Positions 1-30,534 of a stretch of 30,534 nt of DNA are shown piece by piece. Position 1 is the stretch's first letter. The number at the start of each line of letters is the position of its first letter. The position numbers and the translations under genes were made by a program. The DNA lies in IMG/VR virus record IMGVR_UViG_3300008218_000007, positions 1 through 30,534 of that record; one strand, 5' to 3'. The DNA comes from a virus. Under the pieces are notes generated by a model that was given only the letters and a program-made list of their open reading frames with translations, had not been told where the DNA came from and made no database searches.

Positions 1-123
1 ACCAATCCATTTGTTCCTGCATTTCTTTTATATGCTCCTGCTCTGCTGCCTGTCTTTCCTGATCGTGTAATTCTATTTCCTCTAAAGCAACGACCATATT
101 CCGTTCTAATTCTTGTATTCTCC
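1..123. repeat. Left copy of 123-bp terminal direct repeat
   Basis: These 123 bases are identical to the last 123 bases of the window (30412-30534). The simplest reading is an assembly overlap that shows the molecule is circular or circularly permuted. A true packaged terminal repeat is possible but not shown. The repeat lies inside the coding sequence of the membrane protein that crosses the join. Confidence 0.95.
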
Positions 124-265
124 CCTCTAATCTCCAGAAGGAATAAACCACTATGGCTGTTCCAGCTATTATCTGTAATAACCATTTAAAGTTAATCGTG
201 ATAGCCATTGAATCTCCAATGACCTCACTTTTATATGATCTTGCACCTTGTTTTTCATTTGCCAT
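1..265 (-). CDS. Single-span membrane protein with coiled coil (5' part of gene crossing the contig join)
   Basis: The gene starts with ATG at 265 and is still open at position 1. When the circle is closed through the 123-bp terminal repeat it continues to a TAA at 30353, giving 107 residues. Residues about 27-44 form one hydrophobic segment (WLLQIIAGTAIVVYSFW). A charged, heptad-like helix follows (about 46-92), and the C terminus is basic. It overlaps the end of the preceding gene by 11 bases and is the third single-span protein after the M15 peptidase. This context suggests a lysis role (holin, antiholin or spanin-like), but no family motif proves it. Confidence 0.8.
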   Translation of the reverse strand, partial: MANEKQGARSYKSEVIGDSMAITINFKWLLQIIAGTAIVVYSFWRLEGRIQELERNMVVALEEIELHDQERQAAEQEHIKEMQEQMDW

Positions 266-533
266 TTTCTTTATACAATTTCGCCATCATGGTATATGTA
301 GAATCAAGCATAGTAACAACCTTCTCGAAATATAATTTGTTCTGCTCCCTTTCCTGTTTGGAATTGTCGATAAGTTTTATTATGATATGTTCTATCCGTG
401 AATGATTTTCGTTGATTTGTTTCATCAAATCGTTTGCCATCCACTTGAATATTTGAACCATGCCATAACTCATACCGAGAAGCATCACCACAGGCAGCCC
501 GAACCTTTCTGCTACGGAAAACCATTGTTCCAT
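255..533 (-). CDS. Small membrane protein, possible holin
   Basis: This protein has 92 residues. A hydrophobic stretch near the N terminus (about 13-29, LPVVMLLGMSYGMVQIF) is followed by a long charged helix. That layout resembles BhlA/UviB-type holin-like proteins, though the resemblance is by architecture and not by a diagnostic motif. The start overlaps the previous stop in a TAATG junction, which suggests translational coupling. It sits two genes after the M15 peptidase, in a run of three single-span membrane proteins. Holin is the best guess; a spanin subunit or a structural membrane protein are alternatives. Confidence 0.8.
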   Translation of the reverse strand: MEQWFSVAERFGLPVVMLLGMSYGMVQIFKWMANDLMKQINENHSRIEHIIIKLIDNSKQEREQNKLYFEKVVTMLDSTYTMMAKLYKENGK

Positions 534-754
534 TAGTTCCCATTTCTAATTAACTTTTCTATGTTAGAAAAACCTTGTTCAATTTTAGTTTCGATTACTG
601 CAATCTTTTTATCATTACTATATGCCATTCCTAAAGCTGTATTTGCCGATTCCTGGGCATTTAACACTCCTTTGGACATTACCCCTACCATAAAGATAAT
701 GTTGGCTAATACAATCGTTATTGTAATCCAATTTCCTGTGCTTACATTCTTCAT
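533..754 (-). CDS. Small membrane protein of the lysis region
   Basis: This protein has 73 residues. Residues about 9-27 are hydrophobic (WITITIVLANIIFMVGVM), and the rest is an amphipathic, charged helix ending in IEKLIRNGN. It overlaps the M15 peptidase gene upstream by four bases (ATGA) and the next membrane protein by one base (TAATG). Tight coupling to a cell-wall hydrolase suggests a holin or accessory lysis protein. The exact role cannot be assigned from sequence. Confidence 0.8.
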   Translation of the reverse strand: MKNVSTGNWITITIVLANIIFMVGVMSKGVLNAQESANTALGMAYSNDKKIAVIETKIEQGFSNIEKLIRNGN

Positions 755-1185
755 GTTATAAGTTCAAAATGAGGTAAATCATCCAAAACACCTTTCCGTC
801 TATTATATGAAAAGTCAATTTTCCCATTATTAAGACCTCTCCAATTGCCACCCCATTTAATTTTATGAGATATTTCCCCCACATTACGAAGAATTTCAGC
901 CTTTGCAAGGACCCATCCTGCAAACCAATAAAACCTGGGCAAATCTTCAAAATCTATAGGATACGGATAAACATCTACTGCTGTAGATGGGTTGGAATTA
1001 TGTTTTCCTTTGGGATAAACTGCTTTAGAATTACCTGAAGCTACTGCCTTGTCCTGGTCTGCTTTATTTCTATACCCACAGACAACAGAGCAATCTACTT
1101 CCTCAATTACTGCATTAAATAATGTTTGTAAGTCAGGATGGCAGGTATCAAGTCTTTCCCTTGATTTAGTGCCGAACTTTGGCAT
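751..1185 (-). CDS. M15-family peptidoglycan peptidase (endolysin candidate)
   Basis: This protein has 144 residues and resembles the phage VanY/L-Ala-D-Glu endopeptidase type of peptidase M15. Expected zinc ligands are visible: H62 and D71 in a 'KHNSNPSTAVDV' segment (the SxHxxxxAxD-type motif) and H139 in 'DLPHFEL' near the C terminus. A 'CGYRNKADQDKAV' segment matches the conserved region before the first histidine. There is no signal peptide, so release would need a holin, and three small membrane proteins follow directly. It would cleave peptide cross-links or stems of host peptidoglycan at lysis. The start overlaps the preceding stop (TAATG). Confidence 0.9.
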   Translation of the reverse strand: MPKFGTKSRERLDTCHPDLQTLFNAVIEEVDCSVVCGYRNKADQDKAVASGNSKAVYPKGKHNSNPSTAVDVYPYPIDFEDLPRFYWFAGWVLAKAEILRNVGEISHKIKWGGNWRGLNNGKIDFSYNRRKGVLDDLPHFELIT

Positions 1186-1670
1186 TAAAGGTATTTAACA
1201 CCTATCTTAAATGTTAAATCTCCAACAGCAAAGGTTTCTACTGCTTGTGCTAATATTGCACAAATATATATACTTCTGCTATTTTCAGCTTTTACGATAC
1301 ATCCAATACCATCATTTGATGGGTCTGTAATACAAGCAACACTTGCAGTATCTGTATAATCATCACCACCCAAATAATCAGCAGTTACTATCGGGATAAT
1401 ACATTGTATATCATCCACTACAGCATCTGCTCCATCAGCAGTAGCATTTATTGCACCCAATGTTGTGGAGTTGGTAGTTAAGTAAATAGCCATATCAGGC
1501 TCATCACTACTTCTATCTATAATTGTTACACTTTTTATCTCTGCTGCATCATTATCGCCTCTGAAAAATCCCGGTATTTCTGTTGATATGAAAATGCAAT
1601 CACCCACAGCATACTCATCTGTGTTAATGGTAGGAGTAACTTCTAATAAGTTGTAATTACCAGTAGCCAT
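1185..1670 (-). CDS. Putative virion protein, head region
   Basis: This protein has 161 residues, is acidic and probably beta-rich. It has no membrane segment and no catalytic motif that I recognise. The start has a strong ribosome site (GGAGGAAG) that overlaps the end of the preceding 53-residue gene. Its place a little after the major capsid gene and just before the lysis genes suggests a capsid decoration or stabilisation protein. This is an inference from position only. Confidence 0.8.
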   Translation of the reverse strand: MATGNYNLLEVTPTINTDEYAVGDCIFISTEIPGFFRGDNDAAEIKSVTIIDRSSDEPDMAIYLTTNSTTLGAINATADGADAVVDDIQCIIPIVTADYLGGDDYTDTASVACITDPSNDGIGCIVKAENSRSIYICAILAQAVETFAVGDLTFKIGVKYL

Positions 1671-1671
1671 G

Positions 1672-1833
1672 TTATACTTCCTCCACTTTACAACCCTTTG
1701 CTTCGTATGCCTTTATTTCCACATCAGCTAAAGCATCTCTATTTATAACATTGCCATTTGGCTTTGTTATTTTATATTTTTTAACAGAGGCAGAACTCTC
1801 TTTTACTGGTGTTTTCTTTTTAGTTTCTTCCAT
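1672..1833 (-). CDS. Small basic hypothetical protein
   Basis: This is a 53-residue frame starting MEETKKKTPVKESS and containing KYKITKPNGNVINRD, ending KGCKVEEV. An AAGGA ribosome site lies about ten bases upstream of the ATG, and the stop is two bases before the next start. The frame fills the gap between two capsid-region genes exactly, and its last codons carry the next gene's ribosome site. No family is recognised. A small head or accessory protein is possible. Confidence 0.65.
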   Translation of the reverse strand: MEETKKKTPVKESSASVKKYKITKPNGNVINRDALADVEIKAYEAKGCKVEEV

Positions 1834-1846
1834 ATTTCTAATTTCC

Positions 1847-2101
1847 TTATATTATGTTGCCCTGATTATCAAAACACACACCCTGAAAAAACCCTATATT
1901 GTCAGCCCCCTTACCTTTTTTCTTTCTATCTATCCTATCAGTAACTTCCTGCATATAATCCAGGTATTTCATTTTTTTACCCTTATAATATGCCTGTTGT
2001 CCTTTTTTATCATCTTTACATAAAGAAAGTTTATTGGTTGGGTCAAGTTCTTTATAGAGCTTGTTATTATTTAGATTACCTATATCTTTTTTAACTGACA
2101 T
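1847..2101 (-). CDS. Hypothetical protein, 84 aa, downstream of capsid
   Basis: This protein is lysine-rich and hydrophilic, with a basic centre (KKGKGADNIGFF) and no membrane segment. It follows the major capsid gene and a strong hairpin in the intervening 45 bases. No family is recognised. The position suggests an accessory head protein, but the sequence alone does not support a specific function. Confidence 0.7.
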   Translation of the reverse strand: MSVKKDIGNLNNNKLYKELDPTNKLSLCKDDKKGQQAYYKGKKMKYLDYMQEVTDRIDRKKKGKGADNIGFFQGVCFDNQGNII

Positions 2102-2112
2102 GGTCTTAATGA

Positions 2113-2134
2113 GGGTGATGCAAAAGCACCACCC
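2113..2134 (-). other. Stable hairpin after the capsid gene
   Basis: On the minus strand the bases form a 9-bp stem (GGGTGGTGC / GCATCACCC, one G-U pair) with a TTTT loop, starting 13 bases past the capsid stop codon. No U-run follows, so it is not a canonical terminator. It may protect the abundant capsid mRNA from 3' decay or attenuate read-through. The minus-strand form pairs better than the plus-strand form, which fits a role in minus-strand RNA. Confidence 0.6.
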
Positions 2135-2146
2135 CCATTTTAACGA

Positions 2147-3040
2147 TTAGGATATTTCAGTATGTATTTCTACACCATGAAGATCAACTAATTCACTTGC
2201 TGCCCAATAACCATTAGCAACCAAATTAGTAGAAGCACCAAGTTCATTTCTTTCAGTAGCAAGTTGGATAAAATTACCACCACCAAAATCAATGAAACCT
2301 GCACCTAAAGCAGTTTTTGAATAGATAGCACCTTTCTTCCTTCCTGTTGCTCCATCAATAACTTGTGGGGAAGTGAAAAAAGATATTCCTGCTATACTTG
2401 TAACAAAACCGGCATTATAGAACTGTTCACCAACTGATATAGCACCACCATGTGCAAATGCTCCAACACTTGAAGAAGTTGCTGTTAATGCTAATTCATT
2501 TGATAGTCCAAATGAACCATACATTTGCTGTGGGTGAAGAACTGCACTATAAGGTCTTGCAGCATCATTAGTTTCAAGTGAAGCAACTGCATCCATTATA
2601 TCAAGGAATCTCAAAGAATCATCAGAACCTTTTGATGTAGCGAATCCATCATATAAAGCACATATATTTGCATCAAATTCTGCTGCTACTGCATTACCAA
2701 GAACTTGCCCTGCGTTAATCATTAAAGCATCAGAGTTACCATAGGCTGCAAGGTCTGTTACTCTTGCATTAATATGGTTTCTTAATACTTCAACATTAGT
2801 TGCAGCAGTTGTAATACTTGTTGCTGCTACTTCCGTATCTTCATCACCAGTTGCTTCATTTTCAACAGCACTAACTGCTAATTTAGCATAGACAGGAAAT
2901 TGAACTGTGTTAGAACCTCTAACTGCTGCTGCCATTGAAATAGTCTGGGGGGTTACTGCTGCTTTGTTAAATTGTACTATTGCTGCTGCAATGGTTTTTC
3001 CTAAACCACCGGCTGCAATACCGACATCTGTATTTGCCAT
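2147..3040 (-). CDS. Major capsid protein
   Basis: This protein has 297 residues and is rich in Ala, Gly, Ser and Thr, with no hydrophobic span. It directly follows the coiled-coil scaffold gene. Segments such as 'FPVYAKLAVSAVENEATGDE', 'NAVAAEFDANICALYDGF' and 'YSAVLHPQQMYG' are of the kind seen in HK97-fold capsid proteins of small phages. It has its own ribosome site (AGAGGA) and is followed by a hairpin, both consistent with high expression. The assignment rests on order (portal, MuF, scaffold, this gene), size and composition. Confidence 0.87.
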   Translation of the reverse strand: MANTDVGIAAGGLGKTIAAAIVQFNKAAVTPQTISMAAAVRGSNTVQFPVYAKLAVSAVENEATGDEDTEVAATSITTAATNVEVLRNHINARVTDLAAYGNSDALMINAGQVLGNAVAAEFDANICALYDGFATSKGSDDSLRFLDIMDAVASLETNDAARPYSAVLHPQQMYGSFGLSNELALTATSSSVGAFAHGGAISVGEQFYNAGFVTSIAGISFFTSPQVIDGATGRKKGAIYSKTALGAGFIDFGGGNFIQLATERNELGASTNLVANGYWAASELVDLHGVEIHTEIS

Positions 3041-3102
3041 TATTATGTCCTCTTTTACCCTCTATCAACTATGACAAGGTCATCTTCAAGTAGGGTTATT
3101 AA

Positions 3103-3666
3103 TTATTTTATATAATTCGCAGTAGAACCTGCAATGGCTTTTTCTGCACCCTTTGGGTCTTTTATGGCAAATTCCTGCCACGAATCGTATCCACCCATTT
3201 CACCCTTAACAGTTGTTCCTGCCCTGGATGAATCGGTTTTACCAGCATTTGCACTTGTCTGATTCTGCTCTATATATTGAGCCAACACAGAATTGCTCAT
3301 GCCCTCTGTAAATACACGCTGTTCTTCAGGAACCTTATCAATCATTCTTTCACGATCTTCCTGTTCCCTTTTTTTAAATACCTCATTTTGTTCAATCAGC
3401 TTTTTGTTCATAGCATCAGTTTCATTGTATAAAGTTTCAAATTCAGAGTTCTTTTTTAAAGCGTCTTGTCTGGCATCCTCCTGTGCAACCTTCACCTTTG
3501 CAAGTTCAGCTTTTAAACCCTCGTTTTCTGACTTGAGCTGATTCTTCTGACCATTCACTTCCTGAAATCTGTCATAAGGCACATCATTTTTAACATCAGC
3601 TTGTGTGCTGGGATTTGGTACGCTGTTTTCTTCAGCTTGTGGTGTATTTTTTACTTCTTCTGCCAT
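3103..3666 (-). CDS. Capsid scaffold protein
   Basis: This protein has 187 residues and is highly charged. The first 30 or so residues are disordered and Pro/Asn/Gln-rich. A long coiled coil covers about residues 35-110 (NQLKSENEGLKAELAKVK and following). A short C-terminal part includes GGYDSWQEFAIKDPKGAEKA, perhaps the capsid-binding end. Length, composition and position just before the major capsid gene are typical of phage scaffolds that guide prohead assembly and are lost from the mature head. A good AAAGAGG ribosome site precedes the start. No protease domain is visible. Confidence 0.85.
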   Translation of the reverse strand: MAEEVKNTPQAEENSVPNPSTQADVKNDVPYDRFQEVNGQKNQLKSENEGLKAELAKVKVAQEDARQDALKKNSEFETLYNETDAMNKKLIEQNEVFKKREQEDRERMIDKVPEEQRVFTEGMSNSVLAQYIEQNQTSANAGKTDSSRAGTTVKGEMGGYDSWQEFAIKDPKGAEKAIAGSTANYIK

Positions 3667-3711
3667 TTTAATACCTCTTTAGTGAGTTAATGTTATACTT
3701 TAATTTAATAA

Positions 3712-4164
3712 TTAAATGTTAAATGTTCCACCTTTTATTTTACTCCATTTCTTTATTGCATATTTATCTGCCTCTGCCATAATCCATTTTCCAACAGGCT
3801 TGGGCAGGGGTCTTGTACTTGTAGATATAGGTCTGCCACTTTTTGCTAATGATTTAACCTTGCCCATATCAGTTACAAAGCCATATCCCATACCATCACT
3901 TAATAGCCCTGTATTCCCAGCCTTGAAATCTCTTAATAAATCCCCCGAAGCTACTGGTGCAAAACTGCCACCAAATTTTCTATGCTGTCTTTTTAATAAC
4001 CTTGCTTTTTTATTTGTTCCATAAGGCTCACTATATGATTTTGGATACTGACCACCCATAACATTTCTGGCTTTTGCACCACTTCCAGCCGGATCAAATA
4101 TATATTTCCTGTACTGCATAGGCAGTTCTTTTACAAGTATGCTGAAGAATCCTTTATCAAGCAT
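3712..4164 (-). CDS. Possible virion morphogenesis (Mu gpG-like) protein
   Basis: This protein has 150 residues and is strongly basic. Its C-terminal part 'RPLPKPVGKWIMAEADKYAIKKW' resembles the phage virion-morphogenesis/tail-completion family (Mu gpG, P2 gpS type). The N-terminal part has several Lys/Arg-rich stretches (KKARLLKRQHRKFGG). It overlaps the end of the MuF-like gene by eight bases and precedes the scaffold gene. I infer a head-completion or head-tail joining role; the family match is by eye only. Confidence 0.75.
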   Translation of the reverse strand: MLDKGFFSILVKELPMQYRKYIFDPAGSGAKARNVMGGQYPKSYSEPYGTNKKARLLKRQHRKFGGSFAPVASGDLLRDFKAGNTGLLSDGMGYGFVTDMGKVKSLAKSGRPISTSTRPLPKPVGKWIMAEADKYAIKKWSKIKGGTFNI

Positions 4165-4876
4165 CTATATATTTCTTCGGATTATAGCCCTGATCTTCAG
4201 GACTGCTACTCCTCTGCTCCCAATTATGTCTGCAATTCCATATAGCATTATTAAAATCACCACCTGTAATATGTCTAAATTCTTTTAATATCTGTATTCG
4301 TGTAACAGCCCCTAACTGTATTCTCTCTACACATTCCTCTCTTGTCTTTGAATCGTATGGACCAATGTAAATAAATTTTGTATTATCAGGTAATTTTTCG
4401 GATAATAAATTTGTTACTGCACTACTATATTGCCCAAAGGCAGTAACAACCTGTGTTTCAAGTGTTCCAGTAATCTCACCTATCGATTCAAGTACCTCTG
4501 ATGGGGTTAATCCTGATGACATTCCCCTTACTGTTTCTTGTAATATATTATCAGCCATTTTATCTATAAATTCATTAGCTAATAATCTTTTACTATTATC
4601 CCTTAATGCCATCAATGATGCTTCTGTTAATCTTGCAGTTGAGTGCATATTTTCAAGCATTGAAACAATACCCTGGTCATACAGGGCAAATGCACCAGCC
4701 ATTTTTGATTCCATAGCATATCTCAGGTTAATACCGGACAATATTTCTAATGCTTCTTCCCCTGTTTTATCTTGAACTAACTCCATTAAGGAAGTTACAA
4801 TCTCCTCAACTGCCTTATTGGATTTCTCGGCAATTATCTGTGCTATTCTATCGAGTTCTTGTGATATATCTGACAT
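4157..4876 (-). CDS. MuF-like head morphogenesis protein
   Basis: This protein has 239 residues. The long N-terminal part is helical. The C-terminal part shows the conserved minor-head-protein pattern: 'YIGPYDSKTREEC' at about 169-181, then 'ITGGDFNNAIWNCRHNW' at about 203-219, with paired Cys/His as in the Mu gpF / SPP1 gp7 family. Such proteins sit near the portal and assist head assembly or DNA ejection. It begins directly after the portal stop and overlaps the next gene by eight bases, as expected for this family. Confidence 0.82.
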   Translation of the reverse strand: MSDISQELDRIAQIIAEKSNKAVEEIVTSLMELVQDKTGEEALEILSGINLRYAMESKMAGAFALYDQGIVSMLENMHSTARLTEASLMALRDNSKRLLANEFIDKMADNILQETVRGMSSGLTPSEVLESIGEITGTLETQVVTAFGQYSSAVTNLLSEKLPDNTKFIYIGPYDSKTREECVERIQLGAVTRIQILKEFRHITGGDFNNAIWNCRHNWEQRSSSPEDQGYNPKKYIDA

Positions 4877-6208
4877 CTACACAGGAGTTGTTAATGCTGC
4901 CAATAGTGGTGATGCTTCTGTTGGTTCTTCTTCAATCCCTGTCCTTTCAGCAAGGAAGTCCAAAGCATCTTGTCTTTCAGGGTACTTATCAGGGTCTTGT
5001 TGCATTAGAACATCAGCCTTATCAATTAAGCCATTAGCAAGTTCCCAATCCCATTTTGCCCTTTGTTCCTCTGCTGACATTATCTCAGTAGATTCCTCAT
5101 AGTCAACACCAAGTAAGAACCCTGCATCTCTACCCTGTTCTACTGCTATTATTCTTTCCTCCACTCCAAATACATCCTCCTCAATCTTCTTCCATCTCTC
5201 CACATCACTACGCCTTGAATCCATTAACTCCTGATTGCGTAATCGTAATGCCACACCTGATTCAGCTGTGCTACCTTCAACAAAGGATACAGATAGGTGA
5301 TAATTCTGTGCTAACATCTTATAGCTTTCCTTGATTGAATCAGTTAAAGCTGGTACGCTGTTGGGTGGCGATACCATATTGAGTGATCCATCATGTCCTA
5401 AGAATGACCACTTATCCTGACCAATGTCCAGCTTCTCTTTCTCTATATTGCTTCCTGTAATAAATCCAAAGCCGAATGACTGAAACATTATATTAGCATT
5501 TTTGTTAAATTCTGCCACATTAGTTGCCTCATTAGTTGCAATTAAATCAGGTGAAGCATCTGTATCGAAGTAACTACTCTCAGGCTTTCCATCTCTGTAA
5601 CAATTTACAAAGGGAAGCATCTGGTAAAAGTTTACCATTTCAGGATTGTCCTCTCGTATTATCTTCTTACCTGTTCCTTTCTCGTAAATAAAGTGGTTAT
5701 CAATATCCCAATATGCCCAAAGTTCAGGAGTAGTATCCATAACAGTACTGCGAACAGATAAAGGATAAGTAATAGCAGATGGATTAAGTGGATCATCATC
5801 ATAAAATAGTGGCTCCCAATCTCTGATTATGTCGTATTCAATTCTTTCATTACGCCATGTAGGTTTTAGCAATATACATTCAAGCAGATTACATAACTTC
5901 TCTGCTCTTTGCATCTTAAAATTCTTCTGATAAAAGTAATCAGGTGTGCTTTCATTAGAATACTCCCTGATTGGTGCTTTCATATATACCAGGCTGATAC
6001 GATCTATGACACGCTTGGTTATATTTATAATTGAACATGGTATCTGCTTAACCAGACTATCAGAGAAATATCCCTTTGTGTAGGCTTCCGTTCTGCCCTT
6101 ATAATAATCATAAGCCTTATCCCTTGACTGCATCCATCTCCGTTTTTGCTGGTCTTGCCATGCAACTTTACTCATTTCTACTGCTAATTGTGCTGTTGAA
6201 GGTATCAT
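4877..6208 (-). CDS. Portal protein
   Basis: This protein has 443 residues, the usual size for a siphovirus portal. It follows the large terminase with a four-base overlap and precedes a MuF-like gene, the standard order. The helical C-terminal half has 'SGVALRLRNQELMDSRRSDV', typical of the portal stem/clip region, and an acidic C terminus. The N-terminal 'RDKAYDYYKGRTEAYTKGYF' and 'NITKRVIDRISLVYMKAP' resemble the start of many portal proteins. It would form the dodecameric ring at the head vertex through which DNA is packaged and ejected. Confidence 0.9.
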   Translation of the reverse strand: MIPSTAQLAVEMSKVAWQDQQKRRWMQSRDKAYDYYKGRTEAYTKGYFSDSLVKQIPCSIINITKRVIDRISLVYMKAPIREYSNESTPDYFYQKNFKMQRAEKLCNLLECILLKPTWRNERIEYDIIRDWEPLFYDDDPLNPSAITYPLSVRSTVMDTTPELWAYWDIDNHFIYEKGTGKKIIREDNPEMVNFYQMLPFVNCYRDGKPESSYFDTDASPDLIATNEATNVAEFNKNANIMFQSFGFGFITGSNIEKEKLDIGQDKWSFLGHDGSLNMVSPPNSVPALTDSIKESYKMLAQNYHLSVSFVEGSTAESGVALRLRNQELMDSRRSDVERWKKIEEDVFGVEERIIAVEQGRDAGFLLGVDYEESTEIMSAEEQRAKWDWELANGLIDKADVLMQQDPDKYPERQDALDFLAERTGIEEEPTEASPLLAALTTPV

Positions 6209-7473
6209 CTTGGTATGCTCCCCATTAGTGGTTTAATTATTGGATACTCAAAGTCAATGGCGTAGCGAAGTCCATCGGAGAAGTGTGTACGCTCCTTGTT
6301 GCTCTTGTCAATCTCCCTTGTTCCTGGCTTGTTGACAGTCTGCTCCAAGTCTGTAATTAACCCCTTACAGGATGGGTCTATTATTAAATTCCCTTCACAT
6401 ATCTTATTTACTGCATTAACCGAATCAGTTATTCGTGGTGATACAGGCTTTACTTTAAGCTGAAATCCAGCCCTTAAAAGTATGTCGTGATCTGTGTGCA
6501 GGGAGGAAGTATGTCTTGCTTTTCCAGATGGGTCTGGGTATGCTATGTATTTATTGTTAGGATACCGACCCTTTACTTCCTGTGCCAATCTTTCTGTAAT
6601 TATTTCTGATCCTCCTCCGTGATGTAATTCAACTTCATCGAAAACCCGGACATAGGGTGACTCATTGTAGGTTTGGAAAATTGCACCAGTTGTGGGGGAA
6701 ACATTGTGGTCGCATGACAATCTAACTGGTAGTTTAGGATTATAGGTGTTTTTTCTGACATTCGAGTTATCTCCTGTTCGGGTGAATTGATAATATGTAT
6801 TTAAATTTGTTATGTTGGTAAATTCACCATCACGATATGCTTTCAATAGGGATGAGTCGTATGTATTTTCAAGCAATCTAATGTATGATTCGGGTAGTGC
6901 TGTGTTGTCTGTTGTCTTGCCATGAACAAGATATCTATCTTCATTGGCATCATCAACAAATATTTTATGGGTATAATGATACCCTTCAGGGGTTGTTACT
7001 ATATATATTTCACAATCTTCTGACCCCCTCATACGACCTATAGACTTTTTAAATGCCATATCACAATTTTTCCATGATTCAATATCAAATTCATCATAGC
7101 CTATGTAGGTTAATTCTGCCCCAACTATACGCTGTGGCTTCTGTAATTGATATACTTTAATCATACCAGCAGCAGTTACTATCCTGTGCTTTGCAATATT
7201 ATAATCGTATTCCATGCCAAGCCTTGATATCATATCAAGAAATGGCTGTATGAATAGTTCTTCTGCTAAATCATAGGTTGGATATATTATCCATCCATTA
7301 GATATACCTTCTTTGTTTGTCCTGGTTAAATGATTATACAGGGTTTTTCTCAGAAATATATGAGTTTTACCACTTCCCAATCCTCCTACATATCCATTTA
7401 TAGACTTCTTTGATGTGAGAAATTTCCATTGTGCCGGATAAAACTGACTTCTATTTAAGCGTATATCAATCAT
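6205..7473 (-). CDS. terL: Terminase large subunit
   Basis: This protein has 422 residues and is the packaging motor ATPase plus nuclease. Walker A is at about 30-37 (GGLGSGKT), Walker B at about 123-130 (YIGYDEFD, with D127/E128), and a coupling motif TTPEG lies at about 160-164. The RNase H-like nuclease has acidic residues at D255 (LSCDHN), D314 (AYPDPSGKAR) and D400 (HFSDGLRYAIDF). All expected catalytic positions are present, so it appears intact. It overlaps the small subunit upstream and the portal downstream by four bases each. Confidence 0.95.
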   Translation of the reverse strand: MIDIRLNRSQFYPAQWKFLTSKKSINGYVGGLGSGKTHIFLRKTLYNHLTRTNKEGISNGWIIYPTYDLAEELFIQPFLDMISRLGMEYDYNIAKHRIVTAAGMIKVYQLQKPQRIVGAELTYIGYDEFDIESWKNCDMAFKKSIGRMRGSEDCEIYIVTTPEGYHYTHKIFVDDANEDRYLVHGKTTDNTALPESYIRLLENTYDSSLLKAYRDGEFTNITNLNTYYQFTRTGDNSNVRKNTYNPKLPVRLSCDHNVSPTTGAIFQTYNESPYVRVFDEVELHHGGGSEIITERLAQEVKGRYPNNKYIAYPDPSGKARHTSSLHTDHDILLRAGFQLKVKPVSPRITDSVNAVNKICEGNLIIDPSCKGLITDLEQTVNKPGTREIDKSNKERTHFSDGLRYAIDFEYPIIKPLMGSIPR

Positions 7474-7829
7474 AAATCATCGATAAACTCTATACTCTTT
7501 ATCGGATTAACCATAGAATGTTCTGTTTTTTCTGTCTGTCCAAGTATCTGTTTGCCAAGCCATATAAGCAGGGTTGCATTACCAGCTAATGCTAAGTCTA
7601 ATTGAGCCTGTCGCAACCTCTTTTTCAGTTCAGCCCTTCCTTTTGTCAGAAATTCCGAATAACTCTTTTCAAGAAGGTCTGGTGAACATCCATGTATATC
7701 TGCTATTTCTATATTGGTTAAATTATAAGAGGCGAGTTTAAATACAACATCCGTATCTATGTGGTATTTCTTCGGTCTGCCTATTGGTTTTTTTCGCTTG
7801 GTTGGTTTATTTGTTGGATTATCACCCAT
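7470..7829 (-). CDS. terS: Terminase small subunit
   Basis: This protein has 119 residues. The N terminus is basic (KPTKRKKPIGRPKKY), and a helix-turn-helix lies at about 35-60 (NLTNIEIADIHGCSPDLLEK). A 'LALAGNATLLIWLGKQILGQ' segment follows, the recurring oligomerisation region of this phage TerS type. It would recognise viral DNA and load the large subunit. The ATG has no purine-rich ribosome site; the bases before it are CTCCCAAAATT. A candidate promoter would start the RNA only about nine bases upstream, so initiation may be nearly leaderless. Confidence 0.88.
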   Translation of the reverse strand: MGDNPTNKPTKRKKPIGRPKKYHIDTDVVFKLASYNLTNIEIADIHGCSPDLLEKSYSEFLTKGRAELKKRLRQAQLDLALAGNATLLIWLGKQILGQTEKTEHSMVNPIKSIEFIDDL

Positions 7830-7844
7830 AATTTTGGGAGATAA

Positions 7845-7873
7845 TTTATAATATTTTACTTGTATATTTACAA
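7845..7873 (-). promoter_or_regulatory. Candidate late promoter overlapping a palindrome
   Basis: On the minus strand, TTGTAA (7873-7868) and TATAAA (7850-7845) are separated by exactly 17 bases, a fair sigma70-like pair. The -35 lies in a hyphenated palindrome TTGTA-N4-TACAA (7860-7873) that could be an operator. The position, between the methyltransferase and the terminase, is where early and late modules meet. The local sequence is very AT-rich, so a chance match is a real possibility. Confidence 0.4.
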
Positions 7874-7881
7874 TATATTAT

Positions 7882-8520
7882 TTATGGGGCAAATAAATCC
7901 TGTTGTTCTACATCTAATTTTGTCCTAATTCCAAGCATAGAATTAAATATATGCAAACCAAGTTCAGGTTCTACACAATTATTAATTAATGTTCTTTTAT
8001 CTCCATTGTAATTATAAAAATTTTCAACATATATTCCCATCTCATCCATCTTTTTTGATAAAGTCATACCCTTATCATTTCTTACCTTTTTCTGTATGTC
8101 CATGTTGGTAATATTAAAATTTGACCATAGATAATGCCTTCCTGAAATCTGTGGTATTATTAGTGGATCATAATATGTCATTACATTTTCAATACAATAA
8201 TAACCATCAAAGAAAGTTTTTAATAATATTATTTCTTGGAATAATCCCATGTCGGGGTATTTTATTTTATTTCCCTTGATATTTAATAAATGATTCATTC
8301 TGCTATGGGTTGGACAGGGTGGTGATGACCATATAAAATCATATTCCTGAAAATGCTCTAATAAATATTCATGTGCATCACCAATTACCATCTTATCATC
8401 AGGAAAGAAGTCTTTATAGATTGCTGCAATATCAGGATTCAGTTCAACTGCTGTTACTTCTACCCCCCCCCATAACTTCCTGTTACCACCTATTCCTGCA
8501 TATAGATTTAATACTTTCAT
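7882..8520 (-). CDS. C5 cytosine DNA methyltransferase, short phage form
   Basis: With the chosen start the protein has 212 residues. Motif I is at 3-12 (VLNLYAGIGG), motif IV at 65-72 (SSPPCPTH, catalytic Cys69) and motif VI at 111-113 (ENV). GRHYLW at 127-132 sits where motif VIII is expected, and NSMLGIRTK near the C terminus fits motif X. It would methylate cytosine C5 from S-adenosylmethionine. There is little room for a target-recognition domain, so it is shorter than most stand-alone enzymes. I chose ATG 8520: it has TAGAGGAGAT just before it and overlaps the RusA stop as ATGA. A frame extension to 8583 has no such support. A run of nine G (8463-8471) codes for W17-G18-G19-V20 in frame, right after motif I. 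Confidence 0.85.
   Translation of the reverse strand: MKVLNLYAGIGGNRKLWGGVEVTAVELNPDIAAIYKDFFPDDKMVIGDAHEYLLEHFQEYDFIWSSPPCPTHSRMNHLLNIKGNKIKYPDMGLFQEIILLKTFFDGYYCIENVMTYYDPLIIPQISGRHYLWSNFNITNMDIQKKVRNDKGMTLSKKMDEMGIYVENFYNYNGDKRTLINNCVEPELGLHIFNSMLGIRTKLDVEQQDLFAP
8463..8471 (-). repeat. G9 homopolymer tract inside the methyltransferase gene
   Basis: Nine consecutive G on the coding strand lie about 50 bases into the gene. They are read in frame here. Any one-base change in length would truncate the enzyme after motif I. Confidence 0.85.
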
Positions 8521-8924
8521 ATCTCCTCTATTATTACCCTTGTTCTTGGAATCCCATATTTCTTTTCTGCCTGTAAAATACATATCTGACTGTCATCACA
8601 AATAAATCCGTGTTTTCCACTTATCAGGTCAAATAAATATTTGCAGAGATTGTCAATGTCAGGTTTAAAGCTGTGTAATTGTGGAGTTTTGTCTTTTAAC
8701 AAATGTTTGTATTTGCCTGTTCTAAAGTGATTTTTTGGTCTTTGCATATAGAACACCAATTTAATGCTAATATCCCCTGCAAGTGGCAATTTGGGGCAAA
8801 ACAGGGCAATCTGCAACCATGTTTGTTTCTTATCTTTGGAAGATGGGTCATACATTCTGCCATTTCTTGCTACCCGATGCCTCTGTTGGGGTTTAGGGTT
8901 GCCTGGTATGGTGAACTCAATCAT
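8517..8924 (-). CDS. rusA: RusA-type Holliday junction resolvase
   Basis: This protein has 135 residues, close to the usual RusA length. The N terminus 'IPGNPKPQQRHRVARNGRMY' and the core 'KPDIDNLCKYLFDL' with 'ICDDSQICILQAEKKYG' are characteristic. The expected catalytic acids are D89, D91 and D110/D111, with K95 nearby. It would cut four-way DNA junctions and resolve replication or recombination intermediates before packaging, as a dimer. It lies between the PP-loop enzyme and the methyltransferase, overlapping the first by eight bases and the second by four. Confidence 0.93.
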   Translation of the reverse strand: MIEFTIPGNPKPQQRHRVARNGRMYDPSSKDKKQTWLQIALFCPKLPLAGDISIKLVFYMQRPKNHFRTGKYKHLLKDKTPQLHSFKPDIDNLCKYLFDLISGKHGFICDDSQICILQAEKKYGIPRTRVIIEEI

Positions 8925-9504
8925 TTAATTCTGCCATTGCCAACCCACAACTTAAATCACAACTAATTGGTTCTTCTATTTTAAAATTACCAACATCCTC
9001 AGGTAGTTCATCAAGCCATATTCTTTCATTTGTTTCCATATCCCTAAAAATAGAATGATTTATCTTTCTTTCTATTTTAGCCATCTTATTAAAATGTTCT
9101 GGAAAATCTTTTCTTATTTTATTCCAATACCCCTTACCACCCTTTACACAACCAATACAATTATTATGATTATATCCCAAATCATACATTTTTGGGAGTT
9201 TGATACCCGACTGCCATAACATACCCAAACAATTTTCTTTTGTAATTTCTTTACTAATAAGAATCCAATCAACAAACAGTTCAGGATTAAAACTTTCAAA
9301 TTTTTCTGCCCTGTGCCTTTCCTCTAAAGTATATCCAAATATATGAATATCATCAGGTCTTTGATATTCTATTCGGAGTTTCTTTTTAAGTTCAGTAGTA
9401 CATTTTGCACCATATACACCATTTAAATATCCCGATTCAAATACTTCAAAATGATCTTTATATTTATCATTTTTTAAGATAGTAATCTCCCCCCCCCTAT
9501 CCAT
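8917..9504 (-). CDS. PAPS-reductase-like PP-loop protein, C-terminal part (shifted frame)
   Basis: This is the downstream part of a gene broken at a G9 tract. It contains 'GAKCTTELKKKLR' (a KCT-LK motif typical of phage PAPS-reductase-like proteins), 'NNCIGCVKGGKGYWNK' with a CxxC pair, and a final CDLSC. Joining the upstream frame to this one by a -1 shift at the G run gives a continuous protein of about 245 residues. The ATG at 9504 lies before the run but in this frame, so independent translation of a C-terminal fragment cannot be excluded; it would lack the PP-loop. The enzyme probably activates or transfers sulfur or adenylates a substrate. The true substrate of phage members is unknown. 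Confidence 0.8.
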   Translation of the reverse strand: MDRGGEITILKNDKYKDHFEVFESGYLNGVYGAKCTTELKKKLRIEYQRPDDIHIFGYTLEERHRAEKFESFNPELFVDWILISKEITKENCLGMLWQSGIKLPKMYDLGYNHNNCIGCVKGGKGYWNKIRKDFPEHFNKMAKIERKINHSIFRDMETNERIWLDELPEDVGNFKIEEPISCDLSCGLAMAELND

Positions 9505-9656
9505 TTTTCTATATCTTTTAAAAATTGTATATTACTTGGATGTTCTCCACCAGTATCACAATATACCACCTCACAGTTATCATATTTCTTAACTGCATAT
9601 TTAGCAGCAATAGCCGATGCTGCTCCACAACTAAACCATACTACTGCTCTACTCAA
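9474..9656 (-). CDS. PAPS-reductase-like PP-loop protein, N-terminal part (ends after G9 tract)
   Basis: This is a 60-residue frame with the PP-loop nucleotide-binding motif SxGxxS (S9, G11, S14 in FSCGAASA) and 'VVYCDTGGEHPSN', typical of PAPS reductase/DndC-type ATP-pyrophosphatases. It runs in frame to the G9 tract at 9489-9497 and then stops at 9474. The rest of the protein continues in the -1 frame (9504 to 8917). The start is a TTG overlapping the stop of the small lipoprotein gene; no ATG or strong ribosome site is present, so coupling is likely. It could be inactivated, phase-variable or frameshifted by design, or the tract length could be a sequencing error. Confidence 0.75.
   Translation of the reverse strand: MSRAVVWFSCGAASAIAAKYAVKKYDNCEVVYCDTGGEHPSNIQFLKDIEKWIGGGRLLS
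9489..9497 (-). repeat. G9 homopolymer tract at the frame break
   Basis: Nine G on the coding strand lie between ATA and AGATTACT. With nine G the frame ends in GGGRLLS-stop. With ten (or seven) G, or a -1 ribosomal slip, it continues as GGGEITIL into the C-terminal domain. Confidence 0.85.
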
Positions 9657-9801
9657 CGATTTTTACATAGCAAGGATTCCACTCTGTTTCCCCACAGTTT
9701 GAACTTCCTGCTTCAAGTGGTGCTGTGCAGCCTACAAAAACAGTTGCGAAAAGCATCGCAGCCATAAAACCAAGTAAAAAGTAAAATCTGCTATCTTTCA
9801 T
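9649..9801 (-). CDS. Small lipoprotein
   Basis: This is a 50-residue frame. A hydrophobic signal (YFLLGFMAAMLFATVFVGC) ends in a lipobox-like FVGC with Cys25. The mature part of about 25 residues has two more Cys (SNCGETEWNPCYVKIVE). An AAAGGAG ribosome site precedes the ATG, and the gene overlaps the upstream gene by four bases (ATGA). Small early phage lipoproteins can block superinfection or act at the envelope. That role is inferred from type and position; a Gram-negative or other lipoprotein-processing host is implied. Confidence 0.75.
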   Translation of the reverse strand: MKDSRFYFLLGFMAAMLFATVFVGCTAPLEAGSSNCGETEWNPCYVKIVE

Positions 9802-10052
9802 TCTGTTATCTCTCCTTTTAATAGTTTATTCATTCTTGCTTCATATTCCAAAAACTTCTTCTCATCTCCTTCAATTTTTAAAGTGCTAATAACATTTAAA
9901 TTTTCATCTACATATTCAATAGTTAAAGGTTTTCCCCTCATTTCCGTAAATCTTATGGCATCAGTTATATTTTTCTCATATTCTGCTGCTTTTTCAATAT
10001 CCCATTTCATTGTAACACTCATATCATAAATTTTTAATAGAGTAGCTTTCAT
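9798..10052 (-). CDS. Hypothetical protein, 84 aa
   Basis: This is a soluble, charged protein of mixed alpha/beta character (KWDIEKAAEYEKNIT; LTIEYVDENLNVISTLKI) with no Cys and no membrane segment. GGGAG lies five bases before the ATG. It overlaps the lipoprotein gene downstream by four bases. No family is recognised. Confidence 0.75.
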   Translation of the reverse strand: MKATLLKIYDMSVTMKWDIEKAAEYEKNITDAIRFTEMRGKPLTIEYVDENLNVISTLKIEGDEKKFLEYEARMNKLLKGEITE

Positions 10053-10333
10053 TTATTCTCCCTCATTTTTAATACACAACCTATAAAGCTGTGTAAGTCT
10101 ATTAACTGTCTTATTGAAATGTCTTCTGCTATAACAGTTTCATATTCTTTTCCATCATTATCATATATATCATATAGCACTATGTTGACATGAGGTTCCC
10201 ATTTATCATTATCTATCATACAAACATCAAATTCAAGCCATTTATCATGTGATCCTGTCCAATCTTTATCTTTGATATGTGAACTAACCTCCATGTGGAA
10301 TTTCATATAATTAAGTCCTTTTCTTCTTATCAT
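10049..10333 (-). CDS. Hypothetical protein of the early region
   Basis: The frame is open from ATG 10345, which touches the preceding stop, but better ribosome sites precede ATG 10333 (GGGAG, five-base gap) and ATG 10306 (AAGGA, seven-base gap). I use 10333. The protein is acidic, with Asp/Trp-rich segments (DKDWTGSHDKWLEFDV; NDKWEPHVNIVLYDIYDNDG) that look like a small beta domain, then a short helix. No family or catalytic motif is recognised. Confidence 0.7.
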   Translation of the reverse strand: MIRRKGLNYMKFHMEVSSHIKDKDWTGSHDKWLEFDVCMIDNDKWEPHVNIVLYDIYDNDGKEYETVIAEDISIRQLIDLHSFIGCVLKMRENK

Positions 10334-10345
10334 TCTATCTCCCAT

Positions 10346-10729
10346 TCAGTTTAAATAATTTGTTTTAAATTCTAACATTTCCTTTTTTACAAATATTATA
10401 TATGATTCAACATATTCGTCAATATCATCGTCTACGAGGGCTTGGTCTGGGTTGATTTCAAAATAATACCATTCGTCAAATAACCAATCACGACAAAAAC
10501 CTTCTTTATGCTCTGCTGTTAAATCTATTGGCACACCCAATAAATCAAGTGCTATTTCGTGCAAATCTAATGGGAATATTTCCGTTAATTCACAATTACC
10601 GCCGTTACCGATTTCTCCTAATACAGCCTCTATTTTTCTTATTGTCATATCATGTTTTCGTTGTATTATAAGCAATTTTTTTGCAAGAACATCATTTTCA
10701 TATTTCATTCTTCCCCCCCTATCTTCCAT
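10346..10729 (-). CDS. Hypothetical protein, about 127 aa
   Basis: Three closely spaced ATGs are possible (10735, 10729, 10708). The second has GGAG eight bases upstream and is preferred; the third follows a G7 tract and AAGA. The protein has an N-terminal helix (VLAKKLLIIQRKHDMTIRKI), a middle with DLHEIALDLLGVP, and an acidic C-terminal half (NPDQALVDDDIDEYVESYI). No family is recognised. The start overlaps the end of the small zinc-finger gene. Confidence 0.7.
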   Translation of the reverse strand: MEDRGGRMKYENDVLAKKLLIIQRKHDMTIRKIEAVLGEIGNGGNCELTEIFPLDLHEIALDLLGVPIDLTAEHKEGFCRDWLFDEWYYFEINPDQALVDDDIDEYVESYIIFVKKEMLEFKTNYLN

Positions 10730-10874
10730 ATTCATCTCTCCTTTTTTTTAATCTATTATAATTATCCCTGTGATATTGTTTCCTACATGGATGGCACATG
10801 GAATGCCTTTGCATTCCAAACTTTATAAACTCAGTATCAGATTTTTCTTCCTTACACTTAGTGCAGGTTTTCAC
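10719..10874 (-). CDS. Small zinc-ribbon protein
   Basis: This is a 51-residue frame with a GTG start. Two CxxC pairs (CTKCKEEK and CHPCRKQYH) are about 24 residues apart, followed by a basic tail (NRLKKRRDEYGR). The pattern CxxC-K-F-CxxC-RxxY resembles small zinc-binding modules found in phages, sometimes near endonuclease VII-like proteins. It would bind nucleic acid if functional. The only start in reach is GTG because a TGA lies just upstream in frame, and the ribosome site is weak. It fills a gap otherwise without a gene. Confidence 0.6.
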   Translation of the reverse strand: MKTCTKCKEEKSDTEFIKFGMQRHSMCHPCRKQYHRDNYNRLKKRRDEYGR

Positions 10875-11007
10875 TCAACTCATCCAATATATCATCCTCT
10901 AAATCTTCGTATTTATTCCACGAACCCAATACAGCAATCACCTGCCCATTTAATTTGATATGCCCATTAGTGCCTATTTCTACTTCAAACTTTTTAAATT
11001 TAATCAT
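10858..11007 (-). CDS. Small hypothetical protein, 49 aa
   Basis: The frame starts MIKFKKFEVEIGTNGH with an N-terminal beta-like part and an acidic C-terminal helix (DLEDDILDELSENLH). The ATG follows the previous stop directly (TAAATG), and the end overlaps the zinc-ribbon gene by 17 bases. It has no separate ribosome site and is probably translated by coupling. No family is recognised. Confidence 0.6.
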   Translation of the reverse strand: MIKFKKFEVEIGTNGHIKLNGQVIAVLGSWNKYEDLEDDILDELSENLH

Positions 11008-11214
11008 TTAAGAACTCATACTTAATACATTTTTACATAGTTCCAATGCTTGATGCTTGTCAAATCCCTGTTTGATAAGTTCATCATATTTCACCTTAGT
11101 CATTTTAGCAAGTCCTCTCATGTGTTCTACACTTTCCTTACTATCCCAAAGTGATTCTGTTTTTAACCCCTCGCTATCTAATAGTCTATCAAACGATTTT
11201 TTATTATCTTTCAT
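11008..11214 (-). CDS. Small hypothetical protein, 68 aa
   Basis: This is a helical, charged protein. The second half 'MTKVKYDELIKQGFDKHQAL' followed by ELCKNVL looks like a UBA-like or three-helix fragment; small early phage proteins with a similar ending occur elsewhere. A good GGGAG ribosome site lies upstream, inside the preceding gene. The function is unknown. Confidence 0.72.
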   Translation of the reverse strand: MKDNKKSFDRLLDSEGLKTESLWDSKESVEHMRGLAKMTKVKYDELIKQGFDKHQALELCKNVLSMSS

Positions 11215-11359
11215 TATTTTCTCCCTTTTTTAATATATCCCATCCACATTCCCTTAATTTTGATATGCCACCCCTTGTAAGTGATCGTATTATATTTTTC
11301 TTCCAATTAAGATTTACTAATATAAGTTCACCCTTTGTTGTTGCAATATAAACCTTCAT
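11204..11359 (-). CDS. Small hypothetical protein, 51 aa
   Basis: The frame starts MKVYIATTKGELILV, contains NWKKNIIRSLTRGG, and ends GWDILKKGENNER. AAAGGA lies six bases before the ATG. It overlaps the following gene by 11 bases and fills the gap between two longer frames. It is basic and probably beta-alpha. No family is recognised. Confidence 0.65.
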   Translation of the reverse strand: MKVYIATTKGELILVNLNWKKNIIRSLTRGGISKLRECGWDILKKGENNER

Positions 11360-11369
11360 TTTATTTCCT

Positions 11370-11612
11370 TTAAACTATCCATTTATGAGACTTGTGATCA
11401 TATTTTGCACACAACAATTCATCCAAACTATGCTTTCCCGAATTAAACCATCTTGTCAAAGTTCCCCTGCATCCTTTACACGCCATTCCCCAATGTTTAC
11501 TTCTTCCATTTTTAATTACAAATCCGTTAGGCAAACCACAATATCGGCAATAGCCTTTTATTTTTTTCTGTTTAGATGGTATTTCTATTTTGTTAATTTT
11601 CTTCATTATCAT
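11370..11612 (-). CDS. Small zinc-finger-like protein
   Basis: This protein has 80 residues and is basic. Two CxxC pairs (YCRYCGLP and ACKGCRGT) bracket a basic loop (KNGRSKHWGM), which suggests one zinc ribbon that may bind nucleic acid. The start overlaps the stop of a 26-residue membrane peptide gene (TAATG); a second ATG two codons later is possible. The function is otherwise unknown. Confidence 0.7.
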   Translation of the reverse strand: MIMKKINKIEIPSKQKKIKGYCRYCGLPNGFVIKNGRSKHWGMACKGCRGTLTRWFNSGKHSLDELLCAKYDHKSHKWIV

Positions 11613-11692
11613 TAATTTTCATTCTGTAATAGTGCCATTATAATCATACCAGCAAAACATCCAACCCAGCAGCCGATCAAGAACCAGAGCAT
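11612..11692 (-). CDS. Tiny membrane protein (DUF3789-like)
   Basis: This is a 26-residue frame starting MLWFLIGCWVGCFAGM and ending MALLQNEN, almost entirely one membrane span with glycine spacing. It resembles the very short DUF3789-type phage peptides by pattern. It overlaps the preceding gene by 16 bases and the next start by one base (TAATG), so it fills the gap exactly. The function is unknown. Confidence 0.55.
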   Translation of the reverse strand: MLWFLIGCWVGCFAGMIIMALLQNEN

Positions 11693-11901
11693 AAGCAGTT
11701 CTTACAAACTCTATCAGCCTGGAGTTTAATTAAATCATTCATGTTGTAAGTATCACCACATCTATCACAGCTATATGGATTCTTCATAATATGTTTATGC
11801 AAACCCTTGTGCAGATGCTTTTTATAATCTGACCAGTTAAAGGGATTTGGTAATCTGAACAATTTTTCTCTTGACCTGATTAACTCTTTTTCGATCTCCA
11901 T
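11677..11901 (-). CDS. Small zinc-finger-like protein, 74 aa
   Basis: The N-terminal half is basic and helical with several His (KKHLHKGLHKHIMK). The C-terminal half has two CxxC pairs (CDRCGD and CKNCLCSG) about 20 residues apart, a likely zinc ribbon. GGAG lies seven bases before the ATG, supporting this start even though it overlaps the preceding frame by 65 bases. It is probably nucleic-acid-binding. No family is recognised. Confidence 0.7.
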   Translation of the reverse strand: MEIEKELIRSREKLFRLPNPFNWSDYKKHLHKGLHKHIMKNPYSCDRCGDTYNMNDLIKLQADRVCKNCLCSGS

Positions 11902-12205
11902 CTCTTTTCTCCAATCTCTTTATTGCTTTTAAATACTTTATTGTATGAGTAAAATACATATTTGCAAGTCTTGATATATATGCCTTTTGACCCCTTTTCT
12001 GCCATGACTTAATTGGAATCCCATTTGCCCTTTTCTCTGCAACCTTACGAGCCATTAATGTTCTCATTCTGTCTGACTTACAATGGGTGCATCCAGTTAT
12101 CCAGTTATAATATCTTCCACATTCACATACAAATCTTTCTGCTCCTCTACCGAACTGCAACTGGTCTTTCCGATAATAAAGTTCCCTGACAACACCTTGA
12201 TTCAC
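11837..12205 (-). CDS. Basic protein with zinc ribbon
   Basis: A Cys-rich N-terminal part (CECGRYYNWITGCTHCKS) is followed by a long, very basic helical tail (KAIKRLEKRDGDRKRVNQVK). The open frame extends to a GTG at 12253, but that would overlap the replication gene by 107 bases. I use GTG 12205, which keeps the zinc ribbon and overlaps by 59 bases; the true start is unresolved. The composition suggests binding to DNA or RNA. It could be a recombination or late-regulation protein, but nothing fixes that. Confidence 0.6.
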   Translation of the reverse strand: MNQGVVRELYYRKDQLQFGRGAERFVCECGRYYNWITGCTHCKSDRMRTLMARKVAEKRANGIPIKSWQKRGQKAYISRLANMYFTHTIKYLKAIKRLEKRDGDRKRVNQVKRKIVQITKSL

Positions 12206-12956
12206 CTGATAATTCTTCTTTCCTGTATTCTGCCGATGTGCCACATTTATCACAATATGCCATTGGGAATCCTACTGTGCTTAATTTGAATTTATCAACC
12301 CCATTATTCTTATTTATTATCTCATCAAACCAACCCTGGTTATTGAGATAGGTAGCAGGATGCTTTCTATATTGCTTGTCAGGAGTTGATTTAACATAGT
12401 GTGGCAAGTGTTCCATAACCATACCTCTGTCTAAATCAGTTAATGATTCCCATTTTTTAAGCACCTTGTTTTTATCACCAACTTTATAATTATATAAATT
12501 CCAAAAATTATCAAATTCTATATTTAGCTTCTTTTCATTCTTATCATTCTTTACCTTCTTTACATTCTTAGTTGTTGCCCCTCGTACGCCCTTCGTCTGC
12601 CCCTCGTCTGCCCTTTGACCTTCCTTTGGTAATCCCTCTGTCTGCCCATCTATTTGATATAAACTATATTTCTCGACTATAACTTTGGTGAATTGGGTTG
12701 TGCTTTTGACTGCCACCTCCCCTGTCTTTTTTAGATGTTTTATTGAAGTTCTAATTTGTTTTATTGAAAGTCCTGTCATTGCAGCCATCTTTGGATATGA
12801 TGTAATAAACTCACCTCTTTTGATTGTATTACCCTGCCATTTCTTTTGTTTATGGTTGGCTTGGGTTATGATGAAAACAAACAGCCTTGTAGTATTATGG
12901 TCATCCCACCATTCCCAGGTGGTAATCTTCCTGTGTAGTTTAATCCATCCACTCAT
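12147..12956 (-). CDS. Replisome organiser / replication initiation-like protein
   Basis: This protein has 269 residues. The N-terminal winged-helix region (about 1-105) has the pattern of phage replisome organisers: WIKLHRKITTWEWW, then an RGEFITSYPKMAAMTGLSIK helix-turn-helix, then a wing (KTGEVAVKSTTQF). A Lys/Gly-rich linker (about 103-145) leads to a C-terminal region with 'FDNFWNLYNYKVGDK' and 'HPATYLNNQGWFDE', as in phage O/DnaD-like proteins. The end has Cys235, Cys238, Cys255 and Cys256, a possible metal site. It would bind the phage origin and load host helicase. No phage helicase or polymerase is seen. Confidence 0.85.
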   Translation of the reverse strand: MSGWIKLHRKITTWEWWDDHNTTRLFVFIITQANHKQKKWQGNTIKRGEFITSYPKMAAMTGLSIKQIRTSIKHLKKTGEVAVKSTTQFTKVIVEKYSLYQIDGQTEGLPKEGQRADEGQTKGVRGATTKNVKKVKNDKNEKKLNIEFDNFWNLYNYKVGDKNKVLKKWESLTDLDRGMVMEHLPHYVKSTPDKQYRKHPATYLNNQGWFDEIINKNNGVDKFKLSTVGFPMAYCDKCGTSAEYRKEELSGESRCCQGTLLSERPVAVR

Positions 12957-13270
12957 AGCAGACTTATCTGGTCATCTTTGGTATAATGTTTTTCAATACC
13001 TTCAGCAGCCTCATTGTTTTGCTTTGCCCTTGACTTTAATGATTTAATGGTTCGTAGTGCTTCCACCTTATCTCTTGGCATAAAATAGCCTTTAGATTCA
13101 GCACAGATGGGAATGTTCTGCTCTGTCCTTGCCCTGTGGACTATATCCCTGATAATTACACCCGATATGCCAAGCCTTCTTTCAATTTCAGCAGAAAATA
13201 TCGGTTTATCTTTGGTCTTGTTATAAATCATGGCAATTACATGATTTTCCATACTTTGTGATTTACTCAT
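12953..13270 (-). CDS. Winged-helix/HTH DNA-binding protein
   Basis: This protein has 105 residues. A helix-turn-helix lies at about 24-48 (IFSAEIERRLGISGVIIRDI), followed by a wing-like segment (ICAESKGYFMPRDK) and a charged C-terminal helix. It directly precedes and overlaps the replisome-organiser gene (ATGA), so it may be a replication accessory factor or local regulator. AAAGGA lies four bases before the ATG. A 28-base hairpin sits just upstream. Confidence 0.78.
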   Translation of the reverse strand: MSKSQSMENHVIAMIYNKTKDKPIFSAEIERRLGISGVIIRDIVHRARTEQNIPICAESKGYFMPRDKVEALRTIKSLKSRAKQNNEAAEGIEKHYTKDDQISLL

Positions 13271-13293
13271 AAATTCCTTTCAAATAAAGTGGT

Positions 13294-13321
13294 GCTGGGG
13301 ATGTGTCAATCCACCCCCAGC
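13294..13321 (-). promoter_or_regulatory. Hairpin before the winged-helix gene
   Basis: The 7-bp arms GCTGGGG and CCCCAGC flank a 14-base loop. It lies in the 65-base gap before the winged-helix gene and about 10 bases upstream of its ribosome site. There is no U-run, so it is not a standard terminator. An operator, an RNA control element or an mRNA-stabilising element are possible. Confidence 0.4.
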
Positions 13322-13335
13322 TTGAGATAAGAAAA

Positions 13336-13512
13336 TTAGACCTGTCGGTCATGGTTTTCTTTTTCAAATGAGATCTTAGAACCATGTGGCAGCCGAGATA
13401 TTGCCATCAAAAAAGAGTTAGGTAAGCCCAAAACAATATCCTGAACCCTTTTTTCTGCCTCCTCTTTCGTATCGACAAATACATCGACTGCTATGGTTGC
13501 TCTATACCTCAT
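13336..13512 (-). CDS. Small hypothetical protein, 58 aa
   Basis: The frame starts MRYRATIAVDVFVDTKEEAE and has a beta-alpha-beta pattern with a C-terminal 'LPHGSKISFEKENH'. The start overlaps the annealing-protein stop in a TGATG junction, so it is probably coupled. It fills most of an otherwise empty gap. No family is recognised. Confidence 0.68.
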   Translation of the reverse strand: MRYRATIAVDVFVDTKEEAEKRVQDIVLGLPNSFLMAISRLPHGSKISFEKENHDRQV

Positions 13513-14156
13513 CAGAAAGGTAGTTTTTCTTCATCTTTTGGCTTATTATCTTCCCATATAACACCCTTACAATTATCATCAGGGCATTTATAAATTGGGA
13601 GTTTTAAACCTGGACCCTCTAATGGTTTTTTCTCATCCATCATTTTCTGACCTTTACCACTCAATTTAGCACCACCATCAATATCTCGGTTATCTGTCAT
13701 CTCACCCTTACAGTTAGGACATACAATCCCATCTACTGTTTCAGGAGGATTCTGTGCTGTAACTACCTTCTCTGCATGAGCCTTTGTGATTCCCTGGTCT
13801 TGCTGATATACTGCATTGGCAACTTCATCACCACTTGCAAAAGATTCTTCAACACCAATCCCCATCATAGCCAATGCCCTGCCAATAGCAGATGTTTCAC
13901 AATTCTCCAGGGCAGATGTTTTATTAATCTGCGATGACCCGATTTCTTCCTCTGCATGACCATTAAAAAACCTTTCCGGCTTGTCCACATCAGGGATCAC
14001 AGTTGCTTCAAAAATCACAATGTTTGGGTAGTCTGTGCCATCAATCCGATCAATCAGTTTAGATTGGATACAGCCATTTGGATGTTCCTTATTAAAATGG
14101 ATTACCCTGTCTTTTACCATGACATAATCTTTGCCATGTATTTGTATTTTATTCAT
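13512..14156 (-). CDS. Candidate single-strand DNA annealing protein with zinc ribbon and SSB-like tail
   Basis: This protein has 214 residues. Residues about 1-115 contain 'YVMVKDRVIHFNKEHPNG', 'FFNGHAEEEIG', 'SALENCETSAIGRALAMMGI' and 'FASGDEVANAV', which together resemble Rad52/Sak-like phage annealing proteins. A zinc ribbon follows with C146, C149, C191 and C196. The C terminus is KDEEKLPF, similar to the acidic ...DIPF tip of bacterial SSB that docks host repair and replication proteins. It probably coats or anneals phage DNA during recombination and replication. The family assignment is by eye. AAGGAG lies five bases before the ATG. Confidence 0.72.
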   Translation of the reverse strand: MNKIQIHGKDYVMVKDRVIHFNKEHPNGCIQSKLIDRIDGTDYPNIVIFEATVIPDVDKPERFFNGHAEEEIGSSQINKTSALENCETSAIGRALAMMGIGVEESFASGDEVANAVYQQDQGITKAHAEKVVTAQNPPETVDGIVCPNCKGEMTDNRDIDGGAKLSGKGQKMMDEKKPLEGPGLKLPIYKCPDDNCKGVIWEDNKPKDEEKLPF

Positions 14157-14167
14157 TTGCTCTCCTT

Positions 14168-14425
14168 TTATATTATTGATATATCAAGCTTTAGTTTTCC
14201 ATTCCATATTCTTCTTCGTTCTTTGAACCAATCTTGAATATGTTTGTTTGTGATTGTAGCACCACCAAGTTTTTTATATCTTTTCTTAATTGTAGAAACA
14301 AGTGTTTCGGTTACAACAACACCAGAAATATCACTTGTACTTCCAATTCCTATTGTTGAATAATATATCAATTGATCTCTATACCCCTTTTTAATCATTC
14401 CCAAATTACTATGTATTTCATTCAT
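14168..14425 (-). CDS. Hypothetical protein, 85 aa
   Basis: The C-terminal half is basic (STIKKRYKKLGGATITNK, then DWFKERRRIW) and may bind nucleic acid. The N-terminal half is neutral and probably beta-rich. AAAGGAG precedes the start. It lies between the HTH protein and the annealing-protein candidate and overlaps the HTH stop by four bases. No family is recognised. Confidence 0.72.
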   Translation of the reverse strand: MNEIHSNLGMIKKGYRDQLIYYSTIGIGSTSDISGVVVTETLVSTIKKRYKKLGGATITNKHIQDWFKERRRIWNGKLKLDISII

Positions 14426-14628
14426 TTTTTACTCTCCTTTTGGTTATTGAATAATATCTCTTTTCTGATTCCTAATATATCAGAAAACTTATTCTTCAAA
14501 TTCTCTGATAATTTTCTTTCTCCCTTTTTAATCAGGGTATAATTACATTGATGAACCCCTGCCCTGCGACATAGCCAAGCAGGAGTTCTATCCATGTCCT
14601 CCAAAATTTGATCTACAATATCAAGCAT
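14422..14628 (-). CDS. XRE-family-like helix-turn-helix regulator
   Basis: This protein has 68 residues. The fold pattern IVDQILEDMDRTPAWLCRRAGVH...LIKKGERKLSENLKNKFSDILGI matches a Cro/CI-type helix-turn-helix, with the recognition helix near residues 25-37. The small size suggests a Cro-like regulator without a dimerisation or cleavage domain. It is the third gene after the early promoter and may act on that promoter, which overlaps an AT-rich inverted repeat. No lysogeny partner is visible. It overlaps the preceding gene by eight bases. Confidence 0.8.
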   Translation of the reverse strand: MLDIVDQILEDMDRTPAWLCRRAGVHQCNYTLIKKGERKLSENLKNKFSDILGIRKEILFNNQKESKK

Positions 14629-14797
14629 TGTGCTTAATTTTTCCTCCCTTTATTTTTTTAATTGTACCCATAGCAATATTAAACTCATACATCTGTGCAT
14701 CATCAATTGCATTTTCAAGCAAATCCTTCACCTTACCAAGTTTCTTTCTTTGCTTACCAGGGTCATTCCTTGCTATGAATAAAGTCTTATCAGCCAT
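14621..14797 (-). CDS. Small hypothetical protein, 58 aa
   Basis: The frame starts MADKTLFIARNDPGKQRKK, has a central helix (VKDLLENAIDDAQMYEF), and ends IKKIKGGKIKHNA. An optimal ribosome site (AAGGAGGT) lies upstream, inside the end of the preceding gene's region. It overlaps the HTH gene by eight bases. It is basic, helical and of unknown function. Confidence 0.72.
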   Translation of the reverse strand: MADKTLFIARNDPGKQRKKLGKVKDLLENAIDDAQMYEFNIAMGTIKKIKGGKIKHNA

Positions 14798-14809
14798 TAT
14801 GCAACCTCC

Positions 14810-14968
14810 TTATTTCATTTCAAATTTCAAGAAAGGTGTTTCTATACTTCCACCATCACATAAAACACGAATATCATCATAATTGATATCTTCCATAAAA
14901 TCCACTAATTTATCAATTTCCTTGTCTGTGATACCATTTCTATCTTTTATTTCTATTGTAAATTTCAT
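14810..14968 (-). CDS. First gene of the early operon, 52 aa
   Basis: The frame starts MKFTIEIKDRNGITDKEI and contains DFMEDINYDDIRVLCDGG, an acidic alpha/beta protein. GGAG lies eight bases before the ATG, and the predicted transcription start is about 30 bases upstream, so it would be the first gene expressed. Leading small genes of phage early operons often encode host-takeover factors, but nothing here fixes a function. Confidence 0.7.
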   Translation of the reverse strand: MKFTIEIKDRNGITDKEIDKLVDFMEDINYDDIRVLCDGGSIETPFLKFEMK

Positions 14969-15006
14969 TTTCTTATCTCCTGATTCGTTATTAATATTGA
15001 CTACTA

Positions 15007-15035
15007 ATAATAAGGCTTTTCAAACATCTATGCAA
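15007..15035 (-). promoter_or_regulatory. Early promoter (sigma70-like)
   Basis: On the minus strand, TTGCAT (15035-15030) and TATTAT (15012-15007) are separated by exactly 17 bases, matching sigma70 consensus at 4/6 and 5/6 positions. Transcription would start near 15000 and lead into the first early gene at 14968. An inverted repeat TTATTA (14988-14993) / TAATAA (15005-15010) covers the start site and may be an operator. It lies just downstream of the late terminator, at the only clear gap in the gene layout. Confidence 0.7.
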
Positions 15036-15065
15036 GAAAAACTTTCCGAAAATGGTTTATAGAGA

Positions 15066-15098
15066 AGAAAAAAGCCTAAAGGGAATCAATCTTCAGGC
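15066..15098 (-). terminator. Rho-independent terminator of the late genes
   Basis: In minus-strand RNA, AGCCTGAAG (15098-15090) pairs with CTTTAGGCT (15080-15072) in a 9-bp stem with one G-U pair, and a T6 run (15072-15067) follows. It sits about 50 bases past the stop of the last tail gene. The plus-strand version has an A-C mismatch and no U-run, so the element is directional. Confidence 0.85.
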
Positions 15099-15145
15099 TC
15101 TTTCTACCGATTGCTGGAGAGCATACTACGGAGTAATGAGGTAAA

Positions 15146-16222
15146 CTACCAGACTTCTCTAATCTTCATCTTGACAGAATATAAGTCTGGTGCTATTTGT
15201 TGGAAGCTAAAAGATTTTTGGTCAAATTTACAGATAGCGAAATTTGTATTATCATTTTTATCCGGCTGAAAAATGAAGGGTAATTGTCCACCATTAGTTT
15301 TGTGGATAACCTCACTATAAAAATAAGAAGTTCCAACTGGCTTTAATAGTGAATAAGCATCTTCCTGTGATGTTAATCCCCCTCCAGTAGTGCCATAATA
15401 ATAAGAACCTACATTGTGATCGTGGATGGAATCTTCATGGTATTGTATTGCTTCATAGTTTGTTAAAGTAGATATTTCTGGAAATATATCACTATCCTGA
15501 AGATAAGAAAACGATAAATCCCATATCCTTCTGCCACTACGAGAAAGTGCCTGATTCGTTGGAGTTCCTGAATATAATTCCCAAGCCCCTGCATCCCCCC
15601 ACATGGCAGGTTTTGTGTATTGATGCTTAACTAAATCAGAACCTCCTTTTGTGCGAATACGCCTTACCCCATCCATTTCTCGTGTCATTGTTAGCTTTAC
15701 TGGAGAATGTGGCATTGTATAGGTTTTTCCAAATACAAAACAACCAAATACCCCTGTAAATGCTTCTGCATCTGGTTCTCCCGATACAGTTCTAAAATAA
15801 GCAGATACATTTTCTCCCGAATAAGAAGAAAAATCTCCTGATAATGCAGTATGTGTATATATGGTAAATCCTTTATACTCAATAGTCTGATTAACAACAG
15901 GAGTTATAGCCGCATTATCTTCAGCCCCATAATCAGCATCCGCAGGGTTGTTCCCTTCAGCTGCTACAGTTCTTTTATTAGCAAGTTTCCACCTTTCATC
16001 AAGATTATGGTTTAATACTGCAAGAAAATTAACACCATACGCTCCATTAGGGGGGAGGATGGATGAACCCAAAAATTTGTATTCATAATTTTCTGGGATC
16101 GCAACCGAAATTGTTTCAATTGGACTAATGGTATGAAATCTTTTTACATTATATCCTAAAGATTTATACCAATCACCCCATGAAATATAAAATTTTGGTG
16201 TTCCTACATTTTGATATGGCAT
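15146..16222 (-). CDS. Tail-region virion protein, paralog 2
   Basis: This protein has 358 residues. It begins MPYQNVGTPKFYIS and shares blocks with the gene just upstream: 'GDAGAWELYSG', 'ALSRSGRRIWDLSFSY', 'HKTNGGQLPFIFQPD' and a C-terminal IREVW. The shared blocks are spread over the whole length, so it is a divergent tandem duplicate. It is last in the late operon, where side fibres, tip proteins or decoration are typical. It looks beta-rich and has no enzymatic motif. The ATG directly follows the preceding stop (TAAATG). Confidence 0.82.
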   Translation of the reverse strand: MPYQNVGTPKFYISWGDWYKSLGYNVKRFHTISPIETISVAIPENYEYKFLGSSILPPNGAYGVNFLAVLNHNLDERWKLANKRTVAAEGNNPADADYGAEDNAAITPVVNQTIEYKGFTIYTHTALSGDFSSYSGENVSAYFRTVSGEPDAEAFTGVFGCFVFGKTYTMPHSPVKLTMTREMDGVRRIRTKGGSDLVKHQYTKPAMWGDAGAWELYSGTPTNQALSRSGRRIWDLSFSYLQDSDIFPEISTLTNYEAIQYHEDSIHDHNVGSYYYGTTGGGLTSQEDAYSLLKPVGTSYFYSEVIHKTNGGQLPFIFQPDKNDNTNFAICKFDQKSFSFQQIAPDLYSVKMKIREVW

Positions 16223-17161
16223 TTACCAAACCTCCTCTATGGAAAGGGAAATATCATAGGTATTAAAAGAACTCTGAGTAGCCTTCAAACTGTTGTCTTT
16301 AAATTTTGCTATACAGAGCTGGTCGGGGTTGTTGTTGGAACTGTCCGGCTGGAATATAAAAGGCAGCGTTCCACCTAAGGTTTTATGCCACACCTGTGAG
16401 AAGAAATTATCATCAGTTAGAAGATTGTATTGGAAAGTAGTATTATCGGATAAATCACCCCCAATACCACCATCATATAAAGCAATGGCACTTTCAGATA
16501 GTGTATTGCCTACTGCTGTAGATAATGATTGATTACTTCCCCAAAGATCACCATCATCCATGAAGCTGAATTTCAAATCCCAAGTCCTACGACCACTCCG
16601 AGATAGTGCCGGGTTTCCACTACCAAGTTCCCAAGCACCCAAATCCCCCCATTTCGGAGGTTTGCTCCACATTGTGTTGCTCATAGATGAACCATTATGG
16701 GTAGTAAATTCCTTTGTTCCTCCATATTCCCGGCTCATAGTGAGAGAAAGATTGGGTGCGTTCATATCGTAGTAAGTGCCAACCAAAATTGAACCCACAT
16801 CACCAGTTACAGTTATCCCATCTGCGTCTGGTCGATTACCTGTATTTGCGATGCTAAAACCTTCAATAACCCCGTTTGTAAAATCTCCATTTATAATAGA
16901 AGGGTTTGCAGGAAAACCAGCAGAATCTATCACAATCCCATCTGTTTCATTATGCCCAAGAAGTGCTATATAGGCAGAGAGACCATGATATGAACCCATA
17001 GGTATCTCCCCTATAAAAGATGTTTCCCATGTACCAACAGTAGTTGGAACTACAGGAAGGGTTCTATAAACGGAAGGAAGGTTAGAAATTAATCCAACAG
17101 ATGCTGCATATTCAGGGATGTTTAAATAGAACCTCGGTGTGCCTACATTTTGATAACTCAT
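16223..17161 (-). CDS. Tail-region virion protein, paralog 1
   Basis: This protein has 312 residues and begins MSYQNVGTPRFYLN. Conserved blocks shared with the next gene are 'WGDLGAWELGSGNP', 'ALSRSGRRTWDLKFSF', 'HKTLGGTLPFIFQPD' and a final IEEVW. The central region (about 60-140) differs in length and sequence, so the pair probably has different surface loops or partners. It is likely a minor tail protein near the tip, judged by position after the hub and dockerin genes. No catalytic residues are recognised. Confidence 0.82.
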   Translation of the reverse strand: MSYQNVGTPRFYLNIPEYAASVGLISNLPSVYRTLPVVPTTVGTWETSFIGEIPMGSYHGLSAYIALLGHNETDGIVIDSAGFPANPSIINGDFTNGVIEGFSIANTGNRPDADGITVTGDVGSILVGTYYDMNAPNLSLTMSREYGGTKEFTTHNGSSMSNTMWSKPPKWGDLGAWELGSGNPALSRSGRRTWDLKFSFMDDGDLWGSNQSLSTAVGNTLSESAIALYDGGIGGDLSDNTTFQYNLLTDDNFFSQVWHKTLGGTLPFIFQPDSSNNNPDQLCIAKFKDNSLKATQSSFNTYDISLSIEEVW

Positions 17162-17802
17162 TATCTGCGAATTTTCCTTCTTGAACTTTTTCTTGCTTGT
17201 ATCTTTCTTTGTTTTCTCTGCTCAATAACACCATAAGGAAGTCCTGTGTTCTTGGTAGGCTTTCCAGTAGAATAATATAAATCCTGCGATTCTTCAGTAT
17301 GTTCTTTGCCTGTCATAGCAGCATTATCAGCTAAATGAATATGAAATGCACCATGATATAAACTGCCATCTTGCAAATATAACTCTGCATTATGAGTAGA
17401 AGTGTTCAAATTCTCCCAATGTGGCTGTTTTAAGATAGTTTTAGCAACCCTCCTACCCGATACATGGTTAGAGGATAAATCCTCGCTTTTAGTAGTCATA
17501 TCTTCACTCTTTGTATTTAAGAGTTCTGTGTAATCCATAACCCTGCGAATAGTAGTTGAAACTTTCTCTGAATTACTATTAACTACAAATGTAGATAATA
17601 TTTTTAATTCTCCTGTGTAATCAAATAAATCATTTAAAGTTCCCTCTCCTATTGGGAATATCATTATACCATTATTCTGATGTGTTATAACAAAAGAATC
17701 AGAAGTTTTATCTTCAATGTCTATTGCACCTCTGTATCTAATTTCAACTCCTCTCGCAGAGCCTTCGATTGTGCAGCTTCCATTTCCATAATATAATTTC
17801 AT
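17161..17802 (-). CDS. Virion-associated protein with YHIH-type segment
   Basis: This protein has 213 residues. The N-terminal part is beta-rich. Residues about 141-176 hold 'LYLQDGSLYHGAFHIH' and 'AAMTGKEHTEESQDLYY', a recurring virion-protein pattern (YHG-x-HIH...MTG-x-x-H) that I know only by recurrence in phage structural proteins. The C-terminal 20 residues are very basic (KQRKIQARKSSRRKIRR). The two parts are joined by a Ser/Thr-rich linker. It may be a small tail-associated or fibre-attachment protein. It overlaps the dockerin gene by four bases. Confidence 0.78.
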   Translation of the reverse strand: MKLYYGNGSCTIEGSARGVEIRYRGAIDIEDKTSDSFVITHQNNGIMIFPIGEGTLNDLFDYTGELKILSTFVVNSNSEKVSTTIRRVMDYTELLNTKSEDMTTKSEDLSSNHVSGRRVAKTILKQPHWENLNTSTHNAELYLQDGSLYHGAFHIHLADNAAMTGKEHTEESQDLYYSTGKPTKNTGLPYGVIEQRKQRKIQARKSSRRKIRR

Positions 17803-18359
17803 CTCTTCCCTTCTCCTGAAAGTATATAGTTGGCAAGGCTTACAATATCAAGAACATTATAATTGCCATCACCATTTAAATCACAGGGATACCCATTTTC
17901 AATATCTGAACAATTACCAGAGATAACACAATCAGCAAGAGCCACAACATCTAAAATATTATACTGCCCATCCCTATTAACATCACCAACATCGCTATAC
18001 CTATTAAAAGTATATATGATATTTCTATGCACATTAAGGGTTTCAAAATCAGATGTTGTTAAAGTAAAAGTATAAATGTAATTACGCATATCATAATCTT
18101 CCATCCCATTTACATTAAATACTATTACTGGAGTATTTTCTAAAAATGTTAAAAGCTGTGTATTGCCATCAGTTGTAATCTCAGCAGGATATTCAATTTT
18201 ATTAATGGTAATTTTAGCTTCTGTAATAGTAATTGTATCGCTTCGGGTTCTAATATATAAATCTGAAATAGAAAAATCACCATCTGTTATATCCCTGTTG
18301 TAAATTTCCTCCGATTCACCAACAATACCACCAACATTATATTCATATACATCAATCAT
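17799..18359 (-). CDS. Phage tail-region protein with C-terminal dockerin domain
   Basis: This protein has 186 residues. Residues about 1-120 are beta-rich and of unknown family. Residues about 126-184 form a type I dockerin-like domain with two calcium-binding F-hand repeats. Ligands D126, N128, D130, N134, D137 lie in GDVNRDGQYNILDVVALAD, and D160, N162, D164, N168, D171 in DLNGDGNYNVLDIVSLANY. C150 and C159 between the repeats could form a disulfide. Dockerins bind cohesins on bacterial surfaces and in secreted complexes. Here the domain may hold an adsorption or decoration protein on the virion or bind the host surface. It overlaps the large tail protein gene by eight bases and the YHIH gene by four. 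Confidence 0.85.
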   Translation of the reverse strand: MIDVYEYNVGGIVGESEEIYNRDITDGDFSISDLYIRTRSDTITITEAKITINKIEYPAEITTDGNTQLLTFLENTPVIVFNVNGMEDYDMRNYIYTFTLTTSDFETLNVHRNIIYTFNRYSDVGDVNRDGQYNILDVVALADCVISGNCSDIENGYPCDLNGDGNYNVLDIVSLANYILSGEGKR

Positions 18360-21042
18360 CTAATTGAAATAAATTAGTCATTGTTGCTTGGGAAAATGTT
18401 ATTTTGTAAGCAGCCCCACCTGCAAGTTCAGTTAAACCACCTTGCCACCCTGTACCTAAATTTTGTGCTACTGCACCTATACCTATTATTTCTATCAAAT
18501 TTTCCAGTTCAGGAAAATCAGTATATATATTTTCAAGAAGAACCCCATCCAGTTCAGATGAGGCGATAACATCATACCCTGTTTCAGCTTCAAATATGGT
18601 GTTCGCAAATTGGAACAGCCCCAAATCGTGCATCTGAATTGCCTCAAATTCACAAAATTCGAGTGTCTTGTTTGTGCTTATAATTAGGAAGTTTTTAAAA
18701 ACATTTTGCCCATTTACCTCTCCATCTGCTATATAATCAATCCCATAAGGATTAACTCCCCCAAGAATAGCATCAAAATCAACAAAATCTCCTATTTCTA
18801 AAAACATCATCTTTAAGGGTAATTTAATCTTTAGCTTCAGTTTTTGATTACAACTCCACAATAAATACCATTCTGCGAAAGCCTGTGCAGTATCGTGATC
18901 TCTTATGTATTTTCCCCTATCATCATCAATTATAAGGGTGCTGTCAGGGTGTATTAAATTCTCATTATCGTCAAATTCAGTAGGTATGGTAAATCCATAA
19001 TAACCATATTGATAAAGAGGAATAACATACTGTAGATCAGCCTCTACGCTATCATTAAATTCACCTCTTGCATAATCCCAATTATACTTAAATACAACCT
19101 TAGTATAAACATCCTCAATCTTACTGCGTGAAAAACTGAAATCAATACAGTCTGCTTCTTTGATCTGAAAATCTGATGTTCCACCATCTCTCGGTATTTC
19201 TGTAAATACAAAATCCCCCAAATTTGTAAAACGGGGCAGATATGGACTTGCAGATGCAATTCCCTCAATCAGTTTCTTGCTGGATATTTTGGAATCGACT
19301 GTGAAGTCATAATACCAATCATAAGTGCCTGTCTCATCTATCCCTGTAACACCAAGTTCATTTTCTAATATATGTGCAATAACTTCTGGTGCAGTTGGTG
19401 ATAAAAAGAAGTTGAATAATAAAGGTGTTATTGCCCTGCCTTTTACATTGGCATAGAAATCCATATTAAATAGATTGTCCATTAGCATCCAATGATCTAC
19501 TTCAACACCTTCAAATATTGTTTGTCCAGCCATTATAGCATAACCAGCATCTATTTGCATATAAAATAATAACTGTCCCACATTGCTAATCCGTATAGGA
19601 GTATCGCCACCATCTAATGAATTGTATGTAGGCTGTGCATCAGGAACCCAATTAGGACTTGCTTCTGTTCCTGCTCCTGACTGATTGTTCCATATTTTTG
19701 AATCGTAATCGCCAAGAGTATTGCCACCGAATCTCCACATTATGTTAACAAATGTTCCTGTCCATTGCACTTTATCATAAAAATTCACCCCGAATTTTGT
19801 ACGAATATATCCTGTATCTTCCTTATAAGAAGATTCAGATATGATGGGAATCTCCATAGTACATCCTACAAGAGTTTCTTCAAAGTGGATAGCACTTGTT
19901 TCCCACCATATATCAGTTCCTTCCCCAATTTCATCAAATATTTTACTCGTCTGATCCCAATCACCAGCTAAATTCTCCCTAAACAATGTACCTTTTATTG
20001 TAAAAGGAAAGTGTGAAAAATTTTCATCTGATACTGTGGCATAATATATTTGCCCACTACTATGGTCTATAGCTTTACCAGATTCTACTCTTAATGGATT
20101 TACTGATGATGGCGTTAGCGTTTCAAATCCTATAATTTCATTATTGGAAATAGGATTTGAACCTATACTTTCACTACCCGAACTATATTCATATACTGAT
20201 TGGAGTAAAATACTTTTACCTGATATTATATATTGTACAACATCTCCATACTCCACACCAGATTGAAATGTCACCTCTTGTATTGCTGTGGGAATATTGA
20301 TATATGATCCTTCTTTTTCTACATATAAAGGATAAGTTCCTACAAAACTAATACTATCATCAATGTCTGGGATTATATCAATTTCGCCTTCTAATAATGC
20401 TCCACTATCCAATAATGGAGCCGAAGCTATTACACACGGACTTCTATCAACATGACCATATACCATTGGTTTCGGTTTGTTTTTATATTTAGCCACAGCG
20501 TTACCCCCTAAATTAGCAAGTGGCAAATCCTTATGAAGTGTTGATTGACTGCGATCTTCAACAACAAGGCGAATTTTCTCATCTGTCATATCGTATCTTC
20601 TGATAGTGCCGAAATATATTTGAAAAGCAGCACCCTCCCTTCCTGCGTCATCATAACTACTATAACCTGAATCTACTTGGATTATATCATCCACGCCCGG
20701 AGATAACCAATATATTCTAACTTCTGTATTAATTAATGATGAATCTCCAATAAGTTCAGAGAACCTAACACCCTCATAAGGGAAATTACTAATATCAATA
20801 TTTACAGAAGAAATTTTATAATTCCGTTTTTCAATATCAATGGATTCTTTTAGCGATGGGACATTTAATAGTAATGGTAAAGTTTGCTGTGATCCATATT
20901 TATCTTGCCATTGGTTTGTGCTTATCCATATTCTACTGGTTGTCCATGTGCTGCCCACTCTTGTTCCAATTAATATAACTGGAAATAATGCAGTATCACG
21001 CCCTGCAATATCGTTCTTGAAATTAGCCGGTAAACTAAGCAT
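18352..21042 (-). CDS. Large tail hub/tip protein
   Basis: This protein has 896 residues, the largest in the genome, and directly follows the tape measure (one-base overlap). The N-terminal part has 'YKISSVNIDISNFPYEGVRF' and 'FQIYFGTIRRYDMTDEKIRL', similar to the distal-tail/hub start of marine-type siphophages by pattern. A later segment with 'KEADCIDFSFSRSKIEDVYT' resembles central tail-tip (J-like or hub) proteins. It would form the tail tip, anchor fibres and help with host recognition or ejection. No hydrolase motif is obvious. An alternative is a combined Dit-Tal fusion, since no separate distal tail gene is seen. Confidence 0.82.
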   Translation of the reverse strand: MLSLPANFKNDIAGRDTALFPVILIGTRVGSTWTTSRIWISTNQWQDKYGSQQTLPLLLNVPSLKESIDIEKRNYKISSVNIDISNFPYEGVRFSELIGDSSLINTEVRIYWLSPGVDDIIQVDSGYSSYDDAGREGAAFQIYFGTIRRYDMTDEKIRLVVEDRSQSTLHKDLPLANLGGNAVAKYKNKPKPMVYGHVDRSPCVIASAPLLDSGALLEGEIDIIPDIDDSISFVGTYPLYVEKEGSYINIPTAIQEVTFQSGVEYGDVVQYIISGKSILLQSVYEYSSGSESIGSNPISNNEIIGFETLTPSSVNPLRVESGKAIDHSSGQIYYATVSDENFSHFPFTIKGTLFRENLAGDWDQTSKIFDEIGEGTDIWWETSAIHFEETLVGCTMEIPIISESSYKEDTGYIRTKFGVNFYDKVQWTGTFVNIMWRFGGNTLGDYDSKIWNNQSGAGTEASPNWVPDAQPTYNSLDGGDTPIRISNVGQLLFYMQIDAGYAIMAGQTIFEGVEVDHWMLMDNLFNMDFYANVKGRAITPLLFNFFLSPTAPEVIAHILENELGVTGIDETGTYDWYYDFTVDSKISSKKLIEGIASASPYLPRFTNLGDFVFTEIPRDGGTSDFQIKEADCIDFSFSRSKIEDVYTKVVFKYNWDYARGEFNDSVEADLQYVIPLYQYGYYGFTIPTEFDDNENLIHPDSTLIIDDDRGKYIRDHDTAQAFAEWYLLWSCNQKLKLKIKLPLKMMFLEIGDFVDFDAILGGVNPYGIDYIADGEVNGQNVFKNFLIISTNKTLEFCEFEAIQMHDLGLFQFANTIFEAETGYDVIASSELDGVLLENIYTDFPELENLIEIIGIGAVAQNLGTGWQGGLTELAGGAAYKITFSQATMTNLFQLDD

Positions 21043-22730
21043 CAGCTAATTCCAAAATCCGTGCCACGCCTGATTGCTTCCTTGATGTTTTCAGCAAGTT
21101 CTCCTTCAACGAAATCCTGCGATAAAACATTTCCTGATACATTTACAGTTACAGAACCTCCTCCTGCTGGGCCATCAATATTTGGTGATGAAAGTGGTGT
21201 AATTCCGATATGTTCTGGACCAGCTTCCCCTGCTAATATCATAGTTGGCTGTGAAACTACTTTATCCATTCCTGTTGCAGCCTTTTCAATCATTTTCACA
21301 TTAGCAAGTCCTGCACCAAGGGCAGCAACAGCAGCAGTAGCGCCAAGTGCTGGACCAACAACAGGAATACCAGCCATAGCTTTAAAAGCAGCATTTGCTG
21401 AAGCATAAGCATCTACAAGAGCCTGAACCTGGGCTGCCCTTTTCCCTGCTTTTTCCATTTCAGGGTATGCTTTGCCCATAGTTTGTATATTCTGCCCAAA
21501 TTCTTTAGCAGCATCTTTTCTTTCTTTTTTAAGTTTAGCTTCAGTTGCTATGGCATCTTCCTGTGCTAAAGAAGCACTAAATATTTGTTCAGGGATTTTT
21601 TGAAGCGTATCTAAATATTCTTGGGCTGTATCATTCAATATTGCCATAGATACAATTATTGGGTCAGTATTTTCTGCTGCTACTAATATATCCTCCATAT
21701 ATCTTTCTATTGATACATTCAATCTATTTAATGAACTTCTTGTAAACCCCATACCATCAGTCAATTTTAAGAAAATATTATCTGCACCATTCTGCTCTAT
21801 CATTTCCTCCATTTCTTCTCTTAAATCCATCATATTCATAATCAAAGATTGATTTACAGTATCAGTTTGACCCATTTGCCTTGAAATCTCATCAAACACT
21901 TGCATCGCCCCACCAACCCTATTTACTTCACTATCTAATCTTGCCATTGCTTCAGCAGAAGAATCTACACCATCTGCCCATTCTAAAAATGCTTCAGCGC
22001 CCTCCATAAATGATGTTAGTGCTTCAGCAACCTTAATGACATGAGGTGCTAACATATCCCCAAATTTAATTGCAAGATCACCAGTAGCAGTAGCAACCTG
22101 TGCAATAGAATCTTTTGTAGTTAGTTGTTCTTCTCCTAATTGTGCAACAAGACCATTAGCCTCTCTCATAGCAGCATTTACAAAGGCAGTTTTCCTTTCC
22201 TGGTCTGTAAGTTTAGAGGCTGTTGTTCCAATAGAATCTGCATAGTCCTTATAAGCCTTATTGGTATCTACCATAATACCAAGATTATCAAGCATCAGTT
22301 TTGATTGCCGACCAAGACCAGTAACAAGTGATTCAACAGCCTGAACAGTATCAACACCAAGTGCTGCCCCAAGCCTTTGTGCCACATCAAACATATCTGC
22401 CATCTGATCCTCTGAATCAGTAATGCCAAGAAGCATAGCATTATTAGCCTGTTTCATCAAAGTAAGGCTATCTATTGTTCCATCAGTTGCATCCTTGAAT
22501 TTGTTAAATGCAGCAGTTGAAAATCCTTGAGATTTAGCAAGATTATCAAATCCCCTTTTGACACCCTCCATCTCTGCCGACATTTGGATAGATTTTTTTA
22601 ATCCTTGCATAACAGCAACAACAGAAACAGCCTGAAGTGCCATCATTTTCATTGAACCTGTTAAGGATTTTATATTTCCAGCAGCCTTTTTAGCACCCTT
22701 CTCTTTAACATTTATGAAAAAATTAGGCAT
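21042..22730 (-). CDS. Tape measure protein
   Basis: This protein has 562 residues and is mostly helical. Ala-rich and hydrophobic segments lie at about 445-480 (AGIPVVGPALGATAAVAALG), and a C-terminal 'ILAGEAGPEHIGITPL' is typical of tape measure proteins. The middle has coiled coils and a Lys-rich part (KLKKERKDAAKEFGQN). It determines tail length: at roughly 0.15 nm per residue the tail would be near 80-85 nm, a short siphovirus tail. It follows the frameshifted chaperone pair, overlapping the GT frame by eight bases. Confidence 0.92.
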   Translation of the reverse strand: MPNFFINVKEKGAKKAAGNIKSLTGSMKMMALQAVSVVAVMQGLKKSIQMSAEMEGVKRGFDNLAKSQGFSTAAFNKFKDATDGTIDSLTLMKQANNAMLLGITDSEDQMADMFDVAQRLGAALGVDTVQAVESLVTGLGRQSKLMLDNLGIMVDTNKAYKDYADSIGTTASKLTDQERKTAFVNAAMREANGLVAQLGEEQLTTKDSIAQVATATGDLAIKFGDMLAPHVIKVAEALTSFMEGAEAFLEWADGVDSSAEAMARLDSEVNRVGGAMQVFDEISRQMGQTDTVNQSLIMNMMDLREEMEEMIEQNGADNIFLKLTDGMGFTRSSLNRLNVSIERYMEDILVAAENTDPIIVSMAILNDTAQEYLDTLQKIPEQIFSASLAQEDAIATEAKLKKERKDAAKEFGQNIQTMGKAYPEMEKAGKRAAQVQALVDAYASANAAFKAMAGIPVVGPALGATAAVAALGAGLANVKMIEKAATGMDKVVSQPTMILAGEAGPEHIGITPLSSPNIDGPAGGGSVTVNVSGNVLSQDFVEGELAENIKEAIRRGTDFGIS

Positions 22731-23016
22731 TAGATTTCTCCCTTTGTTGTTTCGCTACACAATAATTATATTCCTGTTCAATAACCAGGAAATCATCTAT
22801 TATATTAGGTGGGGTTTCTTTTAAGGATGGATAGGGAGGACAGGAGAACTGTTTACAGAAATTGTATTCTGTTATTCGGCTTTGACAATCTTCATCAAGC
22901 AAAAGCGAATGGTCGGCAAAGAAAAAACTCTGTGTATATATTGCTTCTCCCACATTAAACCCTTTTTGTTCTGCTTCATCTGATAGTCTTATAATTTCGT
23001 CATACACATCTGTCAT
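22723..23016 (-). CDS. Tail assembly chaperone, T domain (read by -1 frameshift)
   Basis: The 97-residue ATG frame is the end of a longer open stretch that extends in the -1 frame without a stop to the A9 tract at 23148-23156. The product is therefore most likely made as a fusion to the upstream chaperone (91 + 141 = 232 residues). The T part is acidic and Cys-rich (DEDCQSRITEYNFCKQFSCP). Such G-T fusions help load the tape measure during tail assembly. An internal ATG at 23016 could give a short independent product, but no strong ribosome site supports it. Confidence 0.8.
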   Translation of the reverse strand: MTDVYDEIIRLSDEAEQKGFNVGEAIYTQSFFFADHSLLLDEDCQSRITEYNFCKQFSCPPYPSLKETPPNIIDDFLVIEQEYNYCVAKQQREKSNA

Positions 23017-23144
23017 GCCCTTAAATTCGGACTTTTTACGATTAGATGGACATAATGCTACATAGGGGAATGAAACCCCGGCAAATGCCCCTTGTTGTAA
23101 GCCATTGAATGAAATCCAGACATTAATACGAAGCAGTAATTCAT

Positions 23145-23420
23145 CTATTTTTTTTTATTAATTTCATCTGCCAACTTAAATGCAATTACCTCAATTTCAT
23201 CTTTTGACAGCTTGAATACATCATCTTCAGTTAATGTTGTTGCATTATCCAATATATCACAACAGGCATCAAACATATTGTAACCATTTTTTTCAGAAGA
23301 ACCTTGACGGATAACTCTATTAATGAGTTTCCTGGTGTCCATATTCCAGTTTTTAGTAGTTACTTCAATTTCCTTGAAGTCTGTTCCCTCGACTGCTTTA
23401 ACTTTGATTTTATCAGCCAT
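23145..23420 (-). CDS. Tail assembly chaperone, G domain
   Basis: This protein has 91 residues, is acidic and largely helical, ending EINKKK-stop. It lies between the tail tube and tape measure genes, the standard place for lambda gpG-type chaperones. The last codons are a run of nine A followed at once by TAG, a classic slippery site. Most ribosomes would make this short form; a fraction slip -1 to make the fusion. The start overlaps the tail tube stop (TAATG). Confidence 0.88.
   Translation of the reverse strand: MADKIKVKAVEGTDFKEIEVTTKNWNMDTRKLINRVIRQGSSEKNGYNMFDACCDILDNATTLTEDDVFKLSKDEIEVIAFKLADEINKKK
23148..23156 (-). promoter_or_regulatory. A9 slippery site for -1 ribosomal frameshift
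   Basis: The coding strand reads AAT AAA AAA AAA TAG. A -1 slip gives ...KKK-I-D-E-L-L-L and stays open for 141 codons through the whole downstream frame. A G-rich stretch that can fold (GGGG...CCCC) lies about 65-80 bases downstream, further away than usual stimulators. Confidence 0.75.
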
Positions 23421-24442
23421 TATGCTATTGTAATGCTTATAATTGTAGCAGTTGTTGATGCTCCGAATGCCCTGAATGGGATTGTATGAGTTAAAAAACT
23501 TCCACCCTGATCTAAACTTGCATTATCTATCATTACATCAGGACAAGATATAGTAAACCCTGATGATTCTGCTATTGTTAATGCAATACCAGTAGATGCA
23601 CCTGTTAGTTGTGCAACTAAATCATAAGTATTATCATCTGCTTTCACAGTTAATGAACCTGTTACTTCCCATGCCCCTGTTTGTGCTACTGAAAATGGAA
23701 GAAAACTGCTGAAATCTTGTGAGCCATTCCTTTCAAGTGATCTTGATATTGTTATCTCCCAAGACAAAGGCACAAGTTCCTGAGCACCCAAAGTAATAAC
23801 AGCAGAAGCCAAGTCAAATATACTTTTCACTGCATTTCCTGAATCTACTGTATCAGCAGCAATACTATCAGCAGATTCAACTGGTGGATAAGCAGTCCAA
23901 AATGTAGTATCACAGGTAAGTTGTCCTGAATTAGAACCTACATCTTCTTTTATTGTCATGGATTGCACCATAGCACCCCTGACTACCAAATCTTCAGCAG
24001 TTGCATCAGTTCCACCATTAATAAAATTAACAGTCGCATGATTTTTAGAAGAAGCACCATGTACCATCTGCATATCACCTGCAACACCATTTCCTATTCC
24101 AATAGCAGGTGTAAGAACACAGGCAGAAGCACCATCACCAAATGCCCACAGACAATTTGCAAGGATAGCATTTACTGTTCCAAAAAATGAAACATCAAAT
24201 GTCCATGTATTTAAATCCCTTCTATTTATCCCTTGCTTTTCCACCTGCCCATAGTGTCCTGAAAGATTCGGTGCAACTTCTAATGCCGAACTATTGTAAG
24301 GCATTGAAAATGATTGGATTGGAAAATCAAAATAAGTATGTGCATCCTCATGTGCTGTTCCAAAAGACTGTGTAGTTGAAGCATCAAAGCAGAAAATAGG
24401 CTTAATCTCTGCCGAGGATATTGTTTGAAGTTCTATTGCCAT
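23420..24442 (-). CDS. Major tail tube protein
   Basis: This protein has 340 residues and is beta-rich, with many Ser, Thr, Ala and Gly. It precedes the frameshifted chaperones and tape measure, the usual place for the tail tube gene. 'LSWEITISRSLERNGSQDF' and the final beta segments 'LTHTIPFRAFG' resemble tube proteins of small siphophages. It would form stacked hexamers around the tape measure. It is longer than the simplest tube proteins, so it may have an extra surface domain. Confidence 0.82.
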   Translation of the reverse strand: MAIELQTISSAEIKPIFCFDASTTQSFGTAHEDAHTYFDFPIQSFSMPYNSSALEVAPNLSGHYGQVEKQGINRRDLNTWTFDVSFFGTVNAILANCLWAFGDGASACVLTPAIGIGNGVAGDMQMVHGASSKNHATVNFINGGTDATAEDLVVRGAMVQSMTIKEDVGSNSGQLTCDTTFWTAYPPVESADSIAADTVDSGNAVKSIFDLASAVITLGAQELVPLSWEITISRSLERNGSQDFSSFLPFSVAQTGAWEVTGSLTVKADDNTYDLVAQLTGASTGIALTIAESSGFTISCPDVMIDNASLDQGGSFLTHTIPFRAFGASTTATIISITIA

Positions 24443-24633
24443 TATTTTTCTCCTTTATTCTTACTTGTTGATTTTATTTCCTGTAAATGTGGTTTAATCT
24501 TTTCAGGTATATCCTCAAGGTCTAAAGTATGCCCTGCAACTAACAATCCATGTTTAGATGAAGAACCAAGCCCATCAAAATTTTCTGATTCTTTCAATTT
24601 TAAATATGATTTTTTTGCTTTATACATTGCCAT
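24442..24633 (-). CDS. Small protein before the tail tube gene
   Basis: This protein has 63 residues and is basic, with a charged C terminus (PHLQEIKSTSKNKGEK). AAGGA lies eight bases before ATG 24633. It lies between the tail-completion candidate and the tube gene, overlapping the tube start by one base (TAATG). No family is recognised. A tail assembly or head-tail accessory protein is plausible. Confidence 0.72.
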   Translation of the reverse strand: MAMYKAKKSYLKLKESENFDGLGSSSKHGLLVAGHTLDLEDIPEKIKPHLQEIKSTSKNKGEK

Positions 24634-24648
24634 AATTTAAGTCCTTTT

Positions 24649-25086
24649 TTATGTATATCCGTTATGATGAATTATAGAAATACCAAATTCAGTTATATGC
24701 AGTCTGTCATTTTCTTCATTTTCTGTGTCCTGAACATTGTATTCTATATCTTGCACTTGAAGTTCTGCCCACTTATAAGTAGAACTGGTTTGATTGTCTA
24801 ATAAATGTTTTCTCAATTTGTCCACATTTGCCTTAACAGATTTATTTATCATCTCATTATTTGTATCTGCCATGTGGTAATATCTAACATTTACAAAATA
24901 TTCCCTTTCTTCAAGTGAGCCTGTTTGCAATATTAAGTTGGATGATTCCAGATTAATCCTTATGCACTCTGTTCCAAGCATTTTAAATTCATTTGCAATA
25001 TAAACATTCTTAAATTCATCATTTATTATCTTTCTTAATCCGAGTTCAATCTCATCATAGGCAATCTTGTCATAAGTAACAGCCAT
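24649..25086 (-). CDS. Tail terminator/completion candidate
   Basis: This protein has 145 residues with an alpha/beta pattern: an N-terminal helix (YDEIELGLRKIINDEFKN), several strands (CIRINLESSNLILQ; YFVNVRYYH), a helix (KANVDKLRKHLLDN) and final strands. This matches the size and layout of tail terminator proteins (lambda gpU-like). Position between connector and tube genes supports it. There is no diagnostic motif, so the call rests on fold pattern and order. Confidence 0.72.
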   Translation of the reverse strand: MAVTYDKIAYDEIELGLRKIINDEFKNVYIANEFKMLGTECIRINLESSNLILQTGSLEEREYFVNVRYYHMADTNNEMINKSVKANVDKLRKHLLDNQTSSTYKWAELQVQDIEYNVQDTENEENDRLHITEFGISIIHHNGYT

Positions 25087-26351
25087 TAAATGCCATATCC
25101 CCTACGAGTAAGCTGAATTGCACCTGATTCAGCATTACTTATCTTTCTTGTTTCTGAATATACTTCTACTTCCCAAAGATCGTTTTGGGTCATACTGCTA
25201 CCCTGGAATCTACAATAAAATCCTCCGTGAATATGCTGCAACCCACCTGTAACCTTAATATCAGTTTTTTCAGAGCCAAATAACTTATCACTACCATAAT
25301 ATTCCACCTTTACGATTGCCACTCCGTATGCACCTGTCGTTGTGCAGGTAATCCGAAGCAAATCAAATGCCTCACCAGAATATGCACCACCTTTTTCAAT
25401 TATATCCATACTACCAGCTTTTGTGATACCCATCACTTTTCCCTGGCTATCATCAGAATCAACTTCATAAGATAATTTATACTCACCCTTATTGAGCCTA
25501 TCCACAAGACCCGAACCATCCATATTAGTTACTAAGTTATTATAATAATCAGCTTCTTCCTGCCTGTTATTAGTTCTGAGGAGATTGGCAACACATAAAT
25601 AGCAGGTTGATTTAATTATAATTGCATCAAATTCTGGTGCTGATGATACATGGGTCGTATTAGCATCATATTGGGTATATTTAGGTATTGGTGTAGGATA
25701 CCTTCTATCTAATAAGTTATTTAATTCCATAGAGGCATTTACAAGCATTTGGTCAAAGTAGGTGGCATTATCAATACCTCCCTCAACCACAGAATCGCCT
25801 GGATCACTATCCCATGTTAATAATAAACAATCATCATTAGATGAATATGTCCATTCACCTTTTTGTGATAATTTTGTCCAGAAATATAAACCACTATCAG
25901 TTGAATAGTCGGATGTTTCTTGGGTAGTACCATCAAAACCCCTTCTAACTTGTACTGTATTGGCAGAAGCTGTATCTATAACAAGCATTTTCTCATCCGT
26001 ACCTTGAATACCAATAATCCAGCCCGGATCAACTAATTGGTTATGTGTGTTTTCTGTAGTGATTTCAGTTTCTCCATAGGATAATACTTCTGCTGTATCT
26101 GCACCAGAATCTCCTAATTGTGCCGATGGAATTGATTGTTTTCTAACGCTCATATCTTGCCCATCTATAAAAAGATTGGTAACAAGTCCTACATTTTCTG
26201 CAATATAACAACTTGTAGCAGTATCAACATCTTGATAGGTTGCCCCTAATAATGTCCACCCAAACACCTGTCGTTTGGCATCAAATTGACTAAAGGCACT
26301 ATAATAATGTTGTAGGTCTGATTGTGATGCGTATTTAAAATCTGTAGCCAT
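25086..26351 (-). CDS. Head-tail connector-like virion protein with extra domains
   Basis: This protein has 421 residues. A helical region at about 205-280 with 'LNNLLDRRYPTPIPKY' and 'FDAIIIKSTCYLCVANLL' resembles the head-tail adaptor fold (gp36/DUF1320-like). It is embedded between beta-rich N- and C-terminal parts (for example 'VQVRRGFDGTTQE'). It therefore looks like an adaptor with added domains, larger than the usual 130-150 residue adaptor. It would join the portal to the tail. A preceding 19-codon gene carries its ribosome site (AAGGAG). Confidence 0.75.
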   Translation of the reverse strand: MATDFKYASQSDLQHYYSAFSQFDAKRQVFGWTLLGATYQDVDTATSCYIAENVGLVTNLFIDGQDMSVRKQSIPSAQLGDSGADTAEVLSYGETEITTENTHNQLVDPGWIIGIQGTDEKMLVIDTASANTVQVRRGFDGTTQETSDYSTDSGLYFWTKLSQKGEWTYSSNDDCLLLTWDSDPGDSVVEGGIDNATYFDQMLVNASMELNNLLDRRYPTPIPKYTQYDANTTHVSSAPEFDAIIIKSTCYLCVANLLRTNNRQEEADYYNNLVTNMDGSGLVDRLNKGEYKLSYEVDSDDSQGKVMGITKAGSMDIIEKGGAYSGEAFDLLRITCTTTGAYGVAIVKVEYYGSDKLFGSEKTDIKVTGGLQHIHGGFYCRFQGSSMTQNDLWEVEVYSETRKISNAESGAIQLTRRGYGI

Positions 26352-26410
26352 TAGTATCTCCTTCTCTTAGGCTTTTTCATGGGTTTCTTTTTGTATTTAG
26401 ATTTTGGCAT
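26351..26410 (-). CDS. Very basic 19-residue peptide
   Basis: The frame MPKSKYKKKPMKKPKRRRY is over half Lys or Arg. It starts two bases after the preceding stop and its own stop overlaps the next start (TAATG). Its end also holds the AAGGAG ribosome site of the connector gene, so it might be only a leader. If made, such a peptide would bind DNA or RNA, or act as an assembly peptide. Confidence 0.45.
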   Translation of the reverse strand: MPKSKYKKKPMKKPKRRRY

Positions 26411-26412
26411 TA

Positions 26413-28020
26413 TTAATATATCCTTGTCTGAACTTTTCCACTGTATTTTTGACTTGTAGTGTTAGCCAAAACATTAACAAGTGAATTTATCCTGTCTGCT
26501 GTTGCATCATTCAGTTTGCCTGAAAAAGCAGATGAATGCAAACAACTTACAACAAATTCAGCATTGGCAGGACATCCTGTCATATCAATAGCCCCGGTTT
26601 CATAATTAATAGTTCCATTACACATTCCAAATAACCGAGAATTTCCATCATCATATCCAAATACACCTGTATTTGGCGAAGTTGCATAAGTAATTCTATC
26701 GTAGGTAACATCATCTGGAAGTTTAGCAGCAATAGCATCAGGAACATTAGCAAGAGCAGGAAACCATCCATTTTGTTGTGCAAATATATTATATGAAGCA
26801 CTTGCTCCATCTGTTCCGGCTGTAAGTGCTATTGCAGAAGTTGATAATCTCTGTCCTGATGTAAATCTAACATCTCCATTCACTATTGCAACTGAACTTT
26901 TCTGCTGAAATGTATTTGAAGCTGAATTATTATATTTATCATCTAATGCAGTCTGCATCTTTGAAATCACTCCATTAGTTCCTCCCCAATTTGTGTTACT
27001 CGAATCAACTGTAAAGTTTATTGCCTCTGCTGTTCCTCCATCTATTGCAATTTTAAACCAGTATGAGCCTGATGCTGTGAGAGATGTGTTAGTTGAGGAG
27101 GTAATTCCAGATAAGCCGAGGCTTCTGTACCCAGCTTCATAAAACTTTATAGCAACTGAACCGGGTATTATCCCCTGACTTTCTGTTGCAGAACGCCCCT
27201 GTCCAAAGAAATTAAAACATTTAAATTTGCCATTACTATCAGTTTGAGCAACAGTATATTTATCAAAGTCGTGGTAAGCATTAAAAAATGGAAGCCTAAC
27301 AGCGTCAGCATCAGCAGCCGCAGTTACAGCAGTAGAACCATAAACTCCTCTTTCAACAGTTAATGTATTATTAGCTAAATCTGATTTATCCCCTATTGCA
27401 GTCACCTTCATCACTTCATCTCGTATTCTGATTAAATCATTCACACGAAATAAATTAGCTGTGCAGTTAGCAGCCGATGTATATGGCTCTAAATAAACAG
27501 TTGTATCATCAACATCCCCGATAACATTATCTGTGCCTGTAGTATCGTCTGTATTTGCTGTGCTATCTGTATATTCATTTGAATCAGGAATAGCGTTATT
27601 AACAACTGTTCCATCCATAATCACTGACGATTCGCCTGTCCTGATTATTGCCCTAACTGGTGGAGTATATGTTTCTCCCGGCATAATCATAGTATGTAAA
27701 TATTCAGTAACACCATCAGAAGTATCATCTGAATATGTTTCATAACCAGCCATTATCATAAGTGGCACTCCACCTACATTTTGTATTTCTACTCTACTCG
27801 GTATTGCTTCCTTTGTAGTTGCAATAGTTGAAACTGTAGATATATTTAATATTTCTTCTGAATTTGTCGCATCATAGGATATTACTTTACTTCTAACTTC
27901 TCTCAAACCAGACCCGCTTCCTGCTCCGACTATGAATGGAGCTCCCGGAGGTGGTGTAGAACCACCGAAAGCAGGGGCACCGCCACCACCACCATTTGCT
28001 GAACCACCATGTGTAGGCAT
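26413..28020 (-). CDS. Large virion protein with Gly-rich N terminus
   Basis: This protein has 535 residues. Residues about 1-38 are Gly/Pro/Ser-rich and disordered (GGSANGGGGGAPAFGG). A beta-rich body follows (about 40-130), then an Asp/Thr-rich linker (TANTDDTTGTDNVIGDVDD) and further beta domains to the end. It has no membrane segment or catalytic motif. It may be a head fibre, decoration or tail-associated protein. Its position between lysis and connector genes gives no firm role. Confidence 0.78.
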   Translation of the reverse strand: MPTHGGSANGGGGGAPAFGGSTPPPGAPFIVGAGSGSGLREVRSKVISYDATNSEEILNISTVSTIATTKEAIPSRVEIQNVGGVPLMIMAGYETYSDDTSDGVTEYLHTMIMPGETYTPPVRAIIRTGESSVIMDGTVVNNAIPDSNEYTDSTANTDDTTGTDNVIGDVDDTTVYLEPYTSAANCTANLFRVNDLIRIRDEVMKVTAIGDKSDLANNTLTVERGVYGSTAVTAAADADAVRLPFFNAYHDFDKYTVAQTDSNGKFKCFNFFGQGRSATESQGIIPGSVAIKFYEAGYRSLGLSGITSSTNTSLTASGSYWFKIAIDGGTAEAINFTVDSSNTNWGGTNGVISKMQTALDDKYNNSASNTFQQKSSVAIVNGDVRFTSGQRLSTSAIALTAGTDGASASYNIFAQQNGWFPALANVPDAIAAKLPDDVTYDRITYATSPNTGVFGYDDGNSRLFGMCNGTINYETGAIDMTGCPANAEFVVSCLHSSAFSGKLNDATADRINSLVNVLANTTSQKYSGKVQTRIY

Positions 28021-28033
28021 AATTTATTTCTCC

Positions 28034-28828
28034 CTATCTTATATGATATTTTGTAACTATTTGACACGCATAATCTGAATTTGTACCATTAGATTCAAAT
28101 GTAGCCACTATAACCTTCCCTGCATCTACATCAGCAGACGATGGGGCTGTAGATTGATAAATAACATTTTCATAACCCAAAGAGGCTATATCTGCACCAC
28201 CTGCCACAACTATCCCATTTGATAAATCACCCTTCCCTGCACCAGCCCCAGCATCAAAATCAAACGATAATAAATGAATATTTATAGTATCTCCTGAAGC
28301 TGCATTTCCACCTGCAAGTAAATAGACCTGATCTATAGTAATATTATCTGGAACATACCATAAACATACTGTTAAATCATCTCCATTATTATTAGCACTT
28401 ACATCATAAGAAGTAGAAGGATTAGTACCAGTTCCAAATGCAATTGCAGCAGTTGTTGCCCATGTATTTCCAAATGGAATTAAATAATGTGTTCCTGCAA
28501 CTGCCGACAAACCTGTCAATGAACTTACACCAAAATAAGCATATTGCGTATTGACAGCAACTTGTGATGCCCCAGCTAAAACCTTTGAATTTGTAGTATC
28601 AACCTTTAATACAGCACTTCCTGATTGATTTACTACCCGTAATGTTTCTAAAGTATTATCATTTTGTGGTTGTATATACAAAACATCATCGGAAAGAGCA
28701 ATACAGGATTTATTTCCTGCACCATCCCTAAGTCCCTGAGGGCTGGAAGTGATACCCGTATTAGCTGTTTTAAAAACACCAACAATGTTTTTATAGTAGG
28801 ATGCGAATGTTTTATTCGTTAATGACAT
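28034..28828 (-). CDS. Virion structural protein (fibre- or decoration-like)
   Basis: This protein has 264 residues. It begins MSLTNKTFASYYKNIVGVFK, a pattern I associate with fibre-like structural proteins of uncultured aquatic phages. It continues with beta-rich segments including 'NKVLAGASQVAVNTQ'-like turns (here NSKVLAGASQVAVN) and ends 'YACQIVTKYHIR'. It is Gly/Ala/Ser-rich with no membrane segment. It lies directly after the protein with the GDLDIT repeats. It probably assembles with it on the virion surface. Confidence 0.75.
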   Translation of the reverse strand: MSLTNKTFASYYKNIVGVFKTANTGITSSPQGLRDGAGNKSCIALSDDVLYIQPQNDNTLETLRVVNQSGSAVLKVDTTNSKVLAGASQVAVNTQYAYFGVSSLTGLSAVAGTHYLIPFGNTWATTAAIAFGTGTNPSTSYDVSANNNGDDLTVCLWYVPDNITIDQVYLLAGGNAASGDTINIHLLSFDFDAGAGAGKGDLSNGIVVAGGADIASLGYENVIYQSTAPSSADVDAGKVIVATFESNGTNSDYACQIVTKYHIR

Positions 28829-29869
28829 CTATTCTCCTGTCACAATAGTTGCTGGAAGTGCTGTTGCCTTAACAATGATTGGTGGATAATGAAACCCTGT
28901 TGTTCTATTTCTTCCATGCCTTATAGCAGATGTGCCTGAAATTGTTTCTGCTGCAGCTATCCATCTTTCATATTCTGTTCCCGGTGTTAATCCTGTATTT
29001 ACAAAAGAAATATAAGTCATATTTGCATCAGTTTCATCTGAACTTTGTGCCCCTGCATCATAAGTATGGGTTTCACCTATCTCATTAAAAGAAGCATTGT
29101 CAGACAAAGCAAATTCAAGTGTTCTACTATTTGCATATAATGAGCATAACATAGATATTTCAACATTCCCCGATGGTGGTGCTGTAAAAGTTACAGAAAC
29201 ATCTGTTCCCTGTGCAGTTTGTAGAACAGTCATTGTCGCATCAGGATTTATTTCAGCATGACCTGTTGTGGTGCTATCATTTGAAATTCTTGTATATCCA
29301 AGTATCATTCCAGCATAAGTATCTGCAAATTTTGTTCCTGCCTTTTTCATTTCAAATACACCAGTATGAGAATCTAAGGTAATATCCCCATCAATATCCA
29401 GAGTTAAATCAGCTCCTTCACCACCACCATCATTTGTAGATATGGTTGATAATCCTGCTGCAGTAGTATTTATTTCCATCCTATCTGCACTTGGGTCGCC
29501 ACCCGGCTCATATAATGTTAATGTAGTATTTGTACCATCAGATGACCATCGAGAAGCTATTTTGTCATCATTATCTACGAGTGATACTCTTGGAGAATCA
29601 TTTCCACTCACAAGTTCTATATCTGTTGTAGCATTCCCTTGTATTTTTAAAGTTCCATCTTTTGCTATATCACCACCAATATCCAAATCACCAGTAATAT
29701 CCAAATCACCACCAATATCTAAATCACCAGTAATATCCAAATCACCATTAATTCTTGCACCATTTCCATGCTGTGCAGTTTCAATAGCAGTAGATATGCC
29801 CCCTACTTTAATAGGGCGTAAGTTCTCATCCACAGGATGCCCTTCTTGTAATTTTACATCATTTGGCAT
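28829..29869 (-). CDS. Virion protein with hexapeptide (beta-helix-like) repeats
   Basis: This protein has 346 residues. Residues about 40-68 contain repeats of the form GDLDIT/GDLDIG (four to five units), a left-handed beta-helix-like pattern. A beta-rich body follows. The C-terminal third (about 245-346) looks like a fibronectin- or Ig-like domain (DAGAQSSDETDANMTYISF; TPGTEYERWIAA). This suggests a fibre or surface decoration protein. It overlaps the preceding gene by 11 bases. Confidence 0.78.
   Translation of the reverse strand: MPNDVKLQEGHPVDENLRPIKVGGISTAIETAQHGNGARINGDLDITGDLDIGGDLDITGDLDIGGDIAKDGTLKIQGNATTDIELVSGNDSPRVSLVDNDDKIASRWSSDGTNTTLTLYEPGGDPSADRMEINTTAAGLSTISTNDGGGEGADLTLDIDGDITLDSHTGVFEMKKAGTKFADTYAGMILGYTRISNDSTTTGHAEINPDATMTVLQTAQGTDVSVTFTAPPSGNVEISMLCSLYANSRTLEFALSDNASFNEIGETHTYDAGAQSSDETDANMTYISFVNTGLTPGTEYERWIAAAETISGTSAIRHGRNRTTGFHYPPIIVKATALPATIVTGE
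29669..29758 (-). repeat. Tandem 18-bp repeat coding for GDLDIT/GDLDIG
   Basis: Five consecutive 18-base units (about ATCACCACCAATATCCAA or ATCACCAGTAATATCCAA on the plus strand) run from 29669, the fifth only partly conserved. Units alternate between two forms, giving a 36-base higher-order period. They code for hexapeptides GDLDIT and GDLDIG in the fibre-like protein. Nearly identical codons imply recent copy-number change. Confidence 0.9.
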
Positions 29870-30158
29870 TTATACTTTTGAATACCTTTTTATTTCTCAC
29901 TTGTTTTTCAAATGCTTCCAATTTAGAAATTCTATCCTCAAATGGTTTTTCAGGATGTGAATCTTTGCCTAAATCAATTACCATTTCTCTCAATAGTTTT
30001 AATTCCTTCTCTTGCTTTTCCAATTCCTTCTCATGCACAATTAGTTTTTTATCTGCATCATTCGGCTCATCTTTATATTTAAACAGAGGAACAAGTATTT
30101 CCCTTACCTCTGGGAGAACCCATTTTAATACCATTGGTGCAAATGAAATAGGAATCAT
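29859..30158 (-). CDS. Coiled-coil protein, 99 aa
   Basis: The N-terminal 27 residues are moderately hydrophobic (MIPISFAPMVLKWVLPEVRE) and may touch a membrane. A charged coiled coil follows (KKLIVHEKELEKQEKELKLL). No family is recognised. It lies after the lysis-type genes and before the fibre genes, so it could be a spanin-like or virion protein. The start overlaps the preceding stop (TAATG). Confidence 0.75.
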   Translation of the reverse strand: MIPISFAPMVLKWVLPEVREILVPLFKYKDEPNDADKKLIVHEKELEKQEKELKLLREMVIDLGKDSHPEKPFEDRISKLEAFEKQVRNKKVFKSINAK

Positions 30159-30352
30159 TATTTTATTCCTTCAACCACATCTATAACTACTTCATAAATT
30201 GCTTCCATCAGTTCTGCCTCTTGCTTTTCATTTAAAATAGGAAGATTAACTTTAGCATTAGCCGATTTAATAACTTCAGTTTTATTGTTTTTAAGATACT
30301 TAACAACATAATCTAAAGCAAACTTCTGTAAAAATAATCCTAATTTATTCAT
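30158..30352 (-). CDS. Small helical protein, 64 aa
   Basis: The protein is two or three amphipathic helices (LGLFLQKFALDYVVKYLKNN and EKQEAELMEAIYEVVIDVVE) with no membrane span. Its start immediately follows the stop of the junction-crossing membrane protein (TAAATG). It may be an accessory lysis or small structural protein. No family is recognised. Confidence 0.75.
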   Translation of the reverse strand: MNKLGLFLQKFALDYVVKYLKNNKTEVIKSANAKVNLPILNEKQEAELMEAIYEVVIDVVEGIK

Positions 30353-30534
30353 TTATTTCCCCTTATTTTTTTTGCCCCACGAAAACGGGTTCAAGTTTAA
30401 TTCCGTTTGATACCAATCCATTTGTTCCTGCATTTCTTTTATATGCTCCTGCTCTGCTGCCTGTCTTTCCTGATCGTGTAATTCTATTTCCTCTAAAGCA
30501 ACGACCATATTCCGTTCTAATTCTTGTATTCTCC
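30353..30534 (-). CDS. 3' part of the membrane protein gene crossing the contig join
   Basis: This is the downstream end of the 107-residue single-span protein that starts at 265 on the left edge. The portion from 30534 to 30412 duplicates the sequence of 123 to 1. The unique remainder (30411-30353) codes for the C-terminal end, including LNPFSWGKKNKGK and a TAA stop. It is one gene in the circular molecule, shown here as two edge fragments. Confidence 0.8.
   Translation of the reverse strand, partial: RIQELERNMVVALEEIELHDQERQAAEQEHIKEMQEQMDWYQTELNLNPFSWGKKNKGK
30412..30534. repeat. Right copy of 123-bp terminal direct repeat
   Basis: These bases are identical to 1-123. They lie within the junction-crossing gene and keep its frame when the copies are merged. 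Confidence 0.95.

Follow-up and report, generated by a model that had tools for sequence, protein, structure and literature searches.

The dockerin encoded in the window, the linear 30.5-kb IMG/VR record IMGVR_UViG_3300008218_000007 analysed here over its whole length of 30,534 nucleotides, is a genuine type I-like domain with two complete F-hands, and forms a constant terminal part of the tail tip throughout a family of uncultured marine viruses. In these viruses it stands directly before the gene of a second domain, here called X, and the same pair of domains is found in secreted proteins of Candidatus Neomarinimicrobiota (SAR406). Dockerins are known for anchoring bacterial enzymes to cohesins; SAR406 is an abundant, uncultured ocean lineage. 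We suggest that the virus borrows the protein-docking system of its probable host, either for constructing its tail tip or for attaching to cells.

The dockerin domain and its calcium loops

The initial annotation had recognised a type I-like dockerin at the C terminus of a 186-residue protein of the tail module, in the interval 17808-17984 of the minus strand, which corresponds to residues 126-184 of the 186-aa open reading frame. The gene and its parts are the following:

17799..18359 (-), dockerin gene, 186 aa, N-terminal beta-sandwich followed by a C-terminal dockerin, tail-tip protein
17991..18359 (-), N-terminal domain, residues 1-123, predicted beta-sandwich, Ig/CopC-like at low TM-scores
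17811..17990 (-), dockerin type I domain, residues 124-183, from Pfam PF00404, PDB matches and the helices of the model
17949..17984 (-), F-hand calcium loop 1, DVNRDGQYNILD, residues 126-137, read from the sequence
17847..17882 (-), F-hand calcium loop 2, DLNGDGNYNVLD, residues 160-171, read from the sequence

The dockerin HMM search that had been proposed as a check gave a match of the Pfam Dockerin_1 model (PF00404) over residues 125-180, with 34.2 bits (E 3e-8) against a curated cut-off of 22.9, and the top PDB match of the domain was the type I dockerin of CelS (2mte/1daq, E 2.5e-4); the domain is thus confirmed well above chance. D1, N3, D5, G6, N9 and D12 are present in both loops, as expected from the description of two F-hand repeats with every ligand in place. 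In the AlphaFold2 model of the 186-aa protein (mean pLDDT 72) one helix is predicted after each loop, at residues 135-147 and 169-181, and a beta-sandwich spans residues 29-117, for which Foldseek searches of the PDB with the whole model returned weak Ig/CopC-like matches. As shown by alignment, the N-terminal domain (residues 1-123) is homologous to the region preceding the dockerin in relatives, e.g., L010 and L021. The best structural match to the whole model in BFVD was an unnamed viral protein of 222 aa (UniProt A0A516LK02, E 6e-8, TM 0.48).

To see how far the ligands are kept in homologs, 52 loops were counted from 27 viral dockerins, using a pattern that demanded D1 and D/N12 and from which two degenerate loops escaped. 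Positions 1, 5 and 12 are acidic or Asn in every one of the 52 loops and position 9 always has a permitted residue, where positions 1 and 12 are not independent evidence because the pattern itself required them; D or N was found at position 3 in 49 loops and G6 in 43, so that the ligands proved to be conserved, as the initial annotation needed them to be. Moreover, the comparison of the window with L010 gave a dN of 0.25 and a dS of 0.66 across the dockerin and, therefore, purifying selection acts on this domain. Positions 10-11 and 17-18 of the F-hand, the usual recognition positions of type I dockerins, are occupied in the viral domains by the VL/IL and AN/VN of the host dockerins described below.

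The tail-tip setting

The dockerin gene is part of a run of genes on the minus strand, in which the following features were identified:

21042..22730 (-), tail length tape-measure protein, 562 aa (phrog_3779, 4.6e-15; phrog_2854, 4.4e-11), which marks the tail module
18352..21042 (-), tail-tip hub, similar to lambda gpJ and T5 pb3, 896 aa, from Foldseek and an alignment of 12 orthologs
17799..17802 (-), ATGA overlap of the dockerin stop codon TGA with the X start codon ATG, read from the sequence
17161..17802 (-), X protein, 213 aa, an N-terminal X domain and a C-terminal region with a YHxH / MTGKEHT motif
17533..17799 (-), X domain, residues 2-90, from a host-only HMM (i-Evalue 2.6e-11) and hhalign (99.2%)
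16223..17161 (-), structural paralog of 312 aa, downstream of X, whose counterpart in L022 contains a second dockerin
15146..16222 (-), 358-aa paralog of the 312-aa protein, conserved in relatives

We place the dockerin at the tail tip because its gene follows the tape measure and because of the Foldseek matches of the hub, the latter obtained from a low-confidence model. The 896-aa hub had no sequence-family match; the top 11 Foldseek matches of its low-pLDDT model were all siphophage tail-tip proteins, with those of Sf11, T5, lambda and DT57C ranking first (E 2.7e-11 to 1.4e-7), and in gene order and predicted fold it corresponds to the gpJ/Tal/pb3 hubs of siphophages. This agrees with the earlier assignment of the dockerin protein to the tail module. 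The end of the hub gene is overlapped by the dockerin gene; in other relatives, the dockerin and X genes either overlap briefly or lie a few bases apart.

Elsewhere in the window, a gene similar to C-5 cytosine DNA methylases (7882-8583) adjoins the terminase genes, and a 346-aa protein (28829-29869) with weak fn3-like matches contains the short tandem repeat DITGDLDIGGDLDITGDLDIGGD near its N-terminus.

Distribution among uncultured viruses

The dockerin and the X gene were found together from either side. A scan of IMG/VR with an alignment of the 213-aa X protein, blind to dockerins, retrieved 15 loci, and all 15 records carry a dockerin over the Pfam cut-off directly before the X gene. Conversely, when only the dockerins served as query, without regard to the X gene, 24 loci were retrieved, each of them with the X gene; six were known records and the other 18 were new, all in the order hub, dockerin, X gene. 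The arrangement recurs in L002 and L003, identical contigs that come from other samples, as well as in diverged viruses. A small separate gene encodes the dockerin in the window, L010, L027, L028 and L029; in the other records the domain forms the C-terminal end of the hub. The search for neighbouring homologs in related viruses, one of the checks initially proposed, thus revealed a feature of the hub in the whole family, and the dockerin as one half of a dockerin-X unit of the host; both had been overlooked by the initial annotation, which was right about the dockerin itself.

Among the records with no dockerin match, L005-L007 end before that place, and L012 and L013 share with the X protein only its C-terminal 37 residues. 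L157 and L158, which come from two genomes of the Neomarinimicrobiota set, contain homologous tail modules with neither dockerin nor X. In INPHARED (50,697 phage records) the hub and the X protein found no relative, and the dockerin only two weak matches to fecal contigs (E 0.09 and 0.06).

Some further features were observed in single records. In L022 (9215-11032) a second dockerin is inserted within the structural paralog corresponding to the window gene 16223-17161, and the hubs of L019, L020, L021, L022, L023, L024 and L025 contain, ahead of the dockerin, Cys-rich repeats that are host-like (DECGVCGGD, GCxDxxAxNYDPxA). The protein at L012:7086-8117, which resembles phage head-maturation proteases of the XkdF type, has nothing in common with the viral X protein except the motif LMTGKEHTEESQYLYH at the C-terminus, which may serve both proteins as an assembly tag.

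Domain X and the dockerin-X unit of the probable host

When the viral X protein was used as query across Neomarinimicrobiota, host matches covered only its first ~90 residues. They lie inside secreted proteins, where X comes after the dockerin and before a type IX sorting domain, and no prophage was found among the matches of the X gene in host genomes. An HMM built from eight host X sequences alone detected every viral X (i-Evalues from 6.5e-11 to 1.2e-14 in the first set; 2.6e-11 for the X open reading frame of the window), and the hhalign comparison of host with viral X gave a probability of 99.2%. The dockerin stands directly before X in 23 of the 24 host open reading frames bearing X, the remaining one being cut by the end of its locus. 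At E <= 1e-5, X is present in 52 of 245 Neomarinimicrobiota genomes, mostly the dockerin-richest. Since X directly follows the dockerin in host proteins, the virus carries the dockerin-X unit of the host, divided between two genes that abut or overlap.

The ~90-aa domain X has no Pfam name (e.g., L122-L131), and no Pfam match, the cohesin family PF00963 included, was found over X in five host proteins bearing it or in the viral X protein. Host X compared with host cohesins by hhalign reached 94.7% (score 46), and a combined X alignment scored 36.2 against cohesins, where the maximum of 150 column shuffles was 18.8; on the same comparison the sorting domain scored 23.0 and the N-terminal beta domain 10.3. 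Viral X alone reached only 11% against cohesins, and a PDB profile search with host X returned no cohesin and nothing relevant. The cohesin-likeness of X is, therefore, suggestive, given that Pfam makes no cohesin call and viral X alone is not significant.

Neomarinimicrobiota as the probable host

The initial annotation had expected a host that uses such repeats in its secreted proteins, and Neomarinimicrobiota fit this expectation. When 84,980 species genomes of bacteria and archaea were scanned with the viral-type dockerin pattern, for which the narrower dockerin alignment A3 was used, 24 loci were retrieved; 22 belong to Candidatus Neomarinimicrobiota and the other two to a Myxococcota bin. 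The host dockerins are up to 84% identical to the viral ones over 61 aa. Five Neomarinimicrobiota genomes contain from 15 to 67 dockerin matches each, and 151 of the phylum's 245 genomes encode dockerins. The search for cohesins had a divided outcome: none was found in 20 viral records (PF00963, E <= 1), but the candidate host genomes contain them in 151 of 245 cases, 136 of which are over the cut-off. A host protein of particular relevance is:

L116:5215-6027 (+), 253-aa cohesin protein, found also in L117, L118, L119 and L120, adjoining murA and, where the contig continues, trkA/trkH

This protein, conserved in five genomes, has a signal-peptide-like N-terminus, a single cohesin-like domain (20.5 bits in L116, under the Pfam cut-off of 24.1) and a type IX sorting domain; SprA of the type IX translocon was detected in four of five genomes.

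Viruses in Marinimicrobia genomes have already been reported (PMC4533152). As a prophage in Neomarinimicrobiota genomes, the hub gene gave only two distant matches (L157 and L158, 28-30% identity), in GC-rich contigs (59.1% and 52.8%, respectively) that are possibly misbinned. The GC content of the virus (36%) agrees with that of the host loci (33-42%), an agreement that is weak as host evidence. Mainly because of the shared dockerin-X module itself, we consider Neomarinimicrobiota the probable host of these viruses.

Different histories of dockerin and X

The two halves of the unit do not seem to share the same history. In the tree of X all 27 viral sequences lie on one side of one branch, with a support of only 42, and a single viral clade was not rejected. 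In the tree of the dockerins, instead, the viral sequences are scattered among those of the host, with 16 changes, and one viral clade was rejected (AU p = 0.0135); this scattering may partly be noise because the alignment has 61 columns, most branches are weakly supported and the AU test was run on a quick tree. The median identity of a viral dockerin to the nearest host dockerin is 64%, and that of host dockerins among themselves 61%, although the host loci in this comparison were partly picked by dockerin similarity. The corresponding values for X are 35% between virus and host and 51% among hosts. Moreover, dockerin and X distances are correlated with r = 0.74 in hosts and 0.29 in viruses. 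The scattered, host-close dockerins and their weak co-divergence with X point to an exchange of the viral dockerins with those of the host, or to a selection to resemble them.

How the tail-tip dockerin could work

We predict that the tail-tip dockerin attaches in a calcium-dependent manner to a dockerin-binding protein of the host surface, a reading that may prove right or wrong with about equal chance and that we favour over a joint within the virion. An ancestral virus would have taken over the dockerin-X unit of the host and split it across two adjacent genes; X would then have been inherited vertically, and the dockerin repeatedly exchanged with host dockerins or kept similar to them. The calcium-bound dockerin, exposed on the tail tip, would dock onto a dockerin-binding surface protein, e.g., the type IX-sorted cohesin proteins, imitating the dockerin-tagged exoproteins of the host and serving as an attachment (receptor-binding) module, while X would probably pack against the dockerin and mount it on the tail. 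We favour a partner outside the virion because the dockerin tracks the host, its recognition residues are host-like and its C-terminal place on the tail tip would be exposed. Against an outside partner stands that dockerin and X, always encoded next to each other, would also suit a joint within the virion. Plausible candidate partners, from the sequence comparisons, are both the 253-aa host protein with cohesin and sorting domain and the X domain encoded in the next gene of the virus. Type I dockerins possess two similar binding faces and, thus, the two partnerships could both hold.

A reading that deserves serious attention, even if we would sooner expect it to fail, is that the C-terminal dockerin of the hub binds X, a shortened cohesin-like domain, and so tethers the product of the next gene to the tail tip in a calcium-dependent manner. 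Dockerin and X lie side by side in all records and are fused in host proteins, a Rosetta-stone pattern from which a contact between the two is predicted; in addition, the two homologous tail modules that are devoid of the dockerin are also devoid of X, the scores of host X and of the combined X alignment against cohesins go in the same direction, and a Pfam cohesin is missing from the 20 viral records. However, the score of viral X alone against cohesins and the PDB search with the host X profile do not help this reading, and the weak co-divergence of viral dockerin and X, together with the host-like dockerins, suits an outside partner better. A combined scheme, in which tailed viruses use the host-derived dockerin-X unit as a calcium-dependent joint of the tail tip, with X as the divergent cohesin-like partner, and possibly also swap partners with host surface cohesins during attachment, appears doubtful to us.

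It is unlikely that the dockerin and X are passive passengers, i.e., calcium-stabilised cap domains taken from host secreted proteins, which would bind nothing specifically and simply give the hub a stable end. Tail proteins do often acquire beta-sandwich and repeat domains, and the Cys-rich repeats before the dockerin in the hubs of relatives are host-like, but both calcium loops, the strict order of dockerin and X and the host-like residues are kept in 27 distinct viruses. Finally, viral and host dockerins are alike and repeated, a setting that would allow a host fragment to be misassembled or misbinned into a viral contig, but such an artefact is ruled out by the same arrangement in the independent contigs L002 and L003 and in diverged viruses, and by the purifying selection on the domain.

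If true, the preferred reading of a dockerin docking onto the host surface would provide a concrete and testable mechanism of attachment, or of assembly, for the viruses of SAR406, and the succession of dockerin and X a sequence signature for assigning viruses to this phylum. It also draws attention to the large repertoire of dockerins and cohesins in Neomarinimicrobiota: in the open-access literature searched, no paper combined dockerins with Marinimicrobia or SAR406.

Comparison with known systems

Dockerins, type IX-secreted proteins and tail-tip hubs are all known; their combination was not found in the literature searched or in INPHARED, and none of the open-access papers on dockerins and phages, tails or viromes, screened by title and abstract, presents a dockerin as a virion module. 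Gene 40 of VvAW1 was reported to resemble a 'dockerin type I cellulosome protein' in a BLASTP comparison, and is not described there as a tail-tip module (PMC3558961). A non-cellulosomal system with many dockerin proteins and few cohesins is described in the non-cellulolytic ANME archaea, in which dockerins and cohesins are reported as features separate from the phage-like translocation structures and are not on a phage (PMC9012536).

The viral domain shares with the cellulosomal type I dockerins (PF00404; Clostridium thermocellum CelS, 1daq/2mte) the two F-hand loops with their helices, the length of ~57 residues and the C-terminal position. It differs from them in being carried by a tail-tip protein rather than a secreted enzyme, with no scaffoldin and a putative cohesin binding, and loop positions 10-11 are IL/VL in viral and Neomarinimicrobiota dockerins and ST in CelS. 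As to the hub, it resembles those of lambda gpJ, T5 pb3 and Sf11 in its position after the tape measure and by Foldseek, but it has no sequence-family match and bears a dockerin at its end or in the next gene. The Neomarinimicrobiota proteins with dockerin, X and type IX sorting domain (TIGR04183/PF18962) have the same order of domains, similar linkers (e.g., NCGG at the end of the dockerin) and dockerins of up to 84% identity; in the host, however, these domains form one polypeptide that ends with the sorting domain, whereas in the virus they are distributed over two genes, the sorting domain is absent and a different region follows X.
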